DNA from: Candidatus Hydrogenedentota bacterium
GTDB lineage: Bacteria; Hydrogenedentota; Hydrogenedentia; Hydrogenedentales; SLHB01
Reading direction: 5' to 3'
Length of the DNA: 64,000 nucleotides
Assembly (NCBI GenBank): GCA_016215105.1
Contig: JACRLJ010000052.1
Coordinates: 1-64,000, forward strand
In this document: positions 1-64,000 of the stretch, piece by piece
Layout of the letters: the number at the start of each line of letters is the position of its first letter
Numbering within the stretch: position 1 is the first letter of the stretch
Made by a program: the position numbers and the translations under genes
The notes under the pieces: generated by a model
Database searches by the model: none
What the model was told of the DNA's origin: nothing
What the model saw: only the letters and a program-made list of their open reading frames with translations

Positions 1-3000
1 TCTCGTCGCACCTGCTGGACGAAGTCGAACGCGTCGCTGACCACGTCGTCATGCTCCATGAAGGCGCCGTTGCGCTCGCAGCTCAAGTCTCCTTGTTCGT
101 AGATCCGAGTGTTTACCGCGCGGCACGGGCGTCCGCAACTGGCGGCAATATGGATTCCTTTCCCCTTCTTGTTACGCTGGGATTCCCCCTCCTTGCGATC
201 GTGCTAATCACGCTGAATATCGCCAATTCGGGACACATGGCGGCAGGTTTTTCGCGGCGGCTCCTCCGCCTACCTGTAGAAACCTGGAGCGCCGTCCTCG
301 TCGTACTTCTGACGCGCCTGGTAGCGATCCTAGCCATATCAGCCTTGTTGTCAGGCGCATCGTTTGCGCTATTCGGCGCCGGTCCTCGACTGGAGGCCAT
401 TCTCCTGCTGGGCGTCGTGTATCTTGTCATCCAAGTATTGGATTGGCTCCGCGGTGTCGCGCCGGAGGTCACGGCGCTCCTGATAGGGTTGATTGTAGTC
501 TTGCCGTTGATTGATTTGAGAGCCTTCTCCGGCGTGATCGCATTCACGTTTACCGCCAAAGATTCGACGCACGGATACTTACTCTGTTTCGCCGCCGCCG
601 TGCCCATCGCCTACGCGATAGCCTACGGAGTGGTCGCTCGCACCCGATGCGGCTACCAACTCTCGCTCCTGCGCCACTTCGCCCCTGCAAAGAAATCCCG
701 CGCGGTTCGGCCAGAGAACAAGAACTCGTTCGCCTCTCCCCTTGCCGCGCAGATATGGTACGAACTTCGATCCTCCGCATGGGTGCTTCCGGTTGCGACA
801 ATCGGTTGCTGGGTCGGAGGTGTAGCCCTACGTTGGATCATGGTGCGCTTTTCTATTCAGGGCGCGTCAGTACAAGGGCCAGCGTCCAACGTACTCGACC
901 CCACGTGGCTGTGGGAAATCCTGCCCTATCTGGCCCTATTCGGGGCGTCGTTTGTTTGGTGTCTACGCGTTGGCTGGCTTGACCGAAAAAGCAAAGGACG
1001 CCCCAGCGTGTACTTGTTAAGGCTCCCTGCCGATCCGTTGGATATCGTACGCGCACGAATACTCGCTGCTGGGGTAAGCCTACTCGCGGTACTCGGTGTC
1101 GTGGCAACAATCGCCACGCTCGGATTCCTCCTAATCGAAAACAGCGTCATACTCCGCATGCTTTCCGAAGCGCTCACCAACCATGAAGCCAGCGTCCGGG
1201 AAATACTCGCGCTCATTGTGGGGCCTCCGTTACTGGCTGGATTGGTGAGTTGGATCGCGATGTTCCAGCCCCGAGTGTTCGGGACCATCTTCTTTCTTCC
1301 CGTAGCCGCCGTTCTTTGCCTTCTTGCGGAGTGGTTGGTGGGGAATTTCGTCGCCGATCTCATTTACATCGCGGTGTGCGTGTTTCTCACGCTTCCTCCG
1401 CTCCTGTCGGCTCGCGCCATAGTTGGAACGTTGCGCAAAGGATTGTTGTCTACGTGGTCATTGGTATCGTGCTTTTTGCTCTGGGCTGCAATCACGCTTG
1501 CCATCTTCCCGTACTCTCAAGTTTCAGCAGAAACTGCGGCTAGCCAATTACTTGTTTGCGCATTCATTGCGGCTCTGCCGCTCATGCCTTTCATGAATAT
1601 GCTGAACGACTACCAAAAGCGTTCGGCGGATGAATCCGCGGAAGCCGAGCAGGCACGAGGCTTCACGCGCAAGCGCGCCGTCGGACTCGCGCTTCTACTC
1701 GTACCACTGCTCGTCATTGCCAACATCCGTTGGACTACGGAACCGTCATTCAAGGTCATGTGGCGCATACAGGGATTGCCGACCAATCTCGCTGAGCTTG
1801 ACGCTTGGTACGAGCGTGTTCCAGACCCCGTGAACGCGGCAAACTTGTTTTTGGCTGCAGCAACAAGATCAGAGCAGCTCACCGCAAAATGGCTTGAAAC
1901 CAAGTCTCTACCAGGCAATAAGCTACAGTCTGCGGATGACGGCAAAGATACCGGTCCGCTTGACAAAGTCATGATCGCAGGCAATGCCCAACTAGATCGA
2001 GCAAAGCCAATCCCTGCCGACGTTTGGCAGGAAACGAAAGCCTATTGGACTTCCGTTGCTCGGCCCGTCCGCGAAGATCTGCGCGACGCGGCGCAATCCA
2101 CAGGTTCCCGTAGCCGTTACCCCGTCGATATGACGCAAGGATACGCCGCTCTGATTCCGCATTTGGCGCGACTCCGTAGCCTTGCAAGGTTGCTCTCCAT
2201 TGACGCGTTGGTTGCCACCGTCGAACACCATCCGGACGATGTTTTCGCCGCCATTTCGGACGAAGGCGCGTTGGCAGAATCTCTCAAACAGGAGCCCTAC
2301 TTCATTTCTCAACACGTGCGTATCGCAATTCACCAGATGGCGCTCGGTGGGTTGGAAGACGCGCTAAATCGAATGACATTCGACGACGCGCGTCTTAAAC
2401 AACTCACCATGAAACTTACAGGCACGTTTGCGGTTCCCGAAAAAGGGTCTGTGCTCGATCGAGCATTTGTCACCGAGACGATCGAAGGACTAGAGGTAAT
2501 CACGGCGTTTAGGATCGACGAAAGCATAAAGAATGACCCGAGTTTCCCTGACCCGTATCATAGGCGCAAGACACTCACTCAGAGCATGGCTACTCCTTTT
2601 GATGACGCATTGGGCTGGCGGATTATGCAGGTCATCGTTTCCCTACACGAGTATAGAATTGGCGGCGAGACGCTACAACTGGCCACGCAGCGAGGATATA
2701 TCGAGGCCCGCGCCCCACAAAGAGAATTCGACACCTTACACGTCTTACTCCATGCCCCATTCGCTAATTGGCTCCCTCACTATTACACAGCGACTGCAGA
2801 TTGGATCATGCGGGCCAAGTTTGACGCCGCCAGCACGGCCATCGCCATCGAGCGGTTCCGGCTCGCCAATCACCGCCTGCCCCGCCAACTTGACGAGCTC
2901 GTGCCTCAATTCCTGCCCAGTGTCCCGCGCGACCCGTTCAACCAGGGCGCGCCCCTCTCATTTCGCGTCAAGGGTGACGGGACCTACGTCGTGTATGGTT

Positions 3001-3146
3001 TTGGTCCGAACTTCAAAGACGACGGCGGCGAGTTCCGGTCTGAGACCAACAAGTCCGCGGACGACATCGCCTTCACCGTTGCCCCACCCGAGATCCGCGA
3101 TCGCCCCCAAGTCGCACCACCCGTGGCCCCGGAGACCGCGAAATAA
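1..3146 (+). CDS. ABC exporter: ATPase tail fused in frame to multi-span permease (5' partial)
   Basis: The frame is open from base 3 and enters from outside the window. The first residues, SSHLLDEVERVADHVVML, match the switch/H-loop region of an ABC exporter ATPase. About 30 residues later, with no stop and no ribosome site, the frame enters a hydrophobic protein with roughly a dozen membrane segments (to about residue 560 counted from the Met at 51). A soluble tail of about 450 residues follows. It ends in a pattern common in planctomycete-type ABC-2 permeases and pseudopilin-like tails (IAIERFRLANHRLPRQLDEL, then VPRDPF and VVYGFGPN). Known of the family: ABC-2 permeases export unknown substrates with a separate ATPase. 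The usual C-terminal domain of the ATPase and the first helix of the permease appear to be missing, so this may be a deletion fusion. The first Met (51) lies inside the ATPase motif and is not a real start. Confidence 0.7.
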   Translation, partial: SSHLLDEVERVADHVVMLHEGAVALAAQVSLFVDPSVYRAARASATGGNMDSFPLLVTLGFPLLAIVLITLNIANSGHMAAGFSRRLLRLPVETWSAVLVVLLTRLVAILAISALLSGASFALFGAGPRLEAILLLGVVYLVIQVLDWLRGVAPEVTALLIGLIVVLPLIDLRAFSGVIAFTFTAKDSTHGYLLCFAAAVPIAYAIAYGVVARTRCGYQLSLLRHFAPAKKSRAVRPENKNSFASPLAAQIWYELRSSAWVLPVATIGCWVGGVALRWIMVRFSIQGASVQGPASNVLDPTWLWEILPYLALFGASFVWCLRVGWLDRKSKGRPSVYLLRLPADPLDIVRARILAAGVSLLAVLGVVATIATLGFLLIENSVILRMLSEALTNHEASVREILALIVGPPLLAGLVSWIAMFQPRVFGTIFFLPVAAVLCLLAEWLVGNFVADLIYIAVCVFLTLPPLLSARAIVGTLRKGLLSTWSLVSCFLLWAAITLAIFPYSQVSAETAASQLLVCAFIAALPLMPFMNMLNDYQKRSADESAEAEQARGFTRKRAVGLALLLVPLLVIANIRWTTEPSFKVMWRIQGLPTNLAELDAWYERVPDPVNAANLFLAAATRSEQLTAKWLETKSLPGNKLQSADDGKDTGPLDKVMIAGNAQLDRAKPIPADVWQETKAYWTSVARPVREDLRDAAQSTGSRSRYPVDMTQGYAALIPHLARLRSLARLLSIDALVATVEHHPDDVFAAISDEGALAESLKQEPYFISQHVRIAIHQMALGGLEDALNRMTFDDARLKQLTMKLTGTFAVPEKGSVLDRAFVTETIEGLEVITAFRIDESIKNDPSFPDPYHRRKTLTQSMATPFDDALGWRIMQVIVSLHEYRIGGETLQLATQRGYIEARAPQREFDTLHVLLHAPFANWLPHYYTATADWIMRAKFDAASTAIAIERFRLANHRLPRQLDELVPQFLPSVPRDPFNQGAPLSFRVKGDGTYVVYGFGPNFKDDGGEFRSETNKSADDIAFTVAPPEIRDRPQVAPPVAPETAK

Positions 3147-3203
3147 GCAGAGCCCCACGGAAGAGCACAACACGGCAAATCCACAACCAAGAAAAGCCAC
3201 CGC

Positions 3204-3254
3204 ACGCGCAACGGCCTCCGCAACGTGTCATTCTGAGCGAAGCGAAGAATCTGC
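3204..3254 (+). repeat. Dispersed 51-base repeat, copy 1 (CHSERSEE type)
   Basis: It contains tgtcattctgagcgaagcg, which conceptually translates to CHSERSEES, a repeat phrase seen in intergenic DNA of many bacteria. A second copy lies exactly 640 bases downstream with three differences, all G/C transversions. Confidence 0.75.
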
Positions 3255-3707
3255 TGTCAATGCGCCATTATCAGACTTCTCGTATAGAGGCCCCGTGCCC
3301 GCTGACTTACCACGCTACGCGTTGCCATTAGATACGCAACTAATACGTCAGACGCGTTGCGGGCTTATCTCAAACGGGAACCGCGCTATCAATATGGGCG
3401 GTGTATTGTTCACCTCGTTCAGTATGACACGTTACGGAGATGTAGTGGGTTCAATGGCGCCAATGGATGTCGGTTCGCTCCTAACACTACAACGCTATGA
3501 GCTTCTTATCGAATCTGGACAGGGCGTTGAGCGCCACATCTTTGCGCGACCGAAAGTTGGGTGCTTGCTAAATCTCGCCGCGCCGCCTGGGCGCCGCTAG
3601 CCTGGCACGTTGAGTTGCCTACAGTGGGCGCGAAAGCTGAACCAAACAGGGTCAGACTTATCTTCTGGGTAGCATTACCGCGCGGGGAAGCTCCTGGCGC
3701 CTAGGCT

Positions 3708-3728
3708 GACGCGGCGAGCCGCCGCGTC
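3708..3728. repeat. Perfect 9-bp hairpin
   Basis: gacgcggcg, a 3-base loop agc, then cgccgcgtc form a perfect stem. No T-run follows on either strand, so a terminator role is not supported. Confidence 0.6.
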
Positions 3729-3843
3729 TACTATGGGCGACCTCGCTAATTGGTGACGGGAAAGTCGCCGAGCCCCGGCTGGCGCGGCGTGATGGCGCCG
3801 CTACTTTAGCGCCGGGCGCCGGGCGCCGAGCTTTCAATAGTAG

Positions 3844-3894
3844 ACGCGCAACGGGCTCCGCAACGTGTCATTCTGACCGAAGGGAAGAATCTGC
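3844..3894 (+). repeat. Dispersed 51-base repeat, copy 2 (CHSERSEE type)
   Basis: Same orientation as the copy at 3204 and identical except for three G/C swaps. It begins acgcgcaacgg and ends gaagaatctgc. The shared flank upstream of the CHSERSEE phrase shows that the repeat unit is longer than the phrase itself. Confidence 0.75.
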
Positions 3895-4020
3895 CACCAA
3901 CGTGCAAGCGCCGCGACCTCTCCGCCCGCAACTCCATAACGTGTCACTCTCAGCCCCCTTCATACTCCCTCCCGCCCTACTCATATCATATCTCGTAGAA
4001 TCCGTCTTATTTTCTATTCC

Positions 4021-4052
4021 CAAATCTGTGAAAATCTGTGTAATCTGTGGAT
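4021..4052 (+). repeat. Short triple repeat, aatctgtg units
   Basis: Three successive aatctgtg units, spaced by one or two bases, form the phrase that conceptually reads PQITQIFTD on the minus strand. This phrase recurs in intergenic DNA of many unrelated bacterial genomes. No function is known to me. Confidence 0.65.
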
Positions 4053-4483
4053 ACAATATTTTCCACTAACAAGGTCCTATTTTGTCAACTAAACAACCCT
4101 CGTTTCACCCCTCCACCCCCTCCCTCCCGCTCCAACAATCTCACTTCGGTCCCAATTCTGTCAGGTGATTTACCCTCGTCTCGCCAATCTCCCCCCTTCT
4201 CCCCCGTCAGCCCCGGTCCCACTCCGGCCGGCCAGTTCATCCTCGAGCGGCGGTCCCGACCCTCGTTCCACTCCCTGTTCAGCGCCCGAAACCGAAACAC
4301 TTTGGCCATAGATATGGAGGGTTGTTTGCGGACCTGTCCCCGGAGAGGCGGTTCATGTGACTTATTATTGGACGTCGTCAGACCGCAACGGTCTGTCCGG
4401 TTCCGGGAAGAAGGAGTAGGCGGAAGTATGCGCGGCACTTGCAGAACAATGCGGCGAAGTACAATAGTAACGCGCTGGAAACC

Positions 4484-4600
4484 ATGGGGATAATCACCAG
4501 CGAGCAAGCCAGCAAGGTCGTTGACAACGAGCAGTGCAGGAGCCTGCGCAAGTCCATGACCAAAGGTGGCTACGACGTGAAACAGCAAACCGGAAAGTGA
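4484..4600 (+). CDS. Possible small basic protein (38 aa), weak
   Basis: The frame reads MGIITSEQASKVVDNEQ and ends GYDVKQQTGK. It stays open upstream to about 4360 without an ATG, with protein-like composition (KYARHLQNNAAKYNSNALE). No convincing ribosome site precedes the ATG, and a longer form would need a non-standard start. It stops 37 bases before the sigma-factor gene. It could be a real short gene or the tail of a decayed one. No family recognised. Confidence 0.25.
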   Translation: MGIITSEQASKVVDNEQCRSLRKSMTKGGYDVKQQTGK

Positions 4601-4637
4601 ACCACGCGGCCGCGCCGGGTCCGCACGACGGGGTGAT

Positions 4638-5606
4638 ATGCGCGCAGAATCAGACGCCGAGATCGTAAGCCGAACGCTTGCAGGGAACCGTCACGCGTTC
4701 GAGGCGCTGATTCTGCGCTACAACCGTATGGCGTACGCGGTGGCCTTCGCGCGCGTGGGAAATCACCAGGATGCGGAAGACGCGGTACAGGAGAGTTGGA
4801 TTCAGGCGTTCACCACGCTGGACCGCTTGCGCGAGCGTGATCGCTTTGCCGCATGGCTGGCGAGCATCGTGCGCAACGTTAGCCTCAATGCGACACGGAA
4901 CAGGTGGCGGAGGACGTCGCTCGACGACGTTGGAGGGGACTTGATGGTAGATTACCGAAAACCCATGGAGGATGCCGACGTTCACCGCGCTCTGTGGACC
5001 CACGTCGAGGCGATGTCGCCGGAGCACCGCGAAGTGCTGACGCTGCATTACCACGCGGGGATGAGCACGGAAGAAATCGCGGAGTGGTCGGGTGTGCCGC
5101 GGGAGGCGGTAAAGAAGCGTTTGCAGCGCGCGCGGACAACCTTGAGCGAGCAGACACTGAAGACCCTCTTCGAACCGGCTGAACGCGAGGAAGAGGACCG
5201 GCGCAAGCGCGTCATGGCGGCCTTGCTTATTCTGCCCTTGGACTGGCGCGTGTCCCCGATCGCGGCGTCGCACCGGCTAACAGCATCGAAGCCGAAGACG
5301 ATCCAGTTCCTTGGGAGAGAGTGGACGCGTACGGAATGGCTCAAGGCCGGCCTTGGCCTGGCCGTCGGCGCCGTGCTGCTGTGGTGCATCGTCACATGGC
5401 TATCCGTTCCCCGGCCCGAGCCAATAGCTACCCCACAGGCGCGGCCCGTCACGCAATCATCGAACATCCAGATCAATTCCACCGGCGGAAAAGGCGGGCC
5501 CGTAGCGCCCCCCGCGCAATCCAAACCTACCCCGGGCACGGGCAAGGGTAGCCCGGCGCCACCCGCGCAAGATAGCGCGACGAAGGGACAAAAGGTCGGT
5601 AAGTAG
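4638..5606 (+). CDS. ECF RNA polymerase sigma factor with C-terminal membrane anchor
   Basis: Residues 5-75 form sigma region 2 (AFEALILRYNRMAYAVAFAR, then DAEDAVQESWIQAF). Residues 105-165 form region 4, with the helix-turn-helix MSTEEIAEWSGVPREAVKKR. The protein is about 320 residues, against roughly 180 for a plain ECF factor. The extra part holds one hydrophobic segment near residues 230-253 (WLKAGLGLAVGAVLLWCIVT) and a Pro/Ser/Gly-rich tail. Inference: the tail sits outside the membrane and anchors or senses, so that sigma activity is tied to an envelope signal. No anti-sigma gene is adjacent, which fits self-contained control. Start ATG follows GGGGTGAT. Function as an ECF sigma factor is secure; the regulon is unknown. 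Confidence 0.92.
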   Translation: MRAESDAEIVSRTLAGNRHAFEALILRYNRMAYAVAFARVGNHQDAEDAVQESWIQAFTTLDRLRERDRFAAWLASIVRNVSLNATRNRWRRTSLDDVGGDLMVDYRKPMEDADVHRALWTHVEAMSPEHREVLTLHYHAGMSTEEIAEWSGVPREAVKKRLQRARTTLSEQTLKTLFEPAEREEEDRRKRVMAALLILPLDWRVSPIAASHRLTASKPKTIQFLGREWTRTEWLKAGLGLAVGAVLLWCIVTWLSVPRPEPIATPQARPVTQSSNIQINSTGGKGGPVAPPAQSKPTPGTGKGSPAPPAQDSATKGQKVGK

Positions 5607-5811
5607 CGGACTGACGAGCGCGTTGAAAGTCCGAAGTCATTCCAACTCCGCATTGACGCCACGGGCGCATTGGCCTAGACTGAGGGAGTGGCTCAATTAC
5701 AGCGCGTGAATACGCATTCGTGGTTGTTACGCTTGCAGTAGATCGTCGGACCAACCAGTGGTTTCGCCATATCAAACCTGGTGGTACTCCGGTTACAAAA
5801 GGGGAATGAAG

Positions 5812-8526
5812 ATGAAAGATCCTCCTGCAACATTCGCCACCCTAATCGTTACTCTCGTGATACTTGTTTCGCCGGCGGCGTATTCCGAGGCGAAGATCGT
5901 GGGCCTCATGTTCACCGAAGATACTACCTTGGGCCAAGCCCCGCTGACCGTCACGTTCTCCGACACGACTATCATAAGCGGCTTACCCGCGACGGGCCGG
6001 TCGTGGGACTTCGGTGACGGAAGCCCAACGGACAGCGCCCAAAATCCATCGCACACGTACTCGACCCCAGGCATCTATTCGGTTACGCTGACCGTCACGC
6101 AAGACGGAACTCCCTATTCGACGACGGCGCCCAATCTCATCCATGTGGGCGATACCAATCACTCCCCGGCGGGTCCTGTGGACTTGACCAACGCCGTTGT
6201 CGTGACGCGCTCGGGTGTTTTGCCCAAGGCAGAACAGAAGGCGCCCGTTGTGCTTAAGGAGGAAATCCAGAAGCGTACCGGTATTTCGTGGAGCGTCACG
6301 ACGACCTGGCCGTCCTCCGGGACGGTAATTGCGCTTGTTCCTCAATCGAACACCGGCATAGGCGCAGAGGGCTATCATCTCTTCGTCGAGGAGGGCGGCC
6401 CGGGCCCAGCCGTGGTTTGGGTGATCGGGGCCGACGCGCGCGGGGTGCTGTATGGAGCGGGCAAGTTGCTGCGCAGCGTGGATTGGGCCACGGGTTCGGT
6501 ATCGCTGCCACAAGCGCCGAATGTGACGAGTGCACCGGCGTATCCCCTGCGTGGTCACCAGATTAGCTATACCAACACGTCAAACACCTGCGACGGATGG
6601 ACCAAGGCCGATTACGAACAATACATCCGCGAGCTGATCATCTTTGGCGCGAACGCCATCGAGAATTCCCCCCTCGACACGTCGTTCAGCCTGCACTTTA
6701 CCGTGCCACAGGCGCAGATGAATCACGATATCAGCAGCATTTGTGATGACTATGGGATTGCCTATTGGGTCTGGACTCCGGTGGGCTTTGACCTCAATGA
6801 CACCACGGCCCGGAGCCAATTACTTTCGACACACTTGGCGTTGTACCAGAATTGCGTTCGATTGGACGCAGTATTTGTCCCCGGCGGCGACCCGGGCAGC
6901 AATCCGCCCGACTTACTACTTCCATTTATCCACGACCTGCACAATCAATTGGTGGGTGTTCATCCCAATGCGGGGGTATGGGTATCAAACCAGCAATTCA
7001 GCGCCGCGTCCAACACCACATTCTTCAACTACCTCCAGACTCAACAGCCCGATTGGATAGCCGGCGTCGTGTATGGACCCTGGACGTGGATGACGCTGGA
7101 GGAAGAACGCAGCCGCACGCCCAGTAAGTATCCCGTTCGCCATTACGCCGATATTACGCACAGTGTTCGCTGCCAGTACCCTGTGCCCGAATGGGACCGT
7201 GCGCTGGCGCACACGTTGAACCGCGAAGCGCCCAATCCCCGGCCATTCGACGAAGCTGCGATTCACAACCGGTTTGCCTCATTGACGAACGGGTTCATCG
7301 CCTATTCTGAGGGATCTCACGACGACGTCAACAAAGACGTCTGGTTGATGCGTGGATGGGACCCGAGCATTGCGGTGGTGGGACCACTCGCGGCCAACAC
7401 GAATGTGGACGCTGCATTTACGCACTGGACCCAGTTGGAATCGCAGAATCCTGGTCTGGCAACGAATTGGCGATGGCAGTTCCTGTTGCTTCGCGCGTAT
7501 TACGACAAGTACATCAAAGAACGGTTGGCCAACGAGACAAGCCTCGAGACTCAGGCCACCGCTACGCTCGCCAACGCCCCGGCGCTCGGCGCCGATACCG
7601 CTATGGCCAATGCAGTGGCCATTCTCGCACAAGCGACGTCGGCGCCGGTTCGCACGGACCTTCGAACGCGCATCGCCGATCTGTGCGCGGCGCTGTTCAC
7701 TTCCATCAAGTACCAAAGCAGCACGAGCGCGCCGTACTTCGCCAGTGGTCTTGAGAGAAGCTGTGTCCTGGACCTGGTGGACTGGCCGGTGAACAACCGG
7801 TATTTGTACGAAGCCGAGTGCGCCACGATAGCGGGCTTGTCCGGCGAGAGCGCGAAGCTGGCGGGGATTCAAGGTCTGATTCACCATGAAGACGCCGGCC
7901 CCGGCGGCTTCTACGACGATCTTGGCAATGCCTCGAAGCAGGCGCATCTTGTGCAGCAGAACGCCTGGCAGGACGATCCTGGGTATGTCCAATCCACCCA
8001 AGACGAGTTCCTGTGGCATGCAGGAGCCACTACTGACCCTCTAAAGGGAGCGGCGCGTCTGTCGTGGCAGGATCAGGGTCAGACCCTGTACGGACAACCG
8101 CTGCAAATGCATTACACCGGTCTGGACCCACGCGTCGAATACACCGTAAGCGCGACCATCTTTGGCCGATTCAACAGCGTAGTCAACACCTCGGCGGATG
8201 GCGTCCTGCTTGGGTCCAATGGCTCGTCGACGCAAGCGCAGACCTACACCGTTCCGGTATCGGCTACGGCAGACGCTGTGCTCGACCTCACTTGGGAACT
8301 GGTCAGCGGCCGGGGCTGCCAAGTGTCTGAAGTCTGGTTGAAGACCACGGGGTATCAGCGCACGGACATCAATCAGGACCTGGCAGTCGACGCGGTGGAC
8401 GTGCAACTGGTCATCAATGGGGCGCTACTGCTCGACATCGGCGGTCGAAACGCAGATGTGAATCGCGACGCGGACGTGAACGCGGTCGATGTGCAGCAGG
8501 TCATCAATCGCGCCCTGGGGCTCTGA
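5812..8526 (+). CDS. Secreted PKD / glycosidase-like / dockerin protein
   Basis: The order is signal peptide (MKDPPATFATLIVTLVILVS), a PKD domain near residues 30-110 (SWDFGDGSP, then YSVTLTV), an alpha-glucuronidase/hexosaminidase N-terminal-like domain near 125-235, a large central domain resembling a TIM barrel of GH20/GH67/GH115-like enzymes, a carbohydrate-binding-like segment, and a C-terminal dockerin-like pair (INQDLAVDAVDVQLVIN and VNRDADVNAVDVQQVIN). The ATG at 5812 has AAGGGG seven bases upstream; longer starts lack a site. The dockerin-like repeats would bind calcium, but no cohesin is seen here, so their partner is unknown. Likely acts on glycans outside the cell. Substrate and catalytic residues cannot be assigned with confidence. 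Confidence 0.85.
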   Translation: MKDPPATFATLIVTLVILVSPAAYSEAKIVGLMFTEDTTLGQAPLTVTFSDTTIISGLPATGRSWDFGDGSPTDSAQNPSHTYSTPGIYSVTLTVTQDGTPYSTTAPNLIHVGDTNHSPAGPVDLTNAVVVTRSGVLPKAEQKAPVVLKEEIQKRTGISWSVTTTWPSSGTVIALVPQSNTGIGAEGYHLFVEEGGPGPAVVWVIGADARGVLYGAGKLLRSVDWATGSVSLPQAPNVTSAPAYPLRGHQISYTNTSNTCDGWTKADYEQYIRELIIFGANAIENSPLDTSFSLHFTVPQAQMNHDISSICDDYGIAYWVWTPVGFDLNDTTARSQLLSTHLALYQNCVRLDAVFVPGGDPGSNPPDLLLPFIHDLHNQLVGVHPNAGVWVSNQQFSAASNTTFFNYLQTQQPDWIAGVVYGPWTWMTLEEERSRTPSKYPVRHYADITHSVRCQYPVPEWDRALAHTLNREAPNPRPFDEAAIHNRFASLTNGFIAYSEGSHDDVNKDVWLMRGWDPSIAVVGPLAANTNVDAAFTHWTQLESQNPGLATNWRWQFLLLRAYYDKYIKERLANETSLETQATATLANAPALGADTAMANAVAILAQATSAPVRTDLRTRIADLCAALFTSIKYQSSTSAPYFASGLERSCVLDLVDWPVNNRYLYEAECATIAGLSGESAKLAGIQGLIHHEDAGPGGFYDDLGNASKQAHLVQQNAWQDDPGYVQSTQDEFLWHAGATTDPLKGAARLSWQDQGQTLYGQPLQMHYTGLDPRVEYTVSATIFGRFNSVVNTSADGVLLGSNGSSTQAQTYTVPVSATADAVLDLTWELVSGRGCQVSEVWLKTTGYQRTDINQDLAVDAVDVQLVINGALLLDIGGRNADVNRDADVNAVDVQQVINRALGL

Positions 8527-8611
8527 GCGCTCGCGAGCGCGTCGAGTTGACGGTTAGTCGTATGGATTGCACCACGCGCTTCTCCACCGTCTTCCGATCT
8601 TGCCAAATCGG

Positions 8612-8624
8612 TATATACCTTTAA
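8612..8624 (+). repeat. 13-base direct repeat tatatacctttaa, copy 1
   Basis: The same 13-mer occurs at 8854-8866, overlapping the end of the palindrome just before the GntR/LacI gene. It may be a second binding element for that regulator (inference). Confidence 0.45.
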
Positions 8625-8802
8625 GCCCAAGCAGGCGCGAAAGTTCTGGCTGCTGAGTCATTTAATCGCAATGGGCGGCCCTTTCGAATGAACCAGCCTA
8701 AAGGGCGCATCAGGGAGGCATTCTCGGAAGATTTGCGCCTATTCCTGGTCATATTTGGACTATTTGCGATTCAGCGCGAAAACACGCGTGAGAAAAAACT
8801 TG

Positions 8803-8831
8803 TTGACATGAGCGGCGCGATCTGGTTAAAT
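8803..8831 (+). promoter_or_regulatory. Sigma70-type promoter of GntR/LacI regulator gene
   Basis: TTGACA at 8803-8808 and TTAAAT at 8826-8831 are separated by exactly 17 bases. The palindromic operator begins five bases after the -10 box, so a bound regulator would block initiation. Confidence 0.75.
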
Positions 8832-8835
8832 GTCC

Positions 8836-8856
8836 ATATATTTGATTCAAATATAT
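8836..8856. promoter_or_regulatory. Perfect 21-bp palindromic operator
   Basis: atatatttga, one central t, then tcaaatatat: a perfect inverted repeat lying over the likely transcription start of the GntR/LacI gene. Position and symmetry suggest autoregulation by the protein encoded at 8885 (inference). Confidence 0.7.
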
Positions 8857-8884
8857 ATACCTTTAATAACCACAACGGGCCAAC

Positions 8885-10105
8885 ATGCTGAGCGAAACCA
8901 CGAAAAAATCCCGTAACAACGCCAAACCGAAAACGCGAGATGGCAAAGCGCGATCTCCCATCTATCAGAAGATCAAGGACCGTCTTCGCGCCAGAATTGA
9001 CTCGAACGAATTGGCTCCAGGCGCGCTGGTGCCTTCTGAGCGGGATTTGGTTGTCGAGCTTAGAGTGAGCCGTGGCCAAGCTCGCCAAGCTCTGCGCGAT
9101 TTGGAGATGGAGGGGTACATTGAGCGCTTCCCCGGCCGCGGATCGTTTGTGACGCCGGTTGAGCGGCGCCGCCCGGAAACCTACCGCCATCGGGAATCGC
9201 GCACCGTTATGCTCGCCTATCCGGTGCTGGCTCGGGATGCGAGCGCGTACATCCGCTCGATTGTAAAGGCCTTTGCGGAGAGTATCGAGGAGCATGATTA
9301 CAGGCCGGTGTTCTATTACATCGACCAAAGCACGGGGGCGGCGCTTCGGCTTCTAGACCAGTTGGAGAAGGGCGAGCTTGCCGGGCTGGTACTATGGCCG
9401 CAGTTTCAGTCGGTCGAAGAGTGCGCCGCAGTCAAACGGGTAGGCGAGTCCTTATTCCCGTGCGTGCTGGTGGATCGCTATCTGCGTGGCGCGGAGAGCG
9501 ACTTTGTCGGGAGCGCCAACCGTACTGGCTATGACAGCATCACCATGGCCCTGATTGACCGGGGACATCGCGCCATTGCTTACATAAGCCGCGATTTCGT
9601 GGACACGGTTATGGAGGACCGGTACGCCGGTTATCAGAACGCGCTTGCTCGAGTGGGCATTGACATCGATGTTCGGCTGACCGGTGTACGGCACAAGGCG
9701 CCAAATCCCTCACTGAAGTACAACGGCGCCGATGATACTGCGGAACTCCTACGGGCTATGTTCGCTGGAAATGTACAGCCGACGGCGATCCTGTGTTCAG
9801 ACAACTGGACGGCGGCGCGCGTTGAGACGGAATTGGGCCGCTTGGGGATTCGGGTCCCGGAAGACATTACCCTCGCAGCCAATGACGACACGATCGATCC
9901 GGACGGGAGCGAACCGCGCCCGTGGCTGACCATCGCGCAAGACGGACCGGAAATCGGACGGCAAGCAGCCCAACTCCTCCTGGCCCGGATTGCGGCGCCG
10001 GCAAAGGTGTACGAACAACGTTTTGTGCGCATGCGGTATCTCTTCGCGGAAAGCGGGAACGTCCAAAGGAACGAGCGCGAGGAGTATGCCGGAAAAGGGG
10101 GATGA
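8885..10105 (+). CDS. GntR/LacI hybrid transcriptional regulator (AraR-like)
   Basis: Residues 1-25 are basic. Residues 25-90 form a GntR-type winged helix (YQKIKDRLRARIDSNEL, LVPSERDLV, SRGQARQALRDLEMEGYIER, GRGSFVTP). Residues 105-400 form a LacI/periplasmic-binding-type effector domain. This combination is the AraR architecture: a repressor that leaves DNA when a sugar binds. The strong promoter and the perfect 21-bp palindrome directly upstream indicate autoregulation. It lies between a secreted glycosidase and a pseudopilin plus further glycan genes, which suggests that it controls this locus. The effector sugar cannot be read from the sequence. Confidence 0.9.
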   Translation: MLSETTKKSRNNAKPKTRDGKARSPIYQKIKDRLRARIDSNELAPGALVPSERDLVVELRVSRGQARQALRDLEMEGYIERFPGRGSFVTPVERRRPETYRHRESRTVMLAYPVLARDASAYIRSIVKAFAESIEEHDYRPVFYYIDQSTGAALRLLDQLEKGELAGLVLWPQFQSVEECAAVKRVGESLFPCVLVDRYLRGAESDFVGSANRTGYDSITMALIDRGHRAIAYISRDFVDTVMEDRYAGYQNALARVGIDIDVRLTGVRHKAPNPSLKYNGADDTAELLRAMFAGNVQPTAILCSDNWTAARVETELGRLGIRVPEDITLAANDDTIDPDGSEPRPWLTIAQDGPEIGRQAAQLLLARIAAPAKVYEQRFVRMRYLFAESGNVQRNEREEYAGKGG

Positions 10106-10213
10106 GATTCACGAACACATTTGATTCTCTGGAGCGTAGCGGCTCAGTCGCCCCTCGTCGAGGGATGCGGTTGTGGTATGGCGCCGCCCGCGGAGCCACC
10201 TGAAAGGAGGTAA

Positions 10214-10276
10214 ATGACGGGGTTTGGGGTCTTGGGTGTCTCGTCAGGGCGCTCATCGATAATCGTAGTTGCTTAG
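10214..10276 (+). CDS. Possible 20-aa leader peptide behind a strong ribosome site
   Basis: ATG follows aaaggaggtaa, one of the strongest Shine-Dalgarno matches in the window. The frame reads MTGFGVLGVSSG and ends IIVVA. It lies between the regulator and the pseudopilin gene. Against it: the body contains ggggtttggggtct, which recurs on the minus strand near 33240, so this may be a G-rich repeat rather than a coding sequence. Confidence 0.22.
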   Translation: MTGFGVLGVSSGRSSIIVVA

Positions 10277-10388
10277 TTCTCTGGATTTACATTGATCGAA
10301 TCATTCCTTTCGTTGATGGCAAGTCCGTCCTTCGGCGCTGCGGCCAAAGGGAGTGGACCAACAAACAAAATCTACAAGGAGACTCGAT

Positions 10389-11432
10389 ATGAAACAGGGG
10401 AAGAAGGGCTTCACGCTCATCGAATTACTGGTCGTCATCGCCATTATTGGCATCTTGGCGGCGATCCTTCTGCCGGCATTGGCGCGAGCGCGGGAAGCCG
10501 CGCGCCGGGCTTCCTGCCAGAACAATCTGAAGCAGTTTGGGCTGGTCTACAAGATGTTTGCAGGCGAACATAAGGACAAATGGGTATCCCGCGGCGCGCG
10601 GTATTACCGAAACTACAGCCCCTCGGCTACGAACCTCACTATGGAAACCTCGTGCGACGTTCAGCAGTTGTACCCCGAGTATATGCCGGACCCGAATATC
10701 CTGTTTTGTCCGTCTTCCAGTGTGTATTCGGGCCTGACGATTGACGAATTGCGAGTATCCACCGGCAGTAGGGACGGGGTGTACAGGCTGGTAGGCACGG
10801 GTTGGCCGGCGGATTCCGCGGTAGGCGGGCTTACGCCCGTCCCGATGACCAATGGCAACGTGTGTGATCCGGCGAAGTATCCGACCATCGATTATACGCG
10901 CAATTGTTTCTTCGCTTCGGGGAATTGGTCGTATAGCTACTACGGCGTCGCGGTTCCTGGGGAATGGGTCAATACGGCGTATAACATGGCCGTTGTTTTC
11001 AACGGACTTGGCAGCAAGACCACCGTACCGAATAGCACAGGCGCCATCAATGGCGATCTTCCCGCGAACGGAACGCTGAGGTACTACTTTAAGCGCGACG
11101 ATAGCATGACGGTGACACTGGATGAGGCCGCTCCGCATCGAACCGTAACCATCAATCGCCTGAGAGAGGGAATCGAGCGATTCATGATTACGGACATCAA
11201 TAACCCCGCCGGGTCGGCGAGCGCCCAGTCAAGTCTTCCGGTAATGTGGGACAGTGTGTTCAACGACTTCGGAAAGATTAGCGTCAAGGCGTACAACCAC
11301 GTGCCCGGCGGCTGCAACGTGCTGTTCATGGATGGTCACGTGGAATTTGGCAAGTATTCGCAACCCGACGGGTCCAAGCTGTACATGCTGTCCATCGAAG
11401 CCGCGAAGGACGGCGACGACCGGACTCCGTAG
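10389..11432 (+). CDS. Pseudopilin with H-x9-DG C-terminus (DUF1559-like), copy 1
   Basis: The N-terminus carries a type IV prepilin/pseudopilin cleavage and methylation signal ([20 protein letters not shown]), followed by the long helix ending [12 protein letters not shown]. The body is a large variable domain with several Cys. The end carries [17 protein letters not shown], the H-x9-DG motif of the planctomycete-type pseudopilin family. The ATG at 10389 is preceded by AAGGAG; the longer frame starting at 10353 is not needed. A prepilin peptidase and type II secretion parts are not in the window. Inference: it is exported and works with the neighbouring glycan-acting proteins, perhaps in surface capture or secretion. 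Two sister genes lie at 37169 and 42809 on the other strand. Confidence 0.9.
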
Positions 11433-11540
11433 GGCGGTCGAAGTGTGTTCATTCCATCGGTGGGGCCCTTGCAGAAGGGTCCCCCGATGTCTTGACGGCC
11501 AACAAGGAGCACCGTGTGGCTCGACAGTGGGAGTAGAATC

Positions 11541-11909
11541 ATGAAGTACGCATATCAGTTTGCCGTGTTGGCGCTGTTGGCCGTTGCCTCGGGTTGCGGC
11601 GCGGGCGGCGGCAAGAACGGCATGGACGCGACCGAACCCATCTACAAAGCCGCCCAGCAAGGAGACGCCGCCACTGTGGCGGCTGAGATACGCAGGGGCC
11701 GCTGCAAGATCAGTACTCCGGACGCGAAAGGGCGGACCTTGTTGCATTACGCGGTTATCGGGAATCAGGCCGATCTGGTAAAGCGGCTGGTTGGAGACTA
11801 TGGCGCCGACGTGGGCGCTAAGGACGCGGATGGCCGCAGTCCCATTAGCTACGCCGAGGAGGCCGGCAACAAGGAAATGGTTGAATTGTTACGCCGCGAG
11901 GGTGGCTGA
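11541..11909 (+). CDS. Small ankyrin-repeat lipoprotein, copy 1
   Basis: 122 residues. The signal peptide ends in a lipobox (LLAVASGC) at about residue 20, followed by a Gly-rich linker and two to three ankyrin units (GRTLLHYAVIGNQADLVKRL, GRSPISYAEEAGNKEMVELL). ATG at 11541 follows GGGAG; the longer frame from 11514 would bury the signal. Known of the fold: ankyrin repeats bind proteins. It lies about 110 bases after the pseudopilin gene in the same direction. The same gene order recurs at 43831-42178, which suggests that the two products work together on the envelope. Confidence 0.85.
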   Translation: MKYAYQFAVLALLAVASGCGAGGGKNGMDATEPIYKAAQQGDAATVAAEIRRGRCKISTPDAKGRTLLHYAVIGNQADLVKRLVGDYGADVGAKDADGRSPISYAEEAGNKEMVELLRREGG

Positions 11910-12163
11910 CAAGCCCGATTCGGCTGTCGTGGCCTCGCCTATCGGCCCAGCGCCACACCGTCGGCAACAAGTCATACTGACGGTGATGGAGTAGTGGCTG
12001 GGCCGCATTGATATTCTATGGCGAGAGTCAATCGGCGTTCAGCTACGACACCGGACGATGCGCCACGAGGCGTGACTTGCCGCGATTCCATGCGCGCAAT
12101 CTAGGTACGGGCCTGACCATTCCTGGCAAATCTTGGATACCACATTTCAAGAAGGAGACTTTC

Positions 12164-13588
12164 ATGCTATTCGCAATAGGTGTGGCGGTAGGCGCGCTGA
12201 CGATGCATACCCTGGACGGACGCGAGATCACGATGTCCAACTACGAATCGCGCAAGGGCACGGTTATCGTCTTCATGTCAAGTCGATGTCCTGTGACACA
12301 AGAACAGATTGGGCGTCTTCTCCAGGTCCACAACACCTACAAGCGCGAGGAAGTGCTGTTCGTAGGTCTGTGCGCCAACGACGCAGAATCGCCGGAGGAG
12401 TTGAAGAGTTTTTGCCAACGCCGCGACGTGAACTTTCCCGTATACCGGGACCCCGGCGGCGCGATTGCCAAGAAATTCGGCGCCCGATTCACACCGCAGG
12501 CGTTCCTGCTCGACGCCAAAGGGGTTCTCATCCACCGAGGCGGTTTCGAGAACGAGGCGGCGGTGGAAGACATGAATTCGGCCATCTCCCAGTTTCTGGC
12601 AGGAAAGCCCGTGGCAGGACAATCGGGTAATCGACCTGGCACTCCCATCAAAGCGGCGGGGACACCGTCCCCGGCTGAGGACCCTATCGAACCGTTGGCT
12701 TTCGCGTCGGAGATGGTCTTTGAGAAGGTTCCTTGGGCTGCTGACCATCATTGTTCAACCATTGCGGAAGCTCCGAATGGTGACCTGCTCTGCGTATGGT
12801 TCGGGGGAAGCTTCGAGTGCGCGGACGACGAGGCGCTGTTTATATCTCGGCGCAAGCGCGGCGAACGGGCGTGGACCGCGCCAACCGTCTTGACCCGTGG
12901 CGAGTTCTTGAAACCGCCGGGAAACGCGGTGGTCTTCCGGGTCAATCCCACGCGGATGATGGTCTATTACGATCGCATGGAAGAAGCGCGGCCCATTCGC
13001 AACGGTCGCTGGCGCGAAGGGAAGCTGATGCGAATGTACTCGGACGACAGCGGGATGACGTGGAGCAAGGATGAGGACGCCGGCGTCAATATCGGCGGCC
13101 TGCGCAACGCGCCGTTCACGACCCAGGTGGGCGCCTTGATGCTTCCGATCAGTAATCCTTCCTGCTTTCTCGTGACCCGCGATGGTGGCGTGAGTTGGGA
13201 GCAGTCGGGGACTATGGACGGAGGCGGACAGCCGACAGTCATGCAGAGCGAATCGAAGGACAGCGGAAAGACGTGGACGCCCTCCCGTCCGACGACATTG
13301 CCGAATCCTGGAGCCGGTATGGCGATGTGTAAGCTGCGCAACGGTCATCTCGTGTTCGTCTACAACTCCAATGCGGACGCGCGGACCCCATTATCGGTGG
13401 CCATCTCCAAGGATGACGGCGCCACGTGGAGCCGACCCGTACACCTCGAGTCCAATCCGGGCGAATACGCGTATCCGTGCGTCATCCAGACTTCCGACGA
13501 CAAGATCCACGTTAGCTACACGTTCCTTCGACTCGTGATCAAGCATGCCGAGTTTAGCGAGCGGTGGGCCACACTGTTATCGCCGTGA
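12164..13588 (+). CDS. Redoxin domain fused to exo-sialidase-like beta-propeller
   Basis: Residues 1-150 form an AhpC/TSA-type thioredoxin fold (LDGREITMSNYESRKGTVIV, single Cys in FMSSRCPVTQEQ, GARFTPQAFLLD). Residues 180-470 form a BNR/sialidase-type propeller with Asp-box repeats (SDDSGMTWSKD, TRDGGVSWEQ, KDSGKTWTPS, SKDDGATWSR). The ATG at 12164 has AAGGAG nine bases upstream; the frame upstream of it is dispensable. The redoxin part has only one Cys in its active-site loop, so classical disulfide exchange is doubtful. Both halves occur in planctomycete-like genomes, but this fusion is unusual to me. Possible role: cleaving or binding sialic-acid-like sugars, with the redoxin part as an accessory or relic. 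Confidence 0.82.
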   Translation: MLFAIGVAVGALTMHTLDGREITMSNYESRKGTVIVFMSSRCPVTQEQIGRLLQVHNTYKREEVLFVGLCANDAESPEELKSFCQRRDVNFPVYRDPGGAIAKKFGARFTPQAFLLDAKGVLIHRGGFENEAAVEDMNSAISQFLAGKPVAGQSGNRPGTPIKAAGTPSPAEDPIEPLAFASEMVFEKVPWAADHHCSTIAEAPNGDLLCVWFGGSFECADDEALFISRRKRGERAWTAPTVLTRGEFLKPPGNAVVFRVNPTRMMVYYDRMEEARPIRNGRWREGKLMRMYSDDSGMTWSKDEDAGVNIGGLRNAPFTTQVGALMLPISNPSCFLVTRDGGVSWEQSGTMDGGGQPTVMQSESKDSGKTWTPSRPTTLPNPGAGMAMCKLRNGHLVFVYNSNADARTPLSVAISKDDGATWSRPVHLESNPGEYAYPCVIQTSDDKIHVSYTFLRLVIKHAEFSERWATLLSP

Positions 13589-13704
13589 GGATAGGTGAAA
13601 CTCGACCCGAGTTCATCCGCAACTACACCGTAGTTCCTCTGACACATTCCAGCGGCTGATCGAAACTATCGACGGCGGTGGCAAGACAGAAAGGAGTCGA
13701 GGCG

Positions 13705-15642
13705 TTGCTGCAAGTACTTGCGGTGCTGTGCGCCTTAGCAAACGGCGCAGCCGCTCGCGTCGCGTCCAATCCGGCCGCAGACTCGTCGGCATCCTCGGCG
13801 AACCTGCATATTTTCGGCGTCGAGATTGGTGGCCCCGAAGACGGCTTTTCGCTGACTGACAAGGCGGCCTTCGAATCCGCTAAAGCCCTGGGCGCTCGCT
13901 CGATTGATCTCCGGCCCGTCTGGTCCGTCCTTGAACCGGCGCCAGGGGTCTATGACTGGTCCACTTTGGACACGGCCCTGGCGCATGCACGGGCAGTAGA
14001 CTTACCGGTCACCATTACGCTGCGCTTTTTTGACGATCAGGTTCCCGCGTGGTTCGCGGACGAAAACATGATTGACCAGAACGGAGAGACATTCAGCGGG
14101 TACGGTTTCAAAGGGGTTCACCGGTCCCCATCGTATTGGGGCCCCACGGCCCGGCCGGCCTACCTCCGCCTGGTTGATGCGCTCGTGCGACGATATCGCG
14201 GAAACTCCAGCATTTGCGCGTGGCAATTCTTCTACGGCTACAACGATTCGTTCTATATGGGTATGTGGAACGGGAAGCAAACCGTCTACGACTACTCGGA
14301 GTTCTCACAGGAACACTACCGACTCTATCTGCGGCGGCAGAAACATCTTTCCCTGAGGGGAGTCAATGAGCGTTACGGCGCTTCGTACAAGCGATGGGAT
14401 GAATTGCGTCAACCGCGACCGTTGTTTGGGGAATTGAATGTAACCCGCGCGTGGCACGACTTTCAGGATTACCGCATGTGGAGCATCGCTTGCATGTTCG
14501 ACGATATGGACCAATCGGTAAGGACTCTCGACAAACGTCCTTTGATTATGTACTACGGCGGGTCGCCGCACTTTGCCGCCCACCAGTTGAGCGTCTATGA
14601 CGTCGGGCTTCGACTGTTGAAGAAACACGGTGGGATGCTTGACGTCACATGCTTTGAAGATCCCGTGCCCGCCGAAGTCGGAACCGGCATCGTCCGAAGC
14701 TACGGAGTCACGCCAATGGCCGAGGCGTGGCAGGTGCCACCGCCCTTGAAGGATTTCCGGCGGCTATTCTTCAATATGTTTGCACAGGGGGTTACGTCAT
14801 ACCAGCTTGTGGGAAGTTGGAAGAAGTTGGAGGCTTCACCTGAGGAGTTCAGTCGCACAGCGGAAGTCTTCGACGAAATGGCGGACGCAAAGCCTATCCG
14901 TGCGCCCGTAGCGGGTCTCATTTCGTATCGGAGCATTCTATCCTGCATCCCAGCGCGTCCCTATATTAACCCTACGCTGGCGATGATCCCCAAACTTCAG
15001 GAGAACCAGTATTCTCTCGATTGGCATTCTGATATGAGTCCTCTGGACGACTTGAGCACGTATCCCGCGCTGCTTGACGCGAACTCGGAAGTGCTTGAGC
15101 GGCGCGTTGTCGAGCGCCTTGAGCGTTACGTCAAGCACGGTGGCCGGCTCGCGTTGCTCAGCCGCTCGGGAAAATACGTCTTGGAGAGTGGCCGGCCCGA
15201 CTACGTGTTGCTGGAGCGATTGCGGTGTCCGGAGCCCAACAACGCCGGGTTAGTGTCGTGGTCGTACGGGAAAGGCCACGTACTGCGCCTGGGCGCCGAT
15301 CCCGACTGGTCAACAGCGGAAGGCGTGAATACCCTGCTGAGAATCATGGAATGGCTTCAGGTAGCGCGCCCCGTTACCGCCACCCCTGGCACGCTGGCGG
15401 CAGTATCCGGTAACTCACGCAAAGAGGTATTCGTGGCGCTGTTTTCGCCGGGCGCCGAGCCGGCCGAATCGGTATTCACGATTCGTCCGGGTATTCTCGA
15501 TCCCGCTCGCCATTACCGCGCATCCAGCCTGTTTGCTCCCGAGACAGAACCGAAGTCATTGACCGCAACCGAGGCCGAGGCGGGCGTCAAATTGACGTTC
15601 GCGCCGTACGAACTCAAGCTTCTAAAGTTGTCGGCGGAATAG
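13705..15642 (+). CDS. Secreted GH42-like beta-galactosidase-type protein (TTG start)
   Basis: About 645 residues: signal peptide, a TIM-barrel-type domain with ARSIDLRPVWSVLEPAPGVY and YDWSTLDTALAHARAVDLPV (the early strands of GH42-like enzymes), a middle Rossmann-like part (VERLERYVKHGGRLALLS) like the trimerisation domain of GH42, and a beta-rich C-terminus. A TTG at 13705 sits eight bases after AAGGAG and directly opens the signal peptide. The GTG at 13678 lacks such a site and adds charged residues. Expected action is hydrolysis of a beta-galactoside or related glycan outside the cytoplasm. The catalytic Glu pair is not assigned, so it could be a non-catalytic relative. Confidence 0.75.
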   Translation: MLQVLAVLCALANGAAARVASNPAADSSASSANLHIFGVEIGGPEDGFSLTDKAAFESAKALGARSIDLRPVWSVLEPAPGVYDWSTLDTALAHARAVDLPVTITLRFFDDQVPAWFADENMIDQNGETFSGYGFKGVHRSPSYWGPTARPAYLRLVDALVRRYRGNSSICAWQFFYGYNDSFYMGMWNGKQTVYDYSEFSQEHYRLYLRRQKHLSLRGVNERYGASYKRWDELRQPRPLFGELNVTRAWHDFQDYRMWSIACMFDDMDQSVRTLDKRPLIMYYGGSPHFAAHQLSVYDVGLRLLKKHGGMLDVTCFEDPVPAEVGTGIVRSYGVTPMAEAWQVPPPLKDFRRLFFNMFAQGVTSYQLVGSWKKLEASPEEFSRTAEVFDEMADAKPIRAPVAGLISYRSILSCIPARPYINPTLAMIPKLQENQYSLDWHSDMSPLDDLSTYPALLDANSEVLERRVVERLERYVKHGGRLALLSRSGKYVLESGRPDYVLLERLRCPEPNNAGLVSWSYGKGHVLRLGADPDWSTAEGVNTLLRIMEWLQVARPVTATPGTLAAVSGNSRKEVFVALFSPGAEPAESVFTIRPGILDPARHYRASSLFAPETEPKSLTATEAEAGVKLTFAPYELKLLKLSAE

Positions 15643-15783
15643 TCTCCTCGACCAACAACACGTATCCCGTAGATTGCGACAAACTCGCCAATCAAACATC
15701 CGCTTCGTCACACGAGGCCTTAGCTTGCCACCGACAAGCGATAGGCGCGGCCAAGTGACTCAGAACGGCCGTGTTAACGATTA

Positions 15784-15908
15784 GGAATCCGGCCAGAAAG
15801 TTGGCTTCTTGACGCCGCGCGGCCAGAAAGCATCTGTAAGCTATTCAATACCATCGCTGGCTCGTGCGGAGTTTTGCTATGCGGAGGCTTTCTGGCCGCG
15901 CCTCTAGC
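15784..15908 (+). repeat. About 125-bp dispersed repeat, copy A
   Basis: Begins ggaatccggccag and contains ggccagaaag twice directly and once inverted (ctttctggcc). An inverted copy at 36905-37029 matches over its full length at roughly four-fifths identity by eye. It abuts, and by a few bases overlaps, the stop codon of the Ig-domain gene. Confidence 0.8.
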
Positions 15909-16401
15909 CGACGGACGTCGAAAACGTGAAGACCGTTGGAGTCAACGCCACGCCATCAGCGCTCTTGAAGTTTCGGTGCGACGGCGAATTCAGTCCGAAC
16001 CGATAACTCCAATTGGGCTTGAGCGCGACCGGAAGCACGCACGTCTTCCGATCCGGCGTCCAGTACGGTTTCGCGCCTGGAGGTCCTGACGGGAAATTGG
16101 CGCCGCCGCCGGTCCAAGAGAAGCCGCCGCCCATGGGCACGTTAAACGTAACGCGAATCTCGGTGATCCGCGGGTCGACGTTCGTCGCTCCGTTTATGGG
16201 TGTGGAAGTCACAATCGCCGGACCCGCTCCAGGAACCACCGGCGCCGCAACCGGAGCCGGCGGGGCAACTACTGGCGGCGGGGAAGCCGCAGGAACCGGG
16301 GCTGACTCGCTCGACTTCGGTCCGGACATGGCGGAAATGACCAAGGGCAACGCCAGTATCACGGCTACGACGCACACAAGCGCGATGGCGAATTTGCTCA
16401 T
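15904..16401 (-). CDS. Membrane-anchored single Ig-like (SbsA/Big_5) domain protein
   Basis: 165 residues: an N-terminal hydrophobic segment (FAIALVCVVAVILALPLVIS), a Pro/Ala-rich linker, and one Ig-like domain from about residue 65 (TPINGATNVDP, FSWTGGG, then LNSPSHRNFKSADG). The same domain occurs twice in the BlaR1-like protein next door, with long identical stretches, so it probably arose from it by duplication. It is the last gene of the run blaI-like, blaR1-like, this gene, with a 27-base gap, and is therefore probably co-regulated. Function unknown; perhaps an envelope ligand-binding or adhesion module. Confidence 0.8.
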   Translation of the reverse strand: MSKFAIALVCVVAVILALPLVISAMSGPKSSESAPVPAASPPPVVAPPAPVAAPVVPGAGPAIVTSTPINGATNVDPRITEIRVTFNVPMGGGFSWTGGGANFPSGPPGAKPYWTPDRKTCVLPVALKPNWSYRFGLNSPSHRNFKSADGVALTPTVFTFSTSVG

Positions 16402-16428
16402 GATTCGTCTCTCCTAAGCGGAATCCCG

Positions 16429-18204
16429 CTACTTTCCAGTCGAAAAAGTCCACTCGACGGGTTGCAGTGGAATGCCATAGGAACTCTGGAAATTCACATG
16501 ACTTGGGCTGTTCAATCCGACGCGGTATTTCCAATCCGGCTTGAGCTTGACTGGCAACGTGCAAGTCTTCTTGTCGTCACTCCATGATGGCGCGCCGGCT
16601 GTCTCCGGATAGTTCTCACCGCCTCCTGTCCACGAGAACCCGCCGCCCATCGCGCGGTCGAATGTCACCACCAACTTGTCCAACGCCGGGCTGACACCAC
16701 TGGCGCCACGTTCAGGGTTCATGGAGACTACATTCGGCGGTTTGAGCGCGCCGGCAAGCGAGGGATCGCCGCCTTTCGTGACGAACGCGATAACTTGGGG
16801 ACGTACTGGCGCACCGGCGACACTCCGGAAATTGCGATGCGACTTTGAATTGATACCCAACCGATAAACTTTGCCGGATTCCAGTTTGACCGGAAGTTCA
16901 CAAGTCCGCGCGTCCACCCATCTCGGCTTTCCAGTCGTCTCTGGAAAGAGCGGAGGGCCTCCGGTCCATGAGAAACCCTGAGCCATGTCCACGTTGAATG
17001 TGACGCGGATGGCGCTTAAGGCGGGGTCTACGTCGCTAGCCCCATTCGCCGGCTGACTAGACGTGATCGCGGGCGTATCCACAGGCGAAGGCGGCGGCGC
17101 TGCGGCCTCAGCCGGAGGCACGTCCGCGGCCAACGTTGTAGGCGTCCACACGGTCATGGGAAGTAGTAGAACCGCCAGCAACGCTACGGCCACTGCGGAC
17201 ACGCGCCCCATACGCCGGGGGCGAGCGGCGTCGGCGGCGGATCGCACGCGATGCAGCAGGTTGTCCGCGATTTCCAGTATGCCTAGAAATCCAGCCCCCG
17301 CCGGGGCAGTCTCGTCAAAATTCTCCGCCATGCGGATAATTGTGGAGGCGTAGTGGCGCCCTTCCTGGCGCGTCGTGTACAACACGGTATCGTCGCTTGC
17401 CATTTCGCGTTCCCTCCTAAGGTTGAATTGCGCGAGCCACACCGCCGGGTGAAACCAATAGAGACTCAGTAACAACGCAGTAAGCCATCCCAGCGGGATA
17501 TCGTTACGCTTAATATGAGCCAACTCATGCCCGATCACGTCGCACAATTCGTTGTGCGACAGGCCGCCTACGAGCAATTCCGGAAGCACTATGGTCGGAC
17601 GCCAAACCCCCATTACAGCGGGAATCTTCAATTGACCACTTACGCAGATGCGGAAATCACGCGATAGCTCCAGGCGATCCGCGATACCGCGAGCAAGATT
17701 GTGTAATTCGGCCGGCGCCGGATTAAGGTTGCTGAGGACTCGCGAGCGGTATCTCCAAGCTTGAACCGCGATTGTCGCGGACATGATCAGCGCTCCGCAC
17801 AACCAGACCACCATTACAGTTACTGGCGTGGAGGGCAGAATAGAAGGCAATAGTTGAGGCGCAGTCGCGCCAAACTGCGACTCCTTCGAGTCGGTGGTAT
17901 TCGGCGTCTCGCCGCCGGCGCCGTCCATCAGAAGTCCCGTTGCGCCATCGCGCAAGATCTCAATTGGCGCAACGCGATCTATCAAGGACGCGGCCGACCA
18001 TGGAGCCGAGAGGGATGGCGGCAACACCAGCTTAATGAAGACCAATAGCCACAGCGCGTGACGCAACGACGCGCTGGATTTTGGAGCGAGCCGCGCAATT
18101 GCCCAGATGATCCCCGCGAGCACTGCGACCTGAATACTCATCAACAGCATCCAGTTCGCCCAATACCCCGCTGCGGGCGCCATTACTGAATCGTAGAACC
18201 CCAT
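16429..18204 (-). CDS. BlaR1-like M56 metallopeptidase with two C-terminal Ig-like domains
   Basis: About 591 residues. Several N-terminal membrane helices (residues 15-65 and 125-150) flank a zinc peptidase domain with HELAH at 226-230. A further helix lies near 340-360, then two Ig-like repeats of about 95 residues occupy the outer C-terminus. In BlaR1/MecR1 a beta-lactam-binding domain sits there, so the input signal must differ. Known of the family: the peptidase, once triggered, removes the BlaI-type repressor. The ATG at 18204 was chosen because the upstream frame is an Arg-rich shadow. It lies 77 bases after the BlaI-like gene and shares its promoter. Confidence 0.88.
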   Translation of the reverse strand: MGFYDSVMAPAAGYWANWMLLMSIQVAVLAGIIWAIARLAPKSSASLRHALWLLVFIKLVLPPSLSAPWSAASLIDRVAPIEILRDGATGLLMDGAGGETPNTTDSKESQFGATAPQLLPSILPSTPVTVMVVWLCGALIMSATIAVQAWRYRSRVLSNLNPAPAELHNLARGIADRLELSRDFRICVSGQLKIPAVMGVWRPTIVLPELLVGGLSHNELCDVIGHELAHIKRNDIPLGWLTALLLSLYWFHPAVWLAQFNLRREREMASDDTVLYTTRQEGRHYASTIIRMAENFDETAPAGAGFLGILEIADNLLHRVRSAADAARPRRMGRVSAVAVALLAVLLLPMTVWTPTTLAADVPPAEAAAPPPSPVDTPAITSSQPANGASDVDPALSAIRVTFNVDMAQGFSWTGGPPLFPETTGKPRWVDARTCELPVKLESGKVYRLGINSKSHRNFRSVAGAPVRPQVIAFVTKGGDPSLAGALKPPNVVSMNPERGASGVSPALDKLVVTFDRAMGGGFSWTGGGENYPETAGAPSWSDDKKTCTLPVKLKPDWKYRVGLNSPSHVNFQSSYGIPLQPVEWTFSTGK

Positions 18205-18281
18205 ACATATCACCCCGCGCCGCGATCCCAGCCGCGGCGTCCTGCGCCGGCGCAACTGCCCGGCGCGCGTTCGGCGACACC

Positions 18282-18695
18282 CTATTTCATCCCGGATTCC
18301 TTCGTGCGCGATCGCGCTGCGCGCGTCAACTCTGCCTTCAGAGTCTGCAGCTCCTCGTCACTTACCTGCTCTACGAATTGCGCAAAGAACGGGGACGTGG
18401 CCCCATCGAATACCCGCCGGATGAAGGAGTGTGTCGCTTCGCGAGACATTTCGTTGCGGTTGAACACTGGCCGGTACAGATACGAATTTCCAATCTGATC
18501 GTACGCGATGGCCCCCTTCTTCACGAGCCTCGCCAGCATCGTCTTTACGGTCTTATAGGCCCAACCGTACTTGTCCGGAATCTTCTCGTAGATGTCGCGC
18601 GCCGCCATCGGCCCGTGTTTCCACAAGGGCTTCATGACCTCCCATTCCATCTCAGAAAGCCGCGGCGCTTCTGGCGGGTTCTCTTGTTTACTCAT
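18282..18695 (-). CDS. BlaI/MecI/CopY-type repressor
   Basis: 137 residues with the family winged helix (LSEMEWEVMKPLWKHGPMAA, YGWAYKTVKTMLARLVKKG) and a C-terminal dimer region. The chosen ATG (18695) has GGAGG nine bases upstream; two earlier Mets overlap that site. A TACATATGTA operator sits between the -35 and -10 boxes of its own promoter, which matches the known BlaI/MecI binding consensus. With the M56 protein it forms a sensor-repressor switch. The signal is unlikely to be a beta-lactam, because no penicillin-binding domain or beta-lactamase gene is adjacent. Confidence 0.93.
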   Translation of the reverse strand: MSKQENPPEAPRLSEMEWEVMKPLWKHGPMAARDIYEKIPDKYGWAYKTVKTMLARLVKKGAIAYDQIGNSYLYRPVFNRNEMSREATHSFIRRVFDGATSPFFAQFVEQVSDEELQTLKAELTRAARSRTKESGMK

Positions 18696-18730
18696 CGCAT
18701 ACATCCTCCGGCTATTGCCTACACTAGGGG

Positions 18731-18760
18731 ATTATAGCCTACATATGTAGGCGATGTCAA
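18731..18760 (-). promoter_or_regulatory. Consensus promoter of BlaI-like operon
   Basis: On the minus strand TTGACA (18760-18755) and TATAAT (18736-18731) are both perfect and separated by 18 bases. The spacer holds the operator. Confidence 0.9.
18737..18752. promoter_or_regulatory. BlaI-type operator in promoter spacer
   Basis: gcctacatatgtaggc is a perfect 16-bp palindrome with the TACA-N2-TGTA core known for BlaI/MecI operators. It fills the spacer between -35 and -10, so repressor and polymerase would compete directly. Confidence 0.9.
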
Positions 18761-18836
18761 GCGGTTTTCTTCAAAGAACGCAGCCAAAGGGGACCGCAGG
18801 ATCGAACGCGCGCGAGCACGGGCATCTGAAGTCCCT

Positions 18837-20180
18837 TTAGAAAAGGGGGCGTTCGACGGCTTCACACATGCGTTCGAGGGTGAAGTATTGCGTGACGACG
18901 CGGGTGAGGTCTTCGGGTCTTACGGCGGCAATCTGCGCGGGAACATTGGGCAACGGCTCGCCGCCGGTGTAGAGGAAGGCCAGGGATTCCAGCCAGTGCC
19001 TCCAACCTCCGTTGCCTTCGATGGCGAGGGCCCATTTTCCGCGGAGAGAGGTCTTGGCATCTTCGACTTTTTGGTAATCAATATCACCCTTGCGAATCTG
19101 GTCAATTTGATCTTGCATGACTTTTTCGACTCGCTTCAGGCTGGAACGCTTGGCCTTGGCAAGCAAGGCGAGAAAGCCGGAGTCACTGTAGAATTGACCG
19201 TCCGCGCCGATGTAATAGGCGATGCCTTCATCGAAGTGGAGTTGTTTCAGGAGGCTTTGCCGCAGCAGTTCACACAGAACGTTGAGCGCCGGACGATCTG
19301 GGTCTTTGCCTCCAACAGTACGCGACGCGAGAATGACGGTCCCCGGTGATCCTGGCGCGGAGCGGCGCACCATAGCGTGGCGCGGGGCGTGCATGGGCAG
19401 CGCTGGCGCTTCGGGCGCCACCAACGCAGGTCCTTGAGAGACGCCGGCGAAAAAGGTATTGCAGGCGCTGTCGAGCCGAGCGCGTTCAACGGCGCCGACG
19501 ACGATGAGCACGGAATTGTTGGGAAGGTAGCGGGTCTTGTGGAGTTCGAGCACGTCTTCCCGGGTTATGGACGCGAGGGTCCTGTCTTCTCCGATAGTTG
19601 GATAAGCGAGAGGCGAGCCGGGGAATAACGTCTTCTCAATATCGCGAGTGATGTCGCCGCTGAGACCGATCCGTTCAAGCTTGCGACCGATCCAGGGGGT
19701 TTTGCCGCCTTTTTCTTCAAAGATGACGCTGCGCACCTTATCCATCTTTTCGGCCGGGAAGGTCGGGTGAAACGCCAGTTGGGAAAGCCATTCTGTGGCG
19801 GTCTCGAATTCGGCGACAGGCATGTGCGCCCAGAAGACCGTTCGTTCTTCACGGGTTTCCGCGTTCCATACGCCGCCACGGGCGGAGATGATCTCGACCA
19901 TCTTGCCCTGGCCTTCGTTGTATCGTTCCGTGCCTTCAAAGCAGGCGTGTTCAACGAAGTGCGACAGGCCCTTCTGCTTCGGCGCCTCGAAGCGCGAGCC
20001 GGCGCAGACGACCAAAGAGACGGCCACGGACTGGCTTTCGGCGCGATGGAGATACCAGATTTCGAGGCCGTTGTCGAGCGTGAATCGGGTCACGGGAACA
20101 GGCGGCAATTCCTCGCCGAATGCGGCGAACACCAGTGACGAGACAAATGCGCAGAGTACGAGAATTGAACGTGGTTTCAT
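18837..20180 (-). CDS. Exported M16-family zinc peptidase (insulinase/PqqF-like)
   Basis: 447 residues: signal peptide (residues 1-22), then an M16 core with the inverted zinc motif HFVEH at 74-78, followed by FEGTERY, and an ARGGVWNAETREERTVF strand typical of the family. The C-terminal half carries the second, non-catalytic M16 fold. The length fits a half-size M16 peptidase that pairs with a partner, but no inactive partner gene is adjacent. The start lies 10 bases after the acyltransferase gene, so the two are probably one transcript. Expected to degrade peptides in the periplasm. Confidence 0.9.
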   Translation of the reverse strand: MKPRSILVLCAFVSSLVFAAFGEELPPVPVTRFTLDNGLEIWYLHRAESQSVAVSLVVCAGSRFEAPKQKGLSHFVEHACFEGTERYNEGQGKMVEIISARGGVWNAETREERTVFWAHMPVAEFETATEWLSQLAFHPTFPAEKMDKVRSVIFEEKGGKTPWIGRKLERIGLSGDITRDIEKTLFPGSPLAYPTIGEDRTLASITREDVLELHKTRYLPNNSVLIVVGAVERARLDSACNTFFAGVSQGPALVAPEAPALPMHAPRHAMVRRSAPGSPGTVILASRTVGGKDPDRPALNVLCELLRQSLLKQLHFDEGIAYYIGADGQFYSDSGFLALLAKAKRSSLKRVEKVMQDQIDQIRKGDIDYQKVEDAKTSLRGKWALAIEGNGGWRHWLESLAFLYTGGEPLPNVPAQIAAVRPEDLTRVVTQYFTLERMCEAVERPLF

Positions 20181-20190
20181 AGAGCCCCCC

Positions 20191-21402
20191 TTAGATTCGC
20201 AGGAAGATTTTGCGCCGATACATCCAGAACAGGATAAGCCACATGGTGAGCAAGACGGCGGCGCCGTGAAAAAACGGCTCGTAGCCGGCGCCGAGGAATT
20301 TGAAGAAGTCTTGTCCGAGGAAGGTCTTGAGATTAGTTCCTATGAAGCCTCGGAGGGTTTCGGTGAGGCAGTACGCCGCGATTGAATTCATGCCAATGAC
20401 GGTAAGCGGGAAGGTCCATTGCTTCACCTGAGCCCAGTCGATTACGGCGTAGAAGACGGCGAGCAGAAGTAAGCACCATCCGCCGCTGAACAGGGTCCAA
20501 CTTGGAGTCCAGATCTTCTTGACAACGGGGCAGATACCGAGCGCGCCCAAATTCCAGCCGACGGCGAGCGTCACGAGTCCTGTGATGGCGAGCCATCGAA
20601 CCTTCTCGTACGGTGAACGTTCACTACGGAGCACGTTGCCTCCAAGGAGACCGAGGATCATTGTGCCCAGGGTGGGAATGAAGCTAAGCGTGGAGTAGCC
20701 GCCGCCGTTACGAATGAAGGTCTCCTTGCGAGGGAATAGGTTGAGGAACCAGGTGTCGAAGGCCCACGCAAGATTGGTATTGAGATTCCAGTGCGCGGCG
20801 AATCCTGTCGCGTTGTACTTCCAATCGGGCGTCAAGCCGATCTTGGCCCAGTTGAAGTTAGGGCCGGGCAAGGGATAGAGCGCGAACGCCAACCAGTAAC
20901 CAACGAGCAGCGCGGCCAATGCGCCCCATTGCGCGCGCTGTGATCCGAATCCGAGAAGGAAGAGAAAGCCATAGCCGAGGCCGATTTGAGAAAGCGTGTC
21001 CTCGAAAGTCCAATTGGTTTGGACAGCGCTATTCGAGCGTAGCGCGACGCCGAGTAGGACAAGCACAAGCGCGCGCCAGAACGCGTGCAGGGTAAGACGC
21101 GCCTTGGACTGGCCCTTGGCGAGCCGGGCAGCGATGGAGAACGGTAACGCGACGCCGACAATAAAGGTAAAGGACGGTTGGATTAGATCGTGCAAGTGAC
21201 AGCCGAGCCATTCGACGTGGGACTGGTGCGTCGCGAGGAACTTCCAAAATGCGCTGGACGGGAACGCTTCGTACACACGGTTGAAGTGAAGCACTTCCGC
21301 CATCAACAGGAACATTACAAATCCGCGGTAAGCGTCCAGCGACACCAAACGCGCCGGTTCGGACTGGGACGGGGGCTGAGGTATTTTCTGTTTGACACTC
21401 AC
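20191..21402 (-). CDS. Multi-span membrane acyltransferase (HGSNAT/DUF5009-like)
   Basis: 403 residues with about ten membrane helices. The N-terminus has [20 protein letters not shown], followed by [18 protein letters not shown] and [10 protein letters not shown], the pattern of the heparan-alpha-glucosaminide N-acetyltransferase-like family. The GTG at 21402 gives an N-terminus like the family; the longer open frame overlaps the DinB gene and is a shadow. Expected role: transfer of acyl groups to a sugar across the membrane. A second, ruined copy of the 5' end of this gene lies at 23290, which shows that the locus was once duplicated. Confidence 0.85.
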
Positions 21403-21477
21403 GGTTTGTGATCCTGCCCTGTGCGTTAGAAGCCGTTTTGAATCTGCCCTGGCCGAGGAGGCCGGCACGCGCGTCAA

Positions 21478-21504
21478 TCTATACGGGGCGGCGAGCGCAG
21501 TCAA
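21478..21504 (-). promoter_or_regulatory. Probable promoter of acyltransferase gene
   Basis: TTGACT (21504-21499) and TATAGA (21483-21478) on the minus strand, with a short 15-base spacer. The same arrangement (TTGACA, 15 bases, TATAAA) precedes the decayed copy at 23290, so it appears to be conserved. Confidence 0.5.
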
Positions 21505-21621
21505 GAATCGAATTCGGCGGCCAGATGAAAGCAGCCTCGCCGTTTGACGGAGTTTGGGCTGCGTCAGATAATGGGGGTACTGAATTTGGCTGATCCTGAC
21601 CGTCATAACGGAGGGACGAAC

Positions 21622-22161
21622 GTGAGCACACAATGTTCTCCCTATAGCACTATGAGCGAACGCGCGTTCATCGGGTACACGCTCGGCTACACGATGAACT
21701 GGATCATTGACGCGTTCTGCGCCATCCCGGATGAGTGGCTCTGCCGCAGCCCCCATCCAGGTGTCAACGCGCCTGGATGGATCTTCGGCCATATCGCCGT
21801 GACCGAGCGCAGACATGTTGGCATGGTCTTAGAAGGCGTGGATGACATTCCCAAGCCGCTTCGCTTGTTCCATGCCGGCGCGCGGCCGGGCGAGACCGAG
21901 ATAGCGGCCGCCATCGAATCGAAAGAGCAACTGGTTGAGTACTGGCGCACCGTCCGGCAGCAAACCGAATGTTATCTGGAACGTATCAGAGACGACGATC
22001 TGAGCGGCGTCCCCTCTTGCGCCTGTCTTAGTCCGGACGATCCCAACCGCCAGAATCCCCGCCGCGAGTGGCTCGTTATGACGATCCATCACCAGAACTA
22101 TCACTGGGGACAACTCGGCGTAATTAGCGGATTGCTTGGCAATCGGAAGGGTGCAGGATGA
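21622..22161 (+). CDS. DinB-family protein
   Basis: 179 residues with the DinB four-helix pattern: [35 protein letters not shown], then a C-terminal helix with [17 protein letters not shown]. The three metal-ligand histidines are expected at GHIA, HHQ and HWGQ. The GTG at 21622 follows GGAGGG by six bases. Members are metal-dependent enzymes, often thiol transferases, but many have no assigned role. The stop overlaps the ATG of the next gene by four bases, so the two are translated together. Confidence 0.85.
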
Positions 22162-22616
22162 AGCGACGCCGGTTCCTGGATTGCCTCGGGGGCGGGTGCG
22201 TCCTTGCCGTTACGGCTTGTACCACCAATCGGGGAAAGAGGAAAGGAGACGCCATGAAGGAACATGATCTGGACGAAGACGCGCTGAGGCAAGCAGGTTG
22301 GGACCTTTCTGTGTGCGGACTCAACTGTTTGAAGTGCCAGGTGCTCGAACGGGGCGAGTGCGCCGGATGCAGAGGGCCGATTGATAAGCACTGGAGCGGA
22401 GACTGCCAGTTCCTTCCTTGCGCCAATGCCAAGGGGCATCGCTATTGTTTCGAGTGTGACAGCTTCCCATGCGATAACCTCGAAGCGTTCGCCACAGACG
22501 CGTACGAACATCATCGGATCACCGTGGAAAACATGAAAGCGATGAGAGCGGAAGGACTAAAGAACTGGATTGCCCGGCAGCCCAAGCCCATGTTCTGCCC
22601 CGGCTGGCGGCTATAA
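22158..22616 (+). CDS. DUF3795 Cys-rich protein, two possible starts
   Basis: The core is a DUF3795 zinc-binding-like domain: CGLNCLKC, CAGC, then a C-x6-C pair ending HRYCFECDSFPCDNLEAFA. From the ATG at 22158 (ATGA overlap with the DinB gene) the protein opens with a Tat-like lipoprotein signal ([20 protein letters not shown]). From the ATG at 22254, which has a perfect AAAGGAG five bases upstream, it would be a cytoplasmic protein of 120 residues. DUF3795 proteins are normally cytoplasmic, so the second start may be the main one. Function of the family is unknown. Confidence 0.8.
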   Translation: MKRRRFLDCLGGGCVLAVTACTTNRGKRKGDAMKEHDLDEDALRQAGWDLSVCGLNCLKCQVLERGECAGCRGPIDKHWSGDCQFLPCANAKGHRYCFECDSFPCDNLEAFATDAYEHHRITVENMKAMRAEGLKNWIARQPKPMFCPGWRL

Positions 22617-22697
22617 CAAGAAGTTCAGAAACGGAGTCTCTAGCGTAGTCTATTCTCCTTCGGGACGAGTTCCGCACTCCTGAAAGGGTCCCGATAG

Positions 22698-23290
22698 TCA
22701 GCGGCCTGACGCTACAGGCTTGCTGGTGATCAACCCGATTCCCCGCCCGTCCTTCCCGCAAGCGCAGTAGTACAAATAGTAGGTATCGTCTGCGGGGTTG
22801 TAGACCAGCGAAATCTTGTGCTCGTATTGCTTATCGTGGCCGGAAGGATTTCCGCCGGCCTTGTAGAGGGGTTCGGGGTGCGCGGTCCAGTGGAGCAGGT
22901 CACGGGAGAAGGCGATCATGATGTGGGCGCCTCCCTTGCCTACTCCGAAGTAGAAAATGGTCCAGTGATCGCCGTCGCGAAAGACTTTGGGGTCGGACGC
23001 GAACTGCTCATCGTAGCCGCCCTTGCGCACGGGCACGACGGGTTTGGCTGTGTGGCGGGTCCAGTCCTGGAGAAAGGAGGGTTGAGTGAGGTCATGGAGA
23101 TGACATCCGAGCCAATCGACGTGGGACTGGTGCGTGCCCAGGAACTCCCATAAACGGTTTCCCGGGAATGCTTTGGCAACCTCTCTGAAGCGGAGCACTT
23201 CCGCCATGAGCAGGAACATCACAAATCCGCGGCAGGCGTCCAGGGAGGCTAGACGCGACTGAGGCGGAGGAGTCTTCTGCTGACAGTCAC
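22698..23290 (-). pseudogene. Chimeric pseudogene: acyltransferase 5' end joined to glycosidase 3' end
   Basis: From the GTG at 23290 the sequence follows the acyltransferase of 21402 (shifted frame [42 protein letters not shown]). One base is missing just after codon 3, so the true frame hits a stop at once. Near 23070 it switches abruptly to the last ~120 residues of the propeller glycosidase of 25146 (DWTRHTAKPVVPVRKGGYD to GRGIGLITS). The 3' part is nearly identical to that gene over 347 bases. This is a recombination scar between duplicated genes. The open 174-residue frame is unlikely to give a folded product. Confidence 0.88.
22721..23067 (-). repeat. 347-bp direct repeat, copy 1 (glycosidase 3' end)
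   Basis: Near-identical to 25160-25506 in the same orientation and of equal length. The two copies bracket about 2.1 kb with the PIN toxin pair and the TPR-like gene, so recombination between them would delete that segment. Confidence 0.85.
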
Positions 23291-23327
23291 AGGTTCAGTC
23301 CAGCGTTGCGGGTACGATGTTCGACAA

Positions 23328-23354
23328 TTTATACGGCACCGCGCGCGCTGTCAA
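23328..23354 (-). promoter_or_regulatory. Relict promoter of the chimeric pseudogene
   Basis: TTGACA (23354-23349), 15 bases, TATAAA (23333-23328) on the minus strand, parallel to the promoter of the intact acyltransferase. Confidence 0.45.
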
Positions 23355-23553
23355 GACTTGCGGTCGGTTTCAAGGCATTCGCCAGACATAACGTGTCCCG
23401 GCGAAAAGAGACAGAACAACCCGCTTGAGTGTTACTCTGTCGGGTAACCAAATCGCGCCGACTTTGGTATGATCGCAATTGACGGGAAAGAATTGTACGC
23501 GATTTCTCGGGGTCCGGACTTCTTGCGGTCCGGCGCCCATCCGGAGGCTGGAT

Positions 23554-24052
23554 ATGGATACCGGGAAGCCAACGCTCTACATCGTTACAACCGTTCCGAG
23601 CTATCTACCTGCTCGCGATTCGACGGATGTAGTGCTGTTGGGACATCAACATATCACGCTTGAGTGGTGGCGTCTGCATCTGCCCATGTACGAAGCGTTT
23701 GTTTCCAGCCTTGTCCACGACGAGGCCGGACAAGGAGACCCCGATGCCGTAGCGGCGTATATGGAGCTTATTGCGCCTTCTCCGGTGTTGGAGGTGACTC
23801 CCGAACCCCTCGAACTGGCAGAGGTGTACATCCAAAAAGATGCTGCTGCCAGGGAATGCTGGTCTGGACGCCCTGCATTTGGCCGTGGCCACACTCGATG
23901 GAATGGACTACCTGGTTACCTGGAATTGCCGGCACATTGCCCGTGGTTCCGTTAAGCGCCGCATGCAGGACATTAACAAAGCCCGTGGTCTGTCTACGCC
24001 AAACATCTGTACGCCGGAGGAGTTGCTCTATGAAAACCAAGACCTGGGCTGA
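23554..24052 (+). pseudogene. PIN-domain toxin (VapC-like), frameshifted at an A5 run
   Basis: The ATG at 23554 follows GGAGG by six bases. The first frame gives YIVTTVPSYLPARDSTD, WWRLHLPMYEAFVSSLV and EAGQGDP, all typical of the PIN family whose members begin YxETTIPSYL. At the run caaaaag (A at 23834-23838) the homology jumps to another frame: GLDALHLAVATLDGMDYLVT, WNCRHIA, and the ending CTPEELL. Removing one A would restore a full protein of about 165 residues. The early acidic residue of the family (E before TTIPS) is V here, so the nuclease may be dead even without the frameshift. Its small partner follows with an overlapping start. Confidence 0.85.
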
Positions 24053-24203
24053 TCCCGTCGTGCAAGAAGTGCGTGGTTGGCGCGATGCGCTCTTTCGCGA
24101 GGCCGGCTACGATCTGAAACGCTTCGGCGCGCGTGTCATGCAAGACCAAGAGCGCCACGGAGTCAAACTTGTGCAGCGACCACCCAAAAAACAGATCGAA
24201 TAG
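24030..24203 (+). CDS. Small partner/antitoxin of the PIN protein (57 aa)
   Basis: MKTKTWADPVVQEVRGWRDA, then FREAGYDLKRFGARVMQDQE. A 50-70 residue protein of the type xxWxDPIVxEVRxxR is regularly found next to PIN genes of this family and is taken as the antitoxin (family knowledge, not proof). The ATG at 24030 has GGAGGAG about eight bases upstream and overlaps the 3' end of the PIN frame, so translation is coupled. It remains intact while the toxin frame is broken, as expected if the antitoxin outlives a damaged toxin. Confidence 0.78.
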   Translation: MKTKTWADPVVQEVRGWRDALFREAGYDLKRFGARVMQDQERHGVKLVQRPPKKQIE

Positions 24204-24259
24204 CGCAGCCTCTTGGCAATTGACTCCATTAGTTCATTGGCGAAAGGAGGAAAGCGCCC

Positions 24260-25153
24260 GTGCGGAAACTTAAGCTGGCATTGCTTATTATCGCGGCCGT
24301 GGCCATTATGCTGGTATGCGTTGTGCTGCTCAAGCTCGCGGCTCAGCGGCAGGATATTAGGTCCCGCGGCCCTTTGACGATCGAAGAGATCAACAGAGTA
24401 GCCGCCAAATGGGGACCGGCGCCTCAGGCCAATCCGGCGAAGCTTTCGCACTCAGATCCGACTCGGATAGATTCTAGCCAGCCGGCCAAGTTGCTTACCG
24501 AAATTCCTCCCGCTGTTCTCGACGACGGCGCCGGGAACGCTGCTTCCGCCTCGACCGGTGACTCGCTAGTAGACCATCCCACGCTGAGAGGAACCTTGAC
24601 GCAGACCGAGAAGGAACACATGGCTGTCGGGTACCGGCAACTATACAAAACGCGTATTGGAACGCGTCTTGGAAGTCTTATCGTACCAAGCATGGAGTTT
24701 ATGGCAGTTGCGCTTGGGGGCGTGGGGTTAGAGAAAGACCTGGGACACCAGCTCTTTGAGGCCGCTGAAATTGCCTACCACAATACGGCGGACTGGGAGA
24801 CCGCGAAGCGACTGTATAGACAAGCCCTCGATTGCCGTTCCAATACAAGACACACCGCGCAAGTATGCTATATCCGTTTGGCTTGGATGGAAGATGATCC
24901 CAAAGTAGCCGATAGGCTGCTCGAGCTTGCTTGCCCGAGCGGTGATGAATCGCCCTATGTCCTTACGGAGGCAGCGAGTCTTGCCTATCTAACGGGCAGT
25001 CGAGAATTGTTCGACTACTACTTTGACCGCCTCCAACAACTGGATCCCCAACAAGCCGAGTGTTTTCGCTCGTATCGGAGGGGGCCCGAGGGTCGGCAAA
25101 CCTTCGAAATCATCAGTATGATGATCGGCACGGAGGGGAGGACGGCTAATTGA
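24260..25153 (+). CDS. Membrane-anchored TPR-like protein, unknown function
   Basis: 297 residues with a GTG start nine bases after GAAAGGAGG. One N-terminal membrane helix (LALLIIAAVAIMLVCVVLL), a disordered Ser/Ala-rich stretch to about residue 110, then a helical part with TPR-like units (AAEIAYHNTADWETAKRLYR, VADRLLELA, then AASLAYLTGSRELFDYYFDR). Its last 8 bases overlap the end of the convergent glycosidase gene. I do not recognise the family. The layout suggests a periplasmic scaffold. Confidence 0.75.
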   Translation: MRKLKLALLIIAAVAIMLVCVVLLKLAAQRQDIRSRGPLTIEEINRVAAKWGPAPQANPAKLSHSDPTRIDSSQPAKLLTEIPPAVLDDGAGNAASASTGDSLVDHPTLRGTLTQTEKEHMAVGYRQLYKTRIGTRLGSLIVPSMEFMAVALGGVGLEKDLGHQLFEAAEIAYHNTADWETAKRLYRQALDCRSNTRHTAQVCYIRLAWMEDDPKVADRLLELACPSGDESPYVLTEAASLAYLTGSRELFDYYFDRLQQLDPQQAECFRSYRRGPEGRQTFEIISMMIGTEGRTAN

Positions 25154-26243
25154 CAGTCCTGCTGGTGATCAACCCGATTCCCCGCCCGTCCTTCCCGCAA
25201 GCGCAGTAGTACAAATAGTAGGTATCGTCTGCGGGGTTGTAGACCAGCGAAATCTTGTGCGCGTATTGCTTATCGAGGCCGGAAGGATTTCCGCCGGCCT
25301 TGTAGAGGGGTTCGGGGTGCGCGGTCCAGTGGAGCAGGTCACGGGAGAAGGCGATCATGATGTGAGCGCCGCCGTGGCCGACGCCGAAGTAGAACATGGT
25401 CCAATGATCGCCGTCGCGGAAGACCTTGGGGTCGGACGCGAACTGCTCATCGTAGCCGCCTTTGCGCACGGGCACGACAGGATTGGCCGTGTGGCGGGTC
25501 CAGTCCACGAGATTGGAGGAGCGCGCTAATCCTGTCTGTTCGGTTCCGCCCTGCGCTGCGTTGTAAAAGCTGTAATACCCGCCGTCGTGCTCGACGAGCC
25601 AGGGCTGATAGATGCAACTGCTTTCCCAGGCGCCGCAATCGGCATCGTGGATTGAGAGAATGGGTGAGTTCTTGGCGCGTTTCCAGGCGAGGCCGTCTTC
25701 GCTGACCGCGACGCCTTCGTAGCCGGGACGGAGCTCATAGCCGCCTTGACGGGGGTAACACCCGTACAGCGTCCAGTACTTGCCATTGTGCTTCTTGAGC
25801 GTTCGGGGCGCCTTGACGTCGTAGGACTCGTAGAGGTAGGCGCCGACGACGCAGCCGCCGTTGTCGAATTCGCCTTTGGGTCCGAAGCCCATGGCGAGGC
25901 GCGGGTTCCTCCAATGAATCAGGTCATCGCTCTCGGCTACGAAGCTGTTGTAGCCGTGCCCATCGAACGCGATGAAGCTCATATACCAGAGATTGGGTCT
26001 TCCAGGAAGCTGGTAAACCGTCGGGCAATCGGTGTTGTGGAACGATTCATAGCCGGGTATTTTCGGTTCGCTCGCGATGACGTGTTCGGGCCAGTACGAC
26101 CAGCCGCGATACGGGGCCGACCACCGGTCAAGCGCGGCGCTGTCGATTTGCATGTCCGTACCAATAGCCATGATTTTCTCCTGCGCGACTGCTGGGCCTA
26201 GGACGCACATAAATAGTACAAACATGCGCCAGATCTTCGTCAT
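25146..26243 (-). CDS. Secreted five-bladed propeller glycosidase-like protein (GH43/GH32 type)
   Basis: 365 residues: signal peptide (MFVLFMCVLGPAVAQ), then blades with repeated motifs of GH43/GH32-like enzymes (NTDCPTVYQLPGRPNLWYMS, AESDDLIHWRNP, VSEDGLAWKR, ARSSNLVDWTRH, FASDPKVFRDGDHW, AFSRDLLHWTAH). The ATG at 26243 overlaps the stop of the upstream gene (ATGA), so the two form one operon. The last 347 coding bases are duplicated at 22721. Expected to act on a polysaccharide side chain; the substrate is unknown. Confidence 0.82.
   Translation of the reverse strand: MTKIWRMFVLFMCVLGPAVAQEKIMAIGTDMQIDSAALDRWSAPYRGWSYWPEHVIASEPKIPGYESFHNTDCPTVYQLPGRPNLWYMSFIAFDGHGYNSFVAESDDLIHWRNPRLAMGFGPKGEFDNGGCVVGAYLYESYDVKAPRTLKKHNGKYWTLYGCYPRQGGYELRPGYEGVAVSEDGLAWKRAKNSPILSIHDADCGAWESSCIYQPWLVEHDGGYYSFYNAAQGGTEQTGLARSSNLVDWTRHTANPVVPVRKGGYDEQFASDPKVFRDGDHWTMFYFGVGHGGAHIMIAFSRDLLHWTAHPEPLYKAGGNPSGLDKQYAHKISLVYNPADDTYYLYYCACGKDGRGIGLITSRTVN
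25160..25506 (-). repeat. 347-bp direct repeat, copy 2 (within intact glycosidase)
   Basis: Near-identical partner of 22721-23067. This copy is in its native context at the 3' end of the glycosidase gene. Confidence 0.85.
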
Positions 26244-27721
26244 GGAGCGGTCCAGAGGGCGTAAAGCAGGGCATTCTGCAATGTGATGTGGAGCTTTACA
26301 GCCGCGTCGGGTTTCGGCGCGGAGCCTGACTCCCATTCCACGCGGGCATCGAGCGAATCCACCGTAACCGGTTTGGACGCGGCGATGGTCGCGCCGGAGG
26401 GATCGACGACGCGCACAATGATGCGTCCGAAATCGGACTTGACGTTGAGATGCAGGACAGGGTTTTCCAGGCGCACTGGCTTGGTGATGATCTGTCCGCC
26501 GTCGAACGAGGCCTCGAGCGACACAAAGCGGTCCCGCTTGACCGACGCAAAGCCGATAGCGCCGCCCATATCGCCCTTGTCCGGGCCGTTGTATGGGCCG
26601 TGGCGGTAAGTTCGGCCGCCGTAATAGAAGCGGAGTTCATCACCGACTTCAACAGGCGGATTCGTGGCTAACGAGCTGTTGAAGCGGTCCCAGCTTCCGA
26701 CGGGGCCGCACGGGATAAACGGAGTACGATCTCCGACGCGCTCGAAGTGAACGGAGTCGCGGCTATAGGTCAGTTGCTGGTCAAGGTGAGTGTCATCGGG
26801 CCGGTTGTAGAATAGCTCCGCGAGTCCGAGATAGCCGGCGCCGCAAGGCCATACATACATACCGTAAATCTCTGTGGAGGGAGGATCGAACGTGTCGGCG
26901 CCCAGAACAACGGGCGCGGAACCGGGGTCTTTGCAGTCCCAATGAAGAAAGTCACTCGATTCGGCTCGGGCGGAGACCCTTCCCCAGTAGTGTTTCGTAA
27001 ACCACTCATCTTCCTTCCAGTGTTCTTTCAGGTCGGGTGCGATATATTTCTTGCGCCCGTACATTACGTACTTCTGGCGAGCGGGATCGAACATCCAATG
27101 GGTAGCGCCATCGCAGGTGGCCTCGGTGGCCCAGGAATCGAGCACGGTCCAATGAATGCCGTCGGGACTTCCGGCGACGCCCAATCCCCGGCGTTCGCCC
27201 TTGTGATAGGGGTCCTCACGGGGACCGTTGTAATTTCGCTGGACGCTGAGGTACCCCATTTTGTAGCGCCGGGCCGGGTCCGATTCACGGGTATCGTTGA
27301 AGACGCCGAAAATCTCGTAGAAATACGGGATGTAGCCGGGCTCGCCTTCCGCGGCGTTGCGGTCCACCACTAGATTGGTCTTGCGTCCGTCTTTTTCAAT
27401 GACATCCAACGAGGGCTTGCGCCACGCAATGCCATCGTCGCTTTCGGCGTAGGCCACGCTCCCGTCGCAGTAGTACCAAATCCGGTAATGACCCTGGTCC
27501 CGCAAGACCGATCCGTAGACGATTGCGACTTTGCCTTCCCACGGCTCGGTTGCGCGCAAGACAGGATTACCAGGGTATTTTTCGGCAGGGTGAATCCGCC
27601 GCGTAATATTGCCTTTCGAAGCAATGAGAGAATCGTCGAGGAACAGTTGCTTTTCAATGCCGACCGGAATTGCGCTGTCTGGTGGCGCCGCCAAGGTCAA
27701 GAGCGTCAGAAGTACTAGCAC
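26240..27721 (-). CDS. Secreted propeller glycosidase-like protein (GH32/GH43 type), larger
   Basis: 493 residues from a GTG at 27721 that follows AAAGGAG by six bases and opens a signal peptide (LVLLTLLTLAAPPDS). Propeller blades read GIEKQLFLDDSLIA, HPAEKYPGNPVLRATEPWEG, YAESDDGIAWRKPSLDV, GSPDGIHWTVL and AESSDFLHWD. A C-terminal beta-sandwich (residues about 410-490) resembles the extra domain of GH32 proteins. The open frame upstream of the GTG is Arg-rich and lacks a site. It is the first gene of a two-gene operon with the smaller propeller protein. Probable extracellular sugar-releasing enzyme. Confidence 0.83.
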   Translation of the reverse strand: MLVLLTLLTLAAPPDSAIPVGIEKQLFLDDSLIASKGNITRRIHPAEKYPGNPVLRATEPWEGKVAIVYGSVLRDQGHYRIWYYCDGSVAYAESDDGIAWRKPSLDVIEKDGRKTNLVVDRNAAEGEPGYIPYFYEIFGVFNDTRESDPARRYKMGYLSVQRNYNGPREDPYHKGERRGLGVAGSPDGIHWTVLDSWATEATCDGATHWMFDPARQKYVMYGRKKYIAPDLKEHWKEDEWFTKHYWGRVSARAESSDFLHWDCKDPGSAPVVLGADTFDPPSTEIYGMYVWPCGAGYLGLAELFYNRPDDTHLDQQLTYSRDSVHFERVGDRTPFIPCGPVGSWDRFNSSLATNPPVEVGDELRFYYGGRTYRHGPYNGPDKGDMGGAIGFASVKRDRFVSLEASFDGGQIITKPVRLENPVLHLNVKSDFGRIIVRVVDPSGATIAASKPVTVDSLDARVEWESGSAPKPDAAVKLHITLQNALLYALWTAP

Positions 27722-28426
27722 GGCATGCTCCTTTTGGCGGCGTCGAAGCCGCCATTCCTGCGCGAAATATTGAATGCGCCGGCGAATGACTCGTCCAATT
27801 CTCTTAGCGGTTGCGGCCGTCCCGCCGCGCGGCTGTCCGCAGCATACCGAATTTGGACGGAAAGACAAAAGTTTGAGGCAGCCACCTCCGTGCAGCACGT
27901 GGCGCAGGAGGAGTCCCAAACGCGTGAAGGCGGATTTATTGACTGCAAATCTGTTTGTATCATCCCACAGCTACTGGACTTACGGTTTTTCCAGTTTTCT
28001 CATTTCTTGACAAATCGGCATTCTGACGGTATGATCTCTCTAATTGGTCTGACGCAAAGGGCGCCACACGGTATCAATGGGAAGACTTAGGTTGGATGAC
28101 ACAAGGATCGAAGAGTGATGACGGGAATGCACGTCAGTTTCGGCGGCAAATTGTCGGCGCGCCCCGGAGACACGATTTGATGTCTGTCCGATTTGAGATC
28201 GTTGGATTAGATTGATTCGTGGCCGAAACGCGCGGACGTTCTTCCCCGCCGGGTGCAACCACCGGCAAGATTGAATCCATCTAGATTCAGGCTCATTTCC
28301 ACTATTTATTGATTCCCCGTTATAATAGGCGCCATGCGGCGCCGTTTTACGTAAGAGGCACTAATTCCACGCGCGATGCGTGACCAGTTTTTAACCTATG
28401 CCGATTGGCAAGAAAGTGAGGCGTTC
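27722..28426. other. Divergent intergenic region
   Basis: About 700 bases between the glycosidase operon (leftward) and the envelope run (rightward). It holds one good rightward promoter at 28007 and a TATAAT at 28321 without a clear -35. I see no coding sequence that I would defend; the rightward open frame at 27725-28090 has shadow-like composition. Confidence 0.55.
28007..28035 (+). promoter_or_regulatory. Strong promoter upstream of the CsgG/FlgT-like run
   Basis: TTGACA at 28007-28012 and TATGAT at 28030-28035 are separated by 17 bases. The first supported gene starts about 390 bases downstream, so it implies a long leader or a small RNA. Confidence 0.65.
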
Positions 28427-28696
28427 ATGGCCAAAGCTGTTGGGATCGTTTCGGTGCTTGTCGTGTTACTTGCGGGGTGCGCCACGCGCCACCCTGCGCC
28501 TGAGCCGGTTCCCGAACCTGTTGTGGTAGCGCCTGTAGCGCCAGCGCCTGAGCCGGCGCCGGTCGCCGCGCCGACGCCTCCCCCGGCACCAGCGGCGGAG
28601 CCAGCGCCACCGCCACCACCGGCGCCAAAGCGCGCCGCCCCCAAAGTGCGAAAGAGTTCGGGTGGCGCCGCAGCGCTCAAGGAAAGCCAATGGTGA
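28427..28696 (+). CDS. Small Pro/Ala-rich lipoprotein
   Basis: 89 residues: a signal peptide with lipobox VVLLAGC at about residue 19, then an Ala/Pro repeat tract that could span the cell wall or periplasm (EPVPEPVVVAPVAPAPEPAP), ending KVRKSSGGAAALKES. The ATG at 28427 was chosen because it opens directly on the signal. First gene of a six-gene rightward run; the next start follows the stop by four bases. The extended tract suggests a spacer or tether rather than an enzyme. Confidence 0.75.
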   Translation: MAKAVGIVSVLVVLLAGCATRHPAPEPVPEPVVVAPVAPAPEPAPVAAPTPPPAPAAEPAPPPPPAPKRAAPKVRKSSGGAAALKESQW

Positions 28697-28700
28697 CGCT

Positions 28701-29216
28701 ATGATTACGAAATCGATACACCATAGAGTTGCACTGCTTGTCGCGCTGGCGAGTTTGCTAGCTGCGCCAGTCTGGGCCGGAAACAAGATCTTGATGGAAA
28801 AAGAGGGTAAAGAACTCGTTTCCATTAATGAACAGGTGATCAAAGAATTGCCGAACGTGCAGAACAACAGCCAAGTGAAACTCGAGGCGAACGTCGTTCA
28901 GCGGGACGGGAAGACTGAGATCCATATCCAAAGCTTGTCGTTCACGCCGGAAGCAGGCGTAGGTAAGGTCGAGAACAAGGCCGCGTCCACCGCGCCCGCC
29001 GCCAGGACAGCCGAGCCGGCCGCCAAGAACGAGAAGATTACGACTGGAGGCGCGGCCGCACTTTCAAGTGACGATATGAAGAAGAAGATTGACGAATTGA
29101 AAGCGGCGCACCCGAAGGTCCGTTTCGTCGAAGTGGACAAAGCGGCCGTCCAAACGCCGGCGGCGAAATCCAATGAGAAGCCCGGCCGCGCGTTCATCGC
29201 GGAGTGGGACGATTGA
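28701..29216 (+). CDS. Periplasmic protein of the FlgT/CsgG-like run, unknown
   Basis: 171 residues with a signal peptide (VALLVALASLLAAPVWAG), then a charged, mostly hydrophilic body (NKILMEKEGKELVSINEQV, VQRDGKTEIHIQSLSF) and an Ala/Lys-rich C-terminal part with DDMKKKIDELKAAHPKVRFV. It starts four bases after the previous stop with only a weak ribosome site, so translational coupling is likely. I do not recognise the family. It may be an accessory of the LPP20/FlgT-like proteins that follow. Confidence 0.75.
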   Translation: MITKSIHHRVALLVALASLLAAPVWAGNKILMEKEGKELVSINEQVIKELPNVQNNSQVKLEANVVQRDGKTEIHIQSLSFTPEAGVGKVENKAASTAPAARTAEPAAKNEKITTGGAAALSSDDMKKKIDELKAAHPKVRFVEVDKAAVQTPAAKSNEKPGRAFIAEWDD

Positions 29217-29290
29217 GCGGACGTGAATCGGTTTCGGCAGGTTTTGGTAATCAACGAAATCCATCAGACAGACTTGGGAGAAACGAACCA

Positions 29291-30115
29291 ATGAAGAGCG
29301 TGAAGAAGAATGGAATACTGACGATAGCGCTGGCTCTGGCCCTGCTATCGCTTCCGGCCCTTGCCCAGAACAAGAAACTGATGACCGTCAACGCCGCGAA
29401 GACGCTGGCGGAACGGGCGATCGTGGAGAGCATCGTAGGACTGAAGGTGAAGAGCGCGACCCGAGTCGAGGACATGATCGCGCAATCCCATCGCGTAGAT
29501 GCGAAAACGTCGGCGGCGGTGGCGGGCCTTGAAGGCATCGAGTTTACGGATATCATTTACGATCCCGAGAAGGATGTCGCTCGGGTAACGGCGAGTATTC
29601 ACGTTGGACGAGTCAAGAATGTGCTGGACCAGAATATCGACTACGGTGACATAACCGTGGAACGCGTTGCCTTCGCGACCTCGACGGAAAGCCAGGCCGG
29701 ACCGCTCAAGGCGATGCGCGCGGCTGAGATTGACGCCTACGAGAAGCTGGCCAAGAAGCTGGTCGGGTTCAAGATTGACAGCAAGACATCGGTCGAGGAC
29801 TTTGTGCTGAAGTCTGACGTGGTGAAGTCGAAGCTGTTGGCGGCGATTTACGGAGCCAAACTCGAAAGCTACAGTTGGGACAAAGAGGGGAACGCGCACG
29901 TCCGGCTTTCGTTGAAAGCGGACTATGTGCGGGATGTCATTGGACAGAAGTTCCTTAGTGACCAACCCGAAGTCGAGGCGGAAGGCATCGGCTCTCAGGT
30001 AGATGATTTCTCGGGCACGACCCGTGGCGCCGATGGGGTCAAGGAGGGCAAGATTGCAGTTCCCACGCCTTCCTCGACAGAGTCCACTGGTGGCGCGGCG
30101 GCCAAGGCCCCCTAA
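29291..30115 (+). CDS. Periplasmic protein with two LPP20/FlgP-like domains
   Basis: 274 residues. Signal peptide (TIALALALLSLPALAQ), then two tandem units of the LPP20/FlgP fold: AERAIVESIVGLKVKSATRV to VTASIHVGRV, and AAEIDAYEKLAKKLVGFKID to VRLSLKADYV. Each unit has the pattern helix, GxxIDSxTxVxDF, strand pair. Known relatives are LPP20-family lipoproteins and FlgP, a part of the flagellar outer-membrane rings in Vibrio. No lipobox is present here and no flagellar gene is nearby. Probable building block of an envelope ring or scaffold (inference). Confidence 0.8.
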   Translation: MKSVKKNGILTIALALALLSLPALAQNKKLMTVNAAKTLAERAIVESIVGLKVKSATRVEDMIAQSHRVDAKTSAAVAGLEGIEFTDIIYDPEKDVARVTASIHVGRVKNVLDQNIDYGDITVERVAFATSTESQAGPLKAMRAAEIDAYEKLAKKLVGFKIDSKTSVEDFVLKSDVVKSKLLAAIYGAKLESYSWDKEGNAHVRLSLKADYVRDVIGQKFLSDQPEVEAEGIGSQVDDFSGTTRGADGVKEGKIAVPTPSSTESTGGAAAKAP

Positions 30116-30137
30116 CGTGAAACGTGAGGAGAATACC

Positions 30138-30821
30138 GTGAGTAGGATGTCGAATAGATTGCTATGGTGCGCACTGGCGATTGCCCCGTTGTGTCTGGGC
30201 GTTCGCGCTTGGGCAGTGGACGAAGGTTTCACGTTCAGTGGCGCGGACCAGAAACGGGCGCAGGAAGACGCGGACAAGAAGGCTAAGGAAGCCGACGAGA
30301 TACAAGCGTTACTTAGCACACCCGGTGGCGCCGGACTCAAGAATAAGAAGACCGCCATGGTGATCGCCGAACGGCATGAGGGCCGCACGGTCAGTCAGGC
30401 GGCCAAATACGGGCCGATGTATTCGGAGATTAACCAGCGCCTGCGCCGCTTGGGTCTCAAGACCTACAGTCAGGAAGAGATTACCGCCCAGATTGCACAA
30501 GCGCAACGCGAGGCGTTCTTCTCGAACGACCCGGACTCGGCGATTAGCGCCGCATCGCGGCTCGGAGCGAGCTTCTTTATCAAGGGGCTGATCGAGTCCC
30601 GTGCGCAAGTAAACCCGGTCGCCAAGGTAAACGAGGTACACGTAACCATCGCATTTACATTGGTGGACTCCTCTGGGCGCGTTCTTGCCAGCGTGAACGC
30701 CGAGAACGAGGCGTGGTCGGGTTCGGATACATTGTCCACTGCGCTCGATCTCGTCCGAGAGAAGGCTGACTGGGTAGTCGCCAAGTTGTATGGTGATTAT
30801 TGTAGAAACGCAAAACGCTAG
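30138..30821 (+). CDS. Periplasmic FlgO/CsgG-fold-like protein
   Basis: 227 residues from a GTG at 30138 with AGGAGA five to six bases upstream. Signal peptide ends near VRAWAV; a helical Lys/Asp-rich stretch follows, then an alpha/beta domain with KTAMVIAERHEGR, YSEINQRLRRLGLKTYS, AASRLGASFFIKGLIES and VTIAFTLVDSSGRVLASVNA. This strand-helix order resembles the periplasmic domain shared by CsgG, LpoB and FlgO/FlgT, which helps to place proteins in the outer envelope. Assignment is by pattern only. Confidence 0.72.
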   Translation: MSRMSNRLLWCALAIAPLCLGVRAWAVDEGFTFSGADQKRAQEDADKKAKEADEIQALLSTPGGAGLKNKKTAMVIAERHEGRTVSQAAKYGPMYSEINQRLRRLGLKTYSQEEITAQIAQAQREAFFSNDPDSAISAASRLGASFFIKGLIESRAQVNPVAKVNEVHVTIAFTLVDSSGRVLASVNAENEAWSGSDTLSTALDLVREKADWVVAKLYGDYCRNAKR

Positions 30822-30886
30822 TTCGCAGCGCGGCGCCCATAGACCGCTCAATCGGCAATGGGACGCGCGGCAGGAAAGGGAAAGCA

Positions 30887-32309
30887 GTGAAACGACAATT
30901 TACGAAGGGCACGAATCTGGTTAGCCTGTTTGTGTTCCTCGTGGCAATCATCACAATCATGCGGCCAGTACACGCCGCAGAAAAGGCCCCGGCAGAAAAG
31001 GCCGTCGCGGAAAACGTATAAACGCGACAAAGGCCTCTTGCTCGACGCGCTGCGCGAGGACGCGCGGAGACAGGTGGTCGAGAAAGCGGTCGGCACGTTT
31101 GTTGACAGTTCGACGCTCGTGGAGAATTACGTTCTGGTGCGGGACCGTGTTCTCACCAAATCCAAAGGCTTGATAAAACAGGTCATTAAGGAAAGCGATC
31201 CTTGGGAGGGCAAGGACGGTTTCATGCACATACTCCTGAAGGCCGAAGTGTACATTACGAAGATCGGCGACGCGCTGAAGGAAATGTCGAAGACCGAGCG
31301 TGTCAGCCTGATCCGCGAGTATGGCAATCCTAAGATTTCGGTGGCAATCGTTGCGCGGGACGCTGATCGCGCATCGACGACAGCCAAAGAACGTTCCCCG
31401 ATTGCGGAGAATGTGCTCATCGAGCAGTTGACCAAGTTTGGGTACCGCGTCTGGTCTGAGGACGAGAATGCTACCCTCAAGGCGGAGGTGTCCGCGAAGG
31501 AGAAGCCGGGTAACGCCGTCGAGACCAATATATCGGTATCGCAGCCGAAAGCGGCCGACTTCTCGATCGTCGGCGAGGCGAAGTTTAAGAAGCTCTCGGC
31601 CAAGCTGCCGCCATCGAATATCGAAATAACGAAGTATGTGCTGACCTCCCTGTCAGTTAAGTGTGTGAATAACCACACCGGCGAGATCATCCTGTCGAAG
31701 AATGAAGTGCCCAAGAACAAGAGTTGGGCAGATGAAGATGTGGCCGTCGAAGAGATAGGCAAGATCGTCGGTCAGGACTTCACGAAGGAATTCTTCGAAG
31801 AGCACCTGATGGAGCCGTCGAAAATATACCAGCTCAAGGTGGCGGGCTTGCCCGATTACGACACGGGAACCCAGTTCAAGAAGGAGATGATCGGGCTGCG
31901 TCCGGTGCTCAATGTGGACTTCCGCGATTTCAGCGCGGATGGAGTCTCGAACTACGAAGTGACTTTCGCCGGTGCGCGCGGCAATTTCACGGACTTGGTC
32001 AATGACACGGTCATCAAACCGCTGAATGCGAAGTTTGGCGGTAGCTACTTCAAACTGTCCTCCGCCCAGGGCGAAGTGGTCAGCGTTCAATTTGCGTGTG
32101 ACAAGAATCCGAAGGAAGTGTTGAGCCGGTTTGACACGGCCGCGCCCGCCGCGCTCGCGCAGGCATCGCCGGAACGGCTGAAGGAATTAGTAAAGGACGA
32201 GGCCACCATGAAGAAGGTTGCGGAGGTGAATCCGGATGCGGTAAAGAAACTCGCGGACACCGGGAACGCCGCAGCTGGTACCACGCTAAAGTCAGTCAAG
32301 GATTTTTAG
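30887..32309 (+). CDS. FlgT-like periplasmic protein, frameshifted at an A4 run
   Basis: A GTG at 30887 after AAAGGG opens a signal peptide (LVSLFVFLVAIITIM, ending PVHAAEK). That frame stops at 31019. The homologous body continues in the next frame: KGLLLDALREDARRQVVEKA, GTFVDSSTLVENYVLVRDRV, SKGLIKQVIKES, which is close to the FlgT N-terminal domain. A CsgG-like middle domain (KISVAIVARDADRA) and a long C-terminal part follow. One A too many in AAAA at 31011-31014 would explain the break, giving AETYKRDKG. Restored length is about 473 residues. Without repair the product would lack a signal peptide. Confidence 0.8.
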
Positions 32310-32346
32310 AACCCTGGGAAACAATCGAGAACGGGAGAGCAAGAGA

Positions 32347-33132
32347 ATGAAAATGTTGTCTATGCGATTACTGGTTGTGATTATGCTGGTTCTACTGGCC
32401 ATCCCTTCGGCGCTGGCTGCGGGCAAGCAGACCGCTGCGTCGAAGAAGGCGAATGCCGCGGCCGACGAAGCGATGTATCGGCCGGTCGAATATCCGAACA
32501 AAGACAAGAAGGGCCCGGTGGTCGTGGTGATTCCGGGCGAGATCAAGAGCTCAAATGCGACGTTTACCCAAAAAGTTACCGTCAACAACATCGCGGATTT
32601 TGGTGAGTTGGAGCTGGGTAATGATAACTATACCGTGCTGGAACGCAGCGATCTTGGCTCGATGATGCAAGAGCTTCAGCTTGCGGCCAATATGGGTGAC
32701 AAAGACGGGCTGAAGAAGTTCCGCAAGGGGAAGTTCGCGACGACCAAGTGGCTCATCAGGTTTGACGTGCTCAAAGCCGAGCCGGTTGCGGCCGCTAAGC
32801 AGGGCTTTGACGGTGGAGCCATCGGTTCGATCATCAGCGGATTGGGCACGGGCAAGACCTGGCGCGGCTCGCACGCCGCCGGTACGGCCGTCGGGTCAAT
32901 TGAGACCGGTGAATCGGCCGGCATCTGGATCGTTGGCATGCGCTATAAAGTAATCGACGCCGAAACGTCCGAGCAAGTCGCGTCAGCGTACAAGGAAGGC
33001 AAGATGGAAATGGGCACAAAGCACGGTTCGATGCTGGGCTTTTCAAGCTCAAGCGAAGCCGGCGTGACGCTGGATACACTGGTCCAGCGCCTGGTGCAAG
33101 ATTGCGTTCTGGATTTGGACGGCAAGAAGTAA
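32347..33132 (+). CDS. CsgG-like envelope secretion/assembly protein
   Basis: 261 residues: signal peptide (VIMLVLLAIPSALA), then a CsgG/HfaB-like core with VVVVIPGEI, YTVLERSDLGSMMQELQLAA (the clearest family match), KWLIRFDVLKAEPVA and GMRYKVIDAETSEQVASAY. In curli systems CsgG forms a nine-fold outer-membrane pore, anchored as a lipoprotein. Here no lipobox Cys is visible and no curli subunit gene is present. Gly-rich residues about 155-180 could be the membrane-spanning loops. Last gene of the run, followed by a strong terminator. Probable outer-membrane channel or assembly factor. Confidence 0.78.
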   Translation: MKMLSMRLLVVIMLVLLAIPSALAAGKQTAASKKANAAADEAMYRPVEYPNKDKKGPVVVVIPGEIKSSNATFTQKVTVNNIADFGELELGNDNYTVLERSDLGSMMQELQLAANMGDKDGLKKFRKGKFATTKWLIRFDVLKAEPVAAAKQGFDGGAIGSIISGLGTGKTWRGSHAAGTAVGSIETGESAGIWIVGMRYKVIDAETSEQVASAYKEGKMEMGTKHGSMLGFSSSSEAGVTLDTLVQRLVQDCVLDLDGKK

Positions 33133-33158
33133 GCCTATAGGCTCGAAGAAAGACCTGC

Positions 33159-33206
33159 GCCCCGGGCGGTGTGTCGGTTGACACATTGTCCGGGGCTTCT
33201 GCTTTT
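33159..33206 (+). terminator. Rho-independent terminator after the CsgG-like gene
   Basis: gccccgggcggtgtgtc (33159-33175), a 4-base loop, then gacacattgtccggggc (33180-33196): a 17-bp stem with a few wobble pairs, followed by ttctgctttt. It ends the rightward six-gene run. Confidence 0.8.
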
Positions 33207-33232
33207 GGGCCCCATGGGACCTATGAGACAGA

Positions 33233-33258
33233 CCCCAGACCCCAGACCCCAAACCCCC
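33233..33258 (-). repeat. G-quadruplex-type tract directly after the kinase stop codon
   Basis: On the minus strand four runs of four or five G are separated by three bases (GTTT and TCT spacers), starting at the base after the kinase TGA. This meets the usual four-tract G4 rule. A shorter relative occurs near 10218 on the plus strand. Confidence 0.7.
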
Positions 33259-34887
33259 TCAGTAATCCCCCAAGGCCTGCCCCCCCGCGTTAGGTTTGCG
33301 TGCGCCAGTTGGTTTGTCCGGCGCCGAGGGCTTCGGTTTCGCGGCCGGCTTGGGCGTGGTCTTCTTCGGCTCGGCATGGGACTCCTGCGCGGCCGTGACC
33401 GTTATCACGACACTTTGCGAAGCGCTCGACGGCGGATTGCCATTGTCGCTAACTCGAAACGTAACCGTGTACTCCCCAGAGCTCTTTGCCGGCGGCGTCC
33501 AGGTGAAAGTGCGCGAAGCCTCGTCGAACTTGGCGTCCTTCGGAGCGTCTATCCCCATACTGTACGAAAGCTTCGCGTCGGCGGGAGCGGTTGCGTTAAG
33601 CACGAACGATACAGTGTCGCCTTCGGCGACCTGCTGCGGCTCGACAGGCTCGATCGCAATCTTGGCCTTTTCGTTCACGGTGATGTTTACCGTAATCGTT
33701 TCCGTCCGCTCGGGCGTGGACCGGTCGGTCGCTGTGAAGGCTGGCGCGTAATGGCCCGCGTTGCCGCCTTCGGTCTTCCACGCGAACGCGGCCGTAGCGG
33801 GGTCGAACTTTGCCCCGGCCGGTAATTTGTCCGCAGTCACGTTAAGGTCTTTAAGCTCCGCTCCCTTTACCGCCAGCGCGAACTCGACGGTGTCTCCTTC
33901 GGTAACGACGTGTTCTTTCACGGCGTCGAGAACAAGCTTTTCTTTAACGACAGGCGTCTTGGGAGGCGCTGGAGGCTGTGGCGGAGGCGTCGCGGGCGAC
34001 GGTTCCATGGCAGGTACCGCCGGTTTGGGAGTGGTGTCCTTCGTCTCCGCGGGCTCTTGCTTCGCTTCCGTTTGGGTCGGCTGACGATGCGTCCACCAAT
34101 AATATCCCCCCGCCACCGCGCTACCCGCTATGATGGCGAACGCTACGAGCATACCTAGGATGAGCGCGAGCGCTTTTGCCGGGGCGTTCTTTTGCTCCGT
34201 GCCGCACGCCGCCGGGATTTTCAAGGACTCCTGCGGCATTGGGGCTTCCGTCTTCGGCGTGTCCACGTGGGCGGCGCCGTCAATGGCCTCGATGTCCTTG
34301 CGGAAGTCGGCCGCCGAAGGATAACGGTTTTTAGGACTCTTCTGGAGCGCCTTCATCAAAATGTTCTGCAGTTGTTTGGATATTTTTGGGTTCCGTGTAC
34401 ACGGGTCCGGGGGCTCGACATTGGTATGTGCGTTGAGCAACTGCGTATAGCTTCCCTCGAACGGGATGCTCAGAGTGAGCATCTCATACAGCGTAATGCC
34501 CATCGCATAAATATCCGCAGCCGGGCCAACCGGACCAAAACGGGACTGGTCGATTTGTTCGGGCGCCATATAGGCGGGAGTACCAGGACCGGGTCCGTCC
34601 GCTCGAGTCAGGGCGGTGCCTTCATCGGCCTCGCCAGGCTCCTGAAGCGCCTTTCCGATTCCAAAGTCCATCACCTTCGCGATTAGTTCGTTCTTATGGC
34701 CGCGAGTCACGAGAATGTTGCTGGGTTTGATATCTCGATGCAGGATTCCCCTGCTATGCGCGAAGTCCAGCGCCTCAAGGCACTGCTCCACTATGAGCAG
34801 TGCGTCCTTCTGGTCGAGTACCGGCAACGTCCCCGAGTCGGCCATCGGCACGGTTGCGCCGACCTCGGGCGTGGGCGACGTGGGCAT
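33259..34887 (-). CDS. Ser/Thr protein kinase, C-terminal part (C-lobe, membrane helix, two Ig-like domains)
   Basis: 542 residues. Kinase C-lobe with HRDIKPSN (residues 50-57), DFGIGKA (74-80), GTPAYMAPEQ (102-111) and DIYAMGITLYEML. One membrane helix follows at about 239-265 (ALILGMLVAFAIIAGSAVAG), then a Pro-rich linker and two cadherin/He_PIG-like Ig domains of about 95 residues (VEFALAVKGAELKDLNVTAD, VSFVLNATAPADAKLSYSMG), ending in a basic Pro tail. The N-lobe is in another frame just upstream (34911-35327). A seventh C in the run at 34962-34967 would join them into one protein of about 690 residues. Known of Hanks-type kinases in this layout: outer domains sense a ligand, the inner kinase phosphorylates Ser/Thr. 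Confidence 0.85.
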   Translation of the reverse strand: MPTSPTPEVGATVPMADSGTLPVLDQKDALLIVEQCLEALDFAHSRGILHRDIKPSNILVTRGHKNELIAKVMDFGIGKALQEPGEADEGTALTRADGPGPGTPAYMAPEQIDQSRFGPVGPAADIYAMGITLYEMLTLSIPFEGSYTQLLNAHTNVEPPDPCTRNPKISKQLQNILMKALQKSPKNRYPSAADFRKDIEAIDGAAHVDTPKTEAPMPQESLKIPAACGTEQKNAPAKALALILGMLVAFAIIAGSAVAGGYYWWTHRQPTQTEAKQEPAETKDTTPKPAVPAMEPSPATPPPQPPAPPKTPVVKEKLVLDAVKEHVVTEGDTVEFALAVKGAELKDLNVTADKLPAGAKFDPATAAFAWKTEGGNAGHYAPAFTATDRSTPERTETITVNITVNEKAKIAIEPVEPQQVAEGDTVSFVLNATAPADAKLSYSMGIDAPKDAKFDEASRTFTWTPPAKSSGEYTVTFRVSDNGNPPSSASQSVVITVTAAQESHAEPKKTTPKPAAKPKPSAPDKPTGARKPNAGGQALGDY

Positions 34888-34910
34888 CGTCGCAGCAGGG
34901 TCAACTGACG

Positions 34911-35327
34911 CTAATGGGACCGTAGCAGCGGACTGTACAGCCGGGACGCGCTCTGAACCGGCCCCCCAATAGGCGTACCTGTCCGCGGCCGCACGGACAC
35001 TTGACGTGTACGGTTCAGAAGCTCCGCGATGGTCTCGCCAGGAACGAATTCCATGACCAGGATCACGTTCTCCTCGTGAACCAGCCGATCAAACAGGGTG
35101 ACAATGTGAGGGTGTGAGCCGAGCTTGGCGAGGATACGGCACTCGTTTTCGAGACGTTTATGCACCTCGGGCCTCATGGCCCACTCCTTGCGGAGAATCT
35201 TGAGCGCAACTTTGCGCTTCAATGTAACGTCTTCCGCAAGGTATACGGCGCCCATGGCGCCTTCGCCCAGCGGGGCGAGCACTTTGTACCGGTTGCTGAT
35301 CGTCTGGCCGATAAGAGCGACAGTCAT
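34911..35327 (-). CDS. Ser/Thr protein kinase, N-terminal fragment (N-lobe), frameshifted
   Basis: The ATG at 35327 opens NRYKVLAPLGEGAMGAVYLA (glycine loop), with VALKILRKE (ATP-binding Lys), a helix with ENECRILAKL, and HPHIVTLFDRLVHEENVILV. The frame then goes through VRPRTGTPIGG and ends at a stop soon after the run CCCCCC (34962-34967 on the plus strand). In the next frame the sequence goes on as AGSERVPAVQ and leads into the C-lobe. Alone, this fragment could not be an active kinase. Either the gene is broken or the run is one base short in the assembly. Confidence 0.82.
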   Translation of the reverse strand: MTVALIGQTISNRYKVLAPLGEGAMGAVYLAEDVTLKRKVALKILRKEWAMRPEVHKRLENECRILAKLGSHPHIVTLFDRLVHEENVILVMEFVPGETIAELLNRTRQVSVRPRTGTPIGGPVQSASRLYSPLLRSH

Positions 35328-35783
35328 TGAAGTGTTTCCTAATCTAAGACGGCTTAGCCGCAACCACGAAGTCATTGGCTCGACTGCGCTGCCAGCAACG
35401 TCTGCGAAGGCTGCGCAGATGACGCCGGCAAAGAAGCCTATGGAAGTAGCGCGGTCTCAATACGCCGAACAACTCGCGGTATTCTATCCTATCGCCCGAT
35501 GGGATTGCACGGCGCCGCGTCAAGCCCCAACAAAGCGTGACCCACGATATTCCGGACAACCCGCGCCGAACAGGGGCTCTTCCGGCCTCGCCGCCGCTCG
35601 AGGACACTTGGGCGAAAAGACGTACTTTCCCGGTCTCCCCCCTGCCCTGCCGCGAGTACGTTGGCGCGCGACCTGTCCGGCCCACGCACTTTTTCAAGGC
35701 GCGATTGCTATGCTATAGTACCGCCACGGACGTGGAGTTCACGTCGAAGAGTAAGAGAAGACTTTGAGCCAGGGAGACCTTAG
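35328..35783. other. Intergenic region between kinase and small lipoprotein
   Basis: About 450 bases. A weak rightward promoter is visible near its end; otherwise I see no gene, RNA or repeat that I can support. Confidence 0.5.
35692..35719 (+). promoter_or_regulatory. Weak promoter of the first small lipoprotein gene
   Basis: TTTCAA (35692-35697), 16 bases, TATAGT (35714-35719), with an extra TATGC just before the -10. It lies 65 bases before the ATG at 35784. Confidence 0.4.
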
Positions 35784-35954
35784 ATGAAAAAACTACTTGC
35801 AGTGATCATTGCATGCGCGTTCGCGTTGACGGGTATCGCCTGCGGTGGCGGCGGTGGAGCGACGGAAGACAAGCCGGGCGCCACCTCAAAAAAGGCGCGC
35901 GATAAACAGCGCGATGCGGAAGAAAAGGCCGGCGCTGCGGGACAGCAGCAGTAG
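35784..35954 (+). CDS. Tiny lipoprotein-like protein (56 aa), copy 1
   Basis: The ATG follows GGGAG by about eight bases. MKKLLAVIIACAFALTGIAC is a signal peptide ending in a lipobox-like Cys. A Gly run and a charged tail follow (GATEDKPGATSKKARDKQRD, ending GAAGQQQ). Small Cys-ended secretion signals with charged tails are common in planctomycete-like genomes; no function is known. A sister gene at 36430 has the same plan (signal, Cys-Gly-Gly-Gly, charged tail). Together they may form a small surface-protein family. Confidence 0.75.
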   Translation: MKKLLAVIIACAFALTGIACGGGGGATEDKPGATSKKARDKQRDAEEKAGAAGQQQ

Positions 35955-36429
35955 TAACCGCGGTAGTGACCCGATGATTCGCATCCCGGCGCCGCGATTT
36001 TCCGGAAGCCGCGAGAGATGGCCGCGAGGCTGATTACGGTGCATTGCGGACAGACGCGGAATTGCGGGTTCGGATAGGTCGAGACTCTTGTATCTAACGC
36101 GTTGCGGGCCAGCGCCCGCCCCGCACGGAGCCGGACAGTCAAGCCGCTCACACTCATCCTGGATAGGCGCAGGGTTCTATGTGAAGCGGAGCAGCGCCAT
36201 CAATGTAGTCCGGTTTGGTCTCAGCGCCGCCTGCCGAATGGCGGTGAATACCGCGCTGGCTGGCCAAATTCAACCTGGTGAAGCCGCTTCTTACTTGACT
36301 GTTCAAGTAAGCCACTTTGGGACTTGTGTCTCAAAGGGCGGTTTGGTACATTAGCGGCAATCAGGTGCAGTATAGGTGTTTTCTGTGCCCTCGCTAGAGG
36401 GTGGGCACGCTTCAATCGGAGGATTCAAA
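35955..36429. other. Intergenic region with one operator-like palindrome
   Basis: About 475 bases between the two tiny lipoprotein genes. The palindrome at 36290 is the only ordered feature that I can support. Confidence 0.5.
36290..36311. promoter_or_regulatory. Perfect 9-bp inverted repeat, operator-like
   Basis: cttacttga, a 4-base spacer ctgt, tcaagtaag. It lies 119 bases before the second tiny lipoprotein gene. Its symmetry and A/T-rich arms resemble a repressor site; no regulator is assigned. Confidence 0.5.
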
Positions 36430-36645
36430 ATGTTCAAGAAATTTCTCACGGTCATGTTCGGTTGCTTGTTGGTCATCAGTGGTCTCGGTTGTGGCGGCGG
36501 CAGTGAGCCGGTCGTTCAGGGCACCGTCGGCACGCCCGCGTTGGATCCAATCAAGGAGAAGGCTGCACAAGGGAAACCGCTAACCAAAACCGAGCAAAGA
36601 AAACTGGATAGCGCGCAAGACTCTGCCGCAGGCGCCACGAAATAG
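36430..36645 (+). CDS. Tiny lipoprotein-like protein (71 aa), copy 2
   Basis: The ATG follows GGAGG by about seven bases. Signal peptide (FLTVMFGCLLVISGLGC) ends at a Cys followed by Gly-Gly-Gly, then a short body (PALDPIKEKAAQGKPLTKTE, ending DSAAGATK). Plan and size match the gene at 35784. A perfect 39-base palindrome lies 66 bases after its stop. Function unknown; probably a lipid-anchored surface peptide. Confidence 0.78.
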   Translation: MFKKFLTVMFGCLLVISGLGCGGGSEPVVQGTVGTPALDPIKEKAAQGKPLTKTEQRKLDSAQDSAAGATK

Positions 36646-36710
36646 TTTGTGCGCCTGTGCTCCAAGGGGCTGGCAGCAGGCAGACGTTGTGACACTCTTC
36701 TTTCTTCTAC

Positions 36711-36749
36711 GCATTTCTCACCGCCGGCGACGCCGGCGGTGAGAAATGC
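36711..36749. repeat. Perfect 39-base palindrome
   Basis: gcatttctcaccgccggcg, one central a, then cgccggcggtgagaaatgc: 19 paired bases with no mismatch. No T-run follows on either strand, so it is not a typical terminator. As single-stranded DNA or RNA it would form an exceptionally stable hairpin. Confidence 0.9.
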
Positions 36750-36904
36750 ATCTCTGACCCCCTATCCAGTGACATGCGGTGTTCTGTCGCAGTTTTCGGT
36801 ACACAATCCCGAATGGACTGTTCCGGTGGCCGCCGGACCGCGTATCCATAGGGAGAGTTCCCAAGTCCACTTCCTATCCGCCGAGTGTCTCGGCGAGAAT
36901 GCGC

Positions 36905-37029
36905 CAGAGGCGCGGCCAGAAAGCTTCCGCTTAGCAAAACTCCGCACGTATCCGCGCTGGCGTTGAACAGCTTGCAGGCGCTTTCTGGCCGCGCCGTGCC
37001 AAGAAGCCGACTTTCTCTGGCCGGATTCC
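36905..37029 (-). repeat. About 125-bp dispersed repeat, copy B (inverted relative to copy A)
   Basis: Reads on the minus strand from ggaatccggccag to the GCGCCTCTG end, matching 15784-15908. It shares gcggagttttgct and three ggccagaaag/ctttctggcc units. Differences are scattered substitutions, so the copies are not recent. Confidence 0.8.
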
Positions 37030-37063
37030 AGCTACCCAATCTGTGCGCGGCGCTTAGCTAACC

Positions 37064-37103
37064 AAAAAGAAGACGTGGAAGGCTATGAGCCTTCCACGTC
37101 TTC
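37064..37103 (-). terminator. Rho-independent terminator of pseudopilin copy 2
   Basis: A perfect 14-bp stem (gaagacgtggaagg / ccttccacgtcttc) with a 7-base loop; on the minus strand it is followed by TTTTT. It lies about 65 bases after the stop of the gene at 37169. Confidence 0.88.
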
Positions 37104-37168
37104 GAGCAAATCTACCTACTTGAGAAGCCAGCTATGCAACAGCCGCGCTGCTCGAGCGAGGTCTCTCT

Positions 37169-38221
37169 CTACCAATAACCACCACCGCCGTGGAGGTTTG
37201 GCGGGTTGGTCTTCTTGTCCAGGGACACCTTGGCCATCGGCCAAGTCGCCTGCGAGAACTCCGACGGGTACTTCAGGAATTGAACGTGACCGTCCATATA
37301 CAGGTAGTTGCCGCCGCCAGGAACGTGGTTAAACAGCGTGATCCCGGCCTGCGCGCCGTAGTCACCTCTGTCTTTCGACTTGTCCCACATGACCGGAAGC
37401 TGGGACTGAGCCGCGGACGAACCTGCGGAATTGTTGATGTCGGTGATCAGGAAGCGCTCAATACCCTCCTTGAGGAGGTAGCAATCGGCAGGCGCGAGGA
37501 AGGCGCCGCCAGGCACAGCCGTGAGATCGACAGTGATTTTGGTATTCCATTCATGTTGAAGCTCTGTCAATACGCCGGACCCGTCGAACAAGTTGTACGC
37601 CATCTCGGAATTGTCCTGACCATTGGCAACATACGCCGCCTTTATCAGGCGGTTCATGTACGTATAGTCAAAGGTTACGACCGGGATCTTCGGGCCACCA
37701 GCAACGGTTCTAATTCTGTAGGTGCCAAAGTAGGGGGTCTCGCCTGAGCAACTGCCGACCGTACACCACGTGGCCAAGCCAGCGGCGTCCATCGGCACGA
37801 ACGGGAAGTTGACGTCGCCAAGGTCCTTGAGGAAGGTTGCCTGAGCGTTGTCAGGACCCTGCCCCAACGTCACCGGTCCCGGCAATGTCGAGGAAGGGCA
37901 TTTCCCGATCAGGTAGTCCGAAATGTATTCGGGATAGATCTGGTATCCGGCCGGGCCGGCAGCGGCCGCCCACATGCCACTAGTCGGCTCGAAGTACTCA
38001 TCCTCGAACGGCTGGTGATAGGGGAACAATCCGCCCTTGGACTCGTTGGCGAACATCTTGAACACCAAGCCCCATTGCTTCAGATTGTTTTGGCAGCTCG
38101 CACGGCGGGCGGCTTCACGCGCACGGGCCAATGCCGGCAGCAGAATCGCCGCCAAGATACCGATAATTGCAATAACTACCAGTAGTTCGATAAGGGTAAA
38201 ACCCTTTTTCTTCATCTTCAT
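37169..38221 (-). CDS. Pseudopilin with H-x9-DG C-terminus (DUF1559-like), copy 2
   Basis: 350 residues. Prepilin signal ([20 protein letters not shown]) and helix ending [12 protein letters not shown]; a large variable domain (residues about 45-310) with [16 protein letters not shown], shared in pattern with the sister genes; then [16 protein letters not shown] and the H-x9-DG end [17 protein letters not shown]. The ATG at 38221 has GAGGAG eight bases upstream. It is monocistronic, with its own terminator. Unlike copies 1 and 3 it has no ankyrin lipoprotein gene behind it. Confidence 0.9.
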
Positions 38222-38973
38222 GAAAACATCTCCTCGTTCAGTAAACAACTACCATGATTTATTAGTAATACGAACCGCAAATCATTGCGTGAAACAAACG
38301 GGGCTGGCAACTTAACCCCGTCGCCCTTTTCGAATGACATGAAACGCGCATTTCACGCTCATTCCACGAACGTAGCCGTTCTCACCTCCCCTCTGGCCAA
38401 GACCACAAGCCCATGGGGCTTCTCGACCTCGACCGGTTACTACGAACATACCCAGCGGGTCAACAGGCGCAACGCCCACATCGCCGCTGAACCTGATAAT
38501 ACACTTCTTTACGGAAAAACGCAAGAGCAATAAGAGCTATTCCTGCCTGCCTGAATAGCGCGCTAAGCCGGAGGCATTTCGAGGTCCAATTCCGGGATCC
38601 GGTAGAGACGAGTGTCAATGAATTTCGCCGGAATAGGGGCATATCGCACGACAATCCGCGCGTAAGCGAAGCGAGGGTCCCGCAGTCCCGTGCCTTGACC
38701 TTCCAGGCCAGGGTTCTTGGGCGAGGACGCCCAAGCCACGGGACGTGCGTTTCTTGATGTTATGTGGACCTACGATCACGCGATTCTACTTCGGCGTGCG
38801 CCGGATACGCGGAACCTTACGTGCGGATTATGGTCGCACATCATGGGCTGACTAAAGGGGCATCCCGGGTGTAGTCTAGAGGGGTACGCTTTGGCTAAAC
38901 GGCGGACTACCCGGCGACGAGCGGCTGACATGGAGAGGGCACTGCAACGTCTCATGACGATCAGAAGCAAGGA
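38222..38973. other. Divergent intergenic region with nested inverted repeats
   Basis: About 750 bases between pseudopilin copy 2 (leftward) and the first sulfatase (rightward). The arms gtcccgtgccttg (38686) and caagccacgggac (38733) pair with one mismatch and enclose a perfect inner stem cttgggcg/cgcccaag (38717-38736). No coding sequence or clear promoter pair is visible. Confidence 0.5.
38686..38745. repeat. Nested inverted repeat (possible structured element)
   Basis: Outer 13-bp stem with one mismatch, inner 8-bp stem with loop agga, and a third small stem possible between them. No T-run follows. Confidence 0.5.
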
Positions 38974-40494
38974 ATGACCCGTAGAGAGTACCTGCGCGGC
39001 GCGGTTGGCGCCGCAGCCGCGGTCGGACTTGGGCGCCTGGCGTCCGCCGGCGCCTCGGACTCCGCGCGGCGTCCCCCAAATATACTGTTTATCTTGTCGG
39101 ACGAGCATAACGCAAGAGTCCTCGGGTGCTGCGGCAACGCGATTGCGCGAACGCCAAATCTCGATGCGCTAGCGAACCGCGGGGTTGTGTTTGAGAATGC
39201 GTACACGAATTCCCCCCTGTGCGTGCCGTCACGCCTGTCCATCACCTCTGGAAAGTATAGTTCGCGCGTCAGCGTGTGGAACAATGACTGCTGGCTGCCT
39301 TCGTCCGACTATCCCTCGTTGCCGCGCATTCTCGATGACGCCGGGTACGAAACCGTACTCTGCGGCAAGATGCACTACGACCGGACCCAGCGCTATGGTT
39401 TTACGAAGGAACTTCAACCCACGACGCTAAACAACGGTACGATGAGCGGAACGGGAGGACGCCGCAAGCCGGACGACCTTGCTCCGACACCCGGGATTTC
39501 CGACCGGTTCTCGCAATTTCATCCCGGCGATTCGTCTTCCCATCTCGAACACGATCGCACCCTTACGGCGTCTGCGACGAAGTTTATCCGGGAGAGGAAG
39601 GCATCGGACAAGCCCTTCTTCTTTCTCTCCGGGTACATCACTCCCCATTTCCCGCTTATCGTACCCGAAAAGTACTGGAAGAACTTCCAGGACAAGGTTC
39701 CACTACCGACCATTCCCGAGGGCTATCTGGACACCTTGGCGCCGAACTACAAGCATGAACGCATCGGGTTCAACGAGGAAGACGTTCCCACCGATGTCGT
39801 CAAGAAGGGCCGCGAGTTGTACTACGGCTTGGCCCAGTGGTTTGATGAACAAGTAGGTGAGTTGCTTAAAACGCTTGGTGACAGCGAAGTGGCTGACAAC
39901 ACGGTTGTGATCTACAGCAGTGACCACGGCGAAAATATGGGCGAGCACGGACTCTGGTGGAAGAACGCGATGTTCGAACCCGCGTCTCACGTCCCGCTTA
40001 TCGTAAGTTGGCCCGCGCGGTGGAAGGGCGGACAGCGCCGTTCGGGGGTGTGCTCGCTGGTTGATGTGGTGCAGACTATAGCGGATTTGGCCGGCGCGCA
40101 CACTCCGAAGGACTGGAACGGCGATTCGCTGGCGGCTTATCTCAGCGACCCCAGCGACCCGTGGAAGGACATCGCGGTCAGCGAATACTACGCGCACAAC
40201 ATCGCGTCCGGTTTCGTCATGTTGCGAGAGGGCTCGCTGAAATACGTGTATCACACCCAGGCGGACGAAAAGCATCCGGCCCAGCGGGAACTCTACGATT
40301 TGAAGACTGACCCGGGTGAACTGACAAACCTGGCCGAGCGTCCCGAACACAAAGAGACCATCGAGCGTTTGCACGCACGACTCATCAAGGAAGTTGGCGA
40401 AGATCCCGAGAAGACCGAACAACGGGCCCGCGTCGACTTGGCGAAGGGGTACGGACGCAAGAAAGCGGACAAAAACAGCGCGGGCGCCGCGTAA
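38974..40494 (+). CDS. Tat-exported sulfatase 1
   Basis: 506 residues. Tat signal (TRREYLRGAVGAAAAVGLG). Alkaline-phosphatase-fold core: PNILFILSDEHNARVLG (metal Asp), LCVPSRLSITSGK with the C-x-P-S-R formylglycine site at Cys83, CGKMHYD, ITPHFP, YSSDHGENMGEHG (metal Asp/His) and LYDLKTDPGELTNLA near the end. The Cys type needs a formylglycine-generating enzyme, not present in this window. Expected to remove sulfate from a polysaccharide or small ester outside the cytoplasm. An 18-base gap separates it from sulfatase 2, so the two are co-transcribed. Confidence 0.95.
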   Translation: MTRREYLRGAVGAAAAVGLGRLASAGASDSARRPPNILFILSDEHNARVLGCCGNAIARTPNLDALANRGVVFENAYTNSPLCVPSRLSITSGKYSSRVSVWNNDCWLPSSDYPSLPRILDDAGYETVLCGKMHYDRTQRYGFTKELQPTTLNNGTMSGTGGRRKPDDLAPTPGISDRFSQFHPGDSSSHLEHDRTLTASATKFIRERKASDKPFFFLSGYITPHFPLIVPEKYWKNFQDKVPLPTIPEGYLDTLAPNYKHERIGFNEEDVPTDVVKKGRELYYGLAQWFDEQVGELLKTLGDSEVADNTVVIYSSDHGENMGEHGLWWKNAMFEPASHVPLIVSWPARWKGGQRRSGVCSLVDVVQTIADLAGAHTPKDWNGDSLAAYLSDPSDPWKDIAVSEYYAHNIASGFVMLREGSLKYVYHTQADEKHPAQRELYDLKTDPGELTNLAERPEHKETIERLHARLIKEVGEDPEKTEQRARVDLAKGYGRKKADKNSAGAA

Positions 40495-40511
40495 GGAAGG
40501 AATACGTTCCC

Positions 40512-41927
40512 ATGAGCAAACAAACACGCCGCCAATTCTTGAGGCAGGCCGGCGCCATTGGCCTTTCGTCCGCCGCGTTCAACCCACTTGCGCCGCTCTC
40601 CGTATCGGCGGCCGGGGATACCGCGCGCAAACGCAAGCCGAACGTAGTTTTCGCTTTCAGCGATCAACACCGCTGGCAGTCGCTGTCATTCACGGAGGAA
40701 CCTAAGGTCAAAACTCCCAACATTGCAGCCCTGGCCGGCGAAGGCGTCTCATTTTCCCAGTGCATAAGCAACTATCCCGTGTGCTCCCCCTGTCGCGCCA
40801 TCCTTCTTACCGGGCGCTGGCCTTACCAAACGGGCGTAATCGACAACGACATCCCGCTGTCGCCGAACGAACAGACCCTCGCAAAGGCGTTCAAAGCGGC
40901 AGGATACCGCACGGGGTATATCGGTAAGTGGCACCTCGGTAGCGAACGCGCCGAGCCATTTGGCTTCGACCATTCGCTGATTTGGACGGAAACGAATGCG
41001 CACTGGGACAAATCGCGGTATCACCCGGCGAAGGGAGAGCCCGTGCAACCGAAAGGCTACAACGCGACGCTGATGACCGATCAGGCGCTGGCCTTCATCG
41101 ATGAGCATAAGACGGAGCCGTTCTTCCTGGCGCTCTCGTGGAATCCGCCCCACTCCAACTTCCTGGATGCGCCAGAAGAAGAAAAGGCGCTGTATCCCGA
41201 GGGATCTGTCCCGAGACGTCCGAACGTACCGGATGCCCCCGCGGCGAATGCGAAGACTCAAGTCGACTGGAAGCCGAATGACTGGAAAACCTCGCAAGGA
41301 TACTACGGCCACGTAAGCGCCATCGATGACGAATTGGGCCGTATTGCGCGCAAGCTCGAGGAGTTGGACCTAGCGCGTGACACCATTCTCGTGTACTCGT
41401 CGGATCATGGGGATATGGGGGGATCGCACGGCGTCGGCGGGAAACGGCAGCCCTACGAAGAGTCTATCCGAGTGCCCTTCGTGCTGCGCTATCCGGGAGT
41501 AGTGCCCCCTGGCCGGAAAGAGGATGCGTTGTTTGGCGCGATTGACATCCCCCCCACTCTACTGGGGCTGGCCGGCATCGAAAGGCCCGCGTCGTTTGAA
41601 GGCAAGGACTTCTCGCCGCTGCTTCGGGGCGAATCATTCGACGCGCCGAAGTCGCAGCTCATCATGCACATCGCCAAAGAACACGCTTCCGGCGGCGCCA
41701 ATCATCCCGCCCAACTTTTCCGAGGTGTACGAACGGACCGATACACCTATGTGGAGTTTGTCGACGGTGGCGGCCTCCTATTCGACAACCGGACGGACCC
41801 GTATCAGAAGACGAATCTGTTTTCCGAACCCAGACTGAGCGCAACGCGAGAGACCCTGCGTACCGAGCTTCAAGACGCGCTCCGGCGCGCTCACGACCCG
41901 CTGGCCAGACCCGCGGCGCCCAGTTAA
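40512..41927 (+). CDS. Tat-exported sulfatase 2
   Basis: 471 residues. Tat signal (TRRQFLRQAGAIGLSSAAF). Core motifs: PNVVFAFSDQHRWQSLSF, the formylglycine site CSPCR at Cys91 followed by AILLTGRWP, GKWHLGS, YSSDHGDMGGSHG, and a C-terminal DPYQKTNLF. The residue after Pro in the site is Cys rather than the usual Ser, a known variant. Second gene of a two-sulfatase operon; the two proteins share only the family core, so they probably act on different sulfate positions of one sulfated glycan. Confidence 0.95.
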   Translation: MSKQTRRQFLRQAGAIGLSSAAFNPLAPLSVSAAGDTARKRKPNVVFAFSDQHRWQSLSFTEEPKVKTPNIAALAGEGVSFSQCISNYPVCSPCRAILLTGRWPYQTGVIDNDIPLSPNEQTLAKAFKAAGYRTGYIGKWHLGSERAEPFGFDHSLIWTETNAHWDKSRYHPAKGEPVQPKGYNATLMTDQALAFIDEHKTEPFFLALSWNPPHSNFLDAPEEEKALYPEGSVPRRPNVPDAPAANAKTQVDWKPNDWKTSQGYYGHVSAIDDELGRIARKLEELDLARDTILVYSSDHGDMGGSHGVGGKRQPYEESIRVPFVLRYPGVVPPGRKEDALFGAIDIPPTLLGLAGIERPASFEGKDFSPLLRGESFDAPKSQLIMHIAKEHASGGANHPAQLFRGVRTDRYTYVEFVDGGGLLFDNRTDPYQKTNLFSEPRLSATRETLRTELQDALRRAHDPLARPAAPS

Positions 41928-42177
41928 TCGTTGCGGCGACTTCGGATTGTGGGCAATGACTTGGGAACAGGACGCAAGTATGCAATCAGGCCGACAGCGG
42001 TGAACGCGCCGGTTGGGGCGATGGAAGGTATCTGTCGCGCGCGCCGGTTTCGCGCAATATGTTTGCCCGTTCTCACCGCGAACTCACCCGCGCAACTGGA
42101 AAAGACCTCGCGAATTGGCCCTAATCGGAACTCCAATCTTGCTGAGGTCGGATCGGACGAACCAAGAGAAGGCTGAC

Positions 42178-42600
42178 TTAACGTCCCGGCTTGGCGGGAG
42201 CGTTCATAAGCGTTTTCATGATATCTCGATGTCCAGCCAGCTGAGCAATGTCGGACGGGGTGTCAGAGTTGTCGTTCGTTGCGCGTGGGTTCGCGCCGTA
42301 TTCCAGGAGAAAATCAACGAGGTCACGGTGGCCGCCGGCCGCGGCCAGATGGAGTGGCGTCTGCCCCTGCTCACCCTTTGCATTAACCAACTTTGGATCG
42401 GCCTCGAGTACAGCTCGCAGTCCTTCAAGGTCCCCTCGCCGGGCAAGTTGAAGTACCGGGGAACTATTGGGAATTCGAGCGGCGTCCGCTTCGTTCCCGT
42501 CTTGAGCTTGCGCCGAGTTTGCTTTTCCGGAGCAGCCGCTAATCGCGCTTACGCTAAGTACCGCCAGCGCGAGTGGGAGAATCCAACTGGGTTTCAACAT
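42178..42600 (-). CDS. Small ankyrin-repeat lipoprotein, copy 2
   Basis: 140 residues: signal peptide with lipobox SAISGC near residue 23, linker, then three ankyrin units (VLQLARRGDLEGLRAVLEAD, GQTPLHLAAAGGHRDLVDFL, SDTPSDIAQLAGHRDIMKTL). It follows pseudopilin copy 3 in the same direction, as copy 1 follows pseudopilin copy 1. A hairpin lies between the two genes here, so the link may be functional rather than strictly co-transcriptional. Confidence 0.88.
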   Translation of the reverse strand: MLKPSWILPLALAVLSVSAISGCSGKANSAQAQDGNEADAARIPNSSPVLQLARRGDLEGLRAVLEADPKLVNAKGEQGQTPLHLAAAGGHRDLVDFLLEYGANPRATNDNSDTPSDIAQLAGHRDIMKTLMNAPAKPGR

Positions 42601-42727
42601 GATCGTTATGATTCCTTGTATCCGGTGGTTCGCGTTGCTTGTGTTGCGCTGTCCAGTCGAGCCACCCGGATGCCTCGACGCGCGATTCTCACAGTACTAC
42701 GGAGCAAGACTGGATGAGAAGGTGGCA

Positions 42728-42764
42728 GCATAGAGGGCTCGATTTGCGTCCGAGCCCTCTATGC
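42728..42764 (-). terminator. Terminator-like hairpin after pseudopilin copy 3
   Basis: A perfect 14-bp stem gcatagagggctcg / cgagccctctatgc with a 9-base loop, 45 bases after the pseudopilin stop. No T-run follows, so it may attenuate rather than stop transcription into the ankyrin gene. Confidence 0.6.
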
Positions 42765-42808
42765 CGCAAGGTCACCCGTTATTTACAGGGGGCCAGCGGA
42801 GCAACTGA

Positions 42809-43831
42809 CTAGAGCCAATTGACGGCGAACTCCTTCACTGCCGGAACTTGCCTGCTTCCAAACGGCTGGGGCCATCTGGCAAATTCGACGTGGCCGTCCA
42901 TGAAAAGTATGTTCGTTCCGCCTGGGATGTGCCAGAATTCGCCGGGTTTGTAACCGGTACCGGGCGGAATAGTCGGATAGGGCGGCGCGACCGCCGGGGT
43001 CACGTTATACTGGGGAATGGCTGGCACAAATGATGCCTCGGTCCCGTCCCACATTACGCAGATATCGCTTTGTGCTTTGGAGGATCCCGCTGGATTGTTG
43101 ATATCCGTAATTAGGAAGCGTTCTATCCCTTCCTTAATCTGGTAGTACTTCTGACCCTTGTAGCTCTGCCAATCCTTCCATACGGCGTTCCAGGGCAGCG
43201 TTCCCCAAAATGAGTCAAAGTCGAAGACCATGTCTTCGGGCGAGGAGAACATGTTCGCGGTTATGACGTATCCAGTGTAAGAGTAGCTGTCGTAGGTTAG
43301 GTCAGTCCAGCAATTCTGCTGATAACCCGCCGCGAACGCCCTGCAATTCGCCTTTGACATTTGCGTTGTGATGTTTTGCGCGAGGTTTACGATGGTCGGA
43401 TTCGCGAAATCAGCCGTGATGGTTTTCCAGGACGGATGAATGCCATTGCTCCATGCATAGGGATTGTCCGGATTGGCAGGCAACGATCCTGTTTGAGTCG
43501 AAGGGCAGCGCCACACCATATGATCGGCCATGTATTCCGGGAACACAAAAGTCCAATCAATCTGTCCCCAAGGACCGCCGCTGGACACCGGTAGCGAAAG
43601 GTCGGCCGGTGCTGTGCCGGTGTAGGGCATTCTGAAGTGGGGAAAACGCTGTCCCCGTTCCTCGTTCGCAAACATCTTGAATGCGATACCCATCTGTTTC
43701 AGGTTGTTTTGGCAACTGGCCCGCCGGGCTGCTTCACGCGCCCTCGCCAGAGCCGGCAGCAGGATTGCCGCCAGGATTCCGATGATCGCGATGACCACCA
43801 GTAGTTCGATTAGTGTAAATCCCTTCTTCAT
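42809..43831 (-). CDS. Pseudopilin with H-x9-DG C-terminus (DUF1559-like), copy 3
   Basis: 340 residues. Prepilin signal [20 protein letters not shown], helix to [20 protein letters not shown]; variable domain; [20 protein letters not shown]; and [20 protein letters not shown] as the H-x9-DG end. The ATG at 43831 follows AAGGAGAGG; 27 upstream residues of open frame lack a site and would hide the signal. The shared IERFxITDINN stretch in all three copies suggests a conserved core around variable surfaces. Confidence 0.9.
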
Positions 43832-44341
43832 GAATACCTCTCCTTCGGGTGAATGAGAACTGAGATTCCAGAGAAACCAACTGATTGAGACTTGATTGCG
43901 CGGAATCACCAAGAAACAAGCTATCCCGCGTGTTCTCGATAGCGCATACCGTACGGACTATCCAACGAAGCGATGCCGTTAGTGTCTCCCCTCTCGGCGA
44001 TGCGCCGTGTCTTGGCGATTGCACGCGAACGCAACTTTCCATCGCTGAACGCGCGCCGTCTCCAGTTTCCACCATCGCTGACCATTCTCCGCGGAACCCT
44101 GATACCGCAAGTCAGCGCCGAACTCTTCTTGAGAGCCTGCTGGAACAAGAGCACGTTTCGTGCCATAGAGTTGAGTCGGGCCGTCGCACAGAGCAACGCG
44201 TTGATACCAATGGATCTTTAGACGAGAACAACAGAGATGAATGAAGGGATTAGGTGGCCGGACCGTCACATTCCACGGCTTGCCGCCGTATTTGACGCCC
44301 GGCCGCCACTGTGAACATGTTGGAATCGTTCGAAAAGGCAG
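43832..44341. other. Intergenic region
   Basis: About 510 bases between pseudopilin copy 3 and the end of the response-regulator gene. Overlapping short frames on both strands have shadow-like composition. I see no gene, repeat or promoter that I can support. Confidence 0.5.
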
Positions 44342-45922
44342 CTAGCCGCGCGGGGATTGACGCCTGATGCCGAGCTTTCTCATGCGTCCGCGCAGCGTGC
44401 TGGGGTTGATCCCCAGGATGGCCGCAGCGCCGCGGGAACCCTCGATCATCCACGCGCTCGTTTCGAGTGTTCGAACGATATGGGTCCGCTCTACTTCATC
44501 CAGCGAATTCCCAGTCGAGACGGCTACGTCTTGCGGCGTTCTGAGCACACCTTCCGTCCGCGGCCCCACCGAGGCAAGAGTTTCAGATAGACGTAACTCA
44601 GAACCAGGGCTTGTAATCACGGCTCGCTCTACTATGTTCTCAAGTTCGCGGACATTTCCGGGCCAGTCGTAGGCCATGAAATCATTGATGACGGATGCGT
44701 GAATCGCAGTGATGGACTTTGCATGGCGCCGAGCGAATTTTTCGACTAGATGCTTTAGCAGGGCGGAAATGTCATCCTTGTGTTCACGGAGCGCTGGCAG
44801 CGCAAGAGGAATCAAGTTGAGCCGGTAGTAGAGGTCTTTTCGAAAGGCGCCTTTCTGGGCCTCTTCGGCGAGATTACGATGGGTGGCGGCGATGATACGG
44901 ACGTTGACCCGAGTAGTATGCGGGCTACCAACGCGCTCGAATTCGCCATCCTGTACGGCGCGCAGAAGTTTCGGCTGGAGTTCAAGCGGAAGGTCACCGA
45001 CCTCATCCAGGAAGAGCGTGCCTCCGTCGGCCAGCTCGAAACGGCCAATTTGGCTCGTAGCGCCCGTGAACGAGCCTCGCTCTCTTCCAAAGAGTTCGCT
45101 TTCGACCAGCGTGGCTGGAAGCGCCGAACAGTTGACTGTGACGAACGGCTTGTCCTTTCGAGGACTTCGCTTATGAATTGCCTTTGCAACCAAACCTTTT
45201 CCCGTGCCGGTCTCGCCGCACAGCAGCACTGTCGCGTCGGTGGGCGCCACTTGTTCCACCCGGAACAAGACTTGGCGCATTGCCGCGCTATCCCCAACAA
45301 TATCGTCGAATGTGGCTCGTCCCGCGAGTTCGCTTTGCAGGTAAACATTTTCGGCGGCAAGCCGATTCTTGAGTTTTTCGAGTTCTTCCAGCGCACTAGA
45401 TAGCATTGCTTCCGCCTGCTTTCGCTCGTCAATTTCATTTTCCAGTTGGAGCATCTTTCGCTCCAGACGGCGGAACAAGGCCTCGTTGTACTTCTGGAGT
45501 ACTCCAACTTCAGCGACCGGGGCAGAGTCCGCCTCGGCGTTCATGACGTGATCGCTCTCGACGAGAGTCTCCTGGATAATCTGAAGCAGTACTTCGGGCT
45601 GCTGGGGCTTCGTAAGAAAGCGGTCCGCTCCAAGACTCTTCGAGAATTCTTCGTCCTTGATGTCAGTGTAGGTGGCCGTGTAGAAGATGAAAGGGATCGA
45701 TCTCAGACGCGCGTCCGATTTCCACTGACGATAAAGCTCGAATCCATCCATCACCGGCATCAGGATGTCTGCAATGATCATGGCGGGAGGGGCGTTGCGC
45801 GCCAGTTCGAGCGCGACGGCGCCGTTTTCGGCGGACGCTACCTCGAAACCGTGAGACTTCAGAAGCGTCTCCAGTAGATACAGGTTCTGGCGCTGGTCGT
45901 CTACGATCAGGATGCGGGTCAT
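44342..45922 (-). CDS. NtrC-family sigma54-dependent response regulator
   Basis: 526 residues. Receiver domain (residues 1-120, RILIVDDQRQN, phospho-Asp in ADILMPVMDG), a coiled-coil linker (about 150-190), AAA+ domain with Walker A GETGTGKG, ESELFGRERGSFTGA, Walker B GGTLFLDEVGDLP and the arginine-finger region YRLNLIPL, then a Fis-type helix-turn-helix (GAAAILGINPSTLRGRMRKL). The sigma54-contact loop reads GSFTGA instead of the usual GAFTGA. Last gene of a three-gene signalling operon; its ATG overlaps the preceding stop (ATGA). It should activate sigma54 promoters, which I did not locate. Confidence 0.93.
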   Translation of the reverse strand: MTRILIVDDQRQNLYLLETLLKSHGFEVASAENGAVALELARNAPPAMIIADILMPVMDGFELYRQWKSDARLRSIPFIFYTATYTDIKDEEFSKSLGADRFLTKPQQPEVLLQIIQETLVESDHVMNAEADSAPVAEVGVLQKYNEALFRRLERKMLQLENEIDERKQAEAMLSSALEELEKLKNRLAAENVYLQSELAGRATFDDIVGDSAAMRQVLFRVEQVAPTDATVLLCGETGTGKGLVAKAIHKRSPRKDKPFVTVNCSALPATLVESELFGRERGSFTGATSQIGRFELADGGTLFLDEVGDLPLELQPKLLRAVQDGEFERVGSPHTTRVNVRIIAATHRNLAEEAQKGAFRKDLYYRLNLIPLALPALREHKDDISALLKHLVEKFARRHAKSITAIHASVINDFMAYDWPGNVRELENIVERAVITSPGSELRLSETLASVGPRTEGVLRTPQDVAVSTGNSLDEVERTHIVRTLETSAWMIEGSRGAAAILGINPSTLRGRMRKLGIRRQSPRG

Positions 45923-46311
45923 GTTATCTTTCCCCGGTCGGGCACGGCTTGAAGGTAGTGGACAACTTGCGCCATGAATGTATCGGGATTGATAGGCTTT
46001 TCGATGTAGCCATTGCACCCCGCTTCGATTGCCCGCTCCCGGTCTCCAGCCATGGCAAATGAAGTCAGCGCCACGATGGGAACGTTGCCTAGACTGGAAT
46101 TCGTTCGCAGGCGTCTCGCGACCGCGTATCCGTCCATGATGGGCAACTGGATGTCCAGAAGGATGAGGTCCAGCGACGACCTCGCCGCGATACCGATACC
46201 TTCCTGGCCTTCCCGCGCTTGGAGAACTTCATAGCCGTTGGTCTCCAACAAGAAGGTGACGAGATAAAGATTCTGTTCGTTATCCTCGATATAGAGAATC
46301 CGTCCACTCAT
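45919..46311 (-). CDS. Single-domain response regulator (CheY-like receiver)
   Basis: 130 residues, one receiver domain: RILYIEDNEQNLYLVTFLLE (acidic pair), phospho-Asp in DLILLDIQLPIMDG, VALTSFAMAGDRERA (Thr/Ser switch) and YIEKPINPDTF (conserved Lys). No output domain. The ATG at 46311 overlaps the kinase stop, and its own stop overlaps the next ATG. It may relay phosphate between the kinase and the NtrC-type regulator, or buffer it. Confidence 0.92.
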   Translation of the reverse strand: MSGRILYIEDNEQNLYLVTFLLETNGYEVLQAREGQEGIGIAARSSLDLILLDIQLPIMDGYAVARRLRTNSSLGNVPIVALTSFAMAGDRERAIEAGCNGYIEKPINPDTFMAQVVHYLQAVPDRGKIT

Positions 46312-49300
46312 GACGTGCCCCCTCCGATGGGAATCGTGAAGCTGACTACAGTACCCCGTCCCCATTCGCTTTCCGCCCAGATCTTCCCGCCGAGCCGTTC
46401 GACAAGTTTCTTGCAGATCGAAAGACCGAGTCCAGTTCCTTCATATTGCCGCGAGATCAGAGAGTCAACTTGCTGAAACGGCTTGAACAACAACTCCATG
46501 TTTTCCGGTCTGATTCCAATTCCAGTGTCAACGATTTGTATGATAACGTGTCCGTCCCGAGGCTCGCATTCTGTCCGAATGCTACCACGTTCGGTGAACT
46601 TGATGGCGTTGCTCAGCAGATTGAGCAGGACTTGTTCGACGCGCCGCCGGTCACTGGTTACGCAACTCACTTTCGGGTTGACAATGGCGTCTAGCGCCAA
46701 CTTCTTCTTTTCGGCAAGGGGCCTGGTTGTCTGAATAACCCTATCGATAAGGGCCCGGAGGTCGAATGAGTCCATGGAAATGTGCAACTGCCCGGCCTCG
46801 ATCTTTGAAATATCCAAGATGTCGTTGATTAGGCTTAGCAGATGCCCCGAACTGTCCCGCACCATGCCTAGTTGCTTCTTCTGTTCCGGGTTCAATGGGC
46901 CCACGAGTTCCTGATGTAATATCCCCGCGAAACCGATAATCGAATTCAATGGCGTACGCAATTCGTGAGACATGGTAGCCAAGAACGCTGATTTTAGCCG
47001 GTCAGCGGCTTCGGCTTCATCTTTGGCTAACGCCAATTCGCTCATCGTGGTGCGGAGCTTCTCCTCCAGACGTTTGCGTTCGGTAAGGTCAAACACAGTC
47101 GTCCGGCTCATGACGTAATCACCCGCCGAATTCTTGATTGCAGTGGAGTTGACGACGACTGGCAGCAAAGAGCCGTCCTTTCGGACAATCGTGAACTCGA
47201 CGTCCTTGGCCCAACCACGCTCTTTGAATTCGGAGAAACTCGTGCAAAATGCCTTGCGGCTTTCCGCAGTCATAATGTCACCAAATTTCTTATTCTGTTC
47301 TATCTCCTCGCGAGAGTATCCCAGCCATCGCAGTTCCGTATCGTTAATATGAATGAACGTTCCGTCACCGTCCAGCGAATGATATCCGCAAGGGGCATGA
47401 TCGTACAGATCGTGTATGGTATCCGCATATTCCTGGAGTTTCTTCTCGGCAAGCCTGCGCTCGACAAGTTCACGCTGCAATTGCGCGTTAATGTTGTCCA
47501 ACTCAGCGGTTCTCGCCCGAACCATTTCCTCCAGGTGGCCTCGGTATCGCGCCAACTCATCCTCGGCGCGCTTCTGGTCGGTAATATCCCAGAATATCCC
47601 GAGCACCCCGATTACCGTTCCCGCTGAATTGCGAACGGGCGCTTTTGTTGTGTGAATCCATCGCTCTTCTCCATCCAGGAGGTATATTTCCTCAACTTCG
47701 GCAAGCTGTCCGCTGGTGATGACTGCCTGATCGTCCTTGCGGTAATTCTCTGCAAGCTCTATCGGAAAGAAATCAAAATCCGACTTTCCCGCGATACTGT
47801 CGGGAGAGAGCTTCAAGTCTGCGGCAAACCGCTCGTTGCAGGAGACGTAGCGAAGCTCGCAATCCTTGATGTAGATGCGCTGCGGTACGTTTTCGACAAG
47901 GTTCCTATACTTAGACTCACTTTCACGCAGCGCTGACTCCGTCCGTGCCCGCATCTGAATCTCTTCTCGCATTGAGGTATTGGCTTCGGTGACTTCACGA
48001 GTGCGCTCCGCAACCAAGTACTCAAGATTCTCCAGGGTTGTCCTTAGCGTTTCTTCTGCATTCTTTCTGTTGGTGATGTCGGTCGCGACGCCTTTGATAT
48101 CGACCACTCGGCCGTCTTCAAACGACGCATGACACGACACGCGCAGCCACTGAATCACGCCGCAGCGGGCTACAAAGCGGTACTCGTCACTAAGATCGCC
48201 TTGCCGGGCCAAATTGGCAAGGTGGTCCTGAAAACGCGCGCGATCCCGCGGGTCCATAAGATTGGAGACCGGTTGTCCAACGACATCACTCGGGCAATAT
48301 CCAAGCACGCGTTCGATTCCCGGGCTAACGTAAGCAATAATCGCTTCAGGCGATAGAGAAAAGATGATTTCGCTGATCGTGTCCAGGATAGTACGGTGTT
48401 TTGTTTCTGACTCTGCCAGCAGTCTGTGTTTTCGGACCCAGGCGGCGCTCAATGCGACAACGACGAGCGCCAGTCCTCCCACGGGAAGGTAGAATGCAGG
48501 AGAACTCCAGAAAGGCCCCAGGACTTCGAATGATACCTCGGACGGAACGACTTGCGTGTTTCTGTCGAGATTCACGGCGCGCAATTGCAGGGCATAGCGG
48601 TCGGGCGCTAGCCGGGGCGCGACAACCACGGTCTCAGCGCTCCAAGGGGACCAGGCGGACCAGGAGGACGCAGCCAAACTGTCCTTTTCAAGCAGGATAC
48701 GCCACGAGAACCGCAAGTCCGCGTCTTCGGTCAGGTTCCACTTGTCCTTGCCAGAAAACTTGAAGATACCGCGATCACCCGGCGCCACCGACTTTGGGGA
48801 ATGCTCAATCTTTGGCGCCGGACAGCCCGGATTGGGCCGGTAGCGAAAAGGGCCTGCCCCCGCGACGAAGGCCCACACCGTTCCCTCGGGATCTTCCCCC
48901 AAGTAGCGGACCCGTCCCTCGGCGATACCGCTTTCCGGTCCGTAATCCAGCCACAAGCCATCCATATAGGATGAAATTCCGGAGCCGCGGTGTCCCGTCC
49001 AGATCATACCGTTCTGACACTGCAAGAGCGCGGAGAGCTGGCTGAATGAAGCGCCTTCGAACGAACATACTCGTCTGGGGTGGTCGTCGCTGAATGAGAG
49101 TATTCCGAGATCGGCGATGCCCAGTAGCACGGTGTCGTCTTGGGCTTCAGTAATCACCTCTAGGGATCTCGACTGTTTGGCGAGTGGCCCCTCTCCGAGC
49201 GAGGTCCAAATTCCACCCTTGCATCGCTCGGCGTCTTCTGGCCAAATTGCCCACAGCGTTCCCGAGTGATCTTCCATCAAAGAGCTTGGACTGTCTATCG

Positions 49301-50726
49301 GGTGCTCGCGAATGCTGGACCATGCGCCGTCGGTGAACTCATAGATGTGTCTAGAGCCGCACAGGAACAAGCGCCCCGTGGGACCGCAATACACACTGGG
49401 AGTACTTTCAAGATGTGGCAGAGTCAGTGAGCGTAACGCAGTACTCGAACCGAGGGATACTTCGACCAATCGTTCCTTGAACAACACCCAGCACCTATCA
49501 TCACGCGGGCGGCTCATGCCGAGGCACACTTCTCCCCTTTCACCCAAGGAAACGAGGCTTTTCCAGTGATTCTCTTCCCAGCGGTATATCGTTCCCCCGA
49601 TATCGACGGTTACCGGCGAGAACTCTGGTTCGGCATAGATGCAGATCGAAACGATGGACGCCCCTTTTTCGTCGGAGTTGCACAAACTCCAGACGGTATC
49701 CGTTATCCGGCATGCGCCGGACCGTGTACCCACCCAGACTTCGTTAGGACCAGTGCATAGTATCGAGTTCACCAAACCGACGTCGGCCTTGGAATTTGGA
49801 CCTACGCTTCGCCATCCCCATCGCCCGTCATAAGAGCGCAAGCCCTTATCCGTTCCGACCCATAGGGTATCCCTGGTTCCAGCTCCTAGAGACGTGATGG
49901 TCTCGCCCAACCCGTGAATCACCGTTCGTTGGCCGTTCTCGTACCGAACCAAGTCCCTGCCCCCCGCGGCCCAGACGGCGCCGTCGGTAGTCCGAGTCAG
50001 AGTTAGCCCATGCATCCGTTCCTCGGCTTCCTCCCACACGAGGCGCCAATCATCCGCGCCATACGTCACGATGCCCACGTCACGAAGACCTACCCAGACT
50101 TCTTTGTTTGGCAGTGGAAGCACATCTGTAATGCTGGGGCTACTGGCGAAGCGCTCCAATCCCGGCACAACGGACCACACCCCGTCGGGATCCGCGCCCG
50201 GCGCCGTAAGTGAAAAAGGGGCATACTGCGGTGAACTTGGAGCGAATTGAACAATTTGCGATCTGGCCGTGATAAACCAGATGGCGCCGTTGGATAGCTG
50301 GCAAGTTTGAAAGATGGACGGTCTATCCAGTCCCGGAAGTCCAGTACTGACGATGCGCCATTGCCCCGCGTTGAAATAGGCGATACCCTCTGAAGAACCG
50401 CACCAGAGTCGGTTTCCAACGTCAAGGAGCAATGCCCGAACGTCGTTTGTGGGCAACCCGCTCTCTTCTTGATACGAAGTCCACGTATAGCCATCCGCCC
50501 GTGCGATTCCCCGTCCCCAGCATGCGAACCAGACATTTCCATCGGGCGTCTTCGCGATGCTTCGAACGACCTCTCCCGCCAGACCGTCGCTCGGCAAGAA
50601 TACCTGGACGTGTTTGGAAAAGTCGGCCTGAATAGCTGATTCCGCGCCGAGACTAACTTGGGAAATGAGTTGCGCCAAGAGTAACACTAGGCCGAAGCGA
50701 AGCATACTGCTGTCTTCAGGGTGCAT
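46308..50726 (-). CDS. Giant sensor histidine kinase: periplasmic propeller, three PAS domains, HisKA/HATPase
   Basis: 1472 residues. Signal peptide (MLRFGLVLLLAQLISQVSLG); periplasmic two-bladed-type Reg_prop repeats (about 40-640: GLAGEVVRSIAKTPDGNVWF, GLPTNDVRALLLD and many NxVWVG units); Y_Y_Y-like Ig domain; membrane helix near 735-755; PAS 1 (TILDTISEIIFSLSPEAIIA), PAS 2 (RIYIKDCELRYVSCNERF), PAS 3 (GYHSLDGDGTFIHINDTEL); HisKA with SHELRTPLNS; HATPase with NLLSNAIKFTE, DTGIGI and GTGLGLSICK. The outer part is like the sensors of glycan-use hybrid two-component systems in Bacteroidetes, but here the regulators are separate genes. Start 50726 follows GGAAGG; the Met seven codons in is also possible. 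Confidence 0.95.
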   Translation of the reverse strand: MHPEDSSMLRFGLVLLLAQLISQVSLGAESAIQADFSKHVQVFLPSDGLAGEVVRSIAKTPDGNVWFACWGRGIARADGYTWTSYQEESGLPTNDVRALLLDVGNRLWCGSSEGIAYFNAGQWRIVSTGLPGLDRPSIFQTCQLSNGAIWFITARSQIVQFAPSSPQYAPFSLTAPGADPDGVWSVVPGLERFASSPSITDVLPLPNKEVWVGLRDVGIVTYGADDWRLVWEEAEERMHGLTLTRTTDGAVWAAGGRDLVRYENGQRTVIHGLGETITSLGAGTRDTLWVGTDKGLRSYDGRWGWRSVGPNSKADVGLVNSILCTGPNEVWVGTRSGACRITDTVWSLCNSDEKGASIVSICIYAEPEFSPVTVDIGGTIYRWEENHWKSLVSLGERGEVCLGMSRPRDDRCWVLFKERLVEVSLGSSTALRSLTLPHLESTPSVYCGPTGRLFLCGSRHIYEFTDGAWSSIREHPIDSPSSLMEDHSGTLWAIWPEDAERCKGGIWTSLGEGPLAKQSRSLEVITEAQDDTVLLGIADLGILSFSDDHPRRVCSFEGASFSQLSALLQCQNGMIWTGHRGSGISSYMDGLWLDYGPESGIAEGRVRYLGEDPEGTVWAFVAGAGPFRYRPNPGCPAPKIEHSPKSVAPGDRGIFKFSGKDKWNLTEDADLRFSWRILLEKDSLAASSWSAWSPWSAETVVVAPRLAPDRYALQLRAVNLDRNTQVVPSEVSFEVLGPFWSSPAFYLPVGGLALVVVALSAAWVRKHRLLAESETKHRTILDTISEIIFSLSPEAIIAYVSPGIERVLGYCPSDVVGQPVSNLMDPRDRARFQDHLANLARQGDLSDEYRFVARCGVIQWLRVSCHASFEDGRVVDIKGVATDITNRKNAEETLRTTLENLEYLVAERTREVTEANTSMREEIQMRARTESALRESESKYRNLVENVPQRIYIKDCELRYVSCNERFAADLKLSPDSIAGKSDFDFFPIELAENYRKDDQAVITSGQLAEVEEIYLLDGEERWIHTTKAPVRNSAGTVIGVLGIFWDITDQKRAEDELARYRGHLEEMVRARTAELDNINAQLQRELVERRLAEKKLQEYADTIHDLYDHAPCGYHSLDGDGTFIHINDTELRWLGYSREEIEQNKKFGDIMTAESRKAFCTSFSEFKERGWAKDVEFTIVRKDGSLLPVVVNSTAIKNSAGDYVMSRTTVFDLTERKRLEEKLRTTMSELALAKDEAEAADRLKSAFLATMSHELRTPLNSIIGFAGILHQELVGPLNPEQKKQLGMVRDSSGHLLSLINDILDISKIEAGQLHISMDSFDLRALIDRVIQTTRPLAEKKKLALDAIVNPKVSCVTSDRRRVEQVLLNLLSNAIKFTERGSIRTECEPRDGHVIIQIVDTGIGIRPENMELLFKPFQQVDSLISRQYEGTGLGLSICKKLVERLGGKIWAESEWGRGTVVSFTIPIGGGTS

Positions 50727-51132
50727 GCCCTATGCCTTCCGAAAGAGTCGCGCTATCGCGCATATACGCCAAGAAGAACTCTTATGTGCACGGCGATGAA
50801 CATCCCTTCCTGTTGTCCGTAGAAAACACCGCGTACAATTCCCCGAAGGCCAATCTGGGATGATTTGGTGCTTCCGGCCCCAAGTATCCCCACATCGCGG
50901 GGACTCGTCAAGTACTATCCAGACCCGCAACCGGGTCGAAAAGACACGGATACGTCACAGCGGCGGCGTCATGACAGGCAACTGGAGTGGCCAGATTGTT
51001 GATATTCCAGAAACAGGAGTCGTCCCGGCGGTACGCCCAGGAGCGCAGATACATCGAACGCGACGATAGGGAGGATGAGAAAGAAGTGACCGACGGTTAG
51101 CTTTGTAGTTCTTCTCGCCAACAGGTTGTGCG
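50727..51132. other. Intergenic region before the integrated element
   Basis: About 400 bases upstream of the kinase gene, up to the tRNA fragment. Only very short frames are present, the best being a charged 37-residue one opening with a GTG near 50980 (ending DREDEKEVTDG), which has no ribosome site. Nothing here is firmly supported. Confidence 0.5.
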
Positions 51133-51179
51133 TGGTGGAGGTGAGGGGGATCGAACCCCTGACCTCTGCATTGCGAATG
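51133..51179 (-). tRNA. 3' fragment of tRNA-Ala(CGC): attachment site of the integrated element
   Basis: On the minus strand the sequence reads anticodon loop TTCGCAA, stem TGCAG, variable loop, T arm with GGTTCGATC, acceptor CACCTCC, A and CCA. The 5' half (D arm, 5' acceptor and CTGCA stem) is absent; unrelated DNA follows instead. The break sits in the anticodon stem-loop, a favoured crossover point of tyrosine integrases. An integrase gene starts 181 bases away. So this is the displaced 3' half left by insertion, and a restored full tRNA-Ala(CGC) gene should lie at the far end of the element, beyond base 64000 (inference). Confidence 0.85.
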
Positions 51180-51274
51180 TGATTCTACGCGAAATCGAGC
51201 GAAAACCAACCACCGTTGCCGCCGGGTAGAATCCCCTAATTTCCTAGGTAATTAACGTGATTTCTGCTTTTCGC

Positions 51275-51304
51275 TTGACTTCTTAGCAAATATCCGAATA
51301 TAAT
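51275..51304 (+). promoter_or_regulatory. Promoter of the integrase gene
   Basis: TTGACT (51275-51280), 18 bases, TATAAT (51299-51304). Just downstream lie two tggtcaca repeats, which could bind a regulator or the integrase itself. Confidence 0.75.
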
Positions 51305-51310
51305 ACGCCT

Positions 51311-51329
51311 TGGTCACAGCGTGGTCACA
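51311..51329 (+). repeat. Direct repeat tggtcaca x2, 11-base period
   Basis: tggtcaca at 51311-51318 and 51322-51329, one helical turn apart, between the -10 box and the integrase ATG. Possible arm-type integrase site or operator. Confidence 0.5.
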
Positions 51330-51359
51330 ATCCAACCCCAACCACTGAGGGAGGGAACC

Positions 51360-52685
51360 ATGAAAGCAAAACTGGTACGCCGAACGGTTGACGCCCTAAA
51401 GCCCGGCAAGGAGCGGTATGACGTGTTTGACTCTGCGCTGCCCGGCTTCAAGTTGCGGGTCTCGCCGACCGGGAAGATGGTCTACCTGCTTCGGTTCAAG
51501 AGCCCCAACACTGGGTTGTGGACCCAGATGACCATTGGGGATGCGGCCGGCATAACCCCGGAGCAGGCGCGCAACGCGGCCAAGGCCTCACTTCGTATCG
51601 TTGCAGAGGGGCGCGACCCATTGGTTGAGAAGCGCGCGAAGCACGCCGAAGCTGCGGCCATGCCAACTCTCGGCGAATTCCTGGACGGAGAGTACGGGGT
51701 CGAGGTAAAGCATTCACGTAAGTCCGGCGAGGCCACCGTGGCGCGGTTGAAATCGACATTTAAGTCCTTCCTCAAGCGCCCTCTGAGCGGGATAGTACTG
51801 CGCGATGTTGAGAAGTGGCGCGTTGACCGGCTTAAGGACGGACGGGCGGTTACCACCGTCAACCGCGACGCGGCGGCGTTAAGAGCGTGTCTTTCCAAAG
51901 CGGTGGACCGGGACATTCTGCCGGCGCACCCGCTGCGCAAGTTCAAGCTGATGAAGATTGACCGGGCGCCGAAGGTCCGGTACTTGGGGACGATGACTGT
52001 TGACGGCAAAGAGGTGAGCGAGGAAGAAGCGTTGATGAAGGCCCTGGACACCCGCGAGGCCGAAATGGCCAACAAACGCGAGAACTACAACGTCTGGGCG
52101 CAGGAACGGGACTACCCGGAGCGGCCAAATCTGACGCACGCTGCGTTTTCCGACTACCTCAAACCGTTGGTTCTGACGCTGGTCCACACGGGCATGCGCC
52201 GCGGGGAAGCGTTCAATCTGGAATGGAAGGATGTGGATCTCGAGGCCCTACACCCGGCGCTGACGGTTCGTGGCGAATCTGCGAAGTCCGGGACGACCCG
52301 CGTTATCCCGCTGAACACCGTCGCGGTGGACGTCTTGAAGAAGTGGCGAAAACAAACGGGTGGCGTGGGGCTGGTGTTCAGGAGCCCCAAGGGCGGCGGC
52401 CGTATGGACAACGTTCAAACCGCATGGGAATCCCTCTTGACGGACGCGGGCATAAAGAACTTCCGCCTTCACGACTTGCGCCATACATTCGCGTCCAAGT
52501 TGGTCATGGCGGGCGTAGATCTGAACACCGTGCGGGAACTGTTGGGCCACGGCAGCATCGCCATGACTTTGAGGTACGCGCACCTGGGGCCACAGACGAA
52601 GGCGCTGGCCGTCGAGAAGATCGTAGCGTCGCGCAAGGCCGGTACAGTGATACCATTCACGGAGCCAAAGAAGCAGAATCGCTAG
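51360..52685 (+). CDS. Tyrosine site-specific integrase (DUF4102-type N-terminus)
   Basis: 441 residues from an ATG preceded by GGGAGGG. N-terminal arm-binding domain (VRRTVDALKPGKERYDVFDS, DSALPGFKLRVSPTGK), a SAM-like core-binding domain (about 95-190), then the catalytic domain with Arg280 (GMRRGEAF), His371 and Arg374 (HDLRHT), His397 (LGHGS) and Tyr406 (LRYAHL). The set R-H-x2-R-H-Y is complete, so it should be active. An insertion near residues 205-245 between the core domain and the first catalytic strand is longer than usual. It lies beside the tRNA-Ala fragment that it most likely recombined. Confidence 0.95.
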   Translation: MKAKLVRRTVDALKPGKERYDVFDSALPGFKLRVSPTGKMVYLLRFKSPNTGLWTQMTIGDAAGITPEQARNAAKASLRIVAEGRDPLVEKRAKHAEAAAMPTLGEFLDGEYGVEVKHSRKSGEATVARLKSTFKSFLKRPLSGIVLRDVEKWRVDRLKDGRAVTTVNRDAAALRACLSKAVDRDILPAHPLRKFKLMKIDRAPKVRYLGTMTVDGKEVSEEEALMKALDTREAEMANKRENYNVWAQERDYPERPNLTHAAFSDYLKPLVLTLVHTGMRRGEAFNLEWKDVDLEALHPALTVRGESAKSGTTRVIPLNTVAVDVLKKWRKQTGGVGLVFRSPKGGGRMDNVQTAWESLLTDAGIKNFRLHDLRHTFASKLVMAGVDLNTVRELLGHGSIAMTLRYAHLGPQTKALAVEKIVASRKAGTVIPFTEPKKQNR

Positions 52686-52789
52686 GATAGTCTTACACTC
52701 GCCGGGGCTAGGCTGATCCCCGAACACCGCGAACCCTACGCGGCTGCCCCGGCGCCAAATTCACCATAGGGGCACGAAGGGAAGTGCGT

Positions 52790-53425
52790 ATGCCTCCGAA
52801 GAATTCAAAACCAACAGCGAAAAAGCCTCAAGTCAAATCACATACACGCCAGCGCAAAAACGCACCCACCGACACCGAAGCCAAGTGCAACACTTTGAAA
52901 GCCGCGCTCGACGCTGAGAAAGTTGTGTCAGGCTTAGAGGTTGACGCGACCATGGTGGACGAGCGTACCCAACACCTTGTACGGGCGCGTCTGCAACTGG
53001 AAAGCGTCATCAGCTTTGTGCGTCATAGGATGTGGCCGATGGCAGTATTGCGCCTACTTGACTTCACTGTGTCGGTAGCAGAGGCCGACCGGCTATTTGA
53101 AAGGGCATTGCTGTGGAATGATATCGAGGTGGGGGCTAAACAGCGGTTCAGTTCATTGAAGAAGTTAGTCGCGGCGAAGGAGGGAAAGCGGGCCAAGGTG
53201 GACGATCGACGGAAGAAATCCGTCCCCATGTGGTTGGATATAATGCAGACGAGGTTTAGGAATCAACGGAAGAGCCGTACAAAGGCCGCAAGGGTAGTGG
53301 CCAAAACGCTTAACAAGGAGTCTGGCGCAGACGAGAAGAAGGTATCCTTCTACTCCATCATCAGCGATGTGAAGAGTGAAGGGCGGTGGGATATTGTCGC
53401 GCCTACGAACGTAGTGACGCCGTAA
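52790..53425 (+). CDS. Hypothetical basic helical protein of the element
   Basis: 211 residues; the ATG at 52790 has AAGGGA seven bases upstream. Residues 1-35 are very basic and disordered (SKPTAKKPQVKSHTRQRKNA). A helical part follows (EAKCNTLKAALDAEKVVSGL, RTQHLVRARLQLESVISFVR), with a further basic C-terminal half (KAARVVAKTLNKESGADEKK). The charge pattern suggests nucleic-acid binding. I recognise no family. Position between integrase and the AlpA-like gene fits an accessory recombination or replication protein. Confidence 0.65.
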   Translation: MPPKNSKPTAKKPQVKSHTRQRKNAPTDTEAKCNTLKAALDAEKVVSGLEVDATMVDERTQHLVRARLQLESVISFVRHRMWPMAVLRLLDFTVSVAEADRLFERALLWNDIEVGAKQRFSSLKKLVAAKEGKRAKVDDRRKKSVPMWLDIMQTRFRNQRKSRTKAARVVAKTLNKESGADEKKVSFYSIISDVKSEGRWDIVAPTNVVTP

Positions 53426-53427
53426 AA

Positions 53428-53693
53428 AAACCGTTCCAGCGCCGTAAGTACGGAACCGGAACGGGAAAAAACGGGACCACCCGCACCCAATCATACGAAT
53501 AACCGATCTGGTTCCCGCGAAAGCGGGAACGGTGTGTATGGTTCCGAAATGAGAATATCCTATAGGTAGTTCCCACAAAAACGGGAGTATCCTACAGGAA
53601 ACCCCCGTAAACAGCCACAAATCGCTATACATTCCCCGCGATATCTGTGATCCTAATGCGTCATTAGTTCACGACAGGAAAGGATCACAATCG
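53428..53693. repeat. Repeat-rich control region of the element (origin-like)
   Basis: Contains a perfect hairpin gttcccgc-gaaa-gcgggaac (53511-53530), paired arms ccgttcc/ggaacgg (53431-53463), two direct repeats tatccta(t/c)agg exactly 32 bases apart (53556 and 53588), a small hairpin ctaatg-cgt-cattag, and arms gtgatcct/aggatcac bracketing the last 40 bases before the HTH gene. Such clustering upstream of excision and replication genes suggests regulator or replication-protein sites (inference). Confidence 0.55.
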
Positions 53694-53906
53694 ATGACGA
53701 CCGAACGAAACGAACTTCCCGACACGCTCCGAATGGTTTCGCCTAGCGACGCCGCGAAGATCTTGAACGTGGCGCCAATCACCCTCGCCAAGTGGCGATG
53801 CACCAAAACAGGACCACAGATACCATATACGAAATACGGCCGCTATGTGCGCTATAGTATTAGAGACCTAGTTCAGTTTCTTGAGTCCAACAAGGTCACG
53901 GGCTGA
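53694..53906 (+). CDS. AlpA/excisionase-like MerR-type HTH protein
   Basis: 70 residues: LRMVSPSDAAKILNVAPITLAKWRC, then YTKYGRYVRYSIRDLVQFLE, the winged HTH_17 pattern of excisionases and AlpA regulators (helix-turn-helix, then wing with YRxxDL-like end). It lies between the integrase-side region and the primase gene, where elements of this type encode their excision/induction switch. The ATG is preceded by GGAAAGGATC. Confidence 0.88.
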   Translation: MTTERNELPDTLRMVSPSDAAKILNVAPITLAKWRCTKTGPQIPYTKYGRYVRYSIRDLVQFLESNKVTG

Positions 53907-53917
53907 CGGGGGTTCGC

Positions 53918-56122
53918 ATGACCACGGCAACGCGAACACCCTACACGCCGGAAGAGCTACTCGAACACTTTGAACGGGCGAAGCCACAAGGCCCAAACCG
54001 CTGGCGCGTGCTTTGTCCAGTTCACGTCGACACCGACCCAAGCTTGGACGTCAACTACAAAGACGGCAAATATCTCTTTGCCTGTCGTTCCCACGGCTGT
54101 TCATTCAAGGACATCGCCGCCGCGGCAGGACTTGAGACTGAACGATGTTTCCCCGACACAGGTAAGGGCCGGGACAACGGCCACTACAAAACCAAGCCGA
54201 AGGCCACGGCGGACGAATACCCCCCGCCGTGGGAGTGGAAGGACAGAGGATTACTGGAAGCCGTCTTTCCGTATCAGAACGAAGAAGGCGTCACTCAGTT
54301 CGAGGTGTTGCGCGGCAAGCCCTGGAAGGGTTTCAAAAAACAGCATCGGCAACGCCGGGCGGACGGTAAGTGGACAACGGACGGGACACGCCCACTGCCT
54401 TTCATGCTTCCAGAACTCCTCGAGGACGTGGCCATGGGCCGGACTATCTTTGTTGTCGAGGGGGAAAAGAAAGTCCTTGCGTTGCGCCAGTGGGGCTTTG
54501 CGGCGACGTGTTGCGCGGGCGGCGCAAAGAAATGGAAGCCCGAACACGCTGAATACCTGACCGGCGCAAACGTCGTGATTTTCCCCGACAACGACAGGCC
54601 GGGCCGCGAACATGCCGAAGCGGTGGCCAAGAGCTTGAGCGGGAAGGCTTCAAGTATTCACGTGGTGGCGTTGCCTGGTTTGCCGGAGAAAGGTGACATT
54701 ATAGATTGGCAAGCTGCGGGGCATACTCGCGAGGAGCTTCAGGCGCTGGTTGCTGCTGCCCCGGAGTGGATTCCCGTCGAGACTGCCACCACGCGCAGTG
54801 AACGCCCCACGTTAGCCAACTACCGGATCGAACCGACCATGGACGAATCTGGCAAGCCGCGGAAAGTCGCGGTTCCCTTGCCCGAAATCACACGCGCGTT
54901 ACTCGACGTGGCGGACGGGTGGCCGAAGCGCATCAACGATCGCCTATTCGTGGATACAGGCGGCGCGATTCGTCACCTGTCTACGCCGGACTCGCTATTC
55001 GCCTGGATTGGCGAAGGGCACACGGTGGCGTGGCCTGGGGGAACGGACGCGGACGGAAACACGTTGACACCCAAGGCGGAGTTTTTCGAGTCGCTACGGG
55101 CCAGCGTGGACGCGTTTCAGTCTGTTGAGGAATTCCCACACGAACCCGAGATCGCTGGTTCCTACTATGCCTGGAAGATTCTCACAAACTACAAGGCGGA
55201 CGGAGAGGCGTTGAACGGGCTTCTGGCCTTCTTCGACAATGCCGAGACACCGGCTGACCGTGTTCTGATCCGTGCAATGTTTCTGACTCCGGCATGGGGT
55301 GGTCTTGCCGGATTGCGGCCCGCATTCATCATCACGGCGCCAGACCGGGGTTACGGTAAGACCACACTTGCTGACGCTGTAGGTTCACTCTATGGCGGAG
55401 CGATTGACCTCGAAGCCGACGAAGCCCGCGACGAACGATTGAAGTCGAGGCTCTTGGGGGACGCGGCGCTATCGAAGAGGGTCCTTCGGGTGGATAACGT
55501 GAAGACAAGCCAGTCTTCAACGCAACTTGAGGCGCTCATAACATCAAGTGTCATCAGCGGCCACCGCCTCTATGCCGGAGAGACGGCCCGGCCCAACTAC
55601 CTGACGACGATTGTCACCGGCAATACCGTTCGGCTGTCTCGTGACCTGGCAGACCGGGCTTTCGTCATTCGACTGGCCAAACCCAAGGCGAGGCCGGGTT
55701 GGAGTGAGAACCTCGGGGCGTACCTGGAGAGTAGACGCGATCACATTCTCGCGGACATAGTGGCGGAACTGCGCAAACCCGTGGCGGCAACCGAAGCACG
55801 CGACCGGTGGCAGTCCTGGACGTCCAACGTCCTGGCGCGGTGTACGCCGGGCGCGGCGGCAATAGTGGCGGCGAACCAAGCCCGGCGCAACGAATGCGAT
55901 GACGATCTCGAAGAGGCCAGCTTGATACTTGATGCACTTCGGAGCCGGGGCCTTAGCTTCTTAACTGCGGCGGTAGCCACAACGGTGGTAAACGAGGCGC
56001 TACACGTCCAATGGACTACGAACAAGGTCACTCGACGCATTCAATCCCACGTCGAGGCCGGAAGACTATCAGGGATAGAACGGTATAACACCGGAAATAC
56101 GCGAGGCTGGAATGTTGCCTGA
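53918..56122 (+). CDS. Primase-helicase-like replication protein (CHC2 finger, Toprim, ATPase)
   Basis: 734 residues. Zinc-finger region CPVHVDTDPSLDVN, then CRSHGCSFKDI (residues 30-70); Toprim domain with VVEGEKKVLAL and the acidic VIFPDNDRPGREHA (about 175-270); a C-terminal P-loop ATPase (TAPDRGYGKTTLADAVGSLY; VLRVDNVKTS; ITSSVISGHRLYAGE; TIVTGNTVRLSRDLADR) typical of plasmid and phage-satellite helicases. Together these allow priming and unwinding at the element's own origin. A strong inverted repeat with ctgtcaga units lies directly after the stop and may be that origin. Confidence 0.92.
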   Translation: MTTATRTPYTPEELLEHFERAKPQGPNRWRVLCPVHVDTDPSLDVNYKDGKYLFACRSHGCSFKDIAAAAGLETERCFPDTGKGRDNGHYKTKPKATADEYPPPWEWKDRGLLEAVFPYQNEEGVTQFEVLRGKPWKGFKKQHRQRRADGKWTTDGTRPLPFMLPELLEDVAMGRTIFVVEGEKKVLALRQWGFAATCCAGGAKKWKPEHAEYLTGANVVIFPDNDRPGREHAEAVAKSLSGKASSIHVVALPGLPEKGDIIDWQAAGHTREELQALVAAAPEWIPVETATTRSERPTLANYRIEPTMDESGKPRKVAVPLPEITRALLDVADGWPKRINDRLFVDTGGAIRHLSTPDSLFAWIGEGHTVAWPGGTDADGNTLTPKAEFFESLRASVDAFQSVEEFPHEPEIAGSYYAWKILTNYKADGEALNGLLAFFDNAETPADRVLIRAMFLTPAWGGLAGLRPAFIITAPDRGYGKTTLADAVGSLYGGAIDLEADEARDERLKSRLLGDAALSKRVLRVDNVKTSQSSTQLEALITSSVISGHRLYAGETARPNYLTTIVTGNTVRLSRDLADRAFVIRLAKPKARPGWSENLGAYLESRRDHILADIVAELRKPVAATEARDRWQSWTSNVLARCTPGAAAIVAANQARRNECDDDLEEASLILDALRSRGLSFLTAAVATTVVNEALHVQWTTNKVTRRIQSHVEAGRLSGIERYNTGNTRGWNVA

Positions 56123-56124
56123 CC

Positions 56125-56231
56125 CTTCTGACACATTTGACACATTTTTTGATCCTACCCATTGCGCGAGAAGTAGGAGAAATATATATAGAAAGGGGAA
56201 GGATCAAAAAAACTGTCAGAACTGTCAGAAG
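56125..56231. repeat. Long imperfect inverted repeat after the primase gene, candidate origin
   Basis: Left arm 56125-56155 (cttctgacacatttgacac, then ttttttgatcc) and right arm 56201-56231 (ggatcaaaaaa, then actgtcagaactgtcagaag) pair over about 26 of 31 positions, around a 45-base loop rich in atatata. Each arm holds two spaced TGAC/GTCA units, as iterons do. Position right behind a primase-helicase gene fits a replication origin. Confidence 0.65.
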
Positions 56232-56301
56232 CGTCAGGGCGCTGGGGATACTCGGGCCGCTGGCAAAGGCACGGGTATGACGTGTTTCATGGGGTCACGT
56301 T

Positions 56302-56739
56302 ATGAGTGACGTAGATCCTAGCGACATCGCTTTGTGGCCCGGAATGCCACGGCGCGCGGCGGACTTGGAGCGCGACGCCGCGGCGGCGCTAGGCGGCCGG
56401 CGAGTTATTCGACAGGACCTGTTTGAGACTGCGGTTGATGTCCGGATACCGGACTTCCCGGACCTCTCCGTGGACTGCAAGTACCGAAAGACCCTTGCGC
56501 ATCATAAGCTCATGAAAACAACGCGACAGAAGTACGGCGGGACTCCGCTGTTGGTTACGCGGACAAAAGAGGAAGGGGAGACCTTCGCGACCTTGCCGTT
56601 GAAGGTCCTGGGCCACCTACTCGACATTGCCCGGGCGGCCGGCCAAACGAAACTCGATGGCGACGGGCGGATTACCGACCAGGCTGGGCTGCTACTTCTC
56701 GGGCGGCACGACGCGCCAAGGCGCGCGCGCGAAATCTGA
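56302..56739 (+). CDS. PD-(D/E)XK-type nuclease or resolvase of the element
   Basis: 145 residues. Pattern RAADLERDAAAALGGRRVIR, then VDVRIPDFPDLSVDCKYRKT, with the likely active site at D-x3-D-x-K in DLSVDCK. This resembles small Holliday-junction-resolvase-like nucleases of phages and satellites. The ATG at 56302 lacks a strong ribosome site. The last 68 bases overlap a convergent open frame. It could instead be a recycled restriction-type nuclease. Confidence 0.72.
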   Translation: MSDVDPSDIALWPGMPRRAADLERDAAAALGGRRVIRQDLFETAVDVRIPDFPDLSVDCKYRKTLAHHKLMKTTRQKYGGTPLLVTRTKEEGETFATLPLKVLGHLLDIARAAGQTKLDGDGRITDQAGLLLLGRHDAPRRAREI

Positions 56740-57073
56740 GTCCAATCGAAGGGCGCGACCGGCGGCGGCGTTCCTGGGCCGCTTCGTCAAACCCAATCGG
56801 CTCTTTCGGCGGCAGGTGCGGGGCAATATCGAGCAAGGCTGACGCCACGACGGCACGCTCCTGTTGTGACTCAAGGTAGGCGAGGTAAATGCGACCGCGA
56901 GGGGAACGAATGAGGAGCGATACCTGATGCGGCGTCATCGGAACGCCGGTCTCGCGCTGCACACGTGAGGCCGCGGCGGCGCATGCATGGCCAGACGCAA
57001 CTGCCCGCAGGCAGCTTCGTTCATGCGGTTTCAGCTTTTTGGCCGCGTTTGGGAAGCCATTGCCGTCCATCAT
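56672..57073 (-). CDS. Possible small DNA-binding protein (terminase-small-subunit-like), uncertain
   Basis: 133 residues on the minus strand: KKLKPHERSCLRAVASGHAC, then QRETGVPMTPHQVSLLIRSP and an Arg-rich tail (QERRRRSRPSIGLRFRARAL). A helix-turn-helix-like centre and basic tail resemble small terminase or phage regulatory proteins, but the match is weak. It overlaps the nuclease gene by 68 bases. Start could be either of two adjacent Mets. Confidence 0.45.
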   Translation of the reverse strand: MMDGNGFPNAAKKLKPHERSCLRAVASGHACAAAASRVQRETGVPMTPHQVSLLIRSPRGRIYLAYLESQQERAVVASALLDIAPHLPPKEPIGFDEAAQERRRRSRPSIGLRFRARALARRAAREVAAQPGR

Positions 57074-57229
57074 ATGTCGATACCCCTACCATAGCCTTGG
57101 CCATCCGCCCCCGCCCTGCAATGATCTGATCATACCGGAGGCGGTTATAGATAGTCAAGTACGTCTCTATTACAAGGGCTGAAGGTGAAGCGTGATGGTT
57201 GGTCTACGACGTAGTGGTATACTAAGCCT

Positions 57230-57592
57230 ATGGGCGAAACAAAATGGTGCATATGCCCCGTGTGTGGGTTCGAGTCCGTCGGCAAGGTAGGGTGGCGCTG
57301 CTGGCGCGGGGAGGGGAACAAGACGCGCATGACGGACGATCACAAACAATGCCCCGGCGTGTGGGTTGAGTCGCCAAACCCGGTACCAGATAGCGAACGG
57401 CGGGCGATAGAGCAGGACCGGCTACGTACGCGCGAGTTGACGTTCAAGCCGACTAAGCGTCGCCGGCGTGACCCGGAGGACATTGCTGCTGGTGGTATTC
57501 GCTCTGCCTTTGGTCGAGAGTGGCTGGGCGTCTTGCGCGCCCACCGTCGTTCGTCAACAAGTACAAGAACGGCGAACGCAGACTTGACGTAA
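57230..57592 (+). CDS. Zinc-ribbon-like small protein of the element
   Basis: 120 residues. N-terminus has CICPVCGFESV and, 30 residues on, DDHKQCPGVW, giving a C-x2-C / H-x2-C zinc-ribbon pattern found in many phage-type proteins. The middle is Arg-rich (KPTKRRRRDPEDIAAG). The last ~25 residues overlap, in a different frame, the clear tail of an XRE-type HTH protein (57520-57663), so the natural gene may have been a longer zinc-ribbon/HTH protein now frameshifted. Confidence 0.55.
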   Translation: MGETKWCICPVCGFESVGKVGWRCWRGEGNKTRMTDDHKQCPGVWVESPNPVPDSERRAIEQDRLRTRELTFKPTKRRRRDPEDIAAGGIRSAFGREWLGVLRAHRRSSTSTRTANADLT

Positions 57593-57663
57593 TCGAGTTC
57601 CTCCAGGTGGCCAAGGCCATCGGCATCGACCCCGTCAAGTTCCTCAAGAAGCTGGACAAGTAG
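57520..57663 (+). pseudogene. XRE-type HTH remnant (C-terminal part)
   Basis: Frame reads VAGRLARPPSFVNKYKNGER, then RLDVIEFLQVAKAIGIDPVK, the second half of a Cro/CI-type helix-turn-helix. The first two helices are missing in this frame; LPLVE in the neighbouring frame just before an extra a at 57519 could be part of them. The piece is therefore a broken gene or the tail of the upstream zinc-ribbon gene after a frameshift. Confidence 0.6.
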
Positions 57664-57859
57664 GCTTCACCGAATCCTGTACTACCTCGCCGGAAATGAA
57701 TGGTTGTACCGTTCCAACTATCGACCGGCGGCAGACTTACAAGTGAGTCCCAGCCACTCGCGATCCGGATGGAAGATTAGTATATACTTGATAGCGAAGT
57801 GACAGCCCGTGATTGAATCAGTCCTCATGGTATTATGGGCACAGAGGAGCACGACCCAC

Positions 57860-58609
57860 ATGCCAAGTAATCGCCGTGAATTCGAGTTTAGGATAAAAGC
57901 GTTTACGCTGCATACAATTCCAATGAGTAGACTGGCAGAATACTTGGCGGATCTTGCGGCGCTGCTTGGTGAGCAAAAGAGTGTGCACTTTGTACGCCTT
58001 AAGGCGGGAAGCGTCAATATTGTCCATTCCATTGAGCCGGAGGCGGAGCCAAAAGTTCGCGCCAGGATTCGAACAGCAAAATCTGATGATTGGACAAATG
58101 AGGCGACAAGGGCCGTAAGAGCCATTGATAAGCGGCTTGCGGAAGACAACGCTTCGGGCGCGCTCGTCGGGCCTGGCGGGAAGAACATCATCAAGTTCCC
58201 TGGTAAGGATCGGTTTTCTGAGCCGTTGTATGGTCCATTCAACCAGCCCGGTTTCGTGGAAGGAATTCCGATCTGCATTGGAGGCAAGAACGACCCAGTC
58301 CCCATTCACCTTGAGGAACCGGGCCACCAGGCCCAAGTGTGCGCTGCGAGTCGGGGCCTAGCCCTACGAATCGCCCCGTACATCTTCACTGCCATCATTC
58401 GCGCGGAGGGAATAGGGCGGTGGCGTCGGGATTGCGATGGAGTGTGGATCCGCGATAAGTTCACGATCCAAGACTTTAGGGTTCTGGATAGGACACCCCT
58501 CACTGATAGTGTCCAGCAGCTTCGAGCGGCCTCGAAAGGGATTGGCGAATTGGAGAATCCCCTGGAAACAATTCAGAGCCTGAGGAATGGGGAACAAGTT
58601 ACTCATTAG
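57860..58609 (+). CDS. Unknown conserved protein paired with a PIN-domain gene
   Basis: 249 residues; the ATG at 57860 has AGAGGAG about nine bases upstream. SRLAEYLADLAALLGEQKSV, HFVRLKAGSVNIVHSIEPEA, ATRAVRAIDKRLAEDNASGA, GPFNQPGFVEGIPICIGG, GRWRRDCDGVWIRDKFTIQD. I recall similar proteins without an assigned function in mobile regions of other bacteria, but I cannot name a family. It ends nine bases before the PIN gene, which makes a two-gene unit. By position it may be an antitoxin-like or sensor partner, although it is much larger than typical antitoxins. Confidence 0.72.
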   Translation: MPSNRREFEFRIKAFTLHTIPMSRLAEYLADLAALLGEQKSVHFVRLKAGSVNIVHSIEPEAEPKVRARIRTAKSDDWTNEATRAVRAIDKRLAEDNASGALVGPGGKNIIKFPGKDRFSEPLYGPFNQPGFVEGIPICIGGKNDPVPIHLEEPGHQAQVCAASRGLALRIAPYIFTAIIRAEGIGRWRRDCDGVWIRDKFTIQDFRVLDRTPLTDSVQQLRAASKGIGELENPLETIQSLRNGEQVTH

Positions 58610-58618
58610 GGGAGCGCA

Positions 58619-59167
58619 ATGGTCACATTCGACGCTGACTTTCTATGCTTTCTTCTCCGGGAAGACCCCGGAGTCGTCCTCGACCCCACTTCGGGCCAGC
58701 CGGTTGAAAGGGCGAAAGAAAAAATCGAGCATCTCATATACACGCTCGAAAAGGCGCGGGACAAAATCTTGATTCCAGCGCCGGCATTGAGCGAAATCCT
58801 ATGTCTGTGTGGCCACGAAATGGACGAGGTGGTTGACGTTCTCCTTCGTAACTACGGGTTCGAAATAGCGCCGTTCGATATCATGGCGGCCATCGAGGCT
58901 GCTATTATTACGGGCCGAGCAAAAAGTAGGGGATCAAAAAAAGGCGCATCAAATGAAACGTGGGCAAAAGTAAAATTCGATCGTCAGATCATCGCTATAA
59001 CAAAAACCCGCCGAGCCGAAACGATTTACTCGAACGACACCACGCTCAAGAAATCAGCCGAGCGGGAGAATATCAGGACCGTGTCGGTTTGGGAGCTACC
59101 GGATGCGCCCCCCAAGCAAGCGGAGTTTTTCGATGATGACGATGCTGTAGTCTCAGAGCCTGATTGA
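58619..59167 (+). CDS. PIN-domain ribonuclease-like protein
   Basis: 182 residues. PIN-fold landmarks: FDADFLCFLL (first Asp), LIPAPALSEIL (Glu), KFDRQIIAI (Asp) and ETIYSNDTTLKKSA (Asp), then NIRTVSVWEL. All expected acidic residues are present, so it should be a working metal-dependent RNase, unlike the damaged PIN protein at 23554. The start follows GGGGAG. A C-terminal acidic tail (FFDDDDAVVSEPD) is extra. It forms a unit with the 249-residue protein upstream inside the element. Confidence 0.85.
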   Translation: MVTFDADFLCFLLREDPGVVLDPTSGQPVERAKEKIEHLIYTLEKARDKILIPAPALSEILCLCGHEMDEVVDVLLRNYGFEIAPFDIMAAIEAAIITGRAKSRGSKKGASNETWAKVKFDRQIIAITKTRRAETIYSNDTTLKKSAERENIRTVSVWELPDAPPKQAEFFDDDDAVVSEPD

Positions 59168-59273
59168 CAATACGTCACTTTAGCGCCACCGCTGGGACCG
59201 TTGACACCAAATACGGTCGGCGTTCCTACCTCATCATAAGCCATTTCACCGTTAGTTGCCTGTCGCCGCGCCG

Positions 59274-60008
59274 TTACTGTTGGTTGCGCGCGGCGAATTC
59301 GTTCCAGAACTCCAACGTGGCGTCGAAGTACTCCTCGAGATCCTTGTCTGTGACGTAGATGTCCTCGCCACCCGCCGGACGCCCAATGCGTAACGCGTTC
59401 GGGGCGTTGAAAAAAGTATCTTCGCTCAGGCCTGGAGCCGTGAACAGTTCCGGTCGAATTGCGTGAAGCTTGAGAGCTGAGACGCCTGGCCCGTGTTTTA
59501 CCGCGTTGGCCACGAGCCGCAATTCTTTCACCTTCGACCACGCGGCGACTTGGTCAAGGCAGAGTCCGCCGGCGGCTAACCGTTCCTCAAACTCCTCGAT
59601 CCGGTACAGTTTCTTGTGCACTTTCGGGTCATTGAGGGCGTCGTTCTCTTCATGTATCGACAGCACCCGTCGGCGGTGGAAACAAAGCATCTGCTGTTCG
59701 AGAAGGTGCCACAACATCACCGTTCCCATGTTAAGGACCGCCTGACGTACACGAGTGAGGCGTTCGTACAGTTCAAAACCCTGTTCTTGCGCCCACTCCG
59801 CCCACCAACTTCCATCATCGTTACCGTCTGACGGTCGCGACATCGCCCATTCCCACATTGCCTGCTGGTGCGCGGTGGCTTCTTCCTCGGCGTCTGGAAG
59901 GGAGGGCAACATCTTCGTCAACAGGGCATCGCGCAGACTCTTAATCTCCTTCGGATAGTTTTCTGCTATCCATGGCCCCCATAACTTACCATCGAGATGC
60001 AGCGCCAT
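59274..60008 (-). CDS. Accessory protein of the type I RM operon, possibly HEPN-like
   Basis: 244 residues, mostly helical. The motif KELRLVANAVKHGPG resembles the R-x(4-7)-H signature of HEPN-type RNase folds; QAVLNMGTVMLWHLLEQQML lies in the helix before it. Its start lies two bases before the hsdS stop on the minus strand, so it is the last gene of the hsd operon. Genes of this kind inside RM operons can be additional anti-phage effectors, but that is inference. Confidence 0.65.
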   Translation of the reverse strand: MALHLDGKLWGPWIAENYPKEIKSLRDALLTKMLPSLPDAEEEATAHQQAMWEWAMSRPSDGNDDGSWWAEWAQEQGFELYERLTRVRQAVLNMGTVMLWHLLEQQMLCFHRRRVLSIHEENDALNDPKVHKKLYRIEEFEERLAAGGLCLDQVAAWSKVKELRLVANAVKHGPGVSALKLHAIRPELFTAPGLSEDTFFNAPNALRIGRPAGGEDIYVTDKDLEEYFDATLEFWNEFAARNQQ

Positions 60009-60010
60009 GG

Positions 60011-61573
60011 TCAGTTTGCTCCTGCCCCGGACGTGAGTTCGGCCACGACGGCCTCCATGAGCTTCTCGGCGGTGGCGCGGGAGGCGGCGAGCTGGGCTTC
60101 CAGTTGGTCCACCAGGGCCATCAGTTGGTCCACCTTGGCGACAATGCGGCGCTGTTCGGCTAGGGGTGGGACGGGTGCGACATATCTTGTGACGCTATTT
60201 GCTGACAGGTTTGGTTGAGCCGATCCATTGTCGAAGCGGGTGATCAGTTCTCGCCCAAGGGGGCTAATCAAGTAGTAGTACGTATAGCGGGGCGTGAGAT
60301 TACAGCCTAGACGGATAATCACCAATGACGACGCTACAGCCCCCTCGATGAACTGATCGATGATTGCTGTCTTTCCCAGCGTGGCACCGCGCAAACAGTA
60401 AACAAGGTCGTCTTTTTGGACCTTTCCGTTCCTGAGGGAATCATATTTTGCGCGAGTGAGATAGTGCATGGAAGTGAGTGACAGTGTTCCACCCGGCTGA
60501 ATATGCCCGGTATTTATGAACGGTACCCCTGTTGGAACGTATTCGTTCTTGTTCGGGTAGTTCTTCCCTCGGTCTCCATTGATGAACTCCGCCTCAGACC
60601 CGAGCCTGCTCCAGCGCCAAGATCTGGGTAACTCAAAAGGGATTTCCTTTTCGGCAATTGGCTCAAAGCGCCGAAGACGTTTCGCTGTCGAAGGCACTTC
60701 CGCCGGTTCATCCTGCGGGTCCTGGGGGACGAGTTTGCCCTGGACGGCGAGGGTGAGGATGGACTTGCGGAGGTCGGCGGGCGGAATGGTATAGGACTTG
60801 TGGAAGATGAGGTTGAGGTTGGCCGGGGTAGGCGCGTCAGCAAAGGTGGCCAGAGACGCGCGGGCGAGTGCGGCGTGCCGGGTCACACGTTCCTGTTGCT
60901 GCGCCTCCAGGCGGTCACATAGCGCCATCAACTCGTCCACCTTGGCCACTATGCGCTTCTGCTCTGCGAGGGGCGGGACTACTACTACCAACTCCCGGAT
61001 GTCGCCGAGCGAAACGTTCGGCATCGCTCCTCCCCTGGCCCTAGCTTTTATCTTATTTGAGACGAAGGAGTCGAGTTGCATCTTCAAGAAAGAGGTGTCA
61101 AATGACGCAGCCACACCACGGATTATCGCGAGCGCTTGGTTAGTGTTTGCGGGAACATCTTTAGCGTTAACGATACAGGTTTTCCCAATTGTTCCCGCGA
61201 TGGAAAAGAGTACGTCGCCACTTTCGAGCTTGGAGCGCTTAAGAAACTCGTGAGTGGCAGCCGAAATGAACTGTACTATCGAGGAATGTTGAATGCTCCC
61301 GTCATTGATGTTCTCCACTTTGATGAACGGGATTCCGGACGGCTCATATTGGTGTCCGTATGACGTCGGTGTTGCGCCCTTTGTGATGAGTGATGCAATG
61401 CTACCTAGTGACTGCTTCGGCCAGGCAACGCTTTTCGAGCTAACTCGATCGCGCGGCGAGTCCAGTAACTTATTACCGATGGCCAAATCAAGAATCAGCT
61501 CCCGCATCTTCCCGACCGCGTTGGGCGCGTCGGCTAACTCATCGAACTTCTCGAAAAACGTCTCCAGCGTCAT
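60011..61573 (-). CDS. hsdS: Type I restriction-modification specificity subunit
   Basis: 520 residues. Two target-recognition domains, each followed by a conserved helix: PPLAEQKRIVAKVDELMALC after the first and PPLAEQRRIVAKVDQLMALV after the second. The recognition half-domains read GSIASLITKGATPTSYG and GSEAEFINGDRGKNY. Its ATG overlaps the hsdM stop (ATGA). It sets the DNA sequence bound by the M2S and R2M2S complexes; the target cannot be read from the protein. Confidence 0.95.
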   Translation of the reverse strand: MTLETFFEKFDELADAPNAVGKMRELILDLAIGNKLLDSPRDRVSSKSVAWPKQSLGSIASLITKGATPTSYGHQYEPSGIPFIKVENINDGSIQHSSIVQFISAATHEFLKRSKLESGDVLFSIAGTIGKTCIVNAKDVPANTNQALAIIRGVAASFDTSFLKMQLDSFVSNKIKARARGGAMPNVSLGDIRELVVVVPPLAEQKRIVAKVDELMALCDRLEAQQQERVTRHAALARASLATFADAPTPANLNLIFHKSYTIPPADLRKSILTLAVQGKLVPQDPQDEPAEVPSTAKRLRRFEPIAEKEIPFELPRSWRWSRLGSEAEFINGDRGKNYPNKNEYVPTGVPFINTGHIQPGGTLSLTSMHYLTRAKYDSLRNGKVQKDDLVYCLRGATLGKTAIIDQFIEGAVASSLVIIRLGCNLTPRYTYYYLISPLGRELITRFDNGSAQPNLSANSVTRYVAPVPPLAEQRRIVAKVDQLMALVDQLEAQLAASRATAEKLMEAVVAELTSGAGAN

Positions 61574-63051
61574 TCGTTGGTTCCGGCGGTGGCAGTGAGG
61601 GCGTGATGGAGTTCCTGTTTCAACGCGGCCCGAGTCTCCGCGATTTGGGCGAGGAGTTTTTCGTATTCCGGCAGGAGGTGGTCCACATCACCCGGACCCG
61701 TGTCGGGGTTGTGCGGGTTCTTGAGGTCGAGGTTGTAGTTGCCCGCCTTGATCTGGTCGATGGAGACACACCAGGCCTGTTCATTCTCTTTGCGCTTGGT
61801 ATAGGCGCCCGCCTTGTTCGGTTTACCCCACCATTCACGCTCGGCCTCAAACTCCTCAATACGGATGGGCTTGCCCTTGTTGTAGCTCTTGGCGCCGGGA
61901 GGGTAGGGGTGCTCGTAGTACCAGACCTCGGTGGTGGGCTGGCCCTTGGTGAAGAAGAGGAGGTTGGTGCGAATGCCGGTGTACGGGTTGAATACGCCGT
62001 TGGGCAGGCGGACGATGGTGTGCAGGTTGCAGTCCGCCAACAGCGCCTCCTTGATGCGCGTCTTGACGCCTTCCCCGAAGAGTGTGCCGTCCGGCAAGAC
62101 CAGTCCGGCCCGGCCGCCGGGCTTGAGGATTTTCATGAGGAGTACCAGGAAGAGGTCGGCGGTTTCGCGGGTACGGAACTCGGCGGGGTAGTTGGACTCG
62201 ATGCCGTCCTCTTCCATGCCACCGAAAGGCGGATTGGTGACGATCACGTCTACGCGTTCCTTGGGTGACCAATCGCGCAACGGGCGGGCTAGGGTATTGT
62301 CGTGCCGTACATTTGACGGCACGTCGATACCGTGCAGCAGTAGGTTGGTCATGCACAGGACGTGCGGCAGGTGTTTCTTTTCGATACCGGTGAAACACTC
62401 CTGGATGGTGTGCTCGTCGGTCTCGGTCTTAGCCTGTTTGCGCAAGTGCTCGATAGTGCAGGTGAGGAAGCCGCCGGTGCCGCAAGCCGGGTCGAGGACG
62501 GTCTCGCCCAGACGCGGATTGACCTGCTCCACGATGAACTGCGTGACGGCGCGCGGCGTATAAAACTCGCCTGCGTTTCCCGCGGACTGAAGGTCCTTCA
62601 GCAGCTTCTCGTAGATGTCGCCGAACATGTGGCGGTCGTCGGAGGCGTTGAAGTCAATCCCGTTAATCTTGTTGATGACCTGGCGCATGAGGGTGCCGTT
62701 CTTCATGTAGTTGTTGGCATCCTCGAAGGTCATACGGATGAGGCCGGCGATCTTGTCTGCGCCGCCGGTCAGGGATTTGAGCTTGGGCAGAAGCGTGTTG
62801 TTGACGAAGTCGAGCAGGGCATCGCCGGTGATGCCCTCGTCGTCCGAGGCCCAGGCTGACCACCGCAGGTGTCGCGGTAGCGGAGACTTATAGTTGTCAC
62901 GGAGGAGTTCGGTTTCCTTTTCGCGGTCGTCGAAGATCTTGAGGAAGAACATCCAGCCGAGTTGTTCGAGGCGCTGGGCGTCGCCGTAGGTCCCGGCGTC
63001 CTTGCGCATGATGTCCTGGATGGTCTTGACGATATTGGAGACGTTGGGCAT
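61570..63051 (-). CDS. hsdM: Type I restriction-modification DNA methyltransferase subunit
   Basis: 493 residues. N-terminal helical domain (RKDAGTYGDAQRLEQLGWMF), then an N6-adenine methyltransferase with the SAM motif VLDPACGTGGFL, catalytic NPPFGG, and family blocks GEFYTPRAVTQFIVE and GRAGLVLPDGTLFGEG. It makes the host-protecting methylation. It starts three bases after the hsdR stop and overlaps hsdS. Confidence 0.97.
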   Translation of the reverse strand: MPNVSNIVKTIQDIMRKDAGTYGDAQRLEQLGWMFFLKIFDDREKETELLRDNYKSPLPRHLRWSAWASDDEGITGDALLDFVNNTLLPKLKSLTGGADKIAGLIRMTFEDANNYMKNGTLMRQVINKINGIDFNASDDRHMFGDIYEKLLKDLQSAGNAGEFYTPRAVTQFIVEQVNPRLGETVLDPACGTGGFLTCTIEHLRKQAKTETDEHTIQECFTGIEKKHLPHVLCMTNLLLHGIDVPSNVRHDNTLARPLRDWSPKERVDVIVTNPPFGGMEEDGIESNYPAEFRTRETADLFLVLLMKILKPGGRAGLVLPDGTLFGEGVKTRIKEALLADCNLHTIVRLPNGVFNPYTGIRTNLLFFTKGQPTTEVWYYEHPYPPGAKSYNKGKPIRIEEFEAEREWWGKPNKAGAYTKRKENEQAWCVSIDQIKAGNYNLDLKNPHNPDTGPGDVDHLLPEYEKLLAQIAETRAALKQELHHALTATAGTNE

Positions 63052-63054
63052 GGG

Positions 63055-64000
63055 TTAGGCGGCTTTCTGGTAAAGGGCGGTTTCAAGCTCGCGAACGGCG
63101 GCGAGGTACTCTTGCTTGCCGCCGAAGATGCTGATGATTTCAACCGGTGTACCGAACGCGGTGAGCGGGTCCACCTTGAGGATTTCGAGGGACTCGACGC
63201 TCTTGATACCGCTGTCGGCGTACTTCTGGAGCAGGGCGTCAAGCACGGCGCGGGCCGCGTCGCCATACTTGCCGAAGATGTTGCGCTTCTTCACGCGCTC
63301 CGCGCGTTCTTTCCGGGTCAGCGGCGGTTGGTCGAAGGCGACATGGCAAATAAGGTCGAAGGCATCGTAGTCGCGCCCCACCTGCTCGGCCAGTTCGTCG
63401 AGGAACACCCCCTTGGCCGCCAGTTCGTCCAAGATGGCCTGTTTCCTCTCCGCGTCGTTCCAGACCGTGAGGAACTCGTCCAGTGAGGCAAAGGCGCCGA
63501 GAACGGTTTTTCGGGAATAGTCCTTGAGGGACTCCGTGATGAGCTTCCCGTTCTCGTCCATGTACTGAACGCGCTCGGTGACCACGAAGACGTTTACGTC
63601 GTTCACCACGTACTTGGTTGGGCGGGAGCCCGGAGTCCCACCGTCAATAGGCGGGTCGTAATCGATAATGACATCAACGGGCGGCTCGTCGTCGCGTCCC
63701 TCGGGCGGTTCATCCGGAGGGACTGGCGTCTCCTCGGGGCCTGGCTCGTAAATCTGAACGGGGTCGCCGTCAAAGGCGGGGTCCGCGAATAAGGCGGTGG
63801 CCCGCTTGAAGTCCATGATGGTGAAGAAGAACTTGTTGTAGTCCTCGTTGATGCGGGTGCCCCGGCCAATGATCTGCTTGAACTCCGTCATAGAGTTGAT
63901 GCGCTTGTCCAGAACAATCAAGTGGCAGGTCTGCGCATCGACCCCGGTAGACATCAACTGCGAGGTCGTGGCGATGACCGGGTAGGTGGATTCCGGGTCA
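63055..64000 (-). CDS. hsdR: Type I restriction endonuclease subunit, C-terminal part (5' end outside window)
   Basis: The frame is open to the right edge (PVIATTSQLMSTGVDAQTCH), so only the last ~315 residues are seen. Helicase motifs V and VI are present (STGVDAQTCHLIVLDKRINS, EFKQIIGRGTRI), followed by an acidic Pro-rich linker (residues with PGPEETPVPPDEPPEGRDDE) and an EcoEI-R-type C-terminal helical domain. The nuclease and Walker motifs are outside. First gene of the operon hsdR-hsdM-hsdS-accessory, read leftward. Confidence 0.95.
   Translation of the reverse strand, partial: DPESTYPVIATTSQLMSTGVDAQTCHLIVLDKRINSMTEFKQIIGRGTRINEDYNKFFFTIMDFKRATALFADPAFDGDPVQIYEPGPEETPVPPDEPPEGRDDEPPVDVIIDYDPPIDGGTPGSRPTKYVVNDVNVFVVTERVQYMDENGKLITESLKDYSRKTVLGAFASLDEFLTVWNDAERKQAILDELAAKGVFLDELAEQVGRDYDAFDLICHVAFDQPPLTRKERAERVKKRNIFGKYGDAARAVLDALLQKYADSGIKSVESLEILKVDPLTAFGTPVEIISIFGGKQEYLAAVRELETALYQKAA

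Follow-up and report, generated by a model that had tools for sequence, protein, structure and literature searches.

A run of six exported-protein genes

We analyzed a 64,000-nucleotide stretch of DNA (the window) from a 6.7-Mb draft genome of a Hydrogenedentota bacterium in 171 contigs. An initial annotation had described six consecutive genes for exported proteins, with a promoter and a terminator, as a possible undescribed envelope system. The run is real: six genes, here called g1 to g6, lie on one strand between positions 28427 and 33132, separated by gaps of 4, 74, 22, 65 and 37 nt (range, 4 to 74 nt), and all six start with a signal-peptide-like N-terminal segment, although g5 is not intact. 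The features of the locus are as follows.

28007 to 28035, forward strand: promoter-like site TTGACA-17-TATGAT (11/12 match, about 390 nt upstream of g1)
28427 to 28696, forward strand: g1, small Pro-rich lipoprotein (from its lipobox LLAGC and its length; C-terminal tail SGGAAALKESQW)
28701 to 29216, forward strand: g2, exported protein (internal TTGGAAAL motif; homologues in the related genome G044 and in Desulfovibrionia; no Pfam match)
29291 to 30115, forward strand: g3, exported tandem LPP20/FlgP-like protein (profile match to solved FlgP)
30138 to 30821, forward strand: g4, exported LpoB-like protein (FxF motif, GFTFS, at the likely mature N terminus)
30887 to 32309, forward strand: g5, FlgT-like periplasmic protein (Foldseek, hhalign; 5' end disrupted)
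32347 to 33132, forward strand: g6, CsgG-fold protein (Foldseek; Gly/Ala/Ser-rich insert)
33159 to 33196, forward strand: terminator-like hairpin (17-pair stem, 4-nt loop, T-rich tail TTCTGCTTTT)
33259 to 35327, reverse strand: Ser/Thr kinase with an Ig-like extracytoplasmic part (Pfam Pkinase, 2.1e-29; He_PIG, 3.4e-18)

At the place of the proposed terminator, a strong hairpin with a T-rich tail sits 3' of g6 and separates the run from the convergent kinase gene. The proposed promoter, the site at 28007 to 28035, is a consensus match only, promoter-like sites in total showing no excess over shuffled sequence. A TATAAT was also seen by eye at 28321 to 28326.

Folds of flagellar ring and curli pore proteins

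None of the single window proteins scored above the cut-off when compared directly with Pfam, NCBIfam or the PDB. The fold assignments needed relatives and profiles, and the genes in GC-rich relative loci were likewise located by profile searches.

The g3 profile matched solved FlgP chains with E values from 1.2e-6 to 8e-4 (1e-6 to 3e-5 for chains of 9hmf, 8z5n, and 9yfg), and the relatives of g3 match Pfam LPP20 at 2e-6, a match absent for the window protein alone. The protein is a tandem duplication with related halves (hhalign, 94%), and the window copy carries a signal peptide and lacks a lipobox Cys. For g4, Pfam scans returned LpoB, and not FlgO, which has a Pfam family of its own; the match is weak in all eight members (E down to 0.001), and the window protein, at 17.4 bits, falls under the curated cut-off of 22.3 bits. 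A Phe-x-Phe at the likely mature start is present in every g4 sequence except one that is truncated and one that was unread.

The AlphaFold model of g5 (pLDDT, 75.7) contains a FlgT_N-like domain, a CsgG/TolB-N-like domain and further alpha/beta domains. Its best PDB match is FlgT in 8z5n (Foldseek, 2e-6), a chain that we take to be the FlgT of the Vibrio LPHT ring. A direct Pfam FlgT_N match was not obtained for g5, but g5 aligns over its length with a family that matches both Pfam FlgT_N and CsgG (hhalign, 99%; E = 2e-18). A Pfam match to "Gene 1 ring forming protein" in one g5 relative (4.4e-5) was dropped because it covers only 27 residues near the signal peptide.

The g6 model, with a pLDDT of only 64, matches CsgG in 4uv2 (Foldseek, 2e-7), and Pfam CsgG is weakly matched by 5 of 10 g6 members. 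At the place of the first CsgG membrane hairpin, g6 carries an insert of about 37 residues (about 149 to 190), in which Gly, Ala, and Ser make up 52% of residues versus 29% in the whole protein (39 sequences). Model pLDDT is below 50 in this region and in residues 224 to 239, and the second hairpin region is short. Most Desulfobacterota versions of g6 are lipoproteins, unlike those of Hydrogenedentota and Burkholderiales, so the predicted mode of membrane anchoring differs between lineages.

The initial annotation had recognized folds of the kind found in flagellar outer rings and in the curli pore, and the matches of g3 to FlgP, g5 to FlgT, and g6 to CsgG bear this out, with g4 weakly LpoB-like. 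It had overlooked three features described below: the broken g5, a kinase fusion in relatives, and a common C-terminal tail.

The 5' end of g5 is broken

The signal-peptide frame of g5 begins with a GTG at 30887, encodes MKRQ...AENV, and ends at a stop at 31021, while the remainder, from about 31011, lies in a different frame with no stops inside the body of the gene. At the break point, relatives read "...TIVVSAEGLADPNADEYKRDKG" or "TIVVSAEGLADPNADE" and contain about 17 extra codons. From these alignments, a loss of about 50 nt near 31018 would appear to be the simplest reading. We considered and rejected a programmed frameshift: with about 17 conserved codons gone as well, and with kinase genes elsewhere in the assembly also split, an assembly error or a recent mutation is likelier. 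Between these two, a body without internal stops and several split kinase genes do not discriminate, and the break could be either.

The module genes stay together in three phyla

Absence of the gene order from every relative would have counted against the initial annotation, but the order recurs: 1-2-3-4-5-6 is kept in G044, from the same family as the host, and 3-4-5-6 is present in G037, where the contig end cuts the cluster. In Desulfovibrionia the order is 4-5-6-X-2-3, X being a tetratricopeptide repeat (TPR) lipoprotein, with small variations (one carrier, L101, has no detectable g2). The core 4-5-6 occurs alone in Desulfuromonadia and in one Desulfobulbaceae genome, and Burkholderiales have the order 4-6-kinase::5. 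The genes have been kept together in three bacterial phyla.

Carriers are scattered, amounting to 5 of 277 Desulfuromonadia, 13 of 247 Desulfovibrionia, and 18 of 399 Burkholderiales genomes; among 68 genomes of the host phylum, 3 have a strong g5 match and 4 a g6 match. Pairwise identities of the core genes co-vary (r = 0.79 to 0.89). In the g6 tree the bacterial groups stay apart, and Hydrogenedentota, with support of 94/75 that is not strong, pairs with Desulfovibrionia, the only other group with the extended gene set. A plasmid search returned the kinase domain only, and g6 was not found. A literature search for this combination of genes found no description, a result that does not prove absence given that most subscription journals were outside its coverage.

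Several loci contain related genes in other arrangements. An additional g6-like gene precedes the module in two Desulfovibrionia genomes (L097, 4613 to 5317; L100, 5053 to 5757). In L012 (3465 to 5929), a metagenome-assembled genome whose Actinobacteria label is doubtful, a caspase-like gene is followed by one for a g6 homologue, and a CHASE2-like gene lies close to them (domain names assigned by eye). A domain resembling GxDAKGSYLYTKYKTDIPLKG is joined, as the N-terminal part, to a g5-like domain in L017 (3416 to 5089, reverse strand), and a protein with such a domain follows the g6 gene in L013 (655 to 1755). Desulfuromonadia also encode proteins of about 370 to 450 amino acids that combine FlgT_N with a CsgG-like part and form a broad family (L036 to L058), and a TPR lipoprotein gene comes next after the gene of this family at the two loci inspected, L036 and L038.

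Lipoproteins of the extended module share a C-terminal tail

A g1 homologue heads the G044 cluster and ends in the same tail (TGGAVALKEGQW). The Hydrogenedentota g1 and the Desulfovibrionia X are both lipoproteins, and they otherwise show no visible similarity, yet their tails follow a common pattern, GG[AGS]x[APV][LIM]x[PE][GSDE][DEQN][FW]. This pattern occurs in 15 of the 5,951 open reading frames (ORFs) of the loci examined, and all 15 lie within the module operon and on its strand; the count is descriptive, as the pattern was composed after the tails had been seen. It is unlikely that two unlike proteins of two phyla would carry this tail by chance. The tail lipoprotein marks the extended version of the module, and we infer that the tail is a docking peptide.

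In Burkholderiales, g5 is fused to a transmembrane kinase

Each of the 16 complete ORFs from Burkholderiales encodes a Ser/Thr kinase motif, then a transmembrane helix, then g5, which makes g5 the periplasmic domain of a membrane-spanning Ser/Thr kinase in Burkholderiales. Because g5 occupies the position of the receptor domain, this fusion is the strongest functional clue that we obtained. Of the 18 Burkholderiales carriers, 15 have a cyclase-like gene that is convergent to the module and close to it, and both examples scanned (n = 2) combine a cyclase catalytic domain with an FHA domain; FHA domains bind phosphothreonine. A kinase with an extracytoplasmic sensor and an FHA partner was found in Burkholderiales only. 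The arrangement may be likened, in its putative way of working only, to the threonine-phosphorylation pathway of type VI secretion (TagQ/TagR, PpkA, Fha), in which envelope proteins act upstream of a transmembrane kinase and an FHA protein. It differs in that no type VI secretion genes were noticed nearby and in that the FHA protein of the module is a nucleotidyl cyclase.

The kinase gene convergent to the window cluster, which has a frame change near 34.9 to 35.0 kb (profile positions 96/95), is less telling, since the host genome encodes about 25 such kinases and no kinase gene adjoins the cluster of G044. Its link to the module is uncertain. At least two further kinase genes are split in the host genome.

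Relation to flagella, curli and cell wall synthesis

FlgT-, FlgP-, and FlgO-type proteins are parts that the flagellum adds to its outer rings. The initial annotation had placed the run in a setting without flagellar or curli genes. Immediately around it this holds, as we saw no flagellar gene beside the module in the neighborhoods that we read. CsgF was detected in none of 41 carrier genomes, with a positive control in E. coli. Taken as a statement about the organism, "without flagella" does not hold: the host carries a run of flgF, flgG, flgA, flgH, flgI, flgJ, and flgL on another contig (names resting on the FlgI family match and a reading of neighboring ORFs), and FlgI is encoded by all 23 of the non-Burkholderiales carriers tested (4/4 Hydrogenedentota, 13/13 Desulfovibrionia, 5/5 Desulfuromonadia, and 1/1 Desulfobulbaceae).

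For the version in the window, the main rival explanation is an accessory ring of the host's own flagellum, resembling the H-ring of Vibrio and encoded apart from the main flagellar genes. The Vibrio H-ring consists of FlgO, FlgP, and FlgT (PMC7990780), and the module likewise holds a FlgT-like g5 (by fold and profile), a FlgP/LPP20-like g3 and, as the third exported protein, the LpoB-type g4. That every non-Burkholderiales carrier is flagellated keeps this explanation viable. The co-occurrence is weak, however, in genomes that are kin to each other: FlgI is common anyway, in 47 of 68 Hydrogenedentota, 194 of 277 Desulfuromonadia, and 12 of 13 Desulfovibrionia (a small sample), and most flagellated relatives lack the module. 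Unlike the H-ring, the module has no flagellar genes alongside and no FlgO Pfam match among its partners, and it adds the CsgG-like g6 and the tail lipoproteins. In Burkholderiales, moreover, g5 belongs to a kinase, and FlgI is present in 12 of 18 carriers, compared to 15 of 20 non-carriers; it went undetected in the other 6 carriers, some of whose genomes may be incomplete. With only 12 of 18 carriers encoding FlgI, the kinase version seems not to depend on flagella. For the version in the window, we consider a flagellar accessory ring rather unlikely, at perhaps one chance in four.

The export channel envisaged by the initial annotation fared worse than the ring. Here g6 would be an outer-membrane pore, as in curli, with the other proteins as chaperone, cap or substrate. 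The core fold of g6 is indeed that of CsgG, the channel that works with CsgE and CsgF, its Gly-rich insert sits at the position of the first CsgG hairpin, and the short g1 and g2 could be exported. Yet the insert stands where that hairpin would be, the second hairpin region (224 to 239) is short, and no hairpin pair of CsgG length is confidently predicted in g6; a lipid anchor is found in some lineages only, and not in Hydrogenedentota or Burkholderiales. No recognizable substrate gene lies beside g6, and neither in Desulfuromonadia nor in Burkholderiales does the core come with a substrate-like gene that is conserved. Together with the missing CsgF in all 41 carriers, by which the module is not a curli system, these features make an export channel improbable. 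We regard as more improbable still a regulator of peptidoglycan synthesis, in which g4 would activate a cell wall synthase and the other proteins serve as scaffold: although all eight g4 members match LpoB, the window protein does so below the curated cut-off, no penicillin-binding protein gene was noticed near the core, and TolB-N, CsgG, and FlgO fall into the same broad class of folds as LpoB. CsgG-fold envelope proteins also occur in the small Neisserial lipoprotein operons of CsgG-GNA1162 type, and the GNA1162 structure, 4hrv, is a fold match to g6; those operons are not known to have a FlgT-like or FlgP-like member or the kinase.

A putative outer-envelope scaffold

What we observed are the folds, the kinase fusion, the tail, and a gene order that is conserved; the reading of them that we prefer, at a probability of about 0.5, is a conserved outer-membrane or periplasmic scaffold, probably ring-shaped and, in Burkholderiales, coupled to a kinase as its readout, rather than a curli-type pore. 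The evidence suggests an undescribed outer-envelope scaffold, which may also act as a sensor. A ring shape is supported by the folds, which are those of the ring formers FlgT, FlgP, and CsgG, with PelC lower among the matches. The core of the scaffold would consist of the LpoB-like g4, the FlgT-like g5, and the CsgG-like g6, extended in Hydrogenedentota and Desulfovibrionia by the FlgP-like g3, g2, and a lipoprotein (g1 or the unrelated TPR lipoprotein) whose C-terminal tail would dock on the complex. In Burkholderiales, with the FlgT-like part as the extracytoplasmic domain of the kinase, the core could signal to the cytoplasm what state the outer envelope is in, the signal probably passing through the FHA-cyclase encoded next door. 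In the host of the window, such a readout would be absent or provided by another protein.

A fuller version of this scaffold is more speculative, and we hold it to be doubtful as a whole. It would be a flagellum-independent ring of FlgT-, FlgP-, LpoB-, and CsgG-type proteins that senses the outer envelope, is joined up by tail-docking lipoproteins, and in one lineage serves as the ectodomain of a Ser/Thr kinase that feeds an FHA-cyclase, with g6 inserting glycine-zipper hairpins rather than beta-hairpins into the outer membrane.

The presence of flagellar ring parts in an operon of their own, and as a kinase sensor in another phylum, suggests a general kit for envelope rings or sensing. Flagella may have borrowed these folds or lent them, which offers a testable route to the origin of flagellar outer rings, and the kinase version could represent a new class of envelope-to-cytoplasm signaling.

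Elsewhere in the window, the ORF at 22698 to 23219 (reverse strand) is chimeric: one part shares 94% identity over 367 nt with the ORF at 25146 to 26243, and the other part about 75% over 147 nt with the ORF at 20191 to 21402. It could be a rearrangement, a pseudogene or a misassembly.

Follow-up and report, generated by a model that had tools for sequence, protein, structure and literature searches.

A linked gene pair encoding a predicted PIN nuclease and a partner with a predicted OB fold in prophages, plasmids and genomic islands

We describe two adjacent genes, A and B, that are truly linked and travel as one module on prophages, plasmids and genomic islands. B encodes a predicted VapC-like PIN nuclease, and A encodes a larger partner with a predicted OB fold. 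The pair is probably a little-studied virus-defence module and not a classical toxin-antitoxin pair. The best explanation that we can offer, at a probability of about 0.4, is a two-protein anti-phage module that is expressed in lysogeny and whose nuclease, B, would act at the replisome.

The gene pair and its integrative element

The window is the 64,000-nucleotide stretch that we analysed, from a Candidatus Hydrogenedentota genome (contig JACRLJ010000052.1, positions 1 to 64,000). Gene A (57860-58609, + strand) starts with an ATG at 57860 and encodes 249 amino acids, and gene B (58619-59167, + strand) starts with an ATG at 58619 and encodes 182. Both reading frames are intact and lie where the initial annotation placed a 249-residue protein and a PIN protein, and 9 nt separate them. 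A purine-rich ribosome site precedes each (GAGGAG about 11 nt 5' of the start of A, GGGGAG immediately 5' of B). Gene A had zero matches in Pfam, NCBIfam and PADLOC. Gene B matched the Pfam PIN family at an E value of 1.5e-4, slightly under the gathering score, and apart from this generic match was absent from the same three libraries. In PHROGs, A belongs to phrog_19868 and B to phrog_21691, both families without a functional annotation.

The surroundings had been called a defence-rich element with a type I restriction-modification (RM) operon next to the pair, and the presence of an element is borne out. An exact direct repeat of 47 bp occurs at 51131-51177 and again at contig position 66268-66314, beyond the window, where it falls within a tRNA-Ala(CGC) gene (contig 66270-66345); the left, att-like copy is thus identical to the 3' part of that tRNA gene. 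A tyrosine integrase gene (51321-52685, + strand; phrog_1 integrase match, 1e-59) follows the left repeat, and then come an excisionase/HTH-like gene, a primase-like gene, A-B and, on the opposite strand, the type I RM operon. The repeats, the integrase and this gene layout show that A-B travels on a 15.2-kb integrative element that sits in tRNA-Ala, and the RM operon is cargo of the same element. The operon does adjoin the pair, but on the other strand and with one gene in between. That gene (59274-60008, - strand), downstream of hsdS and outside the A-B module, has a weak match to phrog_19541 (4e-5), and its product had no match in the defence library. HsdS (60011-61573, - strand) and HsdM (61570-63051, - strand) were assigned by family-library matches, and HsdR starts at 63055 on the - strand and extends past the window end. 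A related genome that is placed in the same taxonomic order (G065) also has this locus, as a Hydrogenedentes MAG contig.

Three further features of the region were recorded. Directly 5' of gene A lies the C-terminal remnant of a repressor (SFVNKYKNGERRLDV...; 57553-57663, + strand), presumably of the XRE type, judging from the motifs of XRE helix-turn-helix proteins; the frame is stopped upstream, and the 5' part has been stopped or replaced. A 46-nt inverted repeat (56118-56163 and 56193-56238; 83% complementary, 29-nt loop) overlaps the end of the primase-like gene and could be a terminator or a replication signal of the element. Just beyond the element, a small chromosomal protein (contig 66649-67143) contains PPSQGELFGF, which resembles the tail motif of B described below.

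Linkage and co-evolution of A and B

About 100 A-anchored loci were compared, and the pattern search for A was built on a five-sequence alignment. They comprise 80 loci in bacterial genomes (Acidobacteriota, Pseudomonadota and Hydrogenedentota), 13 IMG/VR contigs, 4 distinct plasmid loci and 2 Pseudomonas phages with near-identical copies. B lies directly 3' of A at about 85-90 of these loci. The commonest junctions are overlaps of 4 nt (25 loci) and 1 nt (23 loci), with the two genes a few nt apart in others. At the other A loci, which include 14 listed individually, either the contig ends at A or B is absent or disrupted. In the reverse direction, A adjoins B upstream at 39/39 B-anchored viral loci, one of which is cut by a contig end. 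Whether homologues of the two genes would prove unlinked had been set beforehand as a check on the pair, and they are linked in both search directions. Since homologues keep the order and the close spacing, chance pairing is excluded and the tight pair proposed from the window stands.

The distances among A proteins track those among B proteins (mirror tree, r 0.79 against a maximum of 0.16 in 500 permutations), and dN is well below dS in both genes. A and B therefore co-evolve under purifying selection. No recurring flanking gene family and no conserved third gene was found near A-B, and close to the pair no single family is shared beyond a few loci, which makes A and B alone the unit. Neighbours of the PADLOC type were not clearly enriched (about 10/85 downstream and 6/99 upstream, against about 5/85 for distant genes of the same loci).

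The losses are one-sided. No intact B apart from A was found in the 35 genomes searched. Among IMG/VR contigs, intact B is absent at 3/11 A-anchored loci and A is absent at 0/38 judgeable B-anchored loci (Fisher p 0.009, from small samples that were differently anchored). This asymmetry only implies that A restrains B or that B needs A, and so it is compatible both with a defence function and with the main rival to it. According to that rival, the pair is an addiction module in which B is a VapC-like RNase toxin and A a large antitoxin that binds the tail of B, the whole serving to stabilise the mobile element. The persistence of A without B, the absence of B without A, the position of the antitoxin-like gene first and the overlap of the two genes all suit this arrangement.

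Predicted folds and the tail of protein B

The AlphaFold2 model of B, built with 57 relatives, has a mean pLDDT of 94. Its best Foldseek match is FitB (E 4.8e-6), and in VIA it aligns with a P. furiosus (Pyrococcus) PIN protein at Z 14.4 (129 residues, 2.5 A) and with many VapC toxins at Z 13-14 (best 14.1). All of 61 homologues keep D5, E59, E93, D121 and D140 unchanged; these residues include the acidic site D5/E59/D121/D140, which is complete, as had been read from the window. The VapC structures cover B from residue 1 to about 160, and residues 165-182 form an additional tail of low pLDDT. On the basis of these models and of the alignment, we assign B as a VapC-like PIN nuclease with an extra, predicted disordered tail.

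The tail carries a motif, Qxx[LMIF](x)[LF], that is placed after an LPxPP stretch and kept in almost all family members. In the window it reads QAEFF (B residues 167-171, codons at 59117-59131, + strand). Short forms elsewhere include QAELF, QEEMF, QTDLF and QGALF, and longer forms include QGKLPF, QGSLPI, QATLDL and QTSLKF, so that both known spacings of sliding-clamp motifs are found at one position. The six-residue clamp motif, QxxLxL/F, is the form of Hda and Pol IV. When we searched for Qxx[LMIF] followed by a hydrophobic residue directly or after one residue, 84/112 B tails contained it, compared with 13.8 among shuffled tails. Restricting the count to representatives with less than 50% identity gave 28/39 against 4.3 +- 2.0 expected, and in a control set of 996 neighbouring proteins a comparable motif was present in the last 30 amino acids of 7%. 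The motif is short and degenerate, and its strict form is absent in about a quarter of B proteins. The consensus for binding the bacterial sliding clamp, QL[S/D]LF, itself has a wide tolerance (PMC9690074). The B tail motif thus resembles clamp-binding motifs, suggesting that the tail may dock on DnaN.

Protein A was modelled with 85 relatives (mean pLDDT 91). Residues 124-210 of the model form a five-stranded OB barrel with a helix between strands 3 and 4, preceded by an N-terminal alpha/beta domain (about residues 1-115). The N-terminal domain holds the strongest sequence signature of the family, TIPMxRLAEYM...GS. Residues 127-210 match the yeast mitochondrial SSB Rim1 in VIA (Z 9.0, 83 residues, 3.5 A), and many SSB and PriB chains score about Z 8 against the OB domain. 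Such Z values are often reached by small folds, so the match speaks to fold and not to function. The predicted fold is that of SSB, PriB and Rim1, but A has no detectable sequence relation to these proteins and has an extra N-terminal domain. Sequence searches of solved structures with full-length A and with its N-terminal half gave nothing credible.

Against viral models, the best full-length Foldseek match of A was a DUF6575 protein (E 3.9e-8, TM 0.41). No sequence relation was found by hhalign, and the match is retained as no more than a lead. DUF6575 occurs in a defence system (PMC9519451). Two DUF6575 proteins with an A-like predicted fold and no sequence similarity to A are encoded on loci L178 (1486-2640) and L177 (1480-2091). 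A related gene encoding about 128 amino acids (ELPENCPP / YPENCPP...) comes before each of them, which suggests another two-gene unit.

These features bear on the addiction module in both directions. The fold and acidic site that B shares with VapC and FitB, in a two-gene operon with the partner first, are those of VapBC and FitAB toxins. In contrast, Pfam detected no known DNA-binding domain of antitoxins (AbrB, RHH, HTH, Phd) in 85 A proteins, whose lengths are 240-258 amino acids; the 249-residue partner combines an alpha/beta domain with a predicted OB fold, in agreement with the initial annotation that it is too large for a normal antitoxin. The clamp-like tail of B also lies beyond the matched VapC structures, and both spacings of its motif agree with the clamp-binding consensus, which argues against a tail made for an antitoxin.

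Genomic position, related systems and possible function

The pair resides repeatedly next to genes of lysogeny control, and repressor and regulator PHROGs are its commonest upstream neighbours. It directly follows a cI-like repressor gene on the same strand in Pseudomonas phage Ostro and the related Pacha_bin_1, and so has the place that rexAB holds in lambda. Six further viral loci carry a cI-like repressor gene on the same strand, 0.2-1.0 kb upstream of the pair. The pair is sporadic in E. coli (WP_000749484.1 for A and WP_001263856.1 for B), where it is present at >=99% identity in 32/5426 complete genomes. In two inspected E. coli genomes it lies in a P22-like prophage, between mnt and a gene for a gene-16-like ejection protein. 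In P22 itself sieA occupies exactly this slot, and other variable genes fill it in epsilon34 and CUS-3. The genes between mnt and gene 16 in CUS-3 and epsilon34 (L174 7006-8355 and L173 6492-7353) differ and are without functional annotation. In E. coli A1.S1.18, one of these genomes, the P22-like prophage that carries the pair (L182 6141-7399) is at another chromosomal site.

The mnt / gene 16 interval may be a general exclusion-gene slot of P22-like phages, and both this interval and the cI-adjacent position house exclusion functions that are expressed during lysogeny. A-B occupies the same slots as sieA and rexAB and is oriented with the repressor gene, but the proteins are unrelated. SieA blocks DNA injection (PMC10883804), whereas a nuclease pair would act later. 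The A1.S1.18 copy, in which A is intact while the annotation gives the PIN gene as truncated at its N-terminus, is in keeping with an addiction module.

The same positions weigh on a further alternative, an accessory replication or repair pair of the mobile element that would process, for example, RNA primers or flaps at forks. An SSB-like OB fold and a clamp-like tail would suit such work. However, in the phages examined the pair sits in immunity regions and cargo zones and not by replication genes; it also lacks a recurrent flanking family, and its distribution in E. coli is scattered. We regard this alternative as very improbable.

From these observations we infer a function in defence, most likely of the carrier's host against other phages, that would proceed as follows. 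The flexible C-terminal tail would dock on the host sliding clamp (DnaN) and keep B near DNA replication. A would probably recognise single-stranded nucleic acid at replication forks through its OB fold and would restrain or license B. Once an incoming phage had commandeered replication, A would set B free or switch it on, and active B would then cut RNA, or flap or single-stranded DNA, at the fork, so that phage replication is blocked or the infection aborted. Several points count against this scheme. Most PIN proteins are RNases, and an RNA target is left unexplained by tethering to the clamp alone; a shared OB fold, here a predicted one, does not establish binding of single-stranded DNA; and, as given above, the tail motif is short and degenerate and PADLOC-type neighbours are not clearly enriched. 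In its most specific form, a fork-directed immune module of prophages and islands in several phyla in which a clamp-tethered PIN nuclease, controlled by an SSB-like OB sensor, destroys competing phages as they replicate, we consider the proposal unlikely as it stands.

The nearest functional precedent is DS-5, a two-protein PIN defence system found with DefensePredictor and validated in E. coli in 2026, in which both proteins are needed and loss of the partner causes no toxicity; DS-3 is a further PIN defence system (PMC13092281). DS-5 shows that partner genes need not be antitoxins, which weakens the addiction reading, and we judge an addiction module to be rather unlikely. DS-5 also resembles A-B in combining a PIN nuclease with a larger partner that is not a simple antitoxin, and both occur in E. 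coli. The two may or may not belong to the same family. If they did, A-B would be DS-5 itself in other hosts, as the shared architecture of two proteins with one PIN nuclease would allow, together with the need for both in DS-5. Against this, the DS-5 partner is described as having DUF5830 and AcrIF4-like domains, and neither was found in A, the two being compared by description. DUF5830 (PF19148) did not match the pair in any of seven records when the E value was relaxed to 10, and HMMER found it in 0/85 A proteins, although the DS-5 annotation may use more remote methods. An AcrIF4 chain was absent from the sequence-profile matches of the A N-terminal domain, an absence that excludes nothing. 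Identity with DS-5 therefore seems improbable to us. The suggestion in the initial annotation that the module is undescribed holds for the curated defence and family libraries (Pfam, NCBIfam, PADLOC) and is perhaps too strong now that a PIN pair has been published (PMC13092281). Our literature search found no paper on A-B or on a PIN nuclease that binds the clamp.

Toxins directed at the sliding clamp provide a second comparison, and include SocB of SocAB and the RipA type (PMC9690074, PMC12795458). Like A-B they are two-gene modules whose effector apparently engages DnaN, which for B is predicted from the tail motif. They are not known as PIN nucleases, and the motif in B would tether a nuclease and not merely block the clamp.

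If the defence reading is true, A-B would join two ideas that have so far been separate, PIN nucleases as effectors of defence or addiction and the capture of the sliding clamp by toxins. Phage-borne immunity could then aim a nuclease at ongoing replication. The compact two-gene unit is already present in P22-like prophages of E. coli and in two sequenced temperate phages of Pseudomonas, which makes the proposal directly testable.
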